From Thermochromatium tepidum ATCC 43061 (GTDB lineage: Bacteria; Pseudomonadota; Gammaproteobacteria; Chromatiales; Chromatiaceae), in contig NZ_CP039268.1 in NCBI RefSeq assembly GCF_009664085.1, positions 419,501 to 483,500 on the forward strand: 64,000 bases of DNA, read 5' to 3'. The notes under the pieces are model-generated. The model made no database searches. It was not told where the DNA came from and saw only the letters and a program-made list of their open reading frames with translations. Both the position numbers and the translations under genes were made by a program. Shown piece by piece: positions 1 through 64,000 of the stretch (the first letter of the stretch is position 1; each line of letters opens with the position of its first letter).

Positions 1-470
1 ACCGCGCGCGCGAGGCCGCCGAGGCCGCGATCAGGAGCCCGCTGCTGGAAGACATCGATCTGGCCGGCGCCAAGGGGATCCTGGTCAACATCACTGCCGG
101 TCTGAGCCTGACCATCGGCGAGTTCGACGAGGTCGGTAACACGGTGCGCGACTTCGCCGACGACGATGCCACAGTAGTCGTGGGGACCGTGGTCGATCCG
201 GAACTGGAGGACGAGCTGCGCGTGACCGTGGTGGCCACCGGGCTTGGCGACCGGCGCGTCAAGGTCAAGCGCCCAACGGGTGAGCCATCCATCCGCCTGA
301 TCACTGGAGAGGCAGCCGACTCGGCGCCCGATTATCGCGAGCTGGACCGCCGTCCGGCCGTCTATCGCAAGGGTTTGATCGGGGCAGGTTCGTCTGCGTC
401 CGACAAGGGCGACGAAAACGATCTGGATTACCTGGATATTCCGGCCTTCCTGCGCCGTCAGGCGGATTGA
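1..470 (+). CDS. ftsZ: Cell division protein FtsZ, C-terminal part (5' end outside window)
   Basis: FtsZ is the tubulin-like GTPase that forms the cytokinetic ring. The reading frame is open from base 3, so the start lies upstream of the window. Visible are the end of the GTPase core (SPLLEDIDLAGAKGILVNI, then a GEFDEVG stretch), the C-terminal tubulin-like domain (TVVVGTVVDPELEDELRVTVVATG), a variable linker, and the conserved C-terminal peptide LDIPAFLRRQAD that binds FtsA, ZipA and ZapD. It is followed by lpxC on the same strand, as in the dcw cluster of gammaproteobacteria. The family is certain. Confidence 0.96.
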   Translation, partial: RAREAAEAAIRSPLLEDIDLAGAKGILVNITAGLSLTIGEFDEVGNTVRDFADDDATVVVGTVVDPELEDELRVTVVATGLGDRRVKVKRPTGEPSIRLITGEAADSAPDYRELDRRPAVYRKGLIGAGSSASDKGDENDLDYLDIPAFLRRQAD

Positions 471-537
471 TCAGGATGTTCCCTGTATTAAAAAAATGAT
501 ATAAAACAAAGCTGTACTGCTTTTTTGAGCATCGAGC

Positions 538-566
538 TTGAAAAAATTTCGGGAAAACCCTAGTAT
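538..566 (+). promoter_or_regulatory. Predicted sigma-70 promoter for lpxC
   Basis: TTGAAA at 538-543 and TAGTAT at 561-566 are separated by 17 bases, a near-consensus -35/-10 pair, in the AT-rich gap between ftsZ and lpxC. It would give lpxC its own promoter inside the division cluster. Transcription has not been shown; the call rests on the motif and its position. Confidence 0.55.
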
Positions 567-702
567 GGTCCTCGCCACGTCTCTGTGTCTGGGGGCGTGG
601 GCGATCTCAATATAAGGGTCCGAGGCGCTGAGGCCTCGTGTCCGTCTCGAACGGCCGAATACCCAATGTTTGCCGTGGGTTATCATGGGAGATCCTCAAT
701 CG

Positions 703-1614
703 ATGCTCAAGCAGCGTACACTGAAAAACACGATCCGGGCGACCGGGGTCGGATTGCATACGGGCGAAAAGGTCGAACTGACCCTGCGCCCGGCGGCACC
801 CGACACGGGGATCGTCTTCCGCCGCATCGATCTGGATCGCCCGGTCACCATCGCGGCCACACCCTTCAACGTTGGCGATACGCGGTTGTCGACCACCCTG
901 TTCAACGGCGATGTACGGATCTCAACCGTCGAGCATCTGCTGGCGGCCTTCGCCGGTCTAGGGATCGACAACGCCTATGTCGATCTGGCCGCCGCCGAGG
1001 TGCCGATCATGGACGGCAGCGCCGCGCCCTTTGTCTTTCTGTTGCAATCGGCAGGGATCGAGGAGCAGTCCAAGGCCAAGCGTTTCATCCAGATCAAACG
1101 CCCGGTCGAGGTGAGCGACGGCGACAAATTCGCGCGTCTTACCCCCTATGATGGATTCAGGGTGCGTTTTTCGATCGAGTTCGACCATCCAGCCTTTCAG
1201 TTGCGCGCGAACCAGGCCGAGTTCGATTTCTCGACCGCCTCCTTCGTGCGAGAACTGAGCCGGGCGCGCACCTTTGGGTTTTTGCGCGACATCGAGGCGC
1301 TGCACCGCCAGAACCTGGCCCTTGGCGGCAGTCTCGATAATGCCGTGGTGATCGACGAATACCGCATCCTGAACGAGGACGGACTGCGCTACGAAGACGA
1401 GTTCGTCCGGCACAAGATCCTGGATGCCATCGGCGATCTCTATCTATTGGGCCATACCCTGATCGGCGCCTTCGAGGGCCACAAGTCTGGGCACGCGCTC
1501 AACAATCTGCTGCTGCGCGCCCTCCTTGCCGATCGATCGGCCTGGGAAGAGGTCGTGTTCGAGGACTCCACCGCCGCGCCGATCTGTTATGCCCAGCCGG
1601 TACCCGCCCTTTGA
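703..1614 (+). CDS. lpxC: UDP-3-O-acyl-N-acetylglucosamine deacetylase LpxC
   Basis: LpxC is a zinc amidase that catalyses the committed step of lipid A synthesis in the cytoplasm. The protein has 303 residues, close to the 305 of E. coli LpxC. It starts MLKQRTLKN like family members; the frame is open upstream, but ATG 703 has GGAGA about ten bases before it. Zinc ligands are visible: His78 in TVEHLLAAF, then His and Asp in [10 protein letters not shown]. The late [12 protein letters not shown] motif carries the catalytic His. It lies between ftsZ and secA as expected, with a predicted promoter at 538-566. Confidence 0.97.
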
Positions 1615-2076
1615 TCAGTCCGTCCTCCCCTCGGGCGTCGTGCGAGCGCCATGCCGTGCGAGTCGCCTGAGTGCCTCGCTCAGGCGCGGGTCACGCTGAT
1701 GCTCCGCTGCCTCCAGCAAATGTCTCGCTGCCGTCTCCGAGAGTCGGACGCGCCGGCTCACCGCGGCGCGTCCGGACGATTCGTGTTCAGGCAATCTGAT
1801 CTGAAATCCGACCGCTTCGACGTGGTAAGATTTCAGCGATGCCAAAATCTCACCTGCTAAAAAACGTGCGCGCATCAGCCATGCTGTGGAATCCAAGAAC
1901 AGCGTCAGGCGACCATCGGCAAGCCTCAGGTCCAGGCAGTGCGCGCCCAGCCGTCCAGGCAAAAGCGCCCGAATCTCGGCGACGAGCGTCGGTTCGTGTC
2001 GGTCCTGTTCAAGCCGAACGCGCGCCAATCCGTGATGGTTCAGATGATCACGGATGTGTCGAAAACCTCGTCTCAT
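1615..2076 (-). CDS. DUF721/DciA-like protein
   Basis: This 153-residue protein has the DUF721 pattern: an N-terminal region with basic residues, then a central segment (RALLPGRLGAHCLDLRLADGRLTLFLDSTAWLMRARF, given here only as a span at residues ~35-75) that looks like a small alpha/beta fold. DUF721 proteins include DciA, which helps load the replicative helicase where DnaC is absent. The position between lpxC and an M23 peptidase/secA, reading against them, is the usual place of this gene in related gammaproteobacteria. ATG 2074-2076 is chosen as start; the frame runs on upstream to a TTG. The function of this copy is inferred from family and position. Confidence 0.7.
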   Translation of the reverse strand: MRRGFRHIRDHLNHHGLARVRLEQDRHEPTLVAEIRALLPGRLGAHCLDLRLADGRLTLFLDSTAWLMRARFLAGEILASLKSYHVEAVGFQIRLPEHESSGRAAVSRRVRLSETAARHLLEAAEHQRDPRLSEALRRLARHGARTTPEGRTD

Positions 2077-2227
2077 CGCAACATCCTGCTTTTCACACAA
2101 GCCTCTCCCACACTTCCCGAGACCAATCCGCCGTATCGCCCACCCCTATGGATCTGGGCAGGACTCGGGGCCATGCCCGATGTCGGCTGCGCCCGGCGTC
2201 GGACCTGACCAGTAGAAGAGATCAACC

Positions 2228-3136
2228 ATGTCCCACATCGCTCGCAAGAAGACTCAACGCGGTCAGACCCTGGTCATGTTCTCGGCCGTCTCTAGCTTCG
2301 CCCTGGCCGGGGTTGGATTTGGGTTCTTGATCGGTGATCAGACCGGCGTGCCCAGCAGGACTCATATCACCACGGAGTTTGCGCCCGTCAAGCCTGCGGT
2401 GACCGATTCCGATGAAATCGGCACCATGATCGCCCGCTTGGGTGAGATGGAGGCCGAAGTCCAGAGGATCAATGCGCTCGGTGAGCGTCTGGTCCAGATT
2501 TCGGGTCTCGATCCCCAGGAGTTCGATTTCGTGAATCGTCCGCCACGTGGAGGTCCGGAGACGGCGAGGACGCGCGATTACACGATCAAGGAATTGGCCG
2601 ATGAGCTCTCGACACTCGCGGTGCTGGTTCAGGATCGCGAGCGCAAGCTCGAGCGTCTGGCCGATCAAATCCTGGAGCAGCGGCCACGGACGGCCAGCGC
2701 GCAATTGAGCAGCTCGCCGTGGCCGGTGCGTTCAGGCTATATCAGCTCTCCCTATGGATTTCGGGTGCATCCGGTCCGTAACGTGCGTCAATTCCACGAG
2801 GGCGTTGATTTCGTCGCCAAGCGCGGCAGTCCCGTCCTGGCCGTCGCCGATGGGATCGTGGTCCTCAGCGGTTGGCGCACCGGCTATGGGAATCTGGTTG
2901 ACATTCAGCATCGCGATGGCCTGGTGACGCGCTATGCCCACAACAGCACCAATTTGGTGCGCGAAGGTGACCTGGTCAGACAGGGCCAGCAGATCGCGAC
3001 CGTCGGTTCAACCGGGACGGCGACCGGTCCCCATGTGCATTTCGAGTTGCGCCGCAACGGGTATCCCATCGATCCCATGCCCTATCTGCGCAGCCAGCCG
3101 GCCCAGCGTCTGGCCAGCGCCGAGCTGTTACGCTGA
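2228..3136 (+). CDS. M23 family metallopeptidase (peptidoglycan endopeptidase)
   Basis: This 302-residue membrane-anchored or exported cell-wall hydrolase has a basic N-terminus followed by a hydrophobic segment at about residues 17-35, a helical, probably coiled-coil region at 65-155, and a C-terminal LysM-independent peptidase M23 domain. The zinc site is readable: His190 and Asp194 in FHEGVDF, and HVH at 269-271 in GPHVHFELR, so it should be an active enzyme rather than an EnvC/NlpD-type activator. It sits just upstream of secA and divergent from the DciA-like gene, an order common in gammaproteobacteria. Confidence 0.88.
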   Translation: MSHIARKKTQRGQTLVMFSAVSSFALAGVGFGFLIGDQTGVPSRTHITTEFAPVKPAVTDSDEIGTMIARLGEMEAEVQRINALGERLVQISGLDPQEFDFVNRPPRGGPETARTRDYTIKELADELSTLAVLVQDRERKLERLADQILEQRPRTASAQLSSSPWPVRSGYISSPYGFRVHPVRNVRQFHEGVDFVAKRGSPVLAVADGIVVLSGWRTGYGNLVDIQHRDGLVTRYAHNSTNLVREGDLVRQGQQIATVGSTGTATGPHVHFELRRNGYPIDPMPYLRSQPAQRLASAELLR

Positions 3137-3262
3137 CTGCTCCATCGAGATCCAAACGCCCGGGTCGCCTCGGGCGTATCCGCCGGGCGTCGGGTTGCGG
3201 CCAAATCCGTTATCATCCGTCGCCTTCTGCGAAAGGCCTCCTTTTATCCAAAGAATCCCGCG

Positions 3263-6085
<2,823 letters not shown>

Positions 6086-6102
6086 TGGGGCGGGATGACG
6101 TC

Positions 6103-7320
6103 ATGAGCGAGCGCAAGATCGATCTGTCCCTTCTGCCGATCCCCGGCGTGCGTCTTTCGACCATCGGGGCGGGTATCCGCTATCAGGGGCGCGACGATCT
6201 GCTCCTGATCGAGCTCGCGCCAGGTGCGACGGCCGCCGCCGTCTTCACCCGCAATGCCTTCTGTGCTGCGCCTGTGACCCTGGCGCGTCATCATCTGCAC
6301 CAGGCCGCACCGCGTTATCTGCTCGTCAACGCGGGCAACGCCAATGCCGGGACCGGGGCGCGTGGTCTTGCCGATGCCCGGGCCTGCTGTATCGCGCTCG
6401 CCGAGGCCGCCGGCTGTCGGCCCGAGGAGGTCTTGCCCTTCTCGACCGGGGTGATCGGTGAGCCGCTGCCGGTCGAGCGGCTGACGCGGGTCCTGCCGGC
6501 CTTGCTCGAACGACTGGCGCCCGACGCCTGGCCGGCGGCGGCGCACGCCATCATGACCACAGACACTGTCCCCAAGCTCTACTCGCACACCTTCGAAGTC
6601 GCCGGACAGCGGGCGAGCATCACCGGCATCGCCAAGGGCGCGGGCATGATCTGTCCCGACATGGCGACCATGCTCGCCTTCATCGCGACAGATGCCGCCG
6701 TGGCGCCCGAGGCGTTACAGGACTGTCTTAGAGCGGCGGCCGACCGCTCGTTCAACGCCATCACCATCGATGGCGATACCTCGACCAACGATGCCTGCGT
6801 GCTCATGGCGACCGGGGCGCTCGGCAACCCGCCCATCGTCGCGACGGGCGGTGCCGACTATAGGGCCCTGCAGGCGGCGGTCGAGTCGGTCTGTATCGAA
6901 CTGGCGACGGCCATCGTGCGCGATGGCGAGGGCGCGACCAAGCTGGTGCGGGTGCGGGTCGAGCGGGCGCGCGATCGCGACGAGGCGCGGCGGGTCGCCT
7001 ATACCATCGCCCACTCGCCCCTGGTCAAGACCGCGCTCTTTGCCTCGGATCCCAACTGGGGTCGGATCCTGGCCGCCGTAGGGCGAGCCGGTGTCGAACA
7101 GCTGGTCATCGAAGAGGTAAACATCTGGTTGGGTGAGGTGCAGATCGTGGCGGCGGGCGGGCGCGCGGCGAATTACACCGAGCAGGCCGGGGCCGCGGTC
7201 ATGGCCGAGTCCGAGATCCTGATCCGGGTCGCGCTCGGGCGCGGCGAGGTCGCGGCCGAGGTGCTCACCTGTGACCTCTCTTGTGACTATGTGCGCATCA
7301 ATGCCGAGTATCGGAGCTGA
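6103..7320 (+). CDS. argJ: Bifunctional glutamate N-acetyltransferase / amino-acid acetyltransferase ArgJ
   Basis: ArgJ moves the acetyl group from N-acetylornithine to glutamate, recycling acetyl in arginine synthesis. The 405-residue precursor has the self-cleavage site in KGAGMICPDMATMLAF, where Thr of ATML becomes the N-terminal nucleophile of the beta chain. The C-terminal half has the conserved SPLVKTALFASDPNWGRILAA block. An in-frame ATG at 6085 overlaps the secA stop codon (TGATG) and could be used instead; 6103 gives the family-like start MSERKIDLSLLP. It ends next to the Nudix gene, so secA-argJ-mutT are probably cotranscribed. Confidence 0.96.
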   Translation: MSERKIDLSLLPIPGVRLSTIGAGIRYQGRDDLLLIELAPGATAAAVFTRNAFCAAPVTLARHHLHQAAPRYLLVNAGNANAGTGARGLADARACCIALAEAAGCRPEEVLPFSTGVIGEPLPVERLTRVLPALLERLAPDAWPAAAHAIMTTDTVPKLYSHTFEVAGQRASITGIAKGAGMICPDMATMLAFIATDAAVAPEALQDCLRAAADRSFNAITIDGDTSTNDACVLMATGALGNPPIVATGGADYRALQAAVESVCIELATAIVRDGEGATKLVRVRVERARDRDEARRVAYTIAHSPLVKTALFASDPNWGRILAAVGRAGVEQLVIEEVNIWLGEVQIVAAGGRAANYTEQAGAAVMAESEILIRVALGRGEVAAEVLTCDLSCDYVRINAEYRS

Positions 7321-7355
7321 TGGGCCCTGGAGTGGGTCGGCTCACTGAGCGACCT

Positions 7356-8303
7356 ATGGCCGAGGCCATCCACGTCATGGTCGGCGTCATCGCCGACTCA
7401 GCCGGGCGCATCCTGATCACTAGACGCCCGGACCAGGTGCCTCAGGGCGGCCTCTGGGAGTTTCCAGGTGGCAAACTGGAGTCCGGTGAGTCACCCGAGT
7501 CTGGGCTTGCGCGCGAGCTCGATGAGGAACTCGGCATCCAGGTCCATGCCAGCCGCCCGCTGATCCGCGTCCAGCATGACTATGGCGATCGTCGCGTGCT
7601 GCTCGATGTACATCGGGTAGACAGGTATGGTGGCGTTCCGCACGGACGCGAGGGCCAACCGCTCACCTGGCTGGTGCCTGAGGCGCTGGACCCGGCCCTC
7701 TTTCCCGCCGCCGATCGTCCCATCATCACCGCACTGCGCCTGCCGCCATTGATGCTGATCACGGGTGAGGATCCTGGGCGGGCGGATGCGTTCCTGGCGC
7801 GCCTGGGGCGTGCTCTGGAGGCCGGTGTGCGGCTGGTGCAGCTGCGTGCGCATCCGCTTGGCGCACGCGACTATGCGCGCCTGGCGCAGGCAGCCTACGA
7901 TCTCTGCAATCACAGGGGCGCCAAACTGCTGCTCAATCGCGACCCTGCCGAGGTCAGCGGCGTCCCGCGTCATGGTCTGCACCTAAACAGCCGGGTATTG
8001 ATGGGGCTCAAGGGGCGTCCAGGCCGATCGGATGAATGGGTCGGTGCCTCTTGTCACGATCCAGAACAACTGGCGCGCGCGGTCACCCTGGGTCTGGATT
8101 ATGCCCTGCTTTCGCCGGTCAGGCCCACGGCCAGCCATCCCGGGGCCCGTCCACTCGGCTGGGAGACCTTCGCCGCCTGGGTCGATCCCGTGCCCTTGCC
8201 GGTCTATGCACTCGGTGGCCTGACGATGGACGACCTGGACGCCGCCTTCCGGCACGGCGCTCAAGGCATCGCCGCCATCCGCGGGCTGTGGCCAGGGTAC
8301 TAG
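7356..8303 (+). CDS. Nudix hydrolase (MutT) fused to a ThiE/TenI-like domain
   Basis: The N-terminal ~130 residues are a MutT-type Nudix domain with a perfect Nudix box (GKLESGESPESGLARELDEE then LGI), expected to hydrolyse 8-oxo-dGTP. The C-terminal ~170 residues form a thiamine-phosphate-synthase-like TIM barrel (QLRAHP, LLLNRDP, GLHLNS, LDYALLSPVRPTASHPG, YALGG). The lysines usual in ThiE (QLREK and the T-T-K loop) are His here, so thiamine synthesis is doubtful. MutT-ThiE fusions are known in gammaproteobacteria. The frame continues up to an ATG at 7320 overlapping the argJ stop; ATG 7356 fits the family start better. Confidence 0.88.
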   Translation: MAEAIHVMVGVIADSAGRILITRRPDQVPQGGLWEFPGGKLESGESPESGLARELDEELGIQVHASRPLIRVQHDYGDRRVLLDVHRVDRYGGVPHGREGQPLTWLVPEALDPALFPAADRPIITALRLPPLMLITGEDPGRADAFLARLGRALEAGVRLVQLRAHPLGARDYARLAQAAYDLCNHRGAKLLLNRDPAEVSGVPRHGLHLNSRVLMGLKGRPGRSDEWVGASCHDPEQLARAVTLGLDYALLSPVRPTASHPGARPLGWETFAAWVDPVPLPVYALGGLTMDDLDAAFRHGAQGIAAIRGLWPGY

Positions 8304-8336
8304 GCTGGCCGTCTCCCGTTCCATCAGACTTACTCA

Positions 8337-9656
8337 TTCCTGCTCACACAGGAACAAAGCTGACTTCCTGCTTCCCAGAGGCCGGTTTCGTCTTGAGCGT
8401 GCGCCCAAGACCAGAGTCCGCCTCTCCACAGGCTGTCACCGAGCAATCAGCGTGTCGCTGAAAGGGCTGGCAGCCGCCAGCCGAACTCTCGGCCACCTTT
8501 TTCAGATTGATCGCCGCGTTCGCATCGCGGTCGTGGATACTTCCGCAATCCGGACACGTCCACTCACGCACCGACAGCGGCAAATCGTCGAGCTTGTGCC
8601 CACACGCCGAGCACGTCTTGCTGCTCGCAAAGAAACGATCTGCCACCACCACGACGCCGCCGCGCATCGCCGCCTTGTATTCCAGTTGCCGACGGAACTC
8701 GAAGAAGCTCATGTCGGCGATGGAGCGCGCCAGATGGCGGTTCTTCACCATGCCACGCACATTCAGATCCTCGATGCCGATGGTGTGGAACCGGCGCGTG
8801 AGGTTGGTGGTGAGCTTGTGCAGTGCGTCCGCGCGGATGTTGGCGATCCTGGCGTGCAGCTTTGCCAGTCTGGCCCTGGCCTTCTTGCGGTTGGCCGAAC
8901 CTTTTTGCTTGCGACTTAGGCTGCGCGAGAGCCTGCGCAATCGGTCCAGCAGCGACTTGTGGGGCTTCGGACCCGGGATGGTCTCTCCCGTCGAGAGCGT
9001 TGCGAGTGCCGACACGCCCAGATCGACGCCTGCCGCGCCTTGGTTTTCGGCCTTGGGCAGGTGCGAGGTGTCGGGCGTGTCCACGGTGATGCTGACGAAC
9101 CAGCGGTCGGCCACACGGGAGACGGTGGCCGACATGAGCTTGCCAGCAAAACGCAACGACTCACGCATCCGCACCCAGCCGAGATGGGGGATGCGAATGC
9201 GGCAGCCGTCGATGTCGAACTGGTCGTTGGTGAGCGTGAAGCGGTCGTGCACGCCCTTCTTGCGAAACTGCGGATAGCGGGCACGACCGGCGAAGAAGTT
9301 CTGGAACGCCTGACCTAACTGGATGATCGCCATCTGCGGCGCATTCTTCGTGACTTCGAGCATCCAAGGGAACTGCTCGCGCTTGATGGCGTTCAACTGA
9401 CGGCACAGCGCCATTTGCGAGGGCTTTGGCAATGAAGGATCGGCCTTTGCCGCCTCGTACTGGCGCTTCCACTCGGCCAGTGCCCAGTTGTAGGCAAAGC
9501 GGGCGACGCCACACGCGCGGGCCAAGTAGGTCGCCTGTGTGTTGTTGGGATCGAGTGCGATGCGGTGGGCAATCAGCACTGTGCAGCCTCCACAGAGGAC
9601 ACACCCCTAAGAACTCGGCGGCCTCTTGGATGCATGACCATCTTGCGTGACATGCA
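8337..9656 (-). mobile_element. Solo-tnpB element of the IS200/IS605 type (ends approximate)
   Basis: A tnpB gene without a TnpA transposase is bracketed by palindromes of the kind found at IS605-type ends. Downstream of tnpB is a perfect 6-bp stem (8337-8342 with 8349-8354, TTCCTG/CAGGAA, 6-base loop) that overlaps the tnpB stop codon. Upstream is TGCATG/CATGCA at 9631-9636 and 9651-9656. IS605-type elements have no terminal inverted repeats or target duplication, so exact ends cannot be fixed from one copy; the coordinates given are palindrome to palindrome. It lies in the convergent gap between mutT and yacG. Confidence 0.6.
8344..9579 (-). CDS. tnpB: RNA-guided endonuclease TnpB (IS200/IS605 family)
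   Basis: TnpB is the RuvC-like, omega-RNA-guided nuclease of IS605-type elements and the ancestor of Cas12. The 411 residues look complete: N-terminal helix-turn-helix/wedge part, RuvC-I Asp186 in AAGVDLGVSAL, RuvC-II Glu270 in GIEDLN, a zinc finger CSACG (323-326) and CPDCG (342-345), and RuvC-III DRDANAAINL with Asp352. All three catalytic acids are present. The C-terminal tail ends in a KPASGKQE-type motif seen in many TnpBs. Its omega RNA is expected to overlap the 3' end of the gene and run across the hairpin at 8337-8354. A strong promoter lies 81-108 bases upstream. Confidence 0.93.
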   Translation of the reverse strand: MLIAHRIALDPNNTQATYLARACGVARFAYNWALAEWKRQYEAAKADPSLPKPSQMALCRQLNAIKREQFPWMLEVTKNAPQMAIIQLGQAFQNFFAGRARYPQFRKKGVHDRFTLTNDQFDIDGCRIRIPHLGWVRMRESLRFAGKLMSATVSRVADRWFVSITVDTPDTSHLPKAENQGAAGVDLGVSALATLSTGETIPGPKPHKSLLDRLRRLSRSLSRKQKGSANRKKARARLAKLHARIANIRADALHKLTTNLTRRFHTIGIEDLNVRGMVKNRHLARSIADMSFFEFRRQLEYKAAMRGGVVVVADRFFASSKTCSACGHKLDDLPLSVREWTCPDCGSIHDRDANAAINLKKVAESSAGGCQPFQRHADCSVTACGEADSGLGRTLKTKPASGKQEVSFVPV

Positions 9657-9659
9657 GAT

Positions 9660-9687
9660 ATTATAACATTCGCACAAAAAAGTTCAA
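9660..9687 (-). promoter_or_regulatory. Predicted sigma-70 promoter of tnpB
   Basis: Read on the minus strand, TTGAAC (9682-9687) and a perfect TATAAT (9660-9665) are 16 bases apart, pointing at tnpB, whose ATG is at 9579. The TTAT just inside it could also be the element's target motif, in which case the -35 box would belong to flanking DNA. Confidence 0.55.
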
Positions 9688-9713
9688 CTATTAACGAAAC
9701 TGGTCGAGCCCTG

Positions 9714-9737
9714 AATCAAGGGCATCGGCCCTTGATT
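9714..9737. repeat. Perfect 10-bp inverted repeat in the leader of the TlpA operon
   Basis: AATCAAGGGC (9714-9723) and GCCCTTGATT (9728-9737) flank a 4-base loop, 50 bases upstream of the tlpA-like start. No T-run follows, so a terminator is unlikely. It may be an operator or an mRNA leader hairpin. Confidence 0.5.
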
Positions 9738-9789
9738 TAGCCTTTCCAGGCTACATCCTGGACCAACAGGCCCCTTGGTGGAGGATTCC

Positions 9790-10296
9790 ATGAAGATCAT
9801 TGCACTTACCCTAGGTGTGCTGACGTGTGGATCCATGGCGATCCAGGCCGCCGAGCCGGGCACCCCAGCCCCCAGCTGTCGCGTGCCTACACTCTCGGGC
9901 CACTCCAGCGTCGATCCGTCCGCCTCCCGCGCCAAGGTGGTCTATCTCGATTTCTGGGCCTCCTGGTGTGGCCCCTGTGCCCAGTCCTTCCCTGTGCTCG
10001 ACCAACTCCAGTCGGAGCTGGGGGGACAGGGATTCGAGGTCATCGCCATCAATCTAGACGAGGAGCCTCAGGAGGCACTCGGGTTTCTGCAACGACATCC
10101 GGTCCACTTCACCATCGGTGCCGACCCCGAGGGGCGCTGTCCGCGCCTCTACGGCGTCAAGGGCATGCCGACCTCGTATCTGATCGATCGCGCGGGGCGC
10201 ATCCGGGAGGTCCACGAGGGTTTTAAGACCAGCGACACCGCGAAGCGGCGGGCCCAGATCGAATCACTGCTCTCAGAGCCCCGCGCGACACCATGA
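9790..10296 (+). CDS. TlpA-like exported thioredoxin-fold protein
   Basis: This 168-residue protein has a signal peptide (MKIIALTLGVLTCGSMAIQA, cleavage near AA|EP) and a TlpA/ResA-type thioredoxin domain with the active-site WCGPC in FWASWCGPCAQSFP and a later cis-Pro motif KGMPTSYLIDRAG. It should be a periplasmic disulfide reductase, often serving cytochrome or metal-centre maturation. ATG 9790 follows GGAGG by five bases. The stop overlaps the start of the next gene (ATGA), so it heads a tight four-gene operon with DUF4266, DUF3570 and ApbE proteins. Confidence 0.9.
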   Translation: MKIIALTLGVLTCGSMAIQAAEPGTPAPSCRVPTLSGHSSVDPSASRAKVVYLDFWASWCGPCAQSFPVLDQLQSELGGQGFEVIAINLDEEPQEALGFLQRHPVHFTIGADPEGRCPRLYGVKGMPTSYLIDRAGRIREVHEGFKTSDTAKRRAQIESLLSEPRATP

Positions 10297-10514
10297 CCAC
10301 CCAATACCGGTTCGGACCCCTGATGCTCCTGACCACCTGGCTGTGCGGCTGCGCGACCCAGGTCGCGCCCTGGGAGCGCGGACGGCTCGCGCGCCCCGAG
10401 ATGGCGCTAGAACCCTATCCGCTGGAGGCCAGCCTCCGTCAGCACGTCTTTTTCTCCAAAGAGTCCGTCAGCGGCGGCTATGGTGTGGGAGGAGGCGGGT
10501 GTGGCTGTAACTGA
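10293..10514 (+). CDS. DUF4266 small lipoprotein
   Basis: This 73-residue protein has a hydrophobic leader ending in a lipobox-like LCGC with Cys20, followed by the DUF4266 signature APWERGRLARPEM and a C-terminal Gly/Cys-rich tail GGYGVGGGGCGCN. Family members are always small, exported and paired with a DUF3570 protein; the biochemical role is unknown. It overlaps the TlpA-like gene by four bases. The codons of its glycine tail hold the Shine-Dalgarno sequence GGAGGAGG (10488-10495) of the next gene. Confidence 0.85.
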   Translation: MTTQYRFGPLMLLTTWLCGCATQVAPWERGRLARPEMALEPYPLEASLRQHVFFSKESVSGGYGVGGGGCGCN

Positions 10515-11871
10515 CCCTCAGCATTCGGTCACGGACGCTGCGGAAGACTGCAACACCCCGCCTCCGGTCCAGAGGGTCGCGGGGACGGAACCCAGGGTCT
10601 GTGGCGAGGTACCCAGGACCCACAAGACGCTCAGGGCGCTGAGTAGCGCGGCACTCGCCCTGCCGGGGCTGGCCTCCAGTGTCCAGGCCACCGCTGCGAT
10701 GGAACGCCAATGGGACCTCGGCTATTTCAACTATGTGGAGGGCGGGGCGCGGATGCGCGTCGAGGGTCTCAAGCAGGGCCTGGTGCTGCCGCTTGGGGAG
10801 GCCCTGGAACTCAGGGTAAACGGGGTGCGCGACACCATCTCCGGCGCCTCCCCCATCTACAATGTCCCCGTGATCCGCTGTCGCGATGGCCGGGTCTTCA
10901 CCGCGCCGGTCATCAGCGTCAGCGGCGCGTCCGGTAACCCCCAATCCGGTGGCCCGCCCCCAGAGCGACCGCCGTTGAACACGGGCGAATGCCGTCTCAG
11001 CTCGGCCCAGCAGGTCCTGCTGGAGGACACCTTCCAAGACGTGCGTACCGCCGGCGATTTCAAGCTCGACTACACCCGGGGCGATACCATCCTGGGATTG
11101 GGTGCCGGGGTCTCACAGGAGCGGGACTATGATTCGCGTTTCCTGGCACTGGACCTGCGCCGCGCGTTCAACGACAAGCTGACCACCTTGGCACTGGGCT
11201 ACAGCCTGGCCGCGGATACCTTTTCTCCGCTCAACCGACCTGGTTTCTCGGGGGACAAGGACGCGCATCAGTTCCTCCTAGGACTGACCCAGGTGCTCAG
11301 CCGCAACGATCTGCTACAAATCAACCTGACCCTGGGCGATGACCGGGGCTATCTGAGCGATCCCTACAAGAACGTGTATCTGCTGGCGACCAACACGGCG
11401 ATCGAGGAGTCGCGCCCGGACCGCCGTCGGCAGTGGAATCTGCTTGCGCGCTATAACCATTACTTCGCCGAGCTCAAGGCGGCCTTGCACCTGGACTATC
11501 GCTACTCCTGGAGCGATTGGGGCATCGAGGCGCAGACGCTGGAGGCGGCCTGGATCCAGCCCCTGGGTCAGGGCTGGCAGCTGGTCCCGCGGCTGCGCTA
11601 TTACACCCAGGGCGAGGCGGACTTCTACCGGAGCTATTTTGAGACCCTTCCGTCCTCTGGGGACTACAGCAGCGATTATCGTTTGGCCGGGTTCGGCGCC
11701 CTCAGTGGCGGACTCAAGCTGACTCGGCAGCTTAGCGCCCAGGCACGTCTGGATCTGGGGGTCGAGTTCTACGATCGTCAGTCGGACTATGGGCTTCAGG
11801 GGCATACCGAGAGCACCTTCGCCGACTATGGCTTCACCCTCTATAGCCTGAGTCTGCACCTCGAGTTCTGA
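10501..11871 (+). CDS. DUF3570 outer-membrane-barrel-like protein
   Basis: The protein has about 456 residues. A signal-peptide-like stretch (TLRALSSAALALPGLASSVQA) lies near residues 40-62, followed by DUF3570 features: FNYVEGGARMRVEG and VNGVRDTISGASP, then many alternating amphipathic strands ending in an aromatic C-terminus (SLSLHLEF) typical of outer-membrane barrels. GTG 10501 is preferred because GGAGGAGG ends five bases before it; ATG 10480 is in frame and would add seven residues. The C-terminal Phe supports BAM-dependent insertion. Function is unknown; the cluster context suggests an exported redox or flavin-linked system. Confidence 0.82.
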   Translation: MAVTDPQHSVTDAAEDCNTPPPVQRVAGTEPRVCGEVPRTHKTLRALSSAALALPGLASSVQATAAMERQWDLGYFNYVEGGARMRVEGLKQGLVLPLGEALELRVNGVRDTISGASPIYNVPVIRCRDGRVFTAPVISVSGASGNPQSGGPPPERPPLNTGECRLSSAQQVLLEDTFQDVRTAGDFKLDYTRGDTILGLGAGVSQERDYDSRFLALDLRRAFNDKLTTLALGYSLAADTFSPLNRPGFSGDKDAHQFLLGLTQVLSRNDLLQINLTLGDDRGYLSDPYKNVYLLATNTAIEESRPDRRRQWNLLARYNHYFAELKAALHLDYRYSWSDWGIEAQTLEAAWIQPLGQGWQLVPRLRYYTQGEADFYRSYFETLPSSGDYSSDYRLAGFGALSGGLKLTRQLSAQARLDLGVEFYDRQSDYGLQGHTESTFADYGFTLYSLSLHLEF

Positions 11872-12792
11872 ATGCCGGCCTATCATCTGGCATTTAAGGC
11901 CATGGGCTCGCCCTGCGAGCTGCACCTCCAGGGGCCGGACGCACCCGAGGTGCAGCGGGTCGCTGCCTCCGTCATCGCGGATATCCAGCGCCTGGAGCGG
12001 CGCTATTCGCGCTACCGCGATGACAGTCTCACCAGCGCCATCAATCGCGTCGCCGCGGTCGGCGGACGGTGCGAGGTCGATGCAGAGACGGCCGCGCTGC
12101 TCGACTATGCAAATACCTGTTACCGCGAGAGCGATGGGCTGTTCGACATCACCTCGGGGGTGTTGCGACATGCCTGGAGGTTCGAGCCGCCCGGTGTCCC
12201 TGAACCCGAGGCGATCACGGCCCTGCTCGATCGGGTCGGTTGGGACAAACTGGTCTGGGAACGCCCGTGCTTGGGCTTTAGTCGTCCGGGGATGGAGATC
12301 GATTTCGGTGGCATCGGTAAGGAATATGCCGCCGATCGCGCGGCTGCGCTCTGCTGGGACGCCGGGATCCGGAGCGGCCTGATCAATCTGGGCGGAGACG
12401 TCCGGGTGATTGGACCACTCCCCGATGGCAGCCCCTGGCGTATCGGGATCCGGGACCCGGAACGCCCCGAGACCCTGCTCGGGGGCGTGCTCATGACGGG
12501 TGGGGCGCTGGCGACCAGTGGTGACTATGAGCGCTTTGTGTGCATCCATGGTCGACGCTACGGCCATCTCCTTGACCCCAGGACCGGCTGGCCGGTTCAG
12601 GGCCTGGTCTCGGTCAGCGTCATCGCGGCAAGCTGTGTGGTCGCCGGCAGTCTCAGCACCATCGCCATGCTCAAGGGACGGGACGGGATCGCCTGGCTAA
12701 GGTCGCTCGATGTCCCCCATCTTTGGATCGATGCCGAGGGCGAGCGCGGCGGGTCTGGGGTATTCGCCGAGCTCCTCAAGGCCCAGGATTGA
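11872..12792 (+). CDS. apbE: ApbE-family FAD:protein FMN transferase
   Basis: ApbE links FMN covalently to Thr/Ser of target proteins. The 306 residues carry family motifs: MGSPCELHLQG near the N-terminus, DFGGIGKEYAADRA, NLGGDVRVIG, ATSGDYERF and HLLDPRTGWPV. The start codon follows the DUF3570 stop directly. Unlike most ApbE proteins there is no signal peptide or lipobox, so it may act in the cytoplasm or be exported another way. It closes the TlpA-DUF4266-DUF3570-ApbE operon. The substrate is not evident here. Confidence 0.9.
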   Translation: MPAYHLAFKAMGSPCELHLQGPDAPEVQRVAASVIADIQRLERRYSRYRDDSLTSAINRVAAVGGRCEVDAETAALLDYANTCYRESDGLFDITSGVLRHAWRFEPPGVPEPEAITALLDRVGWDKLVWERPCLGFSRPGMEIDFGGIGKEYAADRAAALCWDAGIRSGLINLGGDVRVIGPLPDGSPWRIGIRDPERPETLLGGVLMTGGALATSGDYERFVCIHGRRYGHLLDPRTGWPVQGLVSVSVIAASCVVAGSLSTIAMLKGRDGIAWLRSLDVPHLWIDAEGERGGSGVFAELLKAQD

Positions 12793-12916
12793 TCCAAGGC
12801 CCTTAAACGGAAGATCAGGTTGATCCGGGGGAGACCCTGGCGCGGCCATTTATTAAGCCGCTTAAAGCCAAGGGCCGGGCCCTGGACCGGCCTTGCCGTT
12901 GCCCCAAAAGACCCAG

Positions 12917-12954
12917 GGAAACGCTGATTCAATCCCTCTCCCCCGCGAGCGCAT
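12917..12954 (+). repeat. Left arm of a REP-like palindrome split by the IS4 element
   Basis: The segment GAAACGCTGATTCAATCCCTCTCCC is an imperfect inverted copy of 14355-14386, on the other side of the IS. Together they would form one long palindrome with the IS in the loop. Confidence 0.5.
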
Positions 12955-12955
12955 G

Positions 12956-14345
12956 GGTATCTACACAAACCCGGCTCTGTTCGGGGGATTTCTCGCGGGG
13001 AAGATGAGGTACAAATAAGCGGTATGCGACGAATTTTGGTGACAAGCGTCTTGACGAACGCTATGGGAAGCTGTTGAAGGGGCATATGAACTGTACTGGC
13101 CCCTTGGCAGCGGGAGTCAAAGCCTTGCCGGACGGGAAGAAAGCCGCGTCGCACGCCCAGGCGATGGGGCGATTTCTGGCGAATCCACGGGTGACGCCTG
13201 AGGGGCTGTCGGTTCCGCTGTTGGCGGCGACACGGGAGGCCGTGACGGCGGATGGCGGTGAGTATGTGTTGGCGGTGGCGGACTGGTCGAGAGTGAACGA
13301 TGGAGGGCACGCCTCGAAACGGGATCGCCTGCAAATGACCCATGCCACGGATGTGGGCGACGAACTGCAAAGCAGCCTCCTGGTCAGTGCCGAGGATGGC
13401 GCGCCCTTGGGGGTGCCGGTGCAGGATCTGGTGACGGCCCAAGGCGTCTGGAGCTCGTGTGCCGACACGATCAGCCCCAAGGTGTCTTCGCCTCTGGACG
13501 AATTGAGCGAGCGGATGAGTTGGCTGGAGCAGCAGAAATTCGGCCCCCGGTTGGTACATGTGATTGATCGCGAAGCGGATTCGGTCGGCCATCTGCGCCG
13601 CTGGACGCGCGACGGCCAGTTGTGGCTGGTGCGCGCCAAAGGGAACTCGACGGTACGTTACGGCAACGGCTCGATGCGCATCGACGCGGTGGCCAAGCAA
13701 CTTGGCTATACCCGAGAACGCCAGGTTCTCTGCCAAGGCCGACCGATCCAGCACTGGATTGCCAGTGCGCCGGTAGTTCTGACCCGGCCGGCGAAACCGA
13801 AGAAAATCGGCGCTGACGGGCGGCGGCAGCGACCGGTTCCGGGCGAACCGCTGAAGGCCCGGCTGGTGGTCAGTCGCCTGTACGACGAAGCCGGAAAGCC
13901 GGTGGCCGAATGGTTCTTGCTCACGTCGGTGCCTGAAACCGTCAGTGCCGCGCGTGTGGCACTGTGGTACGACTTCCGCTGGCAGATCGAATCGTTCTTC
14001 AAACTGCTCAAACAGGCAGGCCATCAACTGGAGCAGTGGGAACAGGAGAGCGGGGGAGCCCTATTCAAGCGTCTGCTGATCGCCACCCAGGCCTGTATCC
14101 TGGTGTGGCGCCTGGCTGCGCAGCAGACCGAGGAGGCACAAGCCGCCCGGCAGTTTCTCGTGCGCTTGTCCGGCAGGCAGATGAAGGCATCTCGCCTTGT
14201 TACCCCCTCCGCCTTGTTGGCTGGCGCTTTCATACTGTTCGCCATCCTCGATTCCCTTGATCACTCTTCCATCCCAGAACTCCGGGCCTTCGCCAACTCG
14301 ATTCTTCTTGCTAACGGAGGGGATGGATGAAATTGTGTAGATACC
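12956..14345 (+). mobile_element. IS4-type insertion sequence, 1390 bp
   Basis: Terminal inverted repeats GGTATCTACACAA (12956-12968) and its exact complement (14333-14345) enclose one transposase gene. No clear target duplication can be read next to them. The flanks are the two arms of a REP-like palindrome, so the element sits in its loop. Confidence 0.85.
13074..14330 (+). CDS. IS4-type DDE transposase (N-terminus probably frameshifted)
   Basis: The 418 residues from TTG 13074 contain the DDE triad of the IS4 family: Asp in AVADWSRVN, Asp in HVIDREADSVGHL and Glu in the YREK-like block YDFRWQIESFFKLLK. The frame is open further upstream, to 13008, and there encodes FGDKRLDERYGKLLKGHM, the typical DNA-binding N-terminus, but with no start codon. 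An ATG at 13024 is one frame off, so a single-base loss near 13026-13038 has probably removed the normal start. Catalytic parts are intact. Confidence 0.88.
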   Translation: MKGHMNCTGPLAAGVKALPDGKKAASHAQAMGRFLANPRVTPEGLSVPLLAATREAVTADGGEYVLAVADWSRVNDGGHASKRDRLQMTHATDVGDELQSSLLVSAEDGAPLGVPVQDLVTAQGVWSSCADTISPKVSSPLDELSERMSWLEQQKFGPRLVHVIDREADSVGHLRRWTRDGQLWLVRAKGNSTVRYGNGSMRIDAVAKQLGYTRERQVLCQGRPIQHWIASAPVVLTRPAKPKKIGADGRRQRPVPGEPLKARLVVSRLYDEAGKPVAEWFLLTSVPETVSAARVALWYDFRWQIESFFKLLKQAGHQLEQWEQESGGALFKRLLIATQACILVWRLAAQQTEEAQAARQFLVRLSGRQMKASRLVTPSALLAGAFILFAILDSLDHSSIPELRAFANSILLANGGDG

Positions 14346-14390
14346 TATGCCCAGAGGGGAGAGGGGGAATAAATCAGCGCTTCCCCAGGG
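14346..14390 (-). repeat. Right arm of the REP-like palindrome
   Basis: On the minus strand it reads GAAGCGCTGATTTATTCCCC then CTCTCCCCT, matching the left arm at 12917-12954 apart from a few changes. A related CCCTCTCC-type hairpin lies at 63400-63436. Confidence 0.5.
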
Positions 14391-14454
14391 AGTGCGTTGG
14401 GGCCGGATGAGTAAAAGGCGAGGGGCTGTCAGCGCCCACCGAGACCGGATCGGC

Positions 14455-14658
14455 TCAGTGCCGAACCTGGGCCACCTCGTCCTCGCGGGGGGCGGGATCT
14501 GGGGCGGTGTCGAGCGTCTCGCCGAGGCGATGCCGCTCCTCCAACCAATCCCCCAGATCGATCAGCCGGCAGCGCTCGCTGCAAAACGGGCGCCAGCGCG
14601 AGTCTGGCGTCCAGGGGACGGATTTGCCGCAGTGTGGGCATGAGACTGTCTTGACCAT
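14455..14658 (-). CDS. yacG: DNA gyrase inhibitor YacG
   Basis: YacG is a small zinc protein that binds GyrB and blocks gyrase. The 67 residues have the zinc ligands CPHCG near the N-terminus and FCSERCR about 15 residues later, plus the family motif LIDLGDWLEERHRL. It is downstream of zapD on the same strand and convergent with mutT, as in E. coli, although 6 kb of accessory DNA has entered the gap. Confidence 0.95.
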   Translation of the reverse strand: MVKTVSCPHCGKSVPWTPDSRWRPFCSERCRLIDLGDWLEERHRLGETLDTAPDPAPREDEVAQVRH

Positions 14659-14662
14659 GACT

Positions 14663-15430
14663 TCAGAAGATACAGCAGGTGAGCCGGAATTCGATGTCCT
14701 CGGCGTGCGGCGTGGCCCGTCCCTGGGGTTCGGGCTTCATGAAGCGGATGCTGAAGCGGTTCTTGTGGCCACTGATCTCAGGGAAGATCGCCTTATCGGC
14801 CTCGAGCGTCACACGCAGCATCTGCGCCGGTGCCAGGGCATCGAGCGCCTCCTGATAGAACCCGCCCTCGGCCGTGACCTGACGCGAGGACGAACTGGAT
14901 CGCATCAGCGAGAGCGCGAGCCGAATGGCTTCGATGGCTGGATTGAGGTCTTGGAGCCAGTCGTTGAAGCGGCTCTGGCGCTGCTCGATCGGTTGGATCA
15001 GCCAATAGTGGAAGTGCGGTAGGTCGAAGCTACAGGTGCCGCCTGGGATGCTGCTGCGCTGGGCGATGGCCTTGAGGAATTCGTCCTCGCGCGCGCGATG
15101 ACCGATGGGGCCATTGAGTTGCTGGACGCCCTCAGTCACTCGGCGCAGGTCAGCCAGTACCCCGTTGAGCGCCTCCAGGTCGACACCGCGCTGGGTCGAG
15201 AGCCGATTGAGATTGCTGGTGAGTCGATCGAGCTCCTTGAGGATCTCGTTTCTGACATCGGCGCGCGTGGTGACGGCAACGATATCCAGGAGCGCCCAGA
15301 TGGCGCAGCGTGAGGCGCGTGGGTCTTCCTGCTGGACGAAGTGATTCAATAAACGGAACAAGTGTTCCAGTCTTAGGAAGGTGCGGACACGTTCGTTGAG
15401 CGGATGTTCGAAGGTAATCAATGTTGACAC
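14663..15430 (-). CDS. zapD: Cell division protein ZapD
   Basis: ZapD crosslinks FtsZ filaments by binding the FtsZ C-terminal peptide, which is present in this window's FtsZ. From GTG 15430 the protein has 255 residues (E. coli 247) and starts VSTLITFEHPLNERVRTFLR, the usual family beginning. The frame stays open upstream with ATGs at 15496 and 15508, which would add a non-conserved extension. Helical N-terminal and beta-rich C-terminal halves fit the family (FDLPHFHYWL, FSIRFM). It is next to yacG; only four bases separate them. Confidence 0.93.
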   Translation of the reverse strand: MSTLITFEHPLNERVRTFLRLEHLFRLLNHFVQQEDPRASRCAIWALLDIVAVTTRADVRNEILKELDRLTSNLNRLSTQRGVDLEALNGVLADLRRVTEGVQQLNGPIGHRAREDEFLKAIAQRSSIPGGTCSFDLPHFHYWLIQPIEQRQSRFNDWLQDLNPAIEAIRLALSLMRSSSSSRQVTAEGGFYQEALDALAPAQMLRVTLEADKAIFPEISGHKNRFSIRFMKPEPQGRATPHAEDIEFRLTCCIF

Positions 15431-15607
15431 GGCCTTGTTGTGTATCCGGCGGACACGGCTCGCCCGGCGATCCAGTGACTGTTGAGGCGACTCCATCTCT
15501 GCTCGCATTGGGTTTGACCTCGAGGAGCAGCAGAACGGGGCATGGATCCAGCAGTAATGCCGGATTGTAAAATTGTCTCGATTTCGGGGGCGGATGTCAT
15601 CCACCCC

Positions 15608-17563
15608 TCAGCCGAGTCGCAGCGCCTGCTTGTAGAAACGCGGCACGGCATCCGGATCGGTCGTCATCAGGATCTGATCGGTCAGCCAGGACGGCACGCG
15701 CCCCTGACGCTTCATGGTCTCGAGCTGTTGGCGCAATCCCTCCCAGTAGAAGTCACCGTCCGAACTGTCGAAAAAGATCACAGGTCCGGCCTCGATCACC
15801 CCGAGTTTCATGTCGGTGAGCGTCAAGCCGATCTCTTCCAGGGTGCCGACACCCCCGACCAGGAACAGATGGAAGCTCGCGATCTCGAACCAGCGTTGGC
15901 GTGCCTGACGGCTACGCGCCTGGAAGGTCTGGTAGAACTCGGCAGTCTCATTGGGTTTTTGGTCGATCGTCTCGATGAAACTCGAGCCGACCAGGAGTCC
16001 GAGCCGATGTGCGATGTCCGTGACCTGCTGCATGGCGCCGGGTCCGCCACCGGTGAGGATGCCGATGTCGTTGCCGAAGAGCGCGCGCAGATTGAGGAGC
16101 AGACGCTCGACCTGGACCAGGGCGGATTCGGCGAGCGGCTTGATCGAACCATAGATGGCGAAGATCAGACAGGACCGGAAGCGATCGACCGTGTCGGGGG
16201 TGGTGAAGTAGCCGCGCAGTCCGCGGAAGACATGACGGACCACATGACCGCGCGCCTCGTTGCACCAAAAGACCTCGAGACCGAGCCCCTCATAGTCGGC
16301 CAGGCGACCGTGATCGCGCGCAGAGAGGAAGGGGCCGTGCTCGAACGAGGCACGCCTGAAGATGATCCGTTTGATACACCCGCGCAGCGCCGCTGCACAG
16401 ATCTGGGTGTGTTCGATCAGGTTGGGGAAGTATCCAAGGAGCAGGGTGATGCCTGCCCCGTCTGGTAAGTCTTTGAGGATCTGGGTCCCGCATTCCAGAT
16501 CCGCGGTGACGGCTCCAGCAGCAAGCTCTGGACCGCCACGTGGATCGCGTGGCCGCTGTGGTTGGATCCAGATCTGGTCCGGCTCGCCGCCCGCTAGGAG
16601 CTGAGCCGGGTCGCGCACCACGGCCACCAGACGATGGGAATAATGATCGCACACCGCGCCACCCTCAAGACGATCGAAGATCGCCCGCAGTGTCCTGAAG
16701 CCTGTGGCCTCCTCATCCGGGGCTGCCGGTGTGGCTGGGCGGTCGCCATACCAGTAGCGCGGCCTGGGATCGACACGGATGGCCTCGTGTACCGAGGCGG
16801 CCACGCTCGGGTTGATGATGAGCTGGTCGGTGCGGTTGATGAACTCCAGATAGACATTGGTGCCGCGCGTCGAGATCGGATCGAGCACCGTGGCCTGGAG
16901 ATGGACACCCAAGGCGGCATCGAGATTGCGAAGCACCACGTAATGGCGGTGCAGGAACATCGAACAGGCGGTGACCACGCCGTCCTTGGGCGGCAGCTCG
17001 ATATGCTCGACCGCGAGGCGTCTCTGCAACCTGTTGAGCAGATCCTTGCCATCGGCCTGGGTGGCGATGGCCGTAACCTGCTCGTTCGTGAGCGGCTTGG
17101 GAAAGCAATACACACAAGTCTGAGGGCGTAGGATGAGATACCCCCGACCATCGAGTGAGAATCCGGCCGGCACCTGGAGCGCATTGTCATGGATGAGCTG
17201 GTAGATCGTCGCCGAATCGAGCCGATTGTCTTCGGGACAGAACACCAGACGCCCGACCCTCAGACCAGGCACGACGATGCGTTCCAGGTGCTCGCCGATG
17301 CCGTAGGAGGCGATGGCCGCCAGGATATGCAATTGCAGGTCGCCATACTCGCCGTTGAGCTCCAGCTCGCCGAGCGGCAGGATATTGATCCCCATCCGCG
17401 CAAGACGGCTGCGCGCGGCGAATACCAGATCGCGTTCGCGCCCGCGGATCAGGGCGCGGAAGCTTGGCGTGATGGCAAAGCGCGCACTGACGACGAAGCC
17501 CTCGTCGTCGTGCGCGATGAGGCGCGTGATCCAGCCGTCGCCGGTTTCGGGTGTCGCATACAT
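15608..17563 (-). CDS. Large protein with a C-terminal LOG (lysine-decarboxylase-like) domain
   Basis: This 651-residue protein has an N-terminal ~420-residue region of no family I recognise, and a C-terminal Rossmann-type LOG domain with ILTGGGPGAMQQVTD and FLVGGVGTLEE. The second motif is the PGGxGTxxE signature with Val for Pro. LOG proteins are nucleotide 5'-monophosphate ribohydrolases (PpnN in E. coli, cytokinin activators in plants). The N-terminal part contains CVYCFPKPL and many Arg/His/Asp. ATG 17563 follows GAGAG; ATG 17596 is an alternative. It stands alone between zapD and yebC. Confidence 0.75.
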   Translation of the reverse strand: MYATPETGDGWITRLIAHDDEGFVVSARFAITPSFRALIRGRERDLVFAARSRLARMGINILPLGELELNGEYGDLQLHILAAIASYGIGEHLERIVVPGLRVGRLVFCPEDNRLDSATIYQLIHDNALQVPAGFSLDGRGYLILRPQTCVYCFPKPLTNEQVTAIATQADGKDLLNRLQRRLAVEHIELPPKDGVVTACSMFLHRHYVVLRNLDAALGVHLQATVLDPISTRGTNVYLEFINRTDQLIINPSVAASVHEAIRVDPRPRYWYGDRPATPAAPDEEATGFRTLRAIFDRLEGGAVCDHYSHRLVAVVRDPAQLLAGGEPDQIWIQPQRPRDPRGGPELAAGAVTADLECGTQILKDLPDGAGITLLLGYFPNLIEHTQICAAALRGCIKRIIFRRASFEHGPFLSARDHGRLADYEGLGLEVFWCNEARGHVVRHVFRGLRGYFTTPDTVDRFRSCLIFAIYGSIKPLAESALVQVERLLLNLRALFGNDIGILTGGGPGAMQQVTDIAHRLGLLVGSSFIETIDQKPNETAEFYQTFQARSRQARQRWFEIASFHLFLVGGVGTLEEIGLTLTDMKLGVIEAGPVIFFDSSDGDFYWEGLRQQLETMKRQGRVPSWLTDQILMTTDPDAVPRFYKQALRLG

Positions 17564-17744
17564 GGTGACTCTCTCGTCGACTGCATCCTTTGTCATGGAT
17601 GGACACCCAGGGTACCACAGTCGAGGCCATGCTCGGTTTGGCCCTCGGGCGAGGCTGGATGCTACCATGCGCCTCTAAACATTTAAGACGCGCCTGCCCG
17701 GCGGGGTGGGTGCGGGCCTTTTCTAAAATTAGGAGAACACACCC

Positions 17745-18494
17745 ATGGCCGGTCATAGTAAGTGGGCCAATATCAAGCATCGCAAGGCCGCGCAGGACAA
17801 GAAGCGCGGCAAGATCTGGACCAAGCTGATCCGCGAGGTCACGGTGGCTGCGCGTGAGGGCGGCGCCGATCCTACCGCCAATCCGCGTCTGCGGTTGGCG
17901 ATAGACAAGGCATTCGCTGCCAACATGCCGCGTGATACCGTCGAGCGGGCCATCAAACGCGGTGCCGGCGGTATGGACGGCGAGAACTATGAGGAGATCC
18001 GCTACGAAGGCTATGGCCCGGGCGGCGTGGCCATCATGGTCGATTGCATGACCGACAACCGTAACCGCACGGCGTCTGAGGTGCGTCACGCCTTCACCAA
18101 GCGGGGCGGCAACCTGGGCACCGATGGCTCGGTGAGCTATCTGTTCACCAAGCAGGGTATCATCAGCTTCCAACCCGGCGCCGACGAGGAGGCCGTGATG
18201 GAGGTCGCCTTGGAAGCTGGTGCCGAGGATGTGGTGGTCAACGATGACGGTTCGCTCGATGTGGTCACCTCACCCGAGGGCTTCGCCGCCGTCAAGGAGG
18301 CGCTGACCAAGGCCGGCTTCGATACCGAGGTCGCCGAGATCAGCTACAACGCCTCTACCCAGGTCGAGCTCGACGCCGAGACTGCCGACAAGCTCCTCAA
18401 GCTGATCGACGCGCTGGAGGATCTCGACGACGTGCAGGATGTCTATCACAACGCCGATATTTCCGATGAGATCATGGCCGCGCTCGCCATCTGA
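17745..18494 (+). CDS. yebC: YebC/PmpR family protein
   Basis: The 249-residue YebC-type protein begins with [20 protein letters not shown], the family hallmark, and ends with an acidic domain. YebC proteins were described as DNA-binding regulators and more recently as translation factors that relieve stalling at proline stretches. A good Shine-Dalgarno AGGAG lies nine bases before ATG. It is usually followed by ruvC; here panD follows instead, after a 155-base gap. Confidence 0.95.
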
Positions 18495-18649
18495 GAATCG
18501 GGTTGGGGCTTGCGGGTGGGGCGGACGATTGATCCCGGTTGCTGCATTGCAACAACGTCTGCTGTAGACTTTGGACGAACTGAAATACAATGGTCTTCAT
18601 CGAGGTTCTCGAAGACCGAGACCGACCGGCCATGAGAGGATCGAGGCAA

Positions 18650-19030
18650 ATGCATCTGACTTTGCTGAAATGCAAGCTCCATCGCGCGCGTGTGACGCAT
18701 TCCGAGGTGGATTACGAGGGTTCCTGCGCCATCGATGAGGATCTGCTCGATCTGGCCGGGATTCGCGAATACGAGCAGATCCATATCTACAACGTCACCA
18801 ACGGCGAGCGCTTCATCACCTATGCCATCCGGGCTGAGGCCGGCTCGCGGGTGATCTCGGTCAATGGCGCGGCGGCCCACAAGGCTGCGCCCGGAGACTG
18901 TGTCATCATCTGCGCCTATGCCGTCATGAGTGAAGCCGAGGCCGCCACCTTCAAGCCGAGACTCGTCTATCTCAATGAGCACAACCGCGTCATCCGTACC
19001 GGCGACGCTATCCCTGCTCAGGCGGCCTGA
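18650..19030 (+). CDS. panD: Aspartate 1-decarboxylase PanD
   Basis: PanD makes beta-alanine for pantothenate and CoA. The 126-residue proenzyme self-cleaves between Gly24 and Ser25 (DYEGSCAID) to form the pyruvoyl group. Other active-site residues are seen in Arg54-type and Tyr58-type positions ([10 protein letters not shown]). ATG 18650 follows GAGG and gives the canonical start [16 protein letters not shown]; the open frame upstream is not conserved. The partner panB/panC genes are not in the window. Confidence 0.96.
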
Positions 19031-19037
19031 GTGCCGC

Positions 19038-20573
19038 TCAGGCCGAGCGGACGCGCTCCAGTGCCATCCGGTCGGCGATCGCTTCGTGGTAGAGATCGAT
19101 ATAACGACGCGCGCTCGACTCCCAACTGAAGTCCTGTGCCATACCGGTGATGGCCAGGCGGCGCCAGCCTTCGGGGTCGTCGCGATAGATCTGCATCGCC
19201 CAGCGGACGGCGCCGAGCAAGGCCCTGGGCGTTGGCTCGTCAAAGACGAAACCGGTCGCCGTCCCCTTCGCCAGATTCTCCGCCGTGGCCGGCACCACGG
19301 TGTCCACCAGCCCACCCGTGCGATGTACGATCGGCGGTGTTCCGTATCTTAAGCTGTAGATCTGATTCAGCCCGCAGGGCTCAAAGCGCGAGGGCATCAG
19401 GAAGGCGTCACAGCCGGCCTCGATGCGATGGGCGCGGGCCTCGTCATAGCCGATATGGACACCGATCTGACGCGGATTGGCGCCGGCCAGCTCCAGGAGC
19501 GCCTGTTCGGAGCGACGCTCGCCCGCGGCCAGGATCATGATCTGCACCCGTGGGTCTTGCAGCAGTTCAGGCAGGATCGCCTGGATCAGATCCACACCCT
19601 TTTGTTCGACCAGCCGCCCGATATAGCCGAGCACAAAGGCATCCTCACTGCGCGGCAGGCCCAGTTCGCGCTGGATATCGAGCTTGTTCTCGGTCTTGAG
19701 TCCAAAGCGTTCGGCGTCATAGTTTTGGAAGATGAGCGGGTCGGCGGCCGGGTTCCAGACCTGATAGTCGATGCCATTGAGGATGCCGCTGAAGCGGTGG
19801 CCGATCTGACGCAGCAGTCCGTCGAGTCCGCAACCGAAGCGCACCGTGCGTACCTCCTCGGCATAGGTGGGGCTGACGGTATTGACGCGCTCTGAGAATA
19901 CGATGCCGCCCTTGATGAAGGACAGACGCTGATGGAATTCGAGTCCCGCCAGATTCCACAATGCCGACGGTAGTTCCAGCCGGTCGAAGGTGGCGCGGTC
20001 GAACAGTCCCTGATAGGCCAGATTATGGATGGTGAAGACGCGCGCCGGCGACCAGGGCGCGTCCTGCAACAGGGTCGGAGCCGGCCCGGTCTGCCAGTCG
20101 TTGCCGTGGAAGACGTCTGGGCGCCAGCCGAGCGCCGACAGACCCTGGGCCATCAGCGCCAACACGCGGCAGAACAGCATGAAACGGTCTGGATTGTCGC
20201 CCCAGTCGCGCCCGGTCGGATCGCAGTAGGGATTGCCCTCACGCGCGAAATACTCGGGCGCGTCGACCAGATAGACCGGCAGATCGTGATCGGGATGGCG
20301 GCCCTCGATGAGCCGGATGGCGCTCCGGTAGCCTTGGAGACGGATCTCACCCAGGGGCTTGGGTTCGCGCAACTGGCGCAGGGCGAGCGGATAGCCCGGA
20401 ATGACGAGCCGCGCGTCATGGCCGAGCTGGCGTAGCGCCGCCGGCAGACTGGCGGCGACATCGGCCAGTCCGCCGGTCTTGATCAGGGGATGCGCCTCGC
20501 TGCTGGCGACGAGGATGCGCAGACATTTCGGCTCGAACGCCGGGAAGTCAAGGGGGCTGAGTGACGACTCCAT
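19038..20573 (-). CDS. glgA: Glycogen synthase GlgA
   Basis: GlgA is the GT5 family enzyme that adds glucose from ADP-glucose to glycogen. Its 511 residues match the usual length. The ADP-glucose-binding motif is KTGGLADV near the N-terminus, and the C-terminal domain has [20 protein letters not shown] and [10 protein letters not shown] short N-terminal extension (about 18 residues) precedes the usual start of the fold. It is convergent with panD and divergent from zwf, so glycogen storage and the pentose phosphate pathway share an intergenic control region of about 110 bases. Confidence 0.96.
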
Positions 20574-20685
20574 GCGATGTGTATTTCGTTCTAGGCGCGT
20601 TGGCGCGGGCGACCGGAGGTACAGGGAGGAGGCCCATGAAAGACATCACGTTAGCACACTTGATCCGGATCGAGGTAACCGACTG

Positions 20686-22155
20686 ATGATGGATCCCTGC
20701 ACACTGCTGATCTTTGGGGCCACAGGCAATCTGGCGGCCTACAAGCTCCTACCCGCGCTCTATCATATCGAGGCCGCCGGGCGGCTGTCTGCCGAGAGTC
20801 GCGTGCTCGGTTTTGGGCGGCGCGATTGGTCCGACGAAGACTGGCGAGCACAGGTGACCGAGATCCTGAATGCACGTCTAGCTGGACGGATCGAGGCCGA
20901 GGTATTGCGCCGCCTGCTTGGGCGGATGCACTTCGTCAAGGGCGATCTGGAGCGTCCCGAAGATTTCGCGTCGCTGGCCGCGCGCCTGCGGGGCGAGGAG
21001 GGCTTTCCGGTCAATCGTCTCATCTATCTCGCCGTGGCGCCGCACCATTATGCGACCATCGTCGAGTCCCTGGCCGCCCAGGACCTGCATCTGGAACAGG
21101 AGGGCTGGTCGCGACTGGTGGTCGAGAAGCCGTTCGGCTTCGATCTGGAGAGCGCCAGGATCCTGGATCGCCAGCTGCGTCGGTACTTCGACGAGGAGCA
21201 GCTCTATCGGATCGATCATTATTTGGGCAAGAGCACGGTCCAGAACATCCTGGTGTTCCGCTTCGCCAATCTGATGCTCGAACCCTTGTGGAACCGTAAT
21301 TACATCGACCATGTGCAGATTACCCATGCCGAGTCGCGTGGGATCGAGGAACGGGCCGGGTTCTACGATGGGGTCGGAGCCCTGCGCGACATGATCCAGA
21401 GCCATCTGTTGCAGATGTTGGCGCTGGTGGCCATGGAGCCGCCGCCAAGCCTGGACGCCGAGGCCTTGCGTGATGAGAAGGTCAAGGTGTTGCGCTCGAT
21501 TCGGCCCATTGCGCGCGAGGCCGTGCATGCCCAGGCGTTTCGCGCCCAGTATGGGCCGGGACGTCTAGGCGAGCGCAAGCTCGCCGGCTATCTCGAGGAG
21601 TCTGGGGTCGGACACAACAGCACCACCGAGACCTATGCCGCGCTCAAGCTCTATATCGACAACTGGCGCTGGCGTAACGTGCCCTTCTATCTGCGTACCG
21701 GCAAGCGGCTGGCTCACACCAATTCGCTGATTGCGATTCGCTTCAAGCATCCGCCGCAGCGGTTGTTCCAGTCGACGGCGATCGAACGGCTCGAACCCAA
21801 TTGGTTGCTGCTCAACATCCAGCCCAACGAGTGCATACGCATTGAGATTCAGGTCAAGCAGCCGGGTCTGGAGATGCGTACCCAGACCGAGCGCATGGAC
21901 GCCAGCAGTTGCGTCCTGCCGCCTGAACACATCGATGCCTATGAGGCCTTGATCCTCGACGTCATCGAGGGCGACCACACCCATTTCCTGCGCTACGACG
22001 AGGTCGAATGGGCCTGGCGGGTGGTCGATCCGGTGCTCAAGCTGTGGGCGACCGAGCGCGACTTCATCCATACCTACCCGGCCGGCTCCTGGGGGCCGGC
22101 CGAGGCCAACCGGCTGTTCGATCGCGAGGATCAGGATTGGCGCAATGGGCTATAG
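20686..22155 (+). CDS. zwf: Glucose-6-phosphate 1-dehydrogenase
   Basis: Zwf oxidises glucose 6-phosphate with NADP, the first step of the oxidative pentose phosphate pathway. The protein has 489 residues from ATG 20686 (a second ATG follows directly). Motifs are the Rossmann start [24 protein letters not shown] and the catalytic [13 protein letters not shown]. The usual Glu after HYLGK is Ser here. The frame extends far upstream but only from 20686 does it look like the family, and GAGGT lies ten bases before. It is divergent from glgA. Confidence 0.96.
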
Positions 22156-22317
22156 CGGATCTGATCCTCGTGCACCGACACAGACAAGCGCAGGCTTAGG
22201 ATGTCTCGGTTATTCATCGAATATGATCGATGATCTTAATCAAAATTATCATTTTGAATCGATGGGCATTGGCGCTTTAGATAGGCTGACTGCAACAGTC
22301 CTTCTTGGTGCCAAACC
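22156..22317 (+). other. AT-rich intergenic region upstream of the bicarbonate transporter gene
   Basis: This gap is clearly more AT-rich than its surroundings around 22210-22260. ATCGAT at 22227-22232 and 22257-22262 forms a pair of repeats flanking AATCAAAATTATCATTTTG. A weak -35/-10 pair (TTGAAT, 17 bases, TTAGAT) starts at 22254. It is a likely regulatory region; no protein can be assigned to it. Confidence 0.35.
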
Positions 22318-24009
22318 ATGCGAATATTCAATGAGATCCGCTTCGACAACCTCAGGGGCGACCTCTTCGGCGGTGTGACGGCCGCCGTGGTTGCGCTGCC
22401 CATGGCCCTGGCCTTCGGTGTCGCCTCTGGGGCTGGGCCCGCCGCCGGACTCTATGGCGCGGTGCTGGTCGGGCTCTTCGCCGCGCTCTTCGGCAGTACC
22501 CCCACGCTCATCTCCGAGCCGACCGGCCCCATGACCGTGGTCATGACCGCCGTCATCGCCAATCTGATCGCGGTCAACCCCGAGCAGGGGCTGGCGATGG
22601 CCTTCACCGTGGTCATGATGGCGGGCGTCTTCCAGATCATCCTGGGCCTGCTCAAGTTCGGTAAGTACGTGACCCTCATGCCCTATACGGTGGTCTCGGG
22701 CTTCATGACCGGCATTGGGGTCATTCTGATCATCCTCCAGCTCGGTCCCTTCCTCGGCCAGCCCACCCCGCCGGGAGGGGTGGTGGGGACCCTGCGCGCC
22801 CTGCCCGAACTCTTTGCCCAGATCAAGCCGGCCGAGACCGGACTGGCGCTCATGACCTTGGCGCTCATCCTGTTGTACCCCAAACGGCTCAAGACCTATC
22901 TCCCACCACAGTTGTTGGCCCTGGTGCTCGGGACCCTGATCTCGCTCGTTGTGATCGACGGCAGTGACCTGCGCCGTATCGGCGCGATCCCAACTGGACT
23001 GCCGAGCCTCCAGATGCCCGTCTTCAGCGCCGAGCACTGGCGATTGATGCTGGTCGATGCCCTGGTCCTGGCCGTGCTTGGTTGTATCGATGCCCTGCTG
23101 ACCTCGGTGATCGCCGAGAGCCTCACGCGCAAGGAGTATGACCCCAACAAGGAACTGATCGGGCAGGGTCTGGGCAATCTGGCCTCAGGACTCTGCGGTG
23201 GCATCGCCGGTGCCGGTGCGACCATGGGCACCGTGGTCAATATCCAGACCGGGGCGCGCAGCGCGCTCTCCGGCATCACGCGCGCCCTGATCCTGCTGGT
23301 CGTGGTGCTCTGGGCCGCCGGTCTGACCTCCCAGATCCCGCTCGCGGTGCTGGCCGGTATCGCCTTCAAGGTGGGGCTGGACATCATCGACTGGTCGTTC
23401 CTCAAGCGGGCCCATCGCGTCTCGCCGCGTGCGACCCTGATCATGTATGGCGTGATCGCACTCACGGTGTTCGTCGATCTGATCTGGGCGGTGGCGGTCG
23501 GGGTCTTCGTCGCCAACGTCCTGACCATCGATCGGCTAAGCCGGCTCCAGAGCCGTTCGGTGCGCGCGATCCAGCACCCGGGCGAACACGAGAACCTGAC
23601 GCTCGACGCCCAGGCGGTGCTGGAGCGCGCCAATGGCCGCATCCTACTCTTGACGCTTGGCGGTCCGCTCATCTTCGGTCTGGCCAAGGCGATCGCGCGT
23701 CAGCATGCGATCCTGGAGGACCACGAGGTGCTGGTCATGGACTTCACCGCGGTCCCCTTGCTTGGGGTGTCGTCCTCCTTGGCGCTGGAAAAGATGATCC
23801 TGGAGGATCTCGCCGCTGGACGACAGGTGGTGATTGCTGTCAAGGATGGCGAGGTTCGGCAGCGGCTCGACCGGCTGGGGATCATGGCGCGGCTGCCGGC
23901 CGATCAGGTGGTCGCGACCACCGAGGCCGCGCTGGCGCGGGCCGAGACCTTGCTGGCAGCGAGTCCGCGTCTGGATCCCTTGACCAAGCCGGAGGCGGCC
24001 TTGGCCTAA
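22318..24009 (+). CDS. SulP-family bicarbonate transporter, BicA-like
   Basis: This 563-residue inner-membrane SulP transporter has about a dozen hydrophobic segments and a C-terminal STAS domain (about residues 430-550). The N-terminus (IRFDNLRGDLFGGVTAAVVA, LPMALAFGVASGAGPAAGLY, FGSTPTLISEPTGPMTVVMT) closely follows cyanobacterial BicA, a sodium-dependent bicarbonate symporter, more than sulfate transporters, as I recall those sequences. That fits an autotroph concentrating inorganic carbon. It is followed after about 150 bases by an RbcS-like gene. Sulfate transport cannot be excluded from sequence alone. Confidence 0.88.
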   Translation: MRIFNEIRFDNLRGDLFGGVTAAVVALPMALAFGVASGAGPAAGLYGAVLVGLFAALFGSTPTLISEPTGPMTVVMTAVIANLIAVNPEQGLAMAFTVVMMAGVFQIILGLLKFGKYVTLMPYTVVSGFMTGIGVILIILQLGPFLGQPTPPGGVVGTLRALPELFAQIKPAETGLALMTLALILLYPKRLKTYLPPQLLALVLGTLISLVVIDGSDLRRIGAIPTGLPSLQMPVFSAEHWRLMLVDALVLAVLGCIDALLTSVIAESLTRKEYDPNKELIGQGLGNLASGLCGGIAGAGATMGTVVNIQTGARSALSGITRALILLVVVLWAAGLTSQIPLAVLAGIAFKVGLDIIDWSFLKRAHRVSPRATLIMYGVIALTVFVDLIWAVAVGVFVANVLTIDRLSRLQSRSVRAIQHPGEHENLTLDAQAVLERANGRILLLTLGGPLIFGLAKAIARQHAILEDHEVLVMDFTAVPLLGVSSSLALEKMILEDLAAGRQVVIAVKDGEVRQRLDRLGIMARLPADQVVATTEAALARAETLLAASPRLDPLTKPEAALA

Positions 24010-24163
24010 GGGCGGCAGGCGGCGGAGACATCGACCAGATTCGATGCGGATTGCGGACGATCGCAATTTCCGATATTTGCACTCAGAAACTACGCTTGAG
24101 ACTCGACAGCAGAAGCCGTCCGGCTTTCCCGCTGATTCAAATCCGATCGAGAGAGGTGTTCCG

Positions 24164-24511
24164 ATGTCAACCGTCGCCATCGTCCAGAACGCATCGACAG
24201 TCGTCATTCATGCCGTTCAGTTCCATGATGAGGCGCATCTCCAGCCGGCCGAGTGCAGGATGCTCAGTCGGCTTGAATCCTGTCTGCATCGTGGCTGCAT
24301 CATCTCCATCGAACATACCGAGCAGATCCAGCCCAGATACACCACCTGGAAGCTCTGGGAGCCGCCGAGCTGTTACGACGGCGACATGGACGCCGTGCAT
24401 GGCGCGATCGCGCGCTGCCGTCAGGCCCATTGCGACCATCACATCCGCCTGAACATCGAGGATCTGAGCTATCGCAGCCGGCTCGCGCTCATGGTCCATC
24501 GCCCGCATTGA
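24164..24511 (+). CDS. Orphan protein of the Rubisco small subunit (RbcS) family
   Basis: The 115-residue protein is not next to any rbcL. Residues ~45-113 align by eye with RbcS: RLESCLHRGCIISIEHTEQ with the YLVSKGWNPAVEHTEP block, TTWKLW with YMWKLPMF, DMDAVHGAIARCRQAH with the DVDxxLxEAEACxKAHP helix, and HIRLNIEDLSYRSRLALMVH with HVRLIGYDNFAQSQGxSMVVYR. The N-terminal ~30 residues differ. ATG 24164 has GAGAGG seven bases ahead. The neighbour upstream is a BicA-like transporter. It could be a structural adaptor, a regulator, or a small subunit recruited elsewhere; function is inference. Confidence 0.72.
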   Translation: MSTVAIVQNASTVVIHAVQFHDEAHLQPAECRMLSRLESCLHRGCIISIEHTEQIQPRYTTWKLWEPPSCYDGDMDAVHGAIARCRQAHCDHHIRLNIEDLSYRSRLALMVHRPH

Positions 24512-24644
24512 AGCGGTTGCGGCCTGTTGTGTGTCATAGCCCCATGACAGCGACGTTCGTACCGGCACTGGTGATCCAGGCCGATCACTGTGTGGAACAG
24601 CCGACGGTCACTATCCTACCGGTGACAGGAACCCGTCTGAGGAA
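24512..24644. other. Intergenic segment without a recognisable gene
   Basis: Nothing convincing is coded here. It leads into a decayed transposase fragment and probably belongs to the same eroded mobile DNA. Confidence 0.4.
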
Positions 24645-24861
24645 CACGAAGCCTGGTTTAAAGCGAACGGCGACCGGACCGGACCAGCGCAAAGGGCAGC
24701 GCAACAAGCCGTTGTCCGAGGCACGACAGCGATTTAACCAGGGCATTGCCAAGACGCGCCCCCGTTTAGAACAGGCGTTTGTCTCGATTGTGCCGATGGG
24801 CGGCAGATGATTCGCGCCATCGGTCGGGCGCGCGCCAACTTTGCCATGACATGGGTGGCAA
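24645..24861 (+). pseudogene. IS5-family transposase, C-terminal remnant, frameshifted and cut
   Basis: One frame encodes QRNKPLSEARQRFNQGIAKT then RPRLEQAFVSIVPMGG, and from 24807 a second frame continues MIRAIGRARANFAMTWVASK. Together they match the C-terminus of IS5-family transposases (R-N-x-P-L-x-E, R-x-R-x-E-x-x-F, MGG-x-x-IR-x-IG-x-ARA). There is a frameshift near 24800-24806, and the frame ends where the 254-bp repeat begins at 24862, so the repeat inserted into or beside this relic. Confidence 0.6.
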
Positions 24862-25115
24862 GTAAACAACCCTCGACTGAAGTCGAAGGCTTTATTGTGA
24901 GACGCAGCAAACATGGTTGACCACATCCCCAACATTGGGCGTGTTTACAGCCGCCCTTGGTAGCGGGGCTCCGCTGCCAATCCGGGCCAGGTTTCGACTG
25001 GCGTTGCAGTCGGCGTGCGCCCGGAGACCACACTGTATTATACACCACATGGTGCGCTTCGCGCACCCGCCATTCCTCCCGCGACTCAAGTCGCGGGTTT
25101 CCTTGCGGAGGGTCT
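24862..25115 (-). repeat. 254-bp IS605-derived miniature element, copy A
   Basis: This is one of three copies of equal length (others at 33460-33713 and 51045-51298). Read on the minus strand from TTCAT, it has a hairpin CCCGCGACT/AGTCGCGGG, a hairpin GGTGCGC/GCGCACC, a TATAAT-like box, the last ~50 codons of a tnpB (CGLRAHADCNASRNLARIG, to 24892), a 12+12-base palindrome at 24957-24980, and a terminal hairpin ending in GTTTAC. Two substitutions in this copy's palindrome give G-T pairs rather than mismatches. Downstream of its ATGAA (25116-25120) only a nine-codon frame follows, so here no gene start is served. Confidence 0.8.
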
Positions 25116-25312
25116 ATGAATGGCGCGGGGTCGGCGTGGTGACTGGCTTTGGTGATCCACTCCGAACGCTGCGTCCGCTTGGCGCGCACCACCTCATCCA
25201 GCGGCGGCAAGTCGATGATCAGCACTTCCTTGGGGCTCAGGCGCGACCCTAAACGCATGACACGAGCCGGGTCAGACGGGGAGAACCACACCGGCGGTGA
25301 CGGCCTGGACAT
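25116..25312 (-). pseudogene. Short frame cut by repeat copy A; possibly CopG-like
   Basis: About 65 codons from ATG 25310-25312 run into the repeat. The segment EVLIIDLPPLDEVVRAKRTQ then RSEWITKASHH faintly resembles ribbon-helix-helix (CopG) proteins, which often show a short strand, a helix and RSEWI. The similarity is weak and no partner toxin is visible. It may be only a chance frame in decayed DNA. Confidence 0.25.
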
Positions 25313-25417
25313 GACTGAGATTTCAGGGCATTGACCAGGTCTTCTCAGACACTGATGAGCGGTGCCTCCCCAGCGCGCTGTTCATACCCCCCGAGGCCAA
25401 TTTATACTGATCCCTGA

Positions 25418-25792
<375 letters not shown>

Positions 25793-25808
25793 CCGGCTCG
25801 CCCCGGAC

Positions 25809-26636
25809 TTAGTTGCGATCGAGTTGGAGCGAGTCCCAGATTCGGCGCGCTAGATCGACCTTTTCGGGCCGGATCTCGTCGGGGACAAAACGCCCCTGCT
25901 GACGGTTGAGGTCAAGCACCCGCTTGACATCGGCCGCGAGATCATCCTTGCCGAGGGCGCGATAGGCGTCGATCAGCACCTCCAGCGCATCGTCCACGGC
26001 GCTGGTGCGCTGATAATGTTGGATGACGTAGTTGGCGCGATTGGCCGCCGCCAGATAGGCCCCGCGCTTCATGTAATAGCGTGCGACATTGACCTCGTTC
26101 ATGGCCAGGTTGTTACGTAGATAGACCATGCGCTGGCGTGCATCCTCGGCGTACTTGCTGTTCGGGAAGCGTTCGACCAGCACCGCAAAGTCCTTGAAGG
26201 CATCCATGGCCGAGCCTGGATCGCGCTGTGAGGCGTCGGTCGGGATGAAGCGGTCGAGGAAGCCAATGCTGCGGTTGTAGTTGACGATGCCCTTGAGGTA
26301 ATAGGCATAATCGACATAGGGGTTCTGGGGATAGAGCTTGATGAAACGATCCGCCGCCGCCAATGCGTCCTCAGGTTCATCGGCACGATAATAGGCGTAG
26401 GCGACATCCAGTTGCGCCTGCATGGCGTAGCGCCCGAAGGGATAGCGGGCCTCAAGCTTCTCATAGAGCTCGATGGCGCGTTTGTAGGAGCCTGAGTCGA
26501 GTTCCGCGGCGGCCTCGGCATAGAGCTTAGCGGCACTCCAGCCCTCAGTTTCATCGATTTCCTTGCCGAAGATCCCGCACCCGGCTAGCGTCACGGCGAG
26601 CAGGAGTGCGGTCAATCGTGTTAAGGTTCGTGACAT
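25809..26636 (-). CDS. bamD: Outer membrane assembly lipoprotein BamD
   Basis: BamD is the essential lipoprotein of the BAM complex that inserts outer-membrane barrels. The 275-residue precursor has a lipoprotein signal ending LAGC (Cys20) and five TPR-like repeats, starting AAKLYAEAAAELDSGSYKRA and ending near QQGRFV. Its clients in this window include LptD and probably the DUF3570 protein. It is divergent from rluD, the same arrangement as in E. coli. Confidence 0.96.
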   Translation of the reverse strand: MSRTLTRLTALLLAVTLAGCGIFGKEIDETEGWSAAKLYAEAAAELDSGSYKRAIELYEKLEARYPFGRYAMQAQLDVAYAYYRADEPEDALAAADRFIKLYPQNPYVDYAYYLKGIVNYNRSIGFLDRFIPTDASQRDPGSAMDAFKDFAVLVERFPNSKYAEDARQRMVYLRNNLAMNEVNVARYYMKRGAYLAAANRANYVIQHYQRTSAVDDALEVLIDAYRALGKDDLAADVKRVLDLNRQQGRFVPDEIRPEKVDLARRIWDSLQLDRN

Positions 26637-26752
26637 GTTGCATGAGTATCTGTTTCAAAACGGTTCCAGTATACCCGAACCCCTGTCTTGGCGAGTGTGC
26701 TTAAGCCTTGGGTCTGCGGGGTCTGGTCTCTGATGGACTGGATACGGACTGA

Positions 26753-27733
26753 ATGAGCTCGATTTCCACCGAAACCGTCCGCCGTTCGCTCCGGGTCGAT
26801 CCCGATCTCGCCGGCGACCGGCTCGACCGTGTGCTGGCAAGGTTGTTGCCGGAGTTCTCGCGTGGGCGGCTCCAGCGCTGGATCGAGGCCGGCCAGGTGC
26901 TGGTCGACGATCGGCCCTGTCGAGTGCGCGACAAGGTCTGGGGTGGTGAGTCGATCCGGATCGAGGCCGAATTGGCGGCAGTCGATACGCATCAGCCACA
27001 GGCGATTGCGCTCGATCTGGTCTACGAGGACGCGCATCTGCTGGTGATCAATAAACCCGCCGGTCTGGTCGTACATCCGGCGGCCGGCAATCCGGACGGC
27101 ACACTTCAAAACGCCTTGCTGCATCGGGCCCCTGAGCTTTCGGCCCTGCCGCGCGCCGGGATCGTGCATCGGCTCGACAAGGACACCACGGGTCTGATGG
27201 TGGTTGCGCGTACACTCCAAGCCCATCATGCGTTGGTTGAGCAGCTTCGGCGGCGGATCGTGCATCGCGAATATCGGGCGCTGGTGCTGGGCACCCTGGT
27301 CGCGGGCGGGCGGGTCGAGGCACCCATCGGTCGCCACCCGACCCAGCGTACCAAGATGGCCGTGGTCAATAACGGGCGCGCGGCCATCACCCATTATCGC
27401 GTCCTGGAATCCTATCCGGGGCATACCCTGTTGGCGGTCGAGCTAGAGACCGGACGCACCCATCAGATCCGGGTGCACATGGCCCATATCCATCATCCGC
27501 TGGTCGGCGATACGACCTATGGTGCGCGTCCGCGTCCCCCGCGCGGCTGTCGTCCCGAGCTGGCCGCCGCCCTGCAGGGTTTTCCGCGTCAGGCCTTGCA
27601 CGCCATCCGTCTCGGACTCATCCATCCGGTCACTGGCGCCGAGATGCTCTGGGAGATCCCCATGGCCCCCGATCTAGCGGCCCTGTTGGATCTGTTGCGC
27701 TGGAAGGCGACCGATGGAATTGATCACTCCTGA
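26753..27733 (+). CDS. rluD: 23S rRNA pseudouridine synthase RluD
   Basis: RluD makes pseudouridines 1911, 1915 and 1917 of 23S rRNA. The 326 residues have an N-terminal S4 RNA-binding domain (about 20-65) and the catalytic HRLDKDTTGLMV motif with Asp142. The gene overlaps pgeF by 20 bases, as in many gammaproteobacteria (rluD-yfiH). Confidence 0.96.
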   Translation: MSSISTETVRRSLRVDPDLAGDRLDRVLARLLPEFSRGRLQRWIEAGQVLVDDRPCRVRDKVWGGESIRIEAELAAVDTHQPQAIALDLVYEDAHLLVINKPAGLVVHPAAGNPDGTLQNALLHRAPELSALPRAGIVHRLDKDTTGLMVVARTLQAHHALVEQLRRRIVHREYRALVLGTLVAGGRVEAPIGRHPTQRTKMAVVNNGRAAITHYRVLESYPGHTLLAVELETGRTHQIRVHMAHIHHPLVGDTTYGARPRPPRGCRPELAAALQGFPRQALHAIRLGLIHPVTGAEMLWEIPMAPDLAALLDLLRWKATDGIDHS

Positions 27734-28478
27734 CTGGCCGGCACCGGACTGGGTGCGGGCCTGCTCGACCACCCGTGTGGGTGGTGTCAGCCGGGGTCCG
27801 TTCGCCAGCCTCAATCTCGGCGATCATGTCGGTGACGATCCAGGTCATGTTGCGCGCAATCGCGACCTCCTCTGCTCAAATTTGGGTCTGCCCGCCGCCC
27901 CCATGTGGCTGCGTCAGGTCCATGGTTGCGAGGTCGCGCGGGCCGAATGTCCGGTTGCGGCCATCCCCGAGGCCGATGCCGCGGTCGCGACCTCGCCCGG
28001 CGTCGTGTGCGCCGTCATGACTGCCGACTGTCTGCCGTTATTGCTCTGTGACGAGCAGGGCACGCGCGTGGCGGCGGTCCATGCCGGTTGGCGCGGACTG
28101 GCCGGCGGCGTGCTGGAGCGCGCGGTGGCGGCCATGGTGGTCGCGCCTGAACGGCTGTTGGCCTGGATGGGGCCGGCGATCGGCCCCGACGCCTTCGAGG
28201 TCGGTTCTGAGGTGCGTTCCACCTTCGTCACCGAGTATCCTGAGACCGCCGCCGCCTTTCGCCCCAGCCGAAACCAGGCACGAGGCGAACGCTGGCTGAC
28301 CGATCTCTTTGAGCTCGCCCGGTTCAGACTCGCGCGACTCGGTATCGGGCGGGTGTATGGGGGAGGGGACTGCACCTTCTCCCAGCCGCGGCGTTTCTTT
28401 TCCTACCGGCGCGACGGCACGACCGGCCGTCTGGCCAGTCTGATCTGGCTCGTGCCGAACGACAGCCATGGGAGCTGA
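27714..28478 (+). CDS. pgeF: Purine nucleoside phosphorylase / multicopper polyphenol oxidase-like protein (YfiH family)
   Basis: This 254-residue YfiH/PgeF-family protein has characteristic zinc-site motifs: VHGCEVARAE (His), ADCLPLLLCDEQG (Cys) and VHAGWRGLAGG (His). The family hydrolyses or phosphorolyses purine nucleosides and may correct peptidoglycan errors. It overlaps rluD upstream, and its stop overlaps the next start by one base, so rluD-pgeF-gcvR-like-def appear cotranscribed. Confidence 0.93.
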   Translation: MELITPDWPAPDWVRACSTTRVGGVSRGPFASLNLGDHVGDDPGHVARNRDLLCSNLGLPAAPMWLRQVHGCEVARAECPVAAIPEADAAVATSPGVVCAVMTADCLPLLLCDEQGTRVAAVHAGWRGLAGGVLERAVAAMVVAPERLLAWMGPAIGPDAFEVGSEVRSTFVTEYPETAAAFRPSRNQARGERWLTDLFELARFRLARLGIGRVYGGGDCTFSQPRRFFSYRRDGTTGRLASLIWLVPNDSHGS

Positions 28479-29017
28479 TGACTGTGACGGATACCCTGTC
28501 TGACTGGAATCTCCTGACCCTGGTCGGTGCCGACCGACCCGGCATCGTCGCGCGCATCACGCGCGTCCTCTATGAATGCGGCTGCAACCTGGGCGAGGCC
28601 TCGATGATCCGGCTCGGCGGCAACTTCACCATCATGCTGATGGTCAGCGGCGCACGCCCGGAGGCCGAGATCCGAGACGCACTGGCACCCGTGGCCCAGG
28701 AGCTGGATCTGCGCCTTCATCTCGATCCGCTGAGCGGCGGACTGCACCAGCACCTGATGCCCAACGTCCAGGTGCGGGTAACAGGTGCCGATCGCGCTGG
28801 GATCGTCGCCGAAGTGACCGAGATCCTAGCCGAGCAAGGGGTCAACATCCTAGAACTGGACTCAGATGTGGCGGGGGACCGCGACCATCCGATCTATATC
28901 ATGAATATCCAGGGCTATAGCGACCGCACCCTCGAGTCCCTGGCCGACGCACTGGCGCCGATGACCGCGCGCGGCGTATCGGTGGATGTCTCACCGGTCG
29001 ATGTGCTGATCGGTTGA
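28478..29017 (+). CDS. Tandem ACT-domain protein, GcvR-like
   Basis: The 179 residues hold two ACT domains: residues ~10-85 (LVGADRPGIVARITRVLYEC) and ~95-175 (VTGADRAGIVAEVTEILAEQ). This is the layout of GcvR, the glycine cleavage repressor that acts through GcvA. No gcv genes or GcvA are nearby, so the target is unknown; amino-acid sensing is the safe inference. The ATG overlaps the pgeF stop by one base. Confidence 0.85.
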   Translation: MTVTDTLSDWNLLTLVGADRPGIVARITRVLYECGCNLGEASMIRLGGNFTIMLMVSGARPEAEIRDALAPVAQELDLRLHLDPLSGGLHQHLMPNVQVRVTGADRAGIVAEVTEILAEQGVNILELDSDVAGDRDHPIYIMNIQGYSDRTLESLADALAPMTARGVSVDVSPVDVLIG

Positions 29018-29020
29018 GTC

Positions 29021-29521
29021 ATGGCGATCCTCGAGATCCTCAAACTACCAGATCCGCGGCTCAAGCAGATCTCCGAACCGGTCGAGACCTTCGATCAGTC
29101 CTTGCGCGACTTCATCGCCGATCTGGAAGAGACCCGTCTGGCCGGCCCTGCCGCCGTCGGCATCGCCGCGCCCCAGGTCGGATGCTTGCGGCGGATCGTC
29201 ATCGTCGACGTCTCGGCGCGGCCCAAGACGCCCAATCACGGTCATCTGGTGCTGATCAACCCAGAGATCACCCACTGGGAGGGCTTTGCCCTGGGCCGTG
29301 AGGGCTGTCTCTCGGTCCCTGATTACACAGGCAACGTGATCCGCGCCACCCAGATCCGGCTTAAGGCCCAGGATCTTGAGGGCAACATGCACCAGTACGA
29401 GCTGGAGGGGTTTGAGGCGCGCGCGGTCCAACACGAACTCGACCATCTCGACGGACTGCTGTTCGTCGACCGGGTGGTGAGCCGCCGTACCGATCTCTAT
29501 CGGCGTAAGGTCTACAAATAG
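29021..29521 (+). CDS. def: Peptide deformylase
   Basis: Def removes the formyl group from nascent proteins. The 166 residues show the three active-site motifs: GIAAPQVG, EGCLSVP (metal Cys) and QHELDHLDG (metal His and catalytic Glu). It does not sit with fmt as the chromosomal def usually does but behind the GcvR-like gene with a three-base gap, so a second def may exist elsewhere. Confidence 0.95.
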   Translation: MAILEILKLPDPRLKQISEPVETFDQSLRDFIADLEETRLAGPAAVGIAAPQVGCLRRIVIVDVSARPKTPNHGHLVLINPEITHWEGFALGREGCLSVPDYTGNVIRATQIRLKAQDLEGNMHQYELEGFEARAVQHELDHLDGLLFVDRVVSRRTDLYRRKVYK

Positions 29522-29557
29522 CCCGAACCGGCGATTTCCTCACAGGGTATAACGCCA

Positions 29558-31660
29558 ATGAAACAGCGCCTCTTTCGGCTTCCACTTCCGCTCATCGCCC
29601 TGCTGATCGCGACGACGACCACGGCGGCGCCCTCTTCGGTGCCCTTGTCGGACCTCTTCCCGACTCCGGCCCAGACCAAGACCGCCATCGTCATCAACAA
29701 GGTGCTGGAACGCTATCACTACCGCAAGGTCGTGCTCGACCGCGACTTCGCCGCCGCGGTGCTTGAGCGCTATCTCAAGGCGCTCGATCCGAGCCGTACC
29801 TTCTTCCTGGCGCGTGACGTGGAGCGGTTCCAGAATGGCGCGCGCCAGCTTGATGAGAATCTGCGCCGGGGCGAGTTGGACATCGCCTTCGACATCTTCC
29901 GCGTCTACCGGATGCGGGTCGACGAGCAGGTTGCCCACGCGCTCAAGCTGCTCGAAGGCCGCTTCGAGTTCGACACCCCCGAGACCTTCAGCTTCGAGTC
30001 TGACGAGACACCCTGGGCGCGCGACAAGACCGAGCTCGACGAACGCTGGCGCAAGCGTGTCAAGTACGATTACCTGTCGCTGCGGCTGGCCGATAAGTCC
30101 GACGCGGAGATCCGCGACCGGCTGCGCAAGCGCTACGAGGGGCTGGCACGGCGTATCCATCAGTTCAAGGGCGAGGACGTGTTCCAGACCTTCATGAATG
30201 CCTATACCGAGACCATCGAACCGCACACCAGCTATATGTCGCCGAGCACCTCGGAGAACTTCGACATCAGCATGAAGCTCTCGCTGGAAGGCATCGGCGC
30301 CGTACTGCGCTCGGACAACGAATACACGGTCGTCCAGAGCACGGTTCCGGGGGGGCCGGCGCGCGAGTCTGGCCAAATATGGGCCGGCGATCAGATCCTC
30401 GGTGTGGCCCAGGGACTCGATGGTCCCATGGAGGATGTGGTCGGCTGGCGTCTGGAGGACGTGGTCGATAGGATCCGCGGTCCCAAGGGGTCGGTGGTGC
30501 GACTGCAGATCCAGCCCAAGGCCGGCGGTTCGTCCAAGCCCGTGCGCGAGGTCACCCTGGTACGCAAAGAGATCAAGCTCGAGGATCAGGCGGCCAAGAG
30601 CTATGTGGTTGAGGATCTCAGCAACGCCCCCGGACTCAAGATCGGGGTGATCGAGATCCCGGCCTTCTATCGCGACTTCGAGGCCGAGGGCAGTGGTACG
30701 TCTGATTTCCGCAGCACCACGCGCGATGTTCAGCGCCTCATCAATGAGCTGTTGATGCGCGGGATCGATGGGCTGCTGATCGATCTGCGTTCCAATGGCG
30801 GAGGCTCGCTCGCCGAGGCCACCGCGCTGACCGGTCTGTTTATCGATCTAGGCCCCGTGGTCCAGGTCAGGGATGCCTTCGGCAAGGTCGAGGTCGAGGC
30901 CGACCGCGATCCAGGCGTGGCCTACAACGGGCCACTGGCGGTGCTGGTCGACCGTGAGAGCGCCTCGGCCTCCGAGATCTTCGCCGCCGCCATCCAGGAC
31001 TATGGGCGCGGGATCATCATCGGCGAACCGACCTTCGGCAAGGGTACGGTACAAACCCTGATCGATCTCAACCGCTATGTGCCAGGCGAGAAGGGCAATC
31101 TGGGACGGTTACGTCTGACCATGGCCGAGTTTTTCCGCATCAGCGGTGGTAGTACCCAGTTGCGCGGCGTGGAGCCGGATATTCGTTTCCCGACCGCCGA
31201 GTTCATCGGTAAACATGGCGAACGTTCGCTCGACAACGCCCTGCCTTGGACCCAGATCGATCCAGCCAACTTCAAGAAGGTCGGCGAGTTGCGCTTTGAC
31301 GCCCTGGCGCGGCGTTCTGCCGAGCGCGTGGCCAAGGATGAGGGCTTCAGGATGCTCATAGAGCGCAGCCAGCTGATGCGTGAGGTCGAGAACCAAAAAC
31401 AGGTGTCGCTGCGCGAATCCGAGCGGCGCGCCGAGGATGAACGACGCAACCGGCGCTTCAAGGCCGATCAGGAGCGTTTCCTGCGCGCGCGCGGCCTGAC
31501 CCCGGTCGATGAAGAGGCCGATCAGGTCGACGAGGAGGCCCTAGAAAAGCAGCGCGCGGTCATTGCACGCATCGAGGTCGAGGAGGCCGCGCGCATCCTG
31601 GCCGACAGCCTCCTGATGCAGCGTGGGAATGCCGGGCCACGCGCCGTGATGAGGGATTGA
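29558..31660 (+). CDS. prc: Tail-specific (carboxy-terminal processing) protease Prc
   Basis: Prc is a periplasmic serine protease that trims PBP3, MepS and other proteins. The 700 residues include a signal peptide (MKQRLFRLPLPLIALLIATT), a TSP N-terminal domain, a PDZ domain around 230-330, the catalytic S41 part with Ser in RESASASEIFAAAIQDYGRG and Lys in TFGKGTVQ, and a C-terminal DUF3340-type domain rich in charged residues. Its last codons touch gshA. Confidence 0.95.
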   Translation: MKQRLFRLPLPLIALLIATTTTAAPSSVPLSDLFPTPAQTKTAIVINKVLERYHYRKVVLDRDFAAAVLERYLKALDPSRTFFLARDVERFQNGARQLDENLRRGELDIAFDIFRVYRMRVDEQVAHALKLLEGRFEFDTPETFSFESDETPWARDKTELDERWRKRVKYDYLSLRLADKSDAEIRDRLRKRYEGLARRIHQFKGEDVFQTFMNAYTETIEPHTSYMSPSTSENFDISMKLSLEGIGAVLRSDNEYTVVQSTVPGGPARESGQIWAGDQILGVAQGLDGPMEDVVGWRLEDVVDRIRGPKGSVVRLQIQPKAGGSSKPVREVTLVRKEIKLEDQAAKSYVVEDLSNAPGLKIGVIEIPAFYRDFEAEGSGTSDFRSTTRDVQRLINELLMRGIDGLLIDLRSNGGGSLAEATALTGLFIDLGPVVQVRDAFGKVEVEADRDPGVAYNGPLAVLVDRESASASEIFAAAIQDYGRGIIIGEPTFGKGTVQTLIDLNRYVPGEKGNLGRLRLTMAEFFRISGGSTQLRGVEPDIRFPTAEFIGKHGERSLDNALPWTQIDPANFKKVGELRFDALARRSAERVAKDEGFRMLIERSQLMREVENQKQVSLRESERRAEDERRNRRFKADQERFLRARGLTPVDEEADQVDEEALEKQRAVIARIEVEEAARILADSLLMQRGNAGPRAVMRD

Positions 31661-31662
31661 GC

Positions 31663-33267
31663 TTGAGCGAGACCGCGATGGATCTGGGGCCGATGCTCGA
31701 CCGGCTCCAACGGGCCGGCGCGAGCGCGGCGCTGCGCGACAATCGGATCGGCCTCGAGAAGGAGGGTCTGCGGGTTGCGCCGGACGGACGCTTGGCAAAG
31801 ACCCCTCATCCGCCGGCGCTTGGCTCGGCGCTCACCCACCCGCACATCACGACCGACTTCTCCGAGGCCCTGATCGAGCTGGTGACGCCGGCGCTGACCG
31901 ACCCGCGTGCCGTGCTCGATTTTCTGCGCGATGCCCATGTCTTCGTCAATCGCCATCTGGGCGACGAGCGGCTGTGGGCGACCAGCATGCCCTGCGTCAT
32001 CGAGGGCGCCGCCTCCATTCCGCTCGCCTACTATGGCACCTCCAACGCCGCGACCATGAAGACCGTCTATCGGCGCGGGCTCGGCAATCGCTATGGACGG
32101 GTGATGCAGGTGATCGCCGGGGTCCATTTCAATTTTTCGTTCGCCGATGACTTCTGGAGCCTGTATCAGGTCGAGCGTGCCGACCATACGGATCCGATCG
32201 CGTTCCGCTCCGAGGCCCAGATGGGCATGATCCGGAACCTCCAGCGGATCGGTTGGCTGGTGCCCTATCTGTTCGGGGCCTCGCCGGCGGTCTGCGACAG
32301 TTTCGTTCAGGGACGCAAGACCGATCTGGAGCGGTTCGATCCCTACACACTCTATTACCCCTATGCCACCTCGCTGCGTCTGGGCGACATCGGCTATCAG
32401 AACAAGCAAGAGGAGGGGACCGGGATCAAGGCCTGTTATGACAGCCTGGATGCCTATGTCCGCAGCCTCACCTGGGCCATCGAGACCCCCTGTCCACAAT
32501 ACGAGGCGATCGGGGTCAAGGTCGGGGATCGCTATGAGCAACTCAACGCCAATGTGCTCCAGATCGAAAACGAGTACTACAGCACGGTGCGACCCAAGCA
32601 GATCACTGAGTGGCTGGAGAAGCCGACCCATGCCCTGCGCCGGCGCGGGATCCGGTATGTCGAGCTGCGCTCGCTCGACGTCAATCTTTATGAGCCTCTG
32701 GGTGTCGGTCTGGAACAGCTGGAGTTCTTAGAGACCCTGATGCTGTATGCGCTGCTCCAAGACAGCCCACGTATCGGGACGCGCGAACGGCGCGACATCG
32801 ACGAGAATCAGTTGCGGGTGGCCCATCGTGGGCGCGAACCCGGGTTGCGTCTGACGCGCGATCGCGAGGAGGTCGCGCTTCACCTCTGGGCGCGTGAGAT
32901 TCTCGACGGCATGGCCGGGGTCGCCGAACTGCTCGACGGCGGGGCAGAGGGACCGCACTTGGCGAATCTAAGACAGCAGCGCGAGAAGATCGATCATCCG
33001 GATCTGACCCCATCGGCCCGGATGCTGGACGAGATGCGCGAACGGGCTGAAAGCTTCTTCAGCCTGGCCTGGCGCTGGTCGGAGGCGCATCGTCAGGCGT
33101 TCCGAGAGGTGCAGCTCGCCCCCGAGCAAAACGCCCTCTTTGAACGCCTGGCCGCAGAGTCGCTCGCGCGTCAACGGGAGATCGAGTCGGCGGACCAGGT
33201 GGATTTCGATACCTTCTTGGCCGACTACTTCGCCGGTCGCCCCCCATCCCTGCCTGGATCGGCCTGA
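31663..33267 (+). CDS. gshA: Glutamate-cysteine ligase GshA
   Basis: GshA makes gamma-glutamylcysteine, the first step of glutathione synthesis. The ~534-residue proteobacterial type I enzyme shows GLEKEGLRV near the start, ITTDFSEALIELVTP, GVHFNFSF and RYVELRSLDVNLYEPLG. The start is unresolved: TTG 31663 follows GAGGG by seven bases, ATG 31678 begins MDLGPMLDRLQ, and TTG 31657 overlaps the prc stop. It is probably coupled to prc. Confidence 0.93.
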   Translation: MSETAMDLGPMLDRLQRAGASAALRDNRIGLEKEGLRVAPDGRLAKTPHPPALGSALTHPHITTDFSEALIELVTPALTDPRAVLDFLRDAHVFVNRHLGDERLWATSMPCVIEGAASIPLAYYGTSNAATMKTVYRRGLGNRYGRVMQVIAGVHFNFSFADDFWSLYQVERADHTDPIAFRSEAQMGMIRNLQRIGWLVPYLFGASPAVCDSFVQGRKTDLERFDPYTLYYPYATSLRLGDIGYQNKQEEGTGIKACYDSLDAYVRSLTWAIETPCPQYEAIGVKVGDRYEQLNANVLQIENEYYSTVRPKQITEWLEKPTHALRRRGIRYVELRSLDVNLYEPLGVGLEQLEFLETLMLYALLQDSPRIGTRERRDIDENQLRVAHRGREPGLRLTRDREEVALHLWAREILDGMAGVAELLDGGAEGPHLANLRQQREKIDHPDLTPSARMLDEMRERAESFFSLAWRWSEAHRQAFREVQLAPEQNALFERLAAESLARQREIESADQVDFDTFLADYFAGRPPSLPGSA

Positions 33268-33459
33268 GTGGCAAGATCCAGCCCCAAGCGGATGTCTTGC
33301 TTCAGCGAGGCCGGTTTCACTCGGACCTTGCCCGCCGGCGCGCGGCGCACCCGCGGGCGGAACTCGCCGTAGCCTTTGAGCCATCTCGCCCATCGGGAAC
33401 AGGATTGACAGCGCCTATCGAGCCGGTCAAACACCTTCGAGACGGCAGAGCCATTACCG
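33268..33459 (-). other. Intergenic segment with a possible decayed tnpB tail
   Basis: On the minus strand a frame encodes GYGEFRPRVRRAPAGKVRVK followed by PASLKQDI. KPASxKQ(D/E) is also how the TnpB at 8344 ends (KTKPASGKQEV), and the DNA matches at about 18 of 24 bases. It abuts repeat copy B. The evidence is thin; otherwise nothing is coded here. Confidence 0.25.
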
Positions 33460-33713
33460 GTAAACAACCCTCGACTGAAGTCGAAGGCTTTATTGTGAGA
33501 CGCAGCAAACATGGTTGACCACATCCCCAACATTGGGCGTGTTTACAGCCGCCCTTGGCAGCGGGGCCCCGCTGCCAATCCGGGCCAGGTTTCGACTGGC
33601 GTTGCAGTCGGCGTGCGCCCGGAGACCACACTGTCTTATACACCACATGGCGCACTTCGTGCACCCGCCATTCCTCCCGCGACTCAAGTCGCGGGAGGAA
33701 TGGCGGAGGGTCT
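33460..33713 (-). repeat. 254-bp IS605-derived miniature element, copy B
   Basis: It has the same layout as copies A and C, with the tnpB remnant reading to 33490 on the minus strand and the 12+12-base palindrome at 33555-33578. Its GGTGCAC/GTGCGCC hairpin differs from GGTGCGC/GCGCACC in the other copies by a paired change (G to A with C to T), so pairing is kept. Next to the gene-side end it has a 20-bp perfect stem (33665-33684 with 33687-33706), longer than in A or C, where eight bases differ. The element ends GGAGGGTCT directly before the ppx start codon. Confidence 0.85.
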
Positions 33714-33716
33714 ATG
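33705..33716 (+). promoter_or_regulatory. Ribosome-binding site of ppx supplied by repeat copy B
   Basis: GGAGGG (33705-33710), three bases, ATG (33714). The Shine-Dalgarno is in the repeat and identical in all three copies; the ATGAA is the flank. The spacing is short but workable, and the 20-bp hairpin ends inside it, which could modulate access. Confidence 0.6.
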
Positions 33717-35267
33717 AACATGCAGGAACGAACAACAGTCAAAGAGACTGTTCAAGCCCTTGTCAAGTCGACCGAATCTGCCTCGACCCGCACGGTGGCG
33801 GCTGTGGATCTCGGTTCCAACAGTTTTCATATGGTTGTCGCCCGTATCACCGACGGCCATGTTCAGATCACCGATCGTCTCAAAGAAATGGTGCGGCTCG
33901 GCGAGGGTCTGACCGAGGAGCGCCTGCTCAAACCCGAGGTCGCCGAACGTGCGCTCGCCTGTCTCGAACGCTTTGGTCAGCGTCTGCGTGGCTTTGCGCC
34001 TGAGGATGTGCGCGCGGTCGGCACCAACACACTGCGCCAGCTTGCTCCGAACGACGACTTCATCCAGCGCGCCGAGGCCGCGCTCGGTTATGGGATCGAC
34101 GTCATCGCTGGACGGGAGGAGGCACGTCTGATCTATCTGGGTGTGGCCTATGGGTTGGCCGCCGGCGGCGAACGGCGGCTGGTGGTCGATATCGGCGGCG
34201 GCAGTACCGAGATGATCGTCGGGCGCGCCTTCTTACCCAGTCTGCGCGAGAGCCTCCATATGGGCTGTGTGAGCATGACCCAGCGTTATTTCGCCGATGG
34301 GCGGATCACGGCCAAGGCCATGCAGCGCGCCGAGCTTGCAGGTGCCCTCGAGGTCCGACCGGTACGCGAGCTCTTCCGTCGCGCCCGCTGGGAACGGGCC
34401 GTAGGGAGCTCCGGGACCATCCGCGCCATCGCGTCTGTGGTCCAGGCCGAGGGCTGGTGTGAGGACGGCATCTCGGCCGAGTCGCTCGCGCGTCTGCGCA
34501 CGGCCCTGATCGATGCCGGCAAGGTTTCGGCCTTGCCCTTCAAGGCGCTGAGCGAGGAACGCCGTCCGGTCTTCGCCGGAGGTGTGGCCGTGCTGTGCTC
34601 AGTGTTCAACTCGCTCGGCATCGCCCAGATGCAGGTCTCGGACTATGCCCTGCGTGAGGGTCTGCTCTATGAGATGATGGGGCGCCACCAGCCGGGCGAC
34701 GTGCGCGAGCGGACCATTGCCACACTCTGTCGTCAGTTCCACGTCGATCAGGAACATGCACGCAGGGTCGAGGCGACGGCACTGAGTCTCTACCATCAGT
34801 TGGTCAAGCCCTGGTCGCTCGACAATCTGGATTATCCGCTGATGCTTGCCTGGGCGGCCCGTCTGCACGAGATCGGCGTCATGGTCGCCCACAGCCAGTA
34901 TCAGAAGCATGGGGCCTATCTCGTGCGCAACGCCGATCTGCCTGGATTCACACGTCAGGAGCAGGCGCTGCTCGCGACCCTGGTACTCGGACATCGACGC
35001 AAGTTTCCGATTCAAGAGTTTGCCGCGCTGCCTCAGGGTGTGCAGTCGGCGGCGCGGCGGCTGTGTGTCATCCTGCGTCTGGCAGTGCTGCTGCACCGTG
35101 GGCGCTCGGTCGACAGCAAGCCGAATCCGCTCATTCAGGTCGAGGGTGAGACCCTAACCCTGAGCTTCCCCACCGGCTGGCTCGTCAGCCATCCGCTGAC
35201 CCAGTTGGAATTGGAACAGGAGGCCGAACGCCTGGCGGCCTCCGGGATGGTGTTGCGCTTTGGTTGA
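33714..35267 (+). CDS. ppx: Exopolyphosphatase (Ppx/GppA family)
   Basis: Ppx releases phosphate from polyphosphate; family members may also cleave pppGpp. The 517 residues show the actin-like ATPase fold motifs AAVDLGSNSFHMVVA, DIGGGSTEMIVG and GSSGTIRAIASV, and a C-terminal HD-like helical domain. ATG 33714 (MNMQERTT) lies directly at the end of repeat copy B, which provides its Shine-Dalgarno; an internal ATG at 33720 is possible. It converges with lpd. Confidence 0.94.
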   Translation: MNMQERTTVKETVQALVKSTESASTRTVAAVDLGSNSFHMVVARITDGHVQITDRLKEMVRLGEGLTEERLLKPEVAERALACLERFGQRLRGFAPEDVRAVGTNTLRQLAPNDDFIQRAEAALGYGIDVIAGREEARLIYLGVAYGLAAGGERRLVVDIGGGSTEMIVGRAFLPSLRESLHMGCVSMTQRYFADGRITAKAMQRAELAGALEVRPVRELFRRARWERAVGSSGTIRAIASVVQAEGWCEDGISAESLARLRTALIDAGKVSALPFKALSEERRPVFAGGVAVLCSVFNSLGIAQMQVSDYALREGLLYEMMGRHQPGDVRERTIATLCRQFHVDQEHARRVEATALSLYHQLVKPWSLDNLDYPLMLAWAARLHEIGVMVAHSQYQKHGAYLVRNADLPGFTRQEQALLATLVLGHRRKFPIQEFAALPQGVQSAARRLCVILRLAVLLHRGRSVDSKPNPLIQVEGETLTLSFPTGWLVSHPLTQLELEQEAERLAASGMVLRFG

Positions 35268-35305
35268 GCGGAGATCGCTCGACACTGCCCCTGTTTGCAG
35301 GCGTC

Positions 35306-37042
35306 TCAGCGCTTCTTCGGCGGCATCAAATCGGTGATGGATCCATGCGCCATCTCGGCGGCGAGTCCAATGGTCTCGCACAGGGTCGGATGCGGGTGGA
35401 TGCTGAGTGCGATGTCCTCCATGTCGGCGCCCATCTCCAGCGCCAAAACCGCCTCGCCGATCAGTTCGCCGGCGTTGGGTCCGACGATCCCGGCGCCCAG
35501 GAGGCGCTTGGTCTCTGGATCGAATAGCAGCTTGGTGAACCCCTCGTCGCGGTGGAGGCCGAGGGCGCGTCCGCTCGCCGCCCAGGGGAAGACCCCCTTC
35601 TCGTAGGGGATGCCCTGGGCCCTGGCCTGGGTCTCGGTCAGGCCCATCCAGGCGACCTCGGGGTCCGTATAGGCGACGGCGGGGATGGTCAGGGGATCGA
35701 AGGCGGAGGGGAGACCAGCGATGACCTCGGCAGCGACCCTGGCCTCGTGCATGGCCTTGTGGGCGAGCATCGGAGCGCCGACCACATCGCCAATGGCAAA
35801 GATGTGCGGGACATTGGTGCGCTGCTGCTGATCGACCTTGATAAAGCCATGCGGATCGACCGCCACGCCCGCTGCCTCGGCGTTGATCTGCTGGCCGTTG
35901 GGCAGACGACCGACCGCAACCAGCACCTTGTCGTAGAGTTCCTCACCCGGATGCTGACCCTCGAACACCACCCTGATGCCCTCGGGACCGGCGCTCATGC
36001 TGGCAACCCTAGTTTTGAGCCAGATGTTCTCGTAGCGCTTTTTGACGACCTTTTCGAGCACCCTGACCAGATCCAGGTCACAGCCCGGCATGAGCTGATC
36101 CTTGAGCTCGACGATGTCGATCCGAGCCCCGAGGGCGCTGTAGACGCTCGCCATCTCCAGACCGATGATGCCGCCGCCGATGATCAGCAGCCGCTCCGGG
36201 ACATCGGTCAGGGCCAGGGCGTCGGTCGAGTCCATGACCCGCGAGTCCTCGTGCGGGAAGCCGGGGATCCTCAGCGGCGAGGAGCCGCAGGCGATGATGG
36301 CCTGATCGAAACGGACCCGTACCCGACCCTCAGGGGTCTCGACCCCAATCCGGTTGGGCGACTCGAAACGCCCGGTACCCTGGATGACCTGGACCTGGCG
36401 CTGCTTGGCCAATGCAGCCAGTCCGCTGGTGAGCCTGGCGACCACCCTGTCCTTGCCGGCCCGCATCCTGGCCAGGTCGATCTCAGGCGCGCCATAGGTC
36501 ACGCCCATGACGCCGAGCGTCTTGACCTCTTCCATGATGGCGGCCGTGTGCAGCAACGCCTTCGAGGGGATGCAGCCGACATTGAGACAGACCCCGCCAA
36601 GCCTCGGATAACGCTCGACCAGGACGACCTTCTTGCCCAGGTCGGCGGCGCGGAAGGCCGCCGTGTAGCCGCCGGGTCCGGCACCGAGCACCAGGACCTC
36701 GGTCAGGATCTCCTGGACGGCGGCGCTCTCGACTGAGGGTGTGGCGGCGTCATCGGCGGCGCTCGCGTTGTTCTCGGTGATCGCCGCCGACCCTGACTCA
36801 GCCTCAACCTCAAGGCTGAGGATCGGGTCGCCCTGCGAGATCAGATCATCGACCTTGACATGGATGGTCTGTACGATCCCGGCCCGGGGCGAGGGGATCT
36901 CCATACTGGCCTTGTCGCTCTCGACCGTGATCAGTGACGTCTCGGGTTCGACCCGATCACCGGGTGCGACCAGGATCTCGATGACCTGTACCTCCTTGAA
37001 CTCTCCGATGTCCGGAACCTTGACCTCGATGATGGTGCTCAT
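35306..37042 (-). CDS. lpdA: Dihydrolipoyl dehydrogenase with N-terminal lipoyl domain
   Basis: E3 of the pyruvate dehydrogenase complex. Of 578 residues, the first ~80 form a lipoyl domain with the lipoylated Lys in ESDKASMEI. An Ala/Ser linker follows, then the flavoprotein disulfide reductase with GAGPGGYTAAFRAA, the redox disulfide CLNVGCIPSK, NADH-binding GGGIIGLEMAS and C-terminal His-Glu region HPHPTLCE. Lipoyl-bearing E3 is typical of some beta- and gammaproteobacteria. It is the last gene of aceE-aceF-lpd. Confidence 0.96.
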   Translation of the reverse strand: MSTIIEVKVPDIGEFKEVQVIEILVAPGDRVEPETSLITVESDKASMEIPSPRAGIVQTIHVKVDDLISQGDPILSLEVEAESGSAAITENNASAADDAATPSVESAAVQEILTEVLVLGAGPGGYTAAFRAADLGKKVVLVERYPRLGGVCLNVGCIPSKALLHTAAIMEEVKTLGVMGVTYGAPEIDLARMRAGKDRVVARLTSGLAALAKQRQVQVIQGTGRFESPNRIGVETPEGRVRVRFDQAIIACGSSPLRIPGFPHEDSRVMDSTDALALTDVPERLLIIGGGIIGLEMASVYSALGARIDIVELKDQLMPGCDLDLVRVLEKVVKKRYENIWLKTRVASMSAGPEGIRVVFEGQHPGEELYDKVLVAVGRLPNGQQINAEAAGVAVDPHGFIKVDQQQRTNVPHIFAIGDVVGAPMLAHKAMHEARVAAEVIAGLPSAFDPLTIPAVAYTDPEVAWMGLTETQARAQGIPYEKGVFPWAASGRALGLHRDEGFTKLLFDPETKRLLGAGIVGPNAGELIGEAVLALEMGADMEDIALSIHPHPTLCETIGLAAEMAHGSITDLMPPKKR

Positions 37043-37099
37043 GGTGGGGCTTCTCTCACGGGCGCTGACAATCGTTATGGGATAAGGCCCGCCATCCTA

Positions 37100-38455
37100 T
37101 CAGATCAGCAGGCGTCGGATATCGCCGAGCAGCTCGCGCAGCAGGCTGGTGAAGCGCGCCCCATCGGCACCATCGACCACGCGATGGTCGTAGGACAGCG
37201 ACAGCGGCAGCATCAGACGCGGGACGAACTCGCGCCCGTTCCAGACCGGCCTCATCTCGGCGCGTGAGATGCCGAGGATGGCGACCTCAGGCGCGTTGAC
37301 GATGGGGGTAAAGGCGGTCCCACCGATGCCGCCGAGACTGGAGATCGAGAAGCAGCCCCCCTGCATCTCGCCGGGCAGCAGCTTGCCGTCGCGCGCCTTG
37401 GCGCTCAGCTCCGCCAGTTCGGTGGCGAGCTGGTGCAGGCCCTTTTGATCGACATCGCGCACCACCGGGACAACCAGTCCGTTTGGGGTGTCGACCGCGA
37501 CCCCGATATGGGTGTAGTGCTTGTAGACGAGACCCTCGCCGTCCGGGGTCAGGGAGGCCTTGAGCAGGGGCATCCGGGCCAATGCAACCGCCACAGCCTT
37601 GAGCAGGAAGGGCAGGAGTGTGAGCCTGACGCCGGCCTTGGCCGAGGTGTCCTTCTGGGCCTGGCGGAAGGCCTCCAACTCGGTGATATCGGCCTCGTCG
37701 AACTGGGTGACGTGCGGAATCCCCATCCAGCAGCGATGCAGATGACGCCCGCTGAGCTTGCGGATGCGCGGCAGCTCCCGGATCTCGGTCGGACCAAAGC
37801 GGCCAAGATCGACCTCGGGCGCGCTCGGCGGCTGAAAGGCCCCCAGGGGGCTTGGCTCGGGCGCCACGCCGCCGCCCTGGGCCAGGATCTGCTTGACATA
37901 GCCCTGGACATCCTCCTTGAGGATGCGGCCCTTGGGGCCCGAGCCCTTCAGGCGCGCCAAGTCCACGCCCAGCTCGCGCGCGAAGCGACGCACGGCAGGG
38001 CTCGCATGGGCCTTACGGCCCCGGGCGATGGCGGTCATGTCCTCGGGGCGGGGGAGGATCGGCGCCTGACGCGGCTCGGTCTCGCCGGGGATGCGGCGGG
38101 GCGGTTTCACCTCGGTTTCGGAGCGCGCCTCGGGTTGCAGGTGGGCCTCGGCCAGGTGCTTAGGTCCAGCTTCAGCCGGACTCGTCTGGTTTTGGGTGTG
38201 GCTCGACCCGGAGGTCTCGACCCGCATCAGCCGATCGCCCTGGCTGACGCGATCGCCGACCTTGACCAGGAGCTCCTTGACGACCCCAGCGATGGGCGCC
38301 GGGACCTCGATGGTCGCCTTGTCGCTTTCAAGGGTCAGAATGGATTGTTCGGCCTCGATCCGATCGCCGGGGGCGACCAGGATCTCGATGACCTCGACAC
38401 CAGAAAAGTCGCCGATGTCGGGCAATAAAATCTCTTCGAGACGTGACACGCGCAC
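37100..38455 (-). CDS. aceF: Dihydrolipoyllysine acetyltransferase (pyruvate dehydrogenase E2)
   Basis: E2 core of the pyruvate dehydrogenase complex, 451 residues. One lipoyl domain (Lys in ESDKATIEV) is followed by a long acidic/Pro linker, a peripheral-subunit-binding domain (HASPAVRRFARELGVDL, KGSGPKGRILKEDV) and the catalytic domain with SYDHRVVDGADGARF. E. coli AceF has three lipoyl domains; this has one, with a second carried by Lpd. It lies 28 bases after aceE. Confidence 0.96.
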   Translation of the reverse strand: MRVSRLEEILLPDIGDFSGVEVIEILVAPGDRIEAEQSILTLESDKATIEVPAPIAGVVKELLVKVGDRVSQGDRLMRVETSGSSHTQNQTSPAEAGPKHLAEAHLQPEARSETEVKPPRRIPGETEPRQAPILPRPEDMTAIARGRKAHASPAVRRFARELGVDLARLKGSGPKGRILKEDVQGYVKQILAQGGGVAPEPSPLGAFQPPSAPEVDLGRFGPTEIRELPRIRKLSGRHLHRCWMGIPHVTQFDEADITELEAFRQAQKDTSAKAGVRLTLLPFLLKAVAVALARMPLLKASLTPDGEGLVYKHYTHIGVAVDTPNGLVVPVVRDVDQKGLHQLATELAELSAKARDGKLLPGEMQGGCFSISSLGGIGGTAFTPIVNAPEVAILGISRAEMRPVWNGREFVPRLMLPLSLSYDHRVVDGADGARFTSLLRELLGDIRRLLI

Positions 38456-38483
38456 TGCTCCTGAAGGCTGTTGGCCGGATGAC

Positions 38484-41138
38484 TCAAACGTTGACGGGAT
38501 TGGGCTTGTCCGGATCGATATGGTAGCGGGCGATGGCGTCCGTCACCATTGATATTGGAACCGTCCCCTCGTCGGCGAGCGCCTTGAGCGCGGCGAGCGC
38601 GATCTGATGGCGATCGACCTCGAAGAACCTCCTGAGCTGACGGCGCAGGTCACTGCGACCGAAGCCATCGGTCCCCAGGGTCACATAGCGACGCGGTACA
38701 TAGGGCCGGATCTGGTCGGCTTGGAGCCGGATGTAATCGGTGGCGGCGACGATGGGGCCATGCGTGGCACCGAGCTGGGATTCGACCCAGGTGCGGCGCG
38801 GCGGCTGATCCGGATGGAGCCGATTCCAGCGCTCGATCTCGATGCCCTCGCGGCGCAGCTCGTTGAAGCTGGTGACGCTCCAGACGGTCGCCCCAACGCC
38901 GAAGTCCTGCTCCAGAAGCTCAGCCGCGGCCAGGGCCTCGCGCAGGATGGCGCCCGAGCCGAGCAATTGCACCTGGTATTTGGCATCGCTGGCCTGCCGC
39001 ACTGGATACAGCCCCCTGAGGATCCCTTCTCTGCACCCCTCGGGCATCGGCGGCTGGACGTAGTTCTCGTTCATTGCGGTGATGTAATAGAAGACGTCCT
39101 CCTTGTCCTGATACATCCGACGCAGACCATCCTGGATGATCACCGCCAGCTCATAGGCATAGGCCGGGTCATAGGCTACGCAGTTGGGGATGGTCGAGGC
39201 CACTACCAGGCTGTGACCGTCTTGATGTTGGAGTCCCTCGCCGGCGAGGGTGGTGCGCCCGGCAGTCCCGCCGATCAGGAAGCCGCGTGCGCGCATGTCA
39301 CCCGCCGCCCAGGCCAGATCGCCGATGCGCTGGAAGCCGAACATCGAGTAGAAGATATAAAAGGGGATCATGCTCTGGCCATGGTTGGCGTAGGCCGTGG
39401 CCGCCGCGATCCAGGACGACATGGCCCCGGCCTCGTTGATGCCCTCTTGCAGGATCTGGCCCTTCTTGTCCTCGCGGTAATACATGACCTGATCGGAGTC
39501 AACCGGCTCATAGAGCTGACCCTGAGAGGCATAGATCCCGAGCTGGCGGAACATGCCCTCCATGCCGAAGGTGCGCGCCTCGTCCGGGACGATGGGCACC
39601 ACCAACCGACCGATCTGCTTGTCGCGCACCAAGAGCGTGAGCAACCGCACGAAGGCCATGGTGGTCGACAGCTCCTTGTCGCCGCTGCCGTCGAGCAGCG
39701 ACTGGAAGGCATCGAGCCCTGGTACCTGGAGTGGCGCCGCCTGGTCGCGACGCGCCGGCAAAAATCCGCCGAGCTGTTCGCGCCGGGCATGCATGTACCT
39801 GACCTCCTCACTGTCGGGCGCCGGCTTGTAAAAGGGCGTGGCATTGAGCTGGTCGTCCGAGATCGGGATGTTGAAACGGTCGCGAAAGGCGCGCAGCGCG
39901 CTCTCGCCCATCTTCTTCTGCGAGTGGGTGATGTTCATGCCCTCTCCGGCCACCCCCATCCCGTAGCCCTTGACCGTCTTGGCCAGGATCACGGTCGGCT
40001 GGCCGGTGCAGCGCACGGCGGCAGCATAGGCATTAAAGATCTTGATCGGGTCATGACCGCCGCGATTGAGTCGCCAGATGTCCTCGTCGGTCATGTTGGC
40101 GACCATGGCCTTGAGCTCGGGATATTTGCCGAAGAAGTGTTGGCGGGTGTAGGCCCCGCCCTTGGCCTTGTAGGCCTGATAGTCGCCATCCACGCACTCT
40201 TCCATGCGCTTGAGCAGCAGACCCTGCTTGTCGCGCGCAAACAGCGGATCCCAGTAGCGCCCCCAGATGACCTTGATGACGTTCCAACCCGCGCCGCGGA
40301 ACACGGCCTCTAGCTCCTGGATGATCTTGCCATTGCCGCGCACCGGTCCGTCGAGGCGTTGCAGATTGCAGTTGACGACGAAGATCAGGTTGTCGAGCCG
40401 CTCGCGCGCCGCCAGCGAGATCGCGCCCAGGGATTCCGGTTCGTCCATCTCGCCGTCGCCGAGAAAGGCCCAGACCCTGCGTCCGCTGGTATCGAGCAGC
40501 CCGCGATCGTGCAGATAGCGCATGAAGCGTGCCTGATAGATGGCCATCAGCGGCCCGAGCCCCATGGAGACCGTCGGGAACTGCCAGAAACCCGGCATCA
40601 GCCAGGGGTGCGGATAGGACGACAACCCGTTGCCATCGACCTCCTGCCGGAAATTGTAGAGCTCATCCTCGCTGATCCGGCCCTCGAGGAAGGCGCGGGC
40701 ATAGATGCCAGGGGCGGTGTGACCCTGGAAGAACACCAGGTCCCCGCCGTGATCCTGGGTGCGGGCGTGCAGGAAGTGGTTATAGGCCACATCGATCAGG
40801 GTCGCCGAAGAGGCAAAGCTTGAGATGTGTCCACCGAGTTCGGTCGAGAGCTGATTGGCCTGGACCACCATGGCCATGGCGTTCCAGCGCACCAGCGAGC
40901 GTATACGCCGCTCTAGGGCGAGATCGCCCGGATAGGGCTTCTCGGCCTGGACCGGGATGGTGTTCAGATAGGCGGTGTTGGCGCTATAGGGCAGATAGGC
41001 GCCCGAGCGGCGGGCCTTGTCGATCAGGCGCTCGAGCAGGAAATGGGCGCGCTCGACGCCCTCGTTCTCCAGCACGGTCTCGAGCGAGTCGAGCCATTCC
41101 TGAGTCTCTTGCGGATCGATATCGGGCTTGTGGGTCAT
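38484..41138 (-). CDS. aceE: Pyruvate dehydrogenase E1, homodimeric type
   Basis: AceE decarboxylates pyruvate with thiamine diphosphate. From ATG 41138 it has 884 residues, matching E. coli AceE (887). Motifs: [20 protein letters not shown], the ThDP site [14 protein letters not shown] followed by [14 protein letters not shown], and [12 protein letters not shown]. An in-frame upstream ATG would add 17 non-conserved residues. It heads the operon aceE-aceF-lpd. Confidence 0.97.
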
Positions 41139-41323
41139 CAGTGGCTTCCAGGGAAGATTCGAGACAGTGTCCGACACGGACAAGGCCATCAGTATAACTG
41201 GATCGGCGGTTATTAAATACTGAGGATTCGATTTAGCAATGCAGTCATTAGGGCTTAAACGGCCTACAAATCGAGACCATCCACTGTGATCGCCGGGGAT
41301 CTTCGCCGCATCGGTAAGGATCT

Positions 41324-43511
<2,188 letters not shown>

Positions 43512-43512
43512 G

Positions 43513-45060
43513 GTAACTGTTCAGGTTCCCCATAAAAGAGTCTCTGATCCGGGTTTAAGAACGGGAAGGACAGCTGACAATAAGCGGCATGGAAAGACTG
43601 CCCGATCTTGCTGGCCTGACGCACGCGGAGAAAGACGCACTCATTCATGCGCTGTGGGATTGGGTCACCGCGTTGCGCCAGGAAGTCGTCCGGCTGACAG
43701 CGGAAGTGACCCGGCTGCAGGGGGAAGTCGCCCATCTGCGCGGGCAGATGGCGAAGAACAGCCGCAACTCGAGCATTCCATCCTCGGCCGAAGGCTTGAA
43801 GAAGACGAAGTCGATGCGCAAGCAGGGAAGCCGACCGCCTGGCGGTCAGCCGGGTCATTCCGGTTCGACGCTCAAGCAAGTGGCGCAGCCCGATCACGTG
43901 GTGGATCATCCACTGCCCGAGGTATGCGACGTCTGCGGCGAATCGCTCACGGGGCAGGCCACGACCGAAATCCGCCAGGTCTTCGATCTGCCGCCGGTGA
44001 CAATGGAAGTGACCGAGCACCGGATTCACGCGCTGCGCTGCACCTGCGGCAAACTGCACCGCAGCGAATTCCCGCCCGAGGTCACGGCCCCGGTTCAATA
44101 TGGCCCCGGCGTCAAGGCGCAGGCGGTCTATCTGACGCAGCACCACATGCTGCCCGTGGCGCGCACCGCCAACGTCCTTGCAGACCTGTATGGTGTGCCG
44201 ATCTCGACCGGCACGGTTCAGGCCATGATCGGGGAGGCGAGTGAGCGGTTGGCTCCGACGGTCGCGCGGATCGCGGATGCGGTCGCTCAGGCGGATGTCG
44301 CGGGCGCCGACGAGTCTGGCTTTCGCGTGGCAGGCAAGCTCAACTGGCTGCACACCGCGGTGACCGACACCCTGACCTGGCTGGGTCTGCATGCCAAGCG
44401 CGGCAAGGCGGCGTTTGAGGACTTCGGTCTGCTGTATCGGCTCAAGGGAACGCTGGTTCATGACGGCTGGGCCTCGTATCGGGAACTGACCTGCACCCAT
44501 GCGCTGTGCAACGCCCATCATCTGCGTGAATTGACCTTCGTCCATGAGGAATGCGGACAAGCGTGGGCCAAGCGCATGATCGATTTGTTGGTCTCTGCCC
44601 ACCATGAAACGGTGGCCGCCCATGGCCAGCCGCTGACGGCTCTGCGCATCCAGGCGATCCGCACTCACTACGAGGCGATCCTTGCTGAAGCGGCCGCCGC
44701 CAATCCAGAGAAACCCGCCAGCGGCAGACGCGGGCGCACGGCGCAAAGCGTGCCGTTCAATCTCTACCGACGATTGCGTGATCATGCCGACGATGTCCTG
44801 CGCTTCACGACCGATCCACGCGTTCCGTTCAGTAACAACCTTGCCGAACAAGCGATCCGCATGCCCAAGGTCAAGCACAAGATCGCCGGTTGCTTCCGCA
44901 CCACCGAAGGCGCACAGGCCTTCTGCATCATCCGCTCCTACCTCGCCACCCTGCAGAAGCAGCACTTCGACCTCTTCCAATCCCTCATCCAAGTGTTCAA
45001 GGGCAACACCCCTCAGCCAAATTTCTCGGGGTAGCTTCCCCGGGGCACCTGAACAGTTAC
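43513..45060 (+). mobile_element. IS66-family insertion sequence, 1548 bp, single-gene type
   Basis: The terminal inverted repeats GTAACTGTTCAGGT(T/G)CCCC and an 8-bp duplication (GTCTCATG) define both ends exactly. It carries one transposase gene and no tnpA/tnpB accessory genes, as in the compact ISBst12-like subgroup. Perfect duplication and an intact gene suggest a recent insertion. Confidence 0.93.
43589..45034 (+). CDS. IS66-family transposase
   Basis: The 481 residues include an N-terminal leucine-zipper-like coiled coil (residues 20-55), the segment KNSRNSSIPSS, a zinc-finger region CDVCGESL / LRCTCGK, and the DDE domain: Asp in GADESGFRVAGKLNWLH, Asp in VHDGWASYREL and Glu in FSNNLAEQAIRMPKVK. 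All three catalytic positions are present, so the element is probably active. It reads opposite to surA and pdxA. Confidence 0.94.
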   Translation: MERLPDLAGLTHAEKDALIHALWDWVTALRQEVVRLTAEVTRLQGEVAHLRGQMAKNSRNSSIPSSAEGLKKTKSMRKQGSRPPGGQPGHSGSTLKQVAQPDHVVDHPLPEVCDVCGESLTGQATTEIRQVFDLPPVTMEVTEHRIHALRCTCGKLHRSEFPPEVTAPVQYGPGVKAQAVYLTQHHMLPVARTANVLADLYGVPISTGTVQAMIGEASERLAPTVARIADAVAQADVAGADESGFRVAGKLNWLHTAVTDTLTWLGLHAKRGKAAFEDFGLLYRLKGTLVHDGWASYRELTCTHALCNAHHLRELTFVHEECGQAWAKRMIDLLVSAHHETVAAHGQPLTALRIQAIRTHYEAILAEAAAANPEKPASGRRGRTAQSVPFNLYRRLRDHADDVLRFTTDPRVPFSNNLAEQAIRMPKVKHKIAGCFRTTEGAQAFCIIRSYLATLQKQHFDLFQSLIQVFKGNTPQPNFSG

Positions 45061-45068
45061 GTCTCATG
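45061..45068 (+). repeat. 8-bp target site duplication of the IS66 element, right copy
   Basis: GTCTCATG; its TCA at 45064-45066 is the surA stop codon TGA on the minus strand. Confidence 0.9.
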
Positions 45069-46374
45069 TTTCCTGATCGAGCCGGATCTCGACATAGGCC
45101 TCGTCGCGCAACTGACGCAACCACTCCTCGGTCGCCTCCTCGGCCTTGCGTCGCTGGAGCGCCTCGCGCGCCTTGATGCGCAACAAATCTTCGCTACTAC
45201 TCTGTTGGCGCCGCTCCTCGACCTGCAGGATGTGCCAGCCGAAGGGGCTTTTGAAGGGTTCGCTGATCGCCCCGACCTCCAGGGCGTTCATCTGCGCCTC
45301 GAACTCGGGCACTGTTTTGCCCGGCTCGACCCAGCCTAGATCGCCGCCCTTGAGCGCCGAGCCCGTGTCATCCGAGTTGGCCCGTGCCAGGGCGGCGAAA
45401 TCCTCACCGTTCAGGATACGCTCGCGCAGCTGCAGTAGACGCCGGCGTGCCTCGTCATCTGAGACGAGCTCATTGGTGCGAACCAGGATATGCCGCGCAT
45501 GGGTCTGGGTGATGTCCTTGGGTGTGGCGGTCTTGATCCCGCTCAGACGGATGATATGGAACCCGCTCGGGCTGCGTATTGGGTCGCTGATCTCGCCCTC
45601 GGCCAGGGTTCGGGCCAGATCCGCCGCCAGGCTCGGCACGGCCCCCATCTCGAACCAGCCTAGATCGCCGCCCTCCAGGGCGTTGCTTCCATCCGACTCG
45701 CGCGCGGCGACGGCGGCGAAATCGGCCCCGGCGCGCAGACGCGCCACCAACCCCTTGGCCTTGTCCTCGGCGCGCTTGACCTGCTCCGGGGTCGGGTTGT
45801 CGGGCAGGGCCACCAGAATGTGCTGTAAGCGGACCTGCTCGCGCTCGATCAGCCGTCCAGACTCGCGCGCCAGGAAACGATCGATCTCAGGTTCGGTGAC
45901 CTGGATCTTACGGATCACCTCCTGTGCCTGCAGGCGGCTGGTCAGGATCTGCATCCGTGTGTCCTCGCGAAAGTCTTCGAAGCGGATGCCGCCGGCCTCC
46001 AGGGTCGACTTGAGCTCGTCGAGCGTCAGATTGTTGCGGGCCGCAATCCCCTGGATCGCCTCTTCCAGGGTCGCCTCGTCGACCTTGATTCCGAGCTGTT
46101 TGGCGCGCTGCTGCTGCAAATGCTTGAGGATGAGCCGATCGAGCACCTGCTTGCGCAACTGTTCCGGAGGCGGCACCTCCGTCCCGCGCTGGTTGAGCTG
46201 CGGGACCACCAGGGCGATCTCGCGTTCCAGCTCGCTTCGCACCACCACGTCGTCGTTGACCACCGCGACGATGGCATCCAGGGCCTGGGCCGACACAGGC
46301 GAAGGTCCCATTCCGAGCGCCAACGCGAGTCCCAAAAGCCCCACCAGTGTGCCTCTATTCGGACTGATAGCCAT
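45064..46374 (-). CDS. surA: Periplasmic chaperone / peptidyl-prolyl isomerase SurA
   Basis: SurA escorts outer-membrane proteins, LptD in particular, to BAM. The 436-residue precursor has a signal peptide (GTLVGLLGLALALGMGPSPVSA), an N-terminal chaperone domain (VAVVNDDVVVRSELEREI) and two parvulin domains (each with a GGDLGW motif and an FHII/WHIL strand). ATG 46374 follows GAGG and overlaps the end of lptD by 20 bases. Its stop codon was kept through the IS66 target duplication. Confidence 0.96.
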   Translation of the reverse strand: MAISPNRGTLVGLLGLALALGMGPSPVSAQALDAIVAVVNDDVVVRSELEREIALVVPQLNQRGTEVPPPEQLRKQVLDRLILKHLQQQRAKQLGIKVDEATLEEAIQGIAARNNLTLDELKSTLEAGGIRFEDFREDTRMQILTSRLQAQEVIRKIQVTEPEIDRFLARESGRLIEREQVRLQHILVALPDNPTPEQVKRAEDKAKGLVARLRAGADFAAVAARESDGSNALEGGDLGWFEMGAVPSLAADLARTLAEGEISDPIRSPSGFHIIRLSGIKTATPKDITQTHARHILVRTNELVSDDEARRRLLQLRERILNGEDFAALARANSDDTGSALKGGDLGWVEPGKTVPEFEAQMNALEVGAISEPFKSPFGWHILQVEERRQQSSSEDLLRIKAREALQRRKAEEATEEWLRQLRDEAYVEIRLDQET

Positions 46375-48883
46375 AGATTCCTCGTTGCAGAACCTTATCG
46401 ATCGAATTGCCGAAGGAGCCGAGACCGGCCAGCTCCAGTTGCAGCATGACACTGGTGCTCGCCGGCTGGTCGGCGTCGCGCTTGAGATGCTGACCCAGTA
46501 CGCGCAGTCGCCAGCAACACTGGCCGAACTCAAGCCCGGCGAAGGCCTCGACCGTCTCGTCGTTGAGCAGTGAGTAAAGCCAGCGTCCGACCACCCGCAC
46601 CCCTGGGCCGATGGGCATCTGGAACGCGAGGTCTGCGTCCTCGTATTTCTCCGACGCCTGGCTGCCGAGATTGTAGCGGTAGGCGAGATTGATCAGGCGT
46701 TCGCGGTCGGGGGCATAGCGCAGCTGGAGGATCTGCTTTTCCCAGGCGTTCCCTTCATCATGTGGATTCCATTGCAGCCCCAGCTGAGCACTCCAGTCCT
46801 TGTACAGTCGTGCCGCCAGTTCGCCCGCCAGGGACGAGCTCACATCGTCCTGTGAGACCGTGCCGTTGAGCTGGACCCGACGCGCGTCGAGGTAATGGAT
46901 CTGGCCGAGACTGGCGCGTAGGAGCTCGTCGCCATCGCGGTTGGCGATGGTGCGTGAGGTCAGACCCAGTGTGAGACGGTTCTCGTCGCTGATGCGGTCG
47001 TAGCCGGTGAAGCGGTTGGGGCGAAATAGACTCGCGAAGCTGAAATCGAGCGCCGTGGTGTCGAAGCGCGGATTGTCGGACTGATCGGCGTAAGTGGTAA
47101 AGACGTAATAGAGCCGGGGTTCGAGTGTCTGCAAGGTCTGGTGCCCGAACCAGTCGGACTCGCGCTCGAAGATCAGCTTGCCGTCGAGATCCAGGCTCGG
47201 GATCAGATGGCTCGGCTGAGGGTCGGCGCTCTCCACCTGATCGATGAGGTCGTATTGGGTGTAATAGAGCCGAGCACGCGGGATGAAATGCCCAAAGCCG
47301 CGCCGCAGCGGCCAACGCAGTGCAGGGATGGCGACCAGTCGACTGCCATGGACGGCTGAGTCGTGGTCGAAATAGTCATACCGCGCCTCGAAGTCGTATT
47401 CCAGTCCAGCAAAGAGTGTGTTGGGCGAGACATTCAATTCGATGTGCGGGAGCTGTCCATAGGGACGGTTGGCCGGCGCGATGCTGGTGTCAACCGTTTG
47501 GAACTGCTGCAAGCGCCCCAGCGCCCACCAGCCGTCGCCGCTGTAGCGGACATCCGCGCGCTGACTGAGGTTGCGCACACTCGTCACATCGAGCCGGTTG
47601 CCGAAATCGACCAGATAGCGGTCGTCGGAGACCGAGGCATAGTCGATCGCGCTCGACCAGCGCGTGCCGATCCAGGCGGACTGGGTGACATGCAAGGCCC
47701 CGCGCACCCCCTCGTCTTCGTTCTTCCAATCGCTCGGCAGGAGCTCACCATCGAGTTCGAGGCGCTGCCAGGGCGAGAGATGGCGGAACTCGGCCCCGAG
47801 CATCAGACCGCGCGTGCTCATCAGACGCGGCGTCAGGGTGGCGTCCATGTTGGGCGCGATGTTCCAGTAATAGGGAATACTGAGGTCGAATCCAGTCTCC
47901 TCAGAGGTGCCGATGGTCGGGATCAGAAAACCGCTGCGCCGGCGTCCATCGATCGGGAAGGCCAGATAGGGCGTGTAGAGCACCGGTACGTCCCAGAGAC
48001 TCAGGCGCGCCTGACGCGCCACACCCAGCCCAGTGCCCTGGTCCAGTTCCAGATCACGCGCGCGCAGTGTCCAGGCCGAATTTCCGGGCGGGCAGGTGGT
48101 ATAGAGCACATCGCGATAACGGCTGCGCTTGGCGTCGAGCAGCCAGGCCTCGTCGGCGGCGCCACGCAGATTGGCCTGGCCGTGCATCCGGTAGCCGGCC
48201 CGTTCCAGGTGTCCGTGCTCGGTCTCCAGGTTGTAGTCGGCGCGCTCGCCGATGATCCGCAGCCCTGGAGAGTCCAGCTCGATGCCGCCGGTAGCAGCGA
48301 CGTCCCCGGTCCTTCGGTCGTAGCGCGAGCGGTCCGCGTACAGTCGGTATGCCTCCTGGACGATCTCGACCTCGCCCTGCAGCTGGATCAGGTTGCGCTC
48401 ACGGTCGTAATCGACCAGATCGGCCGTGATCTCGATCGGGAGGCGGCGTGACTCCTGGGTCGGGAGAGACGGTGCGATCCGCGTGACGCCAGGCGCAGGT
48501 CCGCAGTACGTCCAATCGAGATCCAGGTGCAGACGAGGGTCATCGGCGCGCTGTTCAACCGGGATGGCGTCCATCCGTACCTCTGGAGTCTCGTCCGGTG
48601 GGGCGAGTGTGACACCCTGGGCCTCCTGCACTTCCAGGGTCGCGAGCGTCGCGTCAGGCGCGGATGGACGGCTGGCGGTCAGGGGCGACGCAACCCTGGG
48701 TGTGCGCTCCGGCGTGGTGGGTGTGAAGCCGGTTCGGGGCGCAGCGTCCGGGCCCGCGCTCGCCGGATTGGAGAGACCGGAATCCTGGCTGGGTTCGGTC
48801 GCCCCGAGTACGGACGGGGCGACCGCGAGCACGAGCAGCGCGATCGCGCATGCGCGCTGTTTGGAATCGGCCTGAATCGGCAT
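46355..48883 (-). CDS. lptD: LPS assembly outer membrane protein LptD
   Basis: LptD, with LptE, inserts lipopolysaccharide in the outer leaflet. From ATG 48883 the precursor has 842 residues with a signal peptide (residues ~8-30), a Pro/Ser/Thr-rich stretch, the OstA-type jellyroll (LIQLQGEVEIVQEAYRLYAD) and a long C-terminal barrel (LFAGLEYDFEARYDYF). Cys residues are placed at CGPAPG near the N-terminus and CCWRL near the C-terminus, fitting the disulfide pattern of LptD. It heads lptD-surA(-pdxA). Confidence 0.95.
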   Translation of the reverse strand: MPIQADSKQRACAIALLVLAVAPSVLGATEPSQDSGLSNPASAGPDAAPRTGFTPTTPERTPRVASPLTASRPSAPDATLATLEVQEAQGVTLAPPDETPEVRMDAIPVEQRADDPRLHLDLDWTYCGPAPGVTRIAPSLPTQESRRLPIEITADLVDYDRERNLIQLQGEVEIVQEAYRLYADRSRYDRRTGDVAATGGIELDSPGLRIIGERADYNLETEHGHLERAGYRMHGQANLRGAADEAWLLDAKRSRYRDVLYTTCPPGNSAWTLRARDLELDQGTGLGVARQARLSLWDVPVLYTPYLAFPIDGRRRSGFLIPTIGTSEETGFDLSIPYYWNIAPNMDATLTPRLMSTRGLMLGAEFRHLSPWQRLELDGELLPSDWKNEDEGVRGALHVTQSAWIGTRWSSAIDYASVSDDRYLVDFGNRLDVTSVRNLSQRADVRYSGDGWWALGRLQQFQTVDTSIAPANRPYGQLPHIELNVSPNTLFAGLEYDFEARYDYFDHDSAVHGSRLVAIPALRWPLRRGFGHFIPRARLYYTQYDLIDQVESADPQPSHLIPSLDLDGKLIFERESDWFGHQTLQTLEPRLYYVFTTYADQSDNPRFDTTALDFSFASLFRPNRFTGYDRISDENRLTLGLTSRTIANRDGDELLRASLGQIHYLDARRVQLNGTVSQDDVSSSLAGELAARLYKDWSAQLGLQWNPHDEGNAWEKQILQLRYAPDRERLINLAYRYNLGSQASEKYEDADLAFQMPIGPGVRVVGRWLYSLLNDETVEAFAGLEFGQCCWRLRVLGQHLKRDADQPASTSVMLQLELAGLGSFGNSIDKVLQRGIYGYQSE

Positions 48884-49032
48884 GAGGGGCGTGATGGGGG
48901 TGTGATCGAATGAGTGGACGCTGGGACCTTGGACCTGTAACCATGTCACATCCGGGGCGCGCCATCAATTGCCGATGATGGCGTCGAGGTGCGCGGCTCC
49001 TGGTTCGACGATGTTTTGACCCCTTGGAGTGA

Positions 49033-50043
49033 ATGGCTGTGTTGGATCGAACTGCCGTCCTGCGTTCCTGGTTGAGCGAGGTCTTGGGATCGGAAGACTT
49101 CGAGCTGAGCCCGGCCTCCTCGGATGCGAGCTTTCGCCGCTATTGGCGCGTGCGGCGCGCGGGCGAGACCTGGATCGCCATGGACGCCCCGCCCGAGTTC
49201 GAGGACTGCGGACGCTATGCCGATCTGGCCCGGCGCTTCCGTGCCTGTGGACTCAATACACCCGAGATCTACACCGAGGCGCGCGAGCTGGGATTTCTGC
49301 TGATCTCTGACTTCGGCGATCGGGTCTATCTCAGCGAGCTGACCGACCACAGCGTCGATCGGCTCTATGGCGATGCGCTCGCGGCACTCGAGATCCTCCA
49401 GACGCGGGTCCCGCATGCCGGACTACCGATCTATGATGCCGACCTGCTTGCGCGCGAACTCGGGCTGTTTCGCGACTGGCTGGTCCAGGGTCTCCTGGGG
49501 CAGGTGCTCGGGTCTCCCGAGCTAAAGCGGCTTGAGCGCGTCGAGTCCATCCTGATCGCCAACGCGCTTGAACAGCCCCAGGTCTGTGTCCATCGTGATT
49601 ATCACTCGCGCAATCTGATGCTGACTGAGCACGACAACCCGGGCGTGCTCGATTTCCAGGACGCCCTGGTCGGCCCCATCACCTATGACCTGGTCTCGCT
49701 GCTGCGCGACTGCTACATCGCCTGGCCCCAGGCGCGCGTCCAGGGTTGGGTCGATGTCTATCTCGAACGGGCCATCGCTATCGGTCTGCTCAGCGCCGCC
49801 GACAGCGCGCGTTTTGGGCGTTGGTTCGACCTCATGGGGATGCAGCGCCATCTCAAGGCCAGCGGGATCTTCGCCCGGCTGAGCCTGCGCGACGGCAAGC
49901 ACGGCTATCTGGCCGACATCCCACGCACCCTGGGCTATGTGCGCGCGGTGGCCGCCCGTTACCCCGAGCTGAGCGCGCTGGGTGACTGGCTGGAGGCCGA
50001 GGTCGCGCCCGCGCTGGAACGACGCCTGGCCCTGGGTGCCTGA
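49033..50043 (+). CDS. amgK: N-acetylmuramate/N-acetylglucosamine kinase AmgK (aminoglycoside phosphotransferase fold)
   Basis: AmgK phosphorylates the anomeric hydroxyl of MurNAc or GlcNAc in the cell-wall recycling route that bypasses de novo UDP-MurNAc. The 336 residues have the kinase motifs VCVHRDYHSRNLMLTE and GVLDFQDALVGPITYDL. It is divergent from lptD, the same place as in Pseudomonas. There the nucleotidyltransferase murU follows; here no murU is next to it. Confidence 0.88.
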   Translation: MAVLDRTAVLRSWLSEVLGSEDFELSPASSDASFRRYWRVRRAGETWIAMDAPPEFEDCGRYADLARRFRACGLNTPEIYTEARELGFLLISDFGDRVYLSELTDHSVDRLYGDALAALEILQTRVPHAGLPIYDADLLARELGLFRDWLVQGLLGQVLGSPELKRLERVESILIANALEQPQVCVHRDYHSRNLMLTEHDNPGVLDFQDALVGPITYDLVSLLRDCYIAWPQARVQGWVDVYLERAIAIGLLSAADSARFGRWFDLMGMQRHLKASGIFARLSLRDGKHGYLADIPRTLGYVRAVAARYPELSALGDWLEAEVAPALERRLALGA

Positions 50044-50120
50044 AGGTGCACCCCGATCCCGGGCACTGAAGGGGGCGGCCCGCCCTGGGCACCTGGAGGC
50101 GCGTCGCCGACCCGCAGGGC

Positions 50121-51044
50121 TCAAGGCTGGCGGGCCGTGCCCTCGCCATTGGCCGGGGGGTCAAAGAGATCGGCGAGTCCCTCCAGCTCGTCTCGGGCGC
50201 GCGCCTCCTCGATCTCTTCCGGACTCAGTGGAGGCTCGGATCCCTTATCGGGCGTGGCCGGCGCCGGCTCCAGCTCGCCGACCGCCTCTTTTGCCAGCGC
50301 CTCCAGCATGGCGTCGATGTCGTTCGGATCAAGCGCGTCCTCGATCGATGCGGTGGGCTTGATCTCATCATCCGGCGGACCCGGACGGGGTGGTTCTTTC
50401 AGTTCAGTGTCTACGGCCGGCTGGACATCGAAATCGTCTGCGTCTATGTCGAGCGCTTTGACCTCCATGTCCTCGCCCGACCTCTCATCCGGCGTCTGGG
50501 CGCGGCGATCGGGTTCGGGGGGCGAGTCATCGGTCTGCTGCTCGATCTTCTTGAAGGCCGCCATGTACTCCTGCATGAGCTGTTCCAGCGTCTCCTTGGT
50601 GTGCTCCAGTTCGACCGCGAGCTGGGCCTTTTCGGTCTCCAGGTGCGAGACCTCGCTCGCGCTGATCATGCCTACAGGTGTGATCTCAGCCCAGGGTTTG
50701 ACCACCTTGGACAGTTCCGCCGGAATCTCCTTGAGTCTGGCCCCGTCGCGATTGAGATAGAGGTTCAGCATCATGTTGTAGAAGGCGCGCTCGCGCGCCA
50801 GATATTCCTCCACCTTGGCGGCCAGTTCCTCGCCCTCCAGGCGATAGGTGGTCTCAAACAGCCGGGTGAGGGCCTCCCGGTGCGAGACCTCCCTGGCCTC
50901 GAGATGCTCCATCACCGCCCCGGCATGCGCCGCGTCGGCGCGATCCTGGTGGCGTTGCCATCTCAACATCCAGAACAGGATGCCCCAGGCAAGCAGGGCG
51001 AACTCGGCGGCCAGGATCAGGGCGGCTAGTTGCACCGTGTTCAT
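50121..51044 (-). CDS. Membrane-anchored coiled-coil protein, function unknown
   Basis: The 307 residues begin with one membrane helix (about 5-27), followed by a long helical part with heptads (residues ~125-170, SHLETEKAQLAVELEHTKET), then a Pro/Asp/Glu-rich disordered tail with DPNDIDAMLEALAKEA, which resembles the short NDIDxLLxx motifs of switch or signalling partners. It is the last gene of a row after the response regulator, kinase and VWA protein, separated from the VWA gene only by repeat copy C, which provides its GGAGGG and abuts its ATG. I do not recognise a family. Confidence 0.7.
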   Translation of the reverse strand: MNTVQLAALILAAEFALLAWGILFWMLRWQRHQDRADAAHAGAVMEHLEAREVSHREALTRLFETTYRLEGEELAAKVEEYLARERAFYNMMLNLYLNRDGARLKEIPAELSKVVKPWAEITPVGMISASEVSHLETEKAQLAVELEHTKETLEQLMQEYMAAFKKIEQQTDDSPPEPDRRAQTPDERSGEDMEVKALDIDADDFDVQPAVDTELKEPPRPGPPDDEIKPTASIEDALDPNDIDAMLEALAKEAVGELEPAPATPDKGSEPPLSPEEIEEARARDELEGLADLFDPPANGEGTARQP

Positions 51045-51053
51045 AGACCCTCC
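51042..51053 (-). promoter_or_regulatory. Ribosome-binding site supplied by repeat copy C
   Basis: On the minus strand GGAGGG (51053-51048), TCT, then ATG (51044-51042) of the coiled-coil gene, the same arrangement as at ppx. Confidence 0.6.
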
Positions 51054-51298
51054 GCAAGGAAACCAGCGACTTGAGTCGCGGGAGGAATGGCGGGTGCGCG
51101 AAGCGCACCATGTGGTGTATAATACAGTGTGGTCTCCGGGCGCACGCCGACTGTAACGCCAGTCGAAACCTTGCCCGGATTGGCAGCGGGGCCCCGCTGC
51201 CAAGGGCGGCTGTAAACACGCCCAATGTTGGGGATGTGGTCAACCATGTTTGCTGCGTCTCACAATAAAGCCTTCGACTTCAGTCGAGGGTTGTTTAC
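51045..51298 (+). repeat. 254-bp IS605-derived miniature element, copy C
   Basis: This copy is opposite in orientation to A and B. The tnpB remnant reads on the plus strand to 51268, with the 12+12-base palindrome at 51180-51203 and the hairpin GGTGCGC/GCGCACC near 51094. It lies exactly between the VWA gene and the coiled-coil gene. Its terminal GTAAAC gives the VWA gene its TAA stop; its other end gives the next gene its Shine-Dalgarno. Removing the 254 bases rebuilds GCATGAAC, a four-base ATGA stop/start overlap with the same VWA C-terminus. Confidence 0.85.
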
Positions 51299-53124
51299 GC
51301 GCGCGTCCTCCCCGCGCCCTTCGTCTTGGAGGCCCCGGCACCAGTGCGGTCGCGGGGCGACCGGGCGCGCGTCATCAGCCACCAGGTCAGGGCGAGCAGG
51401 GCACCGATCCATACATTGCCACCGAGGACATAGATGAAGAGCCAGCCCCAGGAGATGGACCCCTCCGGGCCCGGGGCAGTGGGCTGCGGTGGAGGCGCGA
51501 AATCGAAGTTCAGGACACCGGGTTCGGGCTTGACCTCGATGGGCTCGCCGGTCAGGCCAAGCCCCATGAAGTGGCTGGTGACCTGATATTCGCCGGGCTG
51601 CTGAATCGGGATCTTGACGGTCAGTGGGAAGCGTTTGCCCTTGGTGATCTCGACGACCTCGGTCCAGCCCTCGGGTCCGCGGGCGAGCAGATAGCCAGAT
51701 AGGCTGCTCGGATCGACCAGATCGGGCTCGGCCCTGAGCTGCAACAGCATGGCCGCTTGCGGGTCGGCCTCGCTCGGTTGTTTGCGCTCATAGTTGATCC
51801 CCAGTGGCGCGCCCTTGATCTTCAGGTGTCGGCTGAGCTGGCGCTGGAAGCTGCCGCCGTCGATGACGAAATCTAGACGATAGAACCCGGGCGTCAGCCG
51901 CTGGGTCTCGAGGAGGGTCGAAAAACGTGCATTGGCGGCATCGAGCACCATGATCCGTTCGTCCGTCGCCAGGGTCTGATCCCCCGGGGTGGGTGGGGCG
52001 AGACCCGCTTCGGTGGCAGGAATGGCCCCCGAGGCCGGCTGCGGCAGGGGCGTTTCGGGCGCCGAGGTGACGATGACCTTGGCGCTGAGCACCCCAACCA
52101 CCTCGGGCCGGGTGACCTGCTGATTGTGATCGGTGAGCCAGCTTTCGAGTTTGGGTGACTCGCCGAGCCCGACTGCATTCGGGACAGGGGCGACCTCGAT
52201 GCCGAGATCGGTCAGGATCACGACCCGGTTGTCCGGATCCTCGACGCCGCGGATCCGCCACTGACCGGGTTTGGGGTTGGAGATCGTCACCAAGTCATAG
52301 CCGGCCTCGCTGCGCCAGACCACCCCAGGCGCAGGCCGATCGGCGCGGATACGCTCGCCGTCGGGTGTCGTCAACTGGCTTTGACCGCCCTCGGGGCGAA
52401 AGGCGAGCAGCGTGAATTCCCGGACCTGGTCGTCGATCTGAAAGCGATTGCCCTGGATCGGCACCGTGGTCGGCGGGGCGCTCTGTTCGAGCACGCGCAA
52501 GAAGACACGCTGTAGCAGGGCAGCCTCCTGGACGATCTCCATCCAGCCTCCGGTCTGGGTCGCGAGCAGCCGCATGAGCGGCTCATCGATCTGATCGGAG
52601 AGACCGATGGGGTGGACCTTGACACCCATGGACCTGAGCGACTCGATCTGCTCGGTGAGGATACGCTCGCGCGAGGCGGCACTGTCTGCTGGATCCTTGG
52701 AGACATCGACCAGTCCGTCGGTCAGGAGGATCAGATGGCGCTCGCCCTCGGGCGGGGCCTTGCTCCAGTCCTGGGTTGCTGTCCGGATGGCGCCCTCGAT
52801 GTCGGTGAAGAGTCCGCGCGAATGGATGCGCGTTAGGCGCCCGGCGAGCTGCTTCTTCCAAGCCGCATCGACCTGGGCTGGCGCCACCAGAACCTCGGTC
52901 TGCTCGGCGAACAGCCAGACGCCGCAGATGGAGCCTGGAGGGATGAGCTCGTTGACGATCTGCAAGGCCGGCACGCGCAGATTCCGCGGATCGGTCTGAC
53001 GCATGCTGCCTGAGACATCGATGACTAACCGGACATCGGGTGGCGCCGCCAGCGCGATCTGGACCGCAATCGACCACAGCAGTGCGAGTGCGGCCAGGAA
53101 TCGCCGTTGGTTCAAGGGAGCCAC
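51295..53124 (-). CDS. Von Willebrand factor A domain protein, exported and membrane-anchored
   Basis: The 609 residues comprise a signal peptide (residues ~8-27), a VWA domain with a MIDAS motif DVSGSM (Asp36) and LILLTDGLVD, a middle part of beta-sandwich type, and a C-terminal membrane helix (GWLFIYVLGGNVWIGALLAL) with a short basic cytoplasmic tail. This gives a periplasmic metal-dependent adhesion or sensing domain tied to the inner membrane. GTG 53124 overlaps the end of the histidine kinase gene by 13 bases; TTG 53115 is an alternative. The role is unknown, but coupling to a two-component pair suggests envelope signalling. Confidence 0.82.
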   Translation of the reverse strand: MAPLNQRRFLAALALLWSIAVQIALAAPPDVRLVIDVSGSMRQTDPRNLRVPALQIVNELIPPGSICGVWLFAEQTEVLVAPAQVDAAWKKQLAGRLTRIHSRGLFTDIEGAIRTATQDWSKAPPEGERHLILLTDGLVDVSKDPADSAASRERILTEQIESLRSMGVKVHPIGLSDQIDEPLMRLLATQTGGWMEIVQEAALLQRVFLRVLEQSAPPTTVPIQGNRFQIDDQVREFTLLAFRPEGGQSQLTTPDGERIRADRPAPGVVWRSEAGYDLVTISNPKPGQWRIRGVEDPDNRVVILTDLGIEVAPVPNAVGLGESPKLESWLTDHNQQVTRPEVVGVLSAKVIVTSAPETPLPQPASGAIPATEAGLAPPTPGDQTLATDERIMVLDAANARFSTLLETQRLTPGFYRLDFVIDGGSFQRQLSRHLKIKGAPLGINYERKQPSEADPQAAMLLQLRAEPDLVDPSSLSGYLLARGPEGWTEVVEITKGKRFPLTVKIPIQQPGEYQVTSHFMGLGLTGEPIEVKPEPGVLNFDFAPPPQPTAPGPEGSISWGWLFIYVLGGNVWIGALLALTWWLMTRARSPRDRTGAGASKTKGAGRTRA

Positions 53125-53795
53125 AGCTCGAAACAGCCTCCGGGCAGGTGATGGCCGTTGCGCAACTGGATTCGACCCTGACGCGCGCCGTTTCGGTGCA
53201 ATTGGGCGATCCGGGAGGCAAAATAGAGTCCGAGCTGGGTACGGCCCGGGTTGAGGCTATCCCCCTGCCGACCCGTCCCGTATTCCAGCAGGTTGAGAAG
53301 GGCGGGTGGAAAACCTACACCATCGTCCTCGACGCGGATCACCAGGAAATCGTCCTCCTGATCTGCGCTGATTTCGATCTGTGAGCGAGCGTAGCGCCGG
53401 GCGTTGCCGATGGTGCTGTCGAGCACGCCGCGCACCAGCTCGAGGTCGAAATAGCCCTCGAGATCTGGGTCGCAGCGACAGCTCAATTCAAGGTCCAGTG
53501 TCCGGCACACCGACAGGTTCTCGGCGACGACCTCCTCGAGGAAGTCGGCGAGATTGTTGACGGTCACGCGCATGGCCAGTTGACGTTGACCGAGCTTGTA
53601 GAGTGTCAGGAGCTGGATGAGGTTGTTGTTGGCGCGGCGGGCCTCATGCTGGAGCAGGCTGGCCTGGCGCGGGTTGGCGATATGGTTGTCGGGATTGTTG
53701 ATCAGATCCTCGAGATTGGTCAGGATCAGACTGAGCGAATTCTTGATGTCATGGATCGATGAAGCGAGGATGTCGGAGAAGTCCAGGCTATCCAT
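53112..53795 (-). CDS. Soluble histidine-kinase-like protein
   Basis: The 227 residues have no membrane helix or sensor domain. His15 lies in ASSIHDIKNSLSLI, an H-box, followed by a dimerisation helix pair and an HATPase domain with the N box DSTIGNARRYA, G1 VEDDGVGFP and G2 GLYFASRIAQLH. It should act with the response regulator encoded four bases upstream. ATG 53795 begins MDSLDFSDIL. Confidence 0.87.
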   Translation of the reverse strand: MDSLDFSDILASSIHDIKNSLSLILTNLEDLINNPDNHIANPRQASLLQHEARRANNNLIQLLTLYKLGQRQLAMRVTVNNLADFLEEVVAENLSVCRTLDLELSCRCDPDLEGYFDLELVRGVLDSTIGNARRYARSQIEISADQEDDFLVIRVEDDGVGFPPALLNLLEYGTGRQGDSLNPGRTQLGLYFASRIAQLHRNGARQGRIQLRNGHHLPGGCFELWLP

Positions 53796-53799
53796 CGGC

Positions 53800-55419
53800 T
53801 TAACCCTTAGTGGTGGTGAGTTTGCGCAGACGTGCATTCACATCCGCGAGCCGCCAGTCGTCGGGCGCCAGTGACTGGACGCGGTCGATATAGCAACGCA
53901 CGGTTCGCAGTCCCTCTTCGGTGACGCCCCGGCGCTCCATGTACATGAGGATGGCCTTGGCGGCATTGAGATTGATGGTCTTGTTGCCCGGCATCTCGTT
54001 GGCGGCCTGGGTCAAGAGCTGGATGGCCGCCTCGAACTCGCCTTGCTTGATCAGGCGCACACCCTCGTTGTTGGTCTTGACGACGTCGCGTTGCACCTCT
54101 TGGATGGCTGTCTCGGCATCATAATCCAGACCGGATTCCTGGCACAGTTGCACGACCCGGTTCAGGGTCTCGTCATCGTCGTGATTGTTGGCGATGACCT
54201 GGCGCAGGAGCGCCGTGGCCTTGTCGGCGCGCCCGAGTCCGGCATAGGTCTTGGCCATCTCGAGCGCGTGCTCAGACGCATGGACCGTCTCGTTGAGCTG
54301 CGCGAGCACCTGCTCGGCCTCGGCGAGCGCAGCCTCGGCGCCGGCCTTGTCGCCCTGGCGGGTCTTGACCAGCGCAGTGGCGCTCGCCGCGTAGAAGCTA
54401 GCCTCAGGCCGATCGGGGAAGACCTTGTTGATCTCGGCTGTAACCTTCAGGGCCTCATCGTACTTGCCGTTGGCCGATTTGCTGTTGGCCAGTCCAGCGA
54501 AGAGCGCCGGGTGGTTGAGGACCGAATGCTTGGCCAGGGTCACCGCCTGCTCATAGGCGCCCTCGGCGATCTCGGTATGACCGTTGTTTAGCGCGAGCTC
54601 GCCGAGGGTGTGTTGGCGCTGGATGCCGCGCGGCGAGAGCCGGACGGCGAGGCGCAGCGTCTCTTCGGCCTCAGCGAACCGACGCTTGGCCACCTGAGTC
54701 TTGGCCAGCCAGTCATAGGCGGCGATGAAGTTGGGTTCCTGCTCGGTCAGATGCCGGAAGGTCTCTAGCGCCTGATCGTATTGTTTTCTCTGGAACTGGA
54801 TCTTGCCGATCCCGAGCCTTGCCCAGGGCATCTCGCGGATGGCCAGCACCTGTTCCAGGGTGGCCATGGCCTCGTCGAGTCGGCTCGAGTCGATGCAGAG
54901 CTCGCTCTTGAGCTTGAGCAGCTCGCCGAGATTGCGTGGCTTGGCAGCGATCAGGGCATCAAGCTCGCGAATCGCCGCCGCGGTGTCCTTGGCCATGAGT
55001 GCTTCATTGACCTTGGTCAGATCGGCCTTGCGTTCGAAGAGCTTGGTCAGGCGGGTCCGCAAGAGCTCCTTGGTGAAGGGCTTGGAGAGATAGCTGTCGG
55101 GGGCATACTCAACGGCACCCATCACCATCTCACGTGTGTTCTCGGCCGTGATCATGATGAAGATGGTGTCAACGCCGATGAGCCGACGATGACGGGCCTC
55201 TTCGAGCACCTGCTGGCCGTCCTTGCCGGGGCCGAGATTGTAGTCGCACAGGATGACGTCGAAGTGCTTGTTCTGGAGCTTGGCGATCGCCTCCTTGCCG
55301 TTGTTGGCCTGATCGATGCGGGTGACCCCGAGTGAGATCAGGATACCCTTGATCGCCGAACGCATGTCGGCGAAATCATCGACGACCAGAAAGCTCTTGG
55401 CTGTAAAGGCGTCCGCCAT
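53800..55419 (-). CDS. Response regulator with C-terminal TPR region
   Basis: The 539 residues start with a receiver domain (1-125): acidic pair Asp14-Asp15, phosphoacceptor Asp59 in VILCDYNLGPGKDG, Thr in MITAENT and Lys in YLSKPFT. The rest is a series of TPR-like repeats (for example AKTQVAKRRFAEAEETLRLA), giving a protein-binding platform rather than a DNA-binding output. It lies 23 bases after purD and four before the kinase. Confidence 0.9.
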   Translation of the reverse strand: MADAFTAKSFLVVDDFADMRSAIKGILISLGVTRIDQANNGKEAIAKLQNKHFDVILCDYNLGPGKDGQQVLEEARHRRLIGVDTIFIMITAENTREMVMGAVEYAPDSYLSKPFTKELLRTRLTKLFERKADLTKVNEALMAKDTAAAIRELDALIAAKPRNLGELLKLKSELCIDSSRLDEAMATLEQVLAIREMPWARLGIGKIQFQRKQYDQALETFRHLTEQEPNFIAAYDWLAKTQVAKRRFAEAEETLRLAVRLSPRGIQRQHTLGELALNNGHTEIAEGAYEQAVTLAKHSVLNHPALFAGLANSKSANGKYDEALKVTAEINKVFPDRPEASFYAASATALVKTRQGDKAGAEAALAEAEQVLAQLNETVHASEHALEMAKTYAGLGRADKATALLRQVIANNHDDDETLNRVVQLCQESGLDYDAETAIQEVQRDVVKTNNEGVRLIKQGEFEAAIQLLTQAANEMPGNKTINLNAAKAILMYMERRGVTEEGLRTVRCYIDRVQSLAPDDWRLADVNARLRKLTTTKG

Positions 55420-55442
55420 CTCGGTCTGCTCGTTGTCCTAGC

Positions 55443-56732
55443 TCAAGTTCGGGATCCTTCGCGCGCGATGGCGCGATAGCCGATGTCATGGCGACAGAAG
55501 GCCCCGGTCCAGTGGATGCGGTCAACGCCCTGATAGGCCAGCCGCTGGGCCTCGGCCACAGTGGCGCCGAGCGCCGTGACGCACAGCACGCGCCCGCCGT
55601 TGGTCAGGATGGCGTCGCCCTCGCGCCTGGTCCCGGCATGAAAGACCTTGGCCAGCGTCAAGGGTACCGTATCCAGGCCACGGATGACATGCCCCCGGTC
55701 ATAATCGTCCGGATAGCCGCCGGCGGCCATCACCACGCCGAGCGCGGCGCGGGCGTCCCAGTCGGCCCTGACCTGGTCGAGTCGCCCGTCGAGCGCGGCC
55801 AGACAGAGTTCGACCAGGTCGGACCGAAGCCGCATCAGGAGCGGCTGGGTCTCGGGGTCGCCGAGGCGACAGTTGAACTCCAGCACCCTGGGCGTTCCAT
55901 CCGCTCCGATCATGAGCCCGGCATAGAGAAAGCCCAGATAGGGCCGACCCTCGGTGGCCAGACCGGCGACCGCAGGCTCCATCACCTCGCGTAGGATGCG
56001 CTCGTGGATCTCGGGTGTGACGACGGGGGCGGGCGAATAGGCACCCATACCCCCGGTGTTCGGACCGCGATCGCCGTCATCGCGCGCCTTGTGGTCTTGG
56101 GAGGAGGCCAACGGCAGGATGTGCCGGCCATCGACCATGGCGATGAAGCTCGTCTCCTCGCCGTCGAGGAACGCCTCGATCACGACGCGCGCCCCGGCAC
56201 GTCCGAACCGTCCACCCAGCATGTCGCGCACGGCGGACTCGGCCGTGGCCTGGTCGTGCGCGAGGATCACGCCCTTGCCGGCGGCCAGCCCGTCGGCCTT
56301 GACCACCACGGGCGCGCCGACCTGACGCAGATAGTCAAGCGCCGGCTCCAGTTCGGTGAAGATGCCATAGTCGGCGGTCGGGATGCCGTGGCGGCGTAGG
56401 AAATCCTTGGCAAACGCCTTGGAGCCTTCGATCTGGGCCGCGGCCCGGCGCGGTCCGAAACAGGCCAGACCCGCCTCGGCGAAGGCGTCGGCCAGGCCCA
56501 GTACCAGCGGCGCCTCGGGGCCCACGATGGTCAGATCGATCGATTCGCGGCGCGCGAACTCGACCAATCCGGCGATGTCGTCGGCGGCGATGGCGACGTT
56601 CTCCACACCGGGTTCGGTCTCCGTACCGCCATTACCAGGCGCCACGAACACCTGCTCGGCCAGGGGGGATTGGGCCGCCTTCCAGGCTAGTGCGTGCTCG
56701 CGCCCACCACTGCCTACAATCAAGATCTTCAT
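55443..56732 (-). CDS. purD: Phosphoribosylamine-glycine ligase PurD
   Basis: PurD adds glycine to phosphoribosylamine in purine synthesis. From ATG 56732 it has 429 residues, as in E. coli. It begins [18 protein letters not shown] and shows the ATP-grasp motifs [27 protein letters not shown] and [13 protein letters not shown]. Its ATG overlaps the stop of the lpxA-like gene (ATGA). Confidence 0.97.
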
Positions 56733-57547
56733 CGCTCGTCTATTGCTCCACTCTGGGGTTGGGTCGCCTCGCGCGCGAAGGATACGATACCGCGCCGGCT
56801 GGCACGGATGAAGGCGAGGATCCGCGCGGTCTCGGGTCCGGGGTATTCGGCCTCGGCGCGCGCTAGACCCTCCTCCAGGCGCAGACCAGAACGCAGGATC
56901 AGGCGATAGACCTGTTTGATGCGTGTGCGCTGCGCCTGACTGAAACCATGACGCCTCAGGCCAACCACATTGAGCCCGATCAGACGCGCACGCTGACCGG
57001 CGGCAAGCAGATAGGGCGGCACATCCTGGGCCACGCCGGTCACACCACCGATCATGACATAGGACCCGATACGGCAGAATTGATGGACCGCGACCTGCCC
57101 GGACAAAAAACAATGATCGCCGACCTCGACATGCCCGGCCAGGGTCGCGGTGTTGGCGAAAATATTGTGGTCGCCGACGATGCAATCGTGTCCGGCATGG
57201 CTGAAGGCCATCCAATAATTGTGGTTGCCGATCCGGGTGCCGTCCTCGGACTTGACCCCGCCGCTGATGTTGACGCACTCCTTAAAGTGATTGTGATCGC
57301 CGATGATCAGCGGTCGCGCCTTCTCGGGCGTAAAACGCAGATCCTGCGGCTCGGACCCCAGGGTCGCGCCGTGACAGACGCGGTTGTAGGCCCCCATCCG
57401 GGTGACGCCGAAGATACGCACATGGCTCTCGATCCGGCAGCCCTCGCCGACGACGGCCCCGGATTCGATGATCGAATAGGGCCCGATCGTCACGCTCTCG
57501 TGCACCTGGGCACCGTCCTCGATGATGGCTGTTGGGTGGATACGCAT
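56729..57547 (-). CDS. lpxA: UDP-GlcNAc O-acyltransferase, LpxA-like
   Basis: LpxA-type enzymes put the first acyl chain on UDP-GlcNAc for lipid A. The 272 residues form a left-handed beta helix of hexapeptide repeats; the catalytic His is in [14 protein letters not shown], and [30 protein letters not shown] and [13 protein letters not shown] match LpxA closely. The genomic place is unusual: between purH and purD rather than in lpxD-fabZ-lpxA-lpxB. It may be the only or a second LpxA; chain length specificity cannot be read. Confidence 0.85.
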
Positions 57548-57637
57548 CTTTTGGGGCTCCAGCAGTCAGCTTCCAGCGACCAGCTGACAGTCGGGGTGCA
57601 CTGACTGGAGGCAGAGCGCTGGAGGCCGATCGCTGAA

Positions 57638-59185
<1,548 letters not shown>

Positions 59186-59310
59186 CGGATGGTCCGGATT
59201 CCATGGGTTTAGGGATAGGGCTTCGCGAGGCGTTCGGGATCGAGGTGCGACGACTTGGTTGCGATCAGGCAACATTCGCCGCCTTGACCCCATGGATTTT
59301 AGGACAGACC

Positions 59311-59619
59311 TCAACGGTCGAGGCCGTGGGCCTTGAGCCGTTTGCGCAGCGTATTGCGCGTCAGGCCGAGGAGGCGCGCCGCCTGGCTGAGATTGCCCCG
59401 GGTGTGGTGCAGCACCAGCTCGAACAGCGGGCGTTCGACCTCCTGCATGACCAGATCGTAGAGATCCTCGATCTCGTGTCCGGCCATGTGGGTGAGATAG
59501 GCCTCGACGGCGGCGCGCACGCACTGGCTCAGGGGTGCGGCGTGCCGATGATCGTCGGGGGCGAGTCCGGTCACTGCTGGTGGCAGTTCAAATGGGGTGG
59601 GCACGGCCTCACTCGTCAT
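59311..59619 (-). CDS. fis: DNA-binding protein Fis
   Basis: Fis bends DNA and regulates rRNA, recombination and growth-phase genes. The 102 residues have a flexible N-terminus and the conserved C-terminal helix-turn-helix [23 protein letters not shown] 59619 overlaps the dusB stop (ATGA), the dusB-fis operon known in enterobacteria. Confidence 0.95.
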
Positions 59620-60632
59620 GGTCGGGCGTAATCGTCGTGGTCTCGATCGAGGAAAGCAAGCGCAAGCCGGAGTTGCTCGCTCGCCGACTCGATTGTGTTG
59701 ATGGTATCCCGGAAGCGCGCCGCGCCAGGCAGATGCCGGCAGTACCAAGCGATGTGCTTGCGCGCGATCCGCACCCCGGCGTAATCGCCATGGAAGGCAT
59801 AGAGCGATTCGAGATGTTCTCTCAGGATGTCTTTGATCCAGTGGCGTGGCGCATTCGGCGATTCAGACGGATGCACAGGCCCGGAGGCCAGCCCAGCGGC
59901 GATGTCGCCGAAGATCCAGGGGCGTCCCTGGGCCGCGCGGCCGATCATGATAGCATCCGCTCCCGTGTAGTCCAGGACGCGGCGGGCATCTTGCGCCGAG
60001 GCGATGTCGCCGTTGGCGATGAGCGGGATGTCCACGAAGGCGCGGATGGCACGGAGTGTGTCGTATTCAGCCGGGGTCCCATAGGTGCAGGCACGGGTGC
60101 GTCCATGCACGGTCAGGGCGGCGATGCCCGACTCGCGCGCGATCCGGGCGATGCGCACGGCGTTGCGCTCCGCGGGTGACCATCCGGTGCGGATCTTGAG
60201 CGTTACCGGCACTGCGACGGCCGCGACCACGGCCTCCAGGATGCGCGCCACGCGCGTCTCGTCGCGCAGCAGGGCCGAACCGGCAGCGACACGGCACACC
60301 TTCTTGGCCGGACAGCCCATGTTGATGTCGATGATGTGCGCGCCCAGCTCGACGTTGAGCCGCGCGGCCTCGGCCATTTGGGCAGGGTCGGACCCGACGA
60401 TCTGCGCCGAGATCGGTCCCGACTCGTCGCGATAGTCGAGCCGGCGCAGCGACTTGCGACTGCCCCAGAGCGCGGTGTTGGCGGCGACCATCTCGGCCAC
60501 GGCCAGTCCGGCGCCGAGTCGCCGGCATAGTGTGCGGAACGGGCGGTCGGTGATCCCGGCCATGGGGGCCAGGATCAGGTTGTTGGCGAGCCGATGGGGG
60601 CCGATCTGGAAGGGGCGGATCAAGGTGGACAC
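59616..60632 (-). CDS. dusB: tRNA-dihydrouridine synthase DusB
   Basis: DusB is an FMN enzyme reducing uridine 17 of tRNA. The 338 residues begin with GTG 60632 (VSTLIRPFQIGPHRLANNLI) and show APMAGITDRPFR, INMGCPAKKV with the catalytic Cys, TVHGRTRAC and IANGDIAS. The frame stays open upstream without similarity. It forms an operon with fis. Confidence 0.95.
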   Translation of the reverse strand: MSTLIRPFQIGPHRLANNLILAPMAGITDRPFRTLCRRLGAGLAVAEMVAANTALWGSRKSLRRLDYRDESGPISAQIVGSDPAQMAEAARLNVELGAHIIDINMGCPAKKVCRVAAGSALLRDETRVARILEAVVAAVAVPVTLKIRTGWSPAERNAVRIARIARESGIAALTVHGRTRACTYGTPAEYDTLRAIRAFVDIPLIANGDIASAQDARRVLDYTGADAIMIGRAAQGRPWIFGDIAAGLASGPVHPSESPNAPRHWIKDILREHLESLYAFHGDYAGVRIARKHIAWYCRHLPGAARFRDTINTIESASEQLRLALAFLDRDHDDYARP

Positions 60633-60817
60633 GGATGTTTCTTTCTCGTGGACGTGGCCGCACGCATCGACGTATCGGAATTTGAACAACGGCGGGTCTT
60701 TATCAAGGTTACACGGATTTAACCCCGAGTGCCTGGGACGTTCGGACATCCACTTGTTTGACGTGGAGCGAGGACATCGATATGTCGCCGGGTACGCTGT
60801 ACCTGCATGGAGATGGG

Positions 60818-61150
60818 TTAGGTGAAGCTTTGCAGGATGTCGAGTTCGGTCAGCTGCTCGGTGCGCACACCAACAAAGCGGACGATTGGCGTGAGCTCAT
60901 CGGGAACGACGCGGTTGTCGGCGCCCGTGTCGTCTCGGAAGTAGTAGAGCGCCATGTCGCTGGTACCGACGTTGATCAGAAAATAGTGCGTGGCCTTGTT
61001 ACCGTAGGTGGCGTTGTTGCCGTAGGCATCGAGAAAGCTCGCCACCGTCACGACCTCATCGGTGCTGGCTGCGGCGTTGCGCACCACGAAAAGGCCCTTG
61101 CCGTAGTCGTCCTTCGCCGTCTCGAGGTGGTGGGTAAACTCGACGGCCAC
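60818..61150 (-). CDS. Hypothetical protein, 110 residues
   Basis: A small, acidic, soluble protein starting at GTG 61150, 12 bases after prmA, in the same direction. Composition is normal (NYFLINVGTSDMALYYF-type beta strands, span near residues 55-72). I recognise no family. Its codon use resembles its neighbours and it fills the gap between prmA and dusB, so it is probably real. About 185 bases without a gene separate it from dusB. Confidence 0.55.
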   Translation of the reverse strand: MAVEFTHHLETAKDDYGKGLFVVRNAAASTDEVVTVASFLDAYGNNATYGNKATHYFLINVGTSDMALYYFRDDTGADNRVVPDELTPIVRFVGVRTEQLTELDILQSFT

Positions 61151-61162
61151 ACCGGTAGGCGA

Positions 61163-62038
61163 TCATCGGCGTCCCGAGATCAAGGCCCAATCGTCGCGGA
61201 TACGCGGTGCAGCGAGCCTCACGCGCTCGGCATAGGCGGCACTGACCGACTCGACCTGCCCGGTGAGCACGCCCGAGAGCACCAGATCGCCGCCTGGAAC
61301 CAGCATCGCACTCAGACGCGGCGCCAGCGCGATCAGCGGGCCGGCGAGGATGTTGGCCAGCACGACATCGACGCTCGGATCGGTGAACGACTCGGGCGCG
61401 AAGATCTCCAGCCGGTCGAGCACGCCATTGGCCAGCGCATTGTCGTGCGTGGCCGTGAGCGCCTGGGGATCGTGATCGACCGCGATGGCGCGCGCGGCGC
61501 CGAGCTTGAGTGCGGCGATGGCCAGAATCCCCGAGCCGCAGCCGAAGTCGAGCACGGTCTTGCCGGCCAGATCCGCACCGTCGAGCCATTCCAGACAGAG
61601 CGCCGTGGTCGCATGATGCCCGGTGCCGAAGGCCAGCCCCGGATCGAGCGCCACGACCACACCCTCGGGGTCGCCGGGCGGCTGACCATGCGGACAGACC
61701 CACAGCCGCCGACCGAAGCGGGTCGGCTTGAAGGTCTCGAGCCAGACGCGCTCCCAGACCTGATCCTCGATGCGCTGGATGCACGGGCGTTCACCGAGAC
61801 GCGCGGTCAGGTCCAGCGCCAGACGCTCGACCCGGGCCGCGCTCTCCGGATCGCTCTCAAACAGCGCCGTAATCGTCACCACCGACCACAGCGGCGTCTC
61901 GCCCGGACCCGGTTCGAGCTGCGGCTCGTCGCCCGCGTCGCCGAGCGTGACCGAGAGTGCCCCGGCCAGTTCCAGGTAATGTTCAAAGTCATCCGCCTGA
62001 TCGCGCGGAACATCGAAGGCAAGTTGTAGCCAGGGCAT
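61163..62038 (-). CDS. prmA: Ribosomal protein L11 methyltransferase PrmA
   Basis: PrmA trimethylates ribosomal protein L11. The 291 residues have an N-terminal substrate-binding domain (PWLQLAFDVPRDQADDFE), the family block DPGLAFGTGHHATTALCL, the SAM-binding VLDFGCGSGILAIAALKLGA and NILAGPL. prmA upstream of dusB-fis is the E. coli order. Confidence 0.96.
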   Translation of the reverse strand: MPWLQLAFDVPRDQADDFEHYLELAGALSVTLGDAGDEPQLEPGPGETPLWSVVTITALFESDPESAARVERLALDLTARLGERPCIQRIEDQVWERVWLETFKPTRFGRRLWVCPHGQPPGDPEGVVVALDPGLAFGTGHHATTALCLEWLDGADLAGKTVLDFGCGSGILAIAALKLGAARAIAVDHDPQALTATHDNALANGVLDRLEIFAPESFTDPSVDVVLANILAGPLIALAPRLSAMLVPGGDLVLSGVLTGQVESVSAAYAERVRLAAPRIRDDWALISGRR

Positions 62039-62198
62039 GAAGTCGGACCAGGGTTGGGTGCGACGATCAAAGCGCGCGATTGTAGCCTGTTCGGCTGTCG
62101 GCGTTCAGTGCCGTATCGAGCGCATGGCGGAAGTCGCAACATCGACAGGCGCCGCGACCGTCCCCGAGACAGGGCGAAGACTTCGGAATATTAACAAG

Positions 62199-62227
62199 TT
62201 GCGATCGACCAATGCGCTCGGGATAAT
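62199..62227 (+). promoter_or_regulatory. Predicted promoter of the pnt operon
   Basis: TTGCGA (62199-62204), 17 bases, GATAAT (62222-62227), 56 bases before the pntAA start. AATGCGC/GCGCATT around the -10 forms an inverted repeat that could be an operator. Confidence 0.45.
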
Positions 62228-62282
62228 GCGCGCATTTTGCCGCCCAGGGGGTGGCACACCACAACAGGGGCGAATCGTTAGC

Positions 62283-63380
62283 ATGAAGATTGGAATTCCG
62301 TTGGAGACTCGCCCAGGCGAGAGGCGCGTGGCCTCGACGCCCGAGGTCGTGAAGAAACTGGTCGACCAGGGGTTTGCGGTCGTGGTCGAGCGCGGCGCCG
62401 GGGTGCGTGCCGGCTATCCGGATGCCGATTACGAGGCGGCCGGCGCTAGTCTGACCGACCGTGCCGGCGCCTATGACGTCGACCTGCTGCTCAGGGTCCG
62501 CCGTCCGGACGAAACCGAGGTCGAGGCCATGCGCGCCGGCGGACTCTACATCGGTCTGCTCGAATCCTGCGGCGAGGACGCGATCCTGTCGCGCCTACTG
62601 GCCAAGGGGATGCGCGTCCTGGCGTTGGAGCGGATGCCGCGTACCTCACGCGCCCAGGCGATGGACGTGCTGTCTTCGCAGAGCAACATTGCCGGCTATC
62701 GCGCCGTGATCGAGGCCGCCGCGCGCTATGGGCGCTTCCTGCCGATGATGATGACCTCGGCCGGTTCGGCCAAGCCGGCGCGGGTGGTGGTGCTGGGCGC
62801 GGGTGTGGCCGGACTTCAGGCGATCGCCACGGCACGCCGCTTAGGCGCGGATGTCTACGCCTATGACGTGCGCCCCGAGACGCGCGAGCAGATCCTCTCG
62901 CTCGGTGCCAAGCCGATCGATCTCGATCTCGGCGAGAGCGGCGCGGGGGAGGGCGGCTATGCCCGTGAACTCTCCGACGAGGCCAAGGCGCGCCAGCAGG
63001 CCGCACTCGCCGACGTGCTGGCCAAGGCGCATATCATCGTCACCACGGCGCTCATCCCCTGCCGCCGCGCGCCTGTGCTGGTGACCGAGGACGTGGTCCG
63101 GCAGATGCGCCCCGGCTCGGTCATCGTCGATCTGGCGGCGGCCAGTGGCGGCAACTGTCCGCTCACCGTCGCCGACGCGATCGTCGAGCGTCATGGTGTC
63201 ACCCTGGTCGGTCTGACCAACTTCCCGGCCTTGGTCCCGGCGGATGCGAGCGCCTTCTATGCGCGCAACCTGCTCAATCTGATCGAGATCATGTTCGAGT
63301 GTGGCGCGTCCGGTCCGAAACTCAAGGATCTAACCGCCGACGACATCACGGCGGCCATGCTGGTCCAGGCGGTCTCTTGA
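62283..63380 (+). CDS. pntAA: NAD(P) transhydrogenase subunit alpha, soluble domain I (PntAA)
   Basis: This subunit binds NAD(H) in the proton-pumping transhydrogenase. The 365 residues start MKIGIPLETRPGERRVASTP and show VVVLGAGVAGLQAIATARRL, VYAYDVRPETREQ and VIVDLAAASGGNCPLT. It is split from the membrane part, as in Rhodospirillum rubrum, unlike E. coli where PntA is one chain. It is followed by pntAB and pntB. Confidence 0.95.
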   Translation: MKIGIPLETRPGERRVASTPEVVKKLVDQGFAVVVERGAGVRAGYPDADYEAAGASLTDRAGAYDVDLLLRVRRPDETEVEAMRAGGLYIGLLESCGEDAILSRLLAKGMRVLALERMPRTSRAQAMDVLSSQSNIAGYRAVIEAAARYGRFLPMMMTSAGSAKPARVVVLGAGVAGLQAIATARRLGADVYAYDVRPETREQILSLGAKPIDLDLGESGAGEGGYARELSDEAKARQQAALADVLAKAHIIVTTALIPCRRAPVLVTEDVVRQMRPGSVIVDLAAASGGNCPLTVADAIVERHGVTLVGLTNFPALVPADASAFYARNLLNLIEIMFECGASGPKLKDLTADDITAAMLVQAVS

Positions 63381-63399
63381 ACGACTTGCATACCCTGAC

Positions 63400-63436
63400 C
63401 CCCTTTCCCGAATCCCTCTCCGCGAGGGGGGAGGGG
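63400..63436. repeat. REP-like CCCTCTCC hairpin between pntAA and pntAB
   Basis: TCCCTC (63413-63418) can pair with GAGGGGGGA after a short loop (63424-63432), and CCCC before it with GGGG after. It is similar in style to the palindrome that hosts the IS4 element. It may be a stability hairpin in the operon mRNA. Confidence 0.4.
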
Positions 63437-63506
63437 CCAACAGCATCCTGGCCGGTTGCGTTTTTTTACTCAAGGCGCGATCCGCCTCATATCAGGAGTC
63501 ACATAC

Positions 63507-63806
63507 ATGTCTGAGGCACTCGATCCCTCGTTGATCGCCCTCTATGTCTTCGTCCTGGCCTGTTTCATCGGCTACTGGGTGATCTGGGGCGTCACGCCCT
63601 CGCTGCATACGCCACTGGTGGCGCTCACCAATGCCATCTCCGGCATCGTCCTGATCGGCGCGCTCCTGGTCGCGGGCGATCCGCAGGCCGGACTGTTGAT
63701 CCAGTCGATCGGCTTCGTCGCCGTACTGCTGGCCTCGATCAACGTCTTCGGCGGCTTTCTGGTCACGCACCGGATGCTGTCGATGTTCAAGAAGAAAAAG
63801 CACTAA
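63507..63806 (+). CDS. pntAB: NAD(P) transhydrogenase subunit alpha, membrane part (PntAB)
   Basis: The 99 residues carry three membrane helices (residues ~8-28, 38-56 and 62-85), ending KKKKH. It is part of the proton channel of the transhydrogenase. AGGAG lies eight bases before ATG. The intergenic gap to pntAA (126 bases) holds a REP-like hairpin. Confidence 0.93.
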
Positions 63807-63819
63807 GGGCGGACAGCGA

Positions 63820-64000
63820 TGGAATTCACGGTCAATCATCAGGCGCTGGCCTATCTGGTCGCGGCGATCCTGTTCATCCTCGGCCTCAAGGGGCTGACCC
63901 ATCCGGCGAGCGCGCGGCGCGGCAATCTGTACGCCATGCTCGGCATGGTCATCGCCGTCGTCGCCACCCTGCTCGCGCGTGAGGTGCAGTCCTACGGCTT
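63820..64000 (+). CDS. pntB: NAD(P) transhydrogenase subunit beta, N-terminal part (3' end outside window)
   Basis: The first ~60 codons are present: MEFTVNHQALAYLVAAILFI, then LGLKGLTHPASARRGN and GMVIAVVATLLA, typical of PntB's first two membrane helices. The rest of the proton channel and the NADP(H) domain lie beyond the window. Confidence 0.92.

Follow-up and report, generated by a model that had tools for sequence, protein, structure and literature searches.

The 254-nt repeat between the genes for a VWA-domain protein and a coiled-coil/TM protein in Thermochromatium tepidum ATCC 43061 is a miniature IS200/IS605 transposon that is probably mobilised in trans, repairs gene boundaries to the base on insertion, and whose genomic copies have probably passed a purifying filter. 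The copy, here called copy C, lies in a window of 64,000 nt (the whole stretch of DNA analysed), to which the coordinates of Table 1 refer. This explanation is built on direct observations of the element's identity, its target, empty sites, base-exact repair, depletion of intragenic copies and recurrence across species.

The genome (2.96 Mb, one contig) contains the miniature in 36 copies, 254 or 260 nt long and 92–100% identical, together with five full-length tnpA–tnpB elements of 1,679 nt that have the same ends, a repeat far beyond chance. All five encode a Y1 HUH transposase, TnpA (Pfam PF01797, E = 2.3e-39), and the parent element also encodes a TnpB of the IS605 group (PF07282, E = 2.9e-24, plus PF01385). 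By blastn, the miniatures consist of positions 1–82/87 of the full copy joined to positions 1505/1507–1679. They are coding-free, retain both ends and are internal-deletion derivatives of IS605, that is, PATEs. The pentanucleotide TTCAT precedes 38 of the 41 complete copies, the other three lying after ATCAT, GTCAT and GTCAT, and there is no target duplication. As is the hallmark of IS200/IS605 elements, all 41 copies lack terminal inverted repeats and abut a fixed target with their left end; subterminal hairpins are present at both ends (CCCGCGACTTGAGTCGCGGG on the left, CCTTCGACTTCAGTCGAGG on the right).

Two other copies lie in the window, one of which (copy B) immediately precedes an ATGAAC that is a candidate start for a Ppx/GppA phosphatase. 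The left end of copy B carries an extended palindrome (CCATTCCTCCCGCGACTTGAGTCGCGGGAGGAATGG) that differs from all other copies and looks as though one arm had been copied onto the other. The genome also holds a second multi-copy TnpB element (G000:C1:428003, 820217 and 300157; L035, L037 and L041) of about 1.4 kb, with an open frame of 420 aa and the first bases CCGTTCCATCAGAC.

Table 1. Copies of the miniature element in the window, and the features of copy C and its flanking genes
Feature	Coordinates	Strand	Details
Copy A, intergenic	24862..25115	-	Target TTCAT at 25116-25120, minus strand (L011)
Copy B	33460..33713	-	Target TTCAT at 33714-33718, minus strand (L026)
Coiled-coil/TM protein, 307 aa	50121..51044	-	First residues MNTVQLAALILAAEF; start position as in relatives (MSTLQLAALILAGEF)
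Insertion target TTCAT of copy C (putative TnpB TAM)	51040..51044	+	Pentanucleotide preceding 38/41 copies
Miniature element, copy C	51045..51298	+	254 nt; non-autonomous IS200/IS605 (PATE/MITE)
Left end of copy C	51045..51126	+	Full IS element positions 1-82; blastn, 98% identity
GGAGG Shine-Dalgarno motif (CCTCC on +)	51049..51053	-	From sequence; spacer GTCT (4 nt), then ATG
Left-end hairpin of copy C	51063..51082	+	CCAGCGACTTGAGTCGCGGG; one A for C mismatch in copy C
Right end of copy C	51126..51298	+	Last 173 nt of full element, 97% identity
Right-end hairpin of copy C	51271..51289	+	CCTTCGACTTCAGTCGAGG
TAA stop supplied by the element	51295..51297	-	Replaces the TGA of the ATGA overlap; minus-strand right end GTAAAC
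VWA-domain protein	51295..53124	-	C-terminus ...RTRA*; stop within the element's first bases

Copy C is flanked by TTCAT and GCGCGCGTCC. On the minus strand the target reads ATGAA, and its ATG (51044–51042) is the start codon of the coiled-coil gene. At the other border the VWA reading frame ends ...AGG ACG CGC GC|G TAA, where G and TAA (51297–51295) are element bases, and the far end of the element, GCGGAGGGTCT, adjoins ATGAACACG, with which the coiled-coil coding sequence begins. The original prediction, that the GTAA of the element supplies the VWA stop codon and that an element end with a Shine-Dalgarno motif stands directly before the coiled-coil ATG, was therefore correct to the base on both counts. 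It had also held that excision of the 254 bases would restore an ATGA overlap; when copy C was deleted by script, the flanks joined as ...CGCGC|ATGAAC, with the VWA protein still ending ...RTRA and its TGA overlapping the ATG. The same geometry is general: the left end abuts the ATG, with GGAGGGTCT before it, and the GTAA of the right end is in phase with the TGA of ATGAA. The left end of copy C contains the tnpA upstream region with a TATAAT box, and the right end comprises the 3' end of tnpB and a putative omegaRNA (reRNA) scaffold, whose would-be guide is the flank from 51299.

An empty site in close relatives had been proposed as a check, and the expected ATGA overlap is present in four genomes of the same genus (L069, L070, L071 and L074). 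The junction there reads AAGAGGA(C/A)GCGCGC|ATGAGC and the VWA protein ends R(T/K)RA*. All four have ATGAGC, not ATGAAC, and their unoccupied state fits this absence of an ATGAA target. In the empty site a native GGAGG already lies 8 nt before the ATG (ggggaggacgcgcgc|ATG); insertion has therefore exchanged that Shine-Dalgarno too, and not the overlap alone. The idea that translational coupling gave way to the element's own Shine-Dalgarno thus stands as regards the lost overlap and the two preserved reading frames, and is to be amended in that a native GGAGG was exchanged too. Alternatively, the downstream gene might be read as a fusion from a TTG inside the element (ORF 50121–51203, 360 aa), which would make the element's Shine-Dalgarno irrelevant. 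The frame is indeed open upstream through the element to 51203, but the start in relatives is the conserved ATG after the ATGA overlap and the coding score is negative upstream of that ATG, which leaves such a fusion very improbable. Elsewhere, the empty rnfE site in G005 is also an ATGA overlap, with an upstream protein ending EILQ*, and the obg start lies at an identical ATGAA in 7/7 relatives, with the element at that site in 0/7.

The insertion sites were then compared with background. All 41 copies were removed by script and genes were called at the empty sites, and the same caller was run on 607 background TTCAT sites drawn from a 464-kb sample of the genome. Insertions fell at the exact predicted start codon in 12/41 cases (17 under a lenient rule, 18 by eye), these being automatic calls by a home-made caller in which the starts assigned at L031, L032 and L026 could be internal. 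The corresponding background figure was 34/607 (56 lenient), so that the start class is enriched among insertions (12 versus 34, p = 7e-6). TGA stops within aTGAa were occupied in 8/41 insertions against 11/607 background sites (p = 6e-6), while gene-interrupting positions were depleted, 5/41 against 480/607 (p = 3e-18), and intergenic positions accounted for 14 insertions and 67 background sites. Both ATG starts and aTGAa stops are met base-exactly because TTCAT is the complement of ATGAA. At the stop-site copies, the sole change to the last codon is in all cases NNA to NNG, which is synonymous here, and TAA follows. Among the start-site genes, those for Obg, a TadA-like deaminase, Rnf-Nqr, a type IV pilin, ferredoxin and cyclophilin can be identified by their N-termini, and others encode a carbonic anhydrase and a radical-SAM protein.

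With the lenient gene call, 22/41 copies occupy a start or stop codon. The pattern that the original prediction described at the VWA/coiled-coil junction, an ATGA overlap struck with both frames kept, is in this sense a general one. An active preference for ATGAA start sites was not borne out: among non-interrupting sites, boundary and intergenic positions stood at 22:14 in the insertions and 60:67 in the TTCAT background (p = 0.19), and with no excess over intergenic sites we rejected active targeting of start codons. Stop sites alone were slightly over-represented relative to intergenic sites (p = 0.03). The simple reading is that insertion is random at TTCAT and that gene-breaking copies are then removed, start and stop sites being as safe as intergenic DNA. 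On this reading the boundary location is a matter of tolerance and purifying selection, not of targeting.

The 173-nt right end that the miniatures retain has a consensus fold of 50 pairs, 17 of them with compensatory changes, in an alignment of 14 sequences from several organisms whose 5' third is uncertain for two of the 14. A conserved structured RNA thus lies at the right end beside tnpB, as is characteristic of a TnpB omegaRNA, and occupies the omegaRNA/reRNA position of TnpB systems. In such systems, as known for ISDra2 TnpB, a structured right-end RNA overlaps the 3' end of tnpB, takes its guide from the flank and works with a TAM equal to the insertion target. The sequence here is alike in the right-end structure, the tnpB 3' overlap, the putative flank guide and the correspondence of the putative TAM and the target; it differs in that 36 copies without coding capacity carry it, which would depend on TnpB in trans, and its activity is putative. 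In every miniature the upstream region of tnpA (TATAAT box) runs straight into the omegaRNA region of tnpB. Such a unit could serve by itself as a guide-RNA cassette directed at the empty site of the copy concerned, given TnpB in trans.

HEARO/IscB elements, which integrate near ATGA, are another kind of mobile RNA element with comparable sites, and two HEARO-like matches occur elsewhere in the genome. These lie below the Rfam cut-off (G000:C1:84762-84994 (+) and 1181927-1182118 (-); L001 and L002) and are unrelated to the element. No Rfam family matched the element at gathering score, HEARO (RF02033) gave no match to it even at a relaxed threshold, and the parent element encodes TnpA and TnpB, not IscB. 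The RNA family and the nuclease are thus different, and we rejected a HEARO/IscB identity as extremely unlikely.

Among IS200/IS605 elements, IS608 and ISDra2 resemble the present one in their Y1 TnpA, TnpB, subterminal hairpins, absence of inverted repeats and duplications, and insertion 3' of a fixed pentanucleotide, which is TTGAT for ISDra2 (PMC2806898). They differ in that the TTCAT target used here, read on the opposite strand, gives a start codon and that the ends here rebuild start and stop contexts; literature searches (TTCAT with TnpB; start/stop-codon insertion) returned no description of ends that do so. The PATEs known from Haloquadratum (PMC3119063) and Halanaerobium (PMC7290912) are also short and coding-free, with IS605 ends, near-terminal palindromes and no duplication; they often arise by core deletion, and some keep the 3' end of tnpB. 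Term searches of these two papers found no report of a location at start or stop codons or of an end-borne Shine-Dalgarno. The present element differs from those PATEs in retaining about 173 nt of the omegaRNA region.

Left ends of the same type were found, as independent cases, at start codons in other genomes: in the same genus (L107, L108 and L109), in Ectothiorhodospira (L168 and L174), in the MAGs L171 and L178 and in the viral contig L183. The Proteobacteria MAG L171 holds a 46-nt relative that consists of ends only (about 4366–4412 of the reverse complement), flanked by a 398-codon ORF ending GREIGVIQ* on one side and a Tdh-like MKALVKKE on the other, with both frames preserved. From these sequences, the site is probably a kbl–tdh ATGA overlap, and those of L183 and L168 also look like overlaps. 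A viral scan with AAGGAAACCCGCGACT gave mostly chance matches, with the hairpin only in L183, L185 and L218, and searches with two further hairpin patterns yielded nothing new. Some members have lost the stop, with a right end of GTTTGC or GTTTGA (L170 and L108). Within the plasmid collection, the nearest relative of tnpA (79% identical) is carried by a Methylomarinovum tepidoasis plasmid (L166), where an IS4-family transposase gene stands between the left end and tnpA.

Whether the repairing ends are an adaptation, 'built to be harmless' as the original prediction put it, or a by-product divides our judgement. The ends of bacterial TTCAT-family elements may have been selected for an outward Shine-Dalgarno and an in-phase stop, since copies that spare the host persist; we give this somewhat less than an even chance. 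Of the bacterial left ends, 16/16 carry GAGG or GGAG at 4–6 nt from the target and within 13 nt of it, the neighbouring bases varying around this conserved motif (AGACCCTCC, AAATCCTCC, AGAGTCTCC, AGTTCCCTC and AAACACCTC); of the haloarchaeal left ends that have a CAT target and share the hairpin, 0/9 carry it. Shine-Dalgarno motifs are not used in the 5'-UTRs of Haloferax volcanii (PMC3986360), which we count in favour of selected ends, as we do the modest excess of stop sites noted above. Since target and hairpin persist in the haloarchaeal relatives although CCTCC is absent, recognition across the wider family does not require CCTCC, and the contrast favours a translational role. It also makes the motif less likely to be a structural partner of the GGGAGG that lies 3' of the left hairpin, since haloarchaeal members retain GGGAGGAA but lack CCTCC. 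However, the 16 bacterial ends are related and phylogenetically clustered, not 16 independent events, those haloarchaeal members whose neighbours are annotated are tnpB-only, one member from a phage collection (L254) lacks the motif, and the in-phase stop is missing from L170 and L108. Predicted mRNA folds place part of the GGAGG in base pairs (unpaired probability 0.01–0.47), probably with an upstream UUCCUCC, which weighs against adaptation and, like the short spacer (4 nt), against the mechanism proposed below for copy C. Terminator-like hairpins are predicted inside the element on the minus strand, and the insert may have polar effects on transcription.

That the ends are a pure by-product is about as probable as not: the Shine-Dalgarno-like motif and the GTAA end would be set by TnpA/TnpB recognition (cleavage sites, guide sequences and the omegaRNA end), and what is seen would be the survivors of purifying selection. 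CCTCC near the left end is also found in IS200/IS605 families with non-start targets (TTAT|GAATCCTCC and TTGAC|ATCCTCC), where another role, in the tnpA leader or in TnpA binding, can explain it; target choice is fixed by transposition chemistry, not translation; boundary use is no higher than intergenic use; and the TTTAC of the right end is similar to the TTCAT on the left, as expected for paired cleavage sites. Against it stand the haloarchaeal relatives that have target and hairpin but no CCTCC. On the selected-ends reading, a bacterial IS200/IS605 lineage would have evolved ends that re-create expression signals, making insertion at essential-gene starts and ATGA overlaps silent, which we put forward tentatively, a little short of even probability. 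In the same joint and equally tentative reading, the haloarchaeal relatives, whose ribosomes do not need a Shine-Dalgarno, would have lost it or never gained it.

For copy C itself, we propose that the TnpA of the five full-length elements mobilises the miniature in trans and would insert it 3' of TTCAT through its normal site recognition, the complementarity of TTCAT and ATGAA placing it base-exactly at ATG starts and aTGAa stops. Read outward, the left end would then provide GGAGG-GTCT-ATG and the right end GTAA in the phase of the lost TGA, so that the frames of both genes are kept: the upstream protein would still end with its last residue and a stop codon, and the downstream gene would keep its start codon and acquire a new ribosome-binding site. 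The element's Shine-Dalgarno would drive downstream translation, and purifying selection would act as the filter that removes intragenic copies and spares copies at gene boundaries to the same extent as intergenic ones.

A mobile element can thus inhabit gene boundaries without breaking genes, as at the obg start codon and the rnf and probable kbl–tdh junctions, and translational coupling is replaceable by a mobile Shine-Dalgarno. For annotation this is a warning, since what is taken for a 5' untranslated region or an intergenic spacer in such genomes may be the end of a transposon. With this family, the idea that host translation shapes transposon ends becomes open to test.
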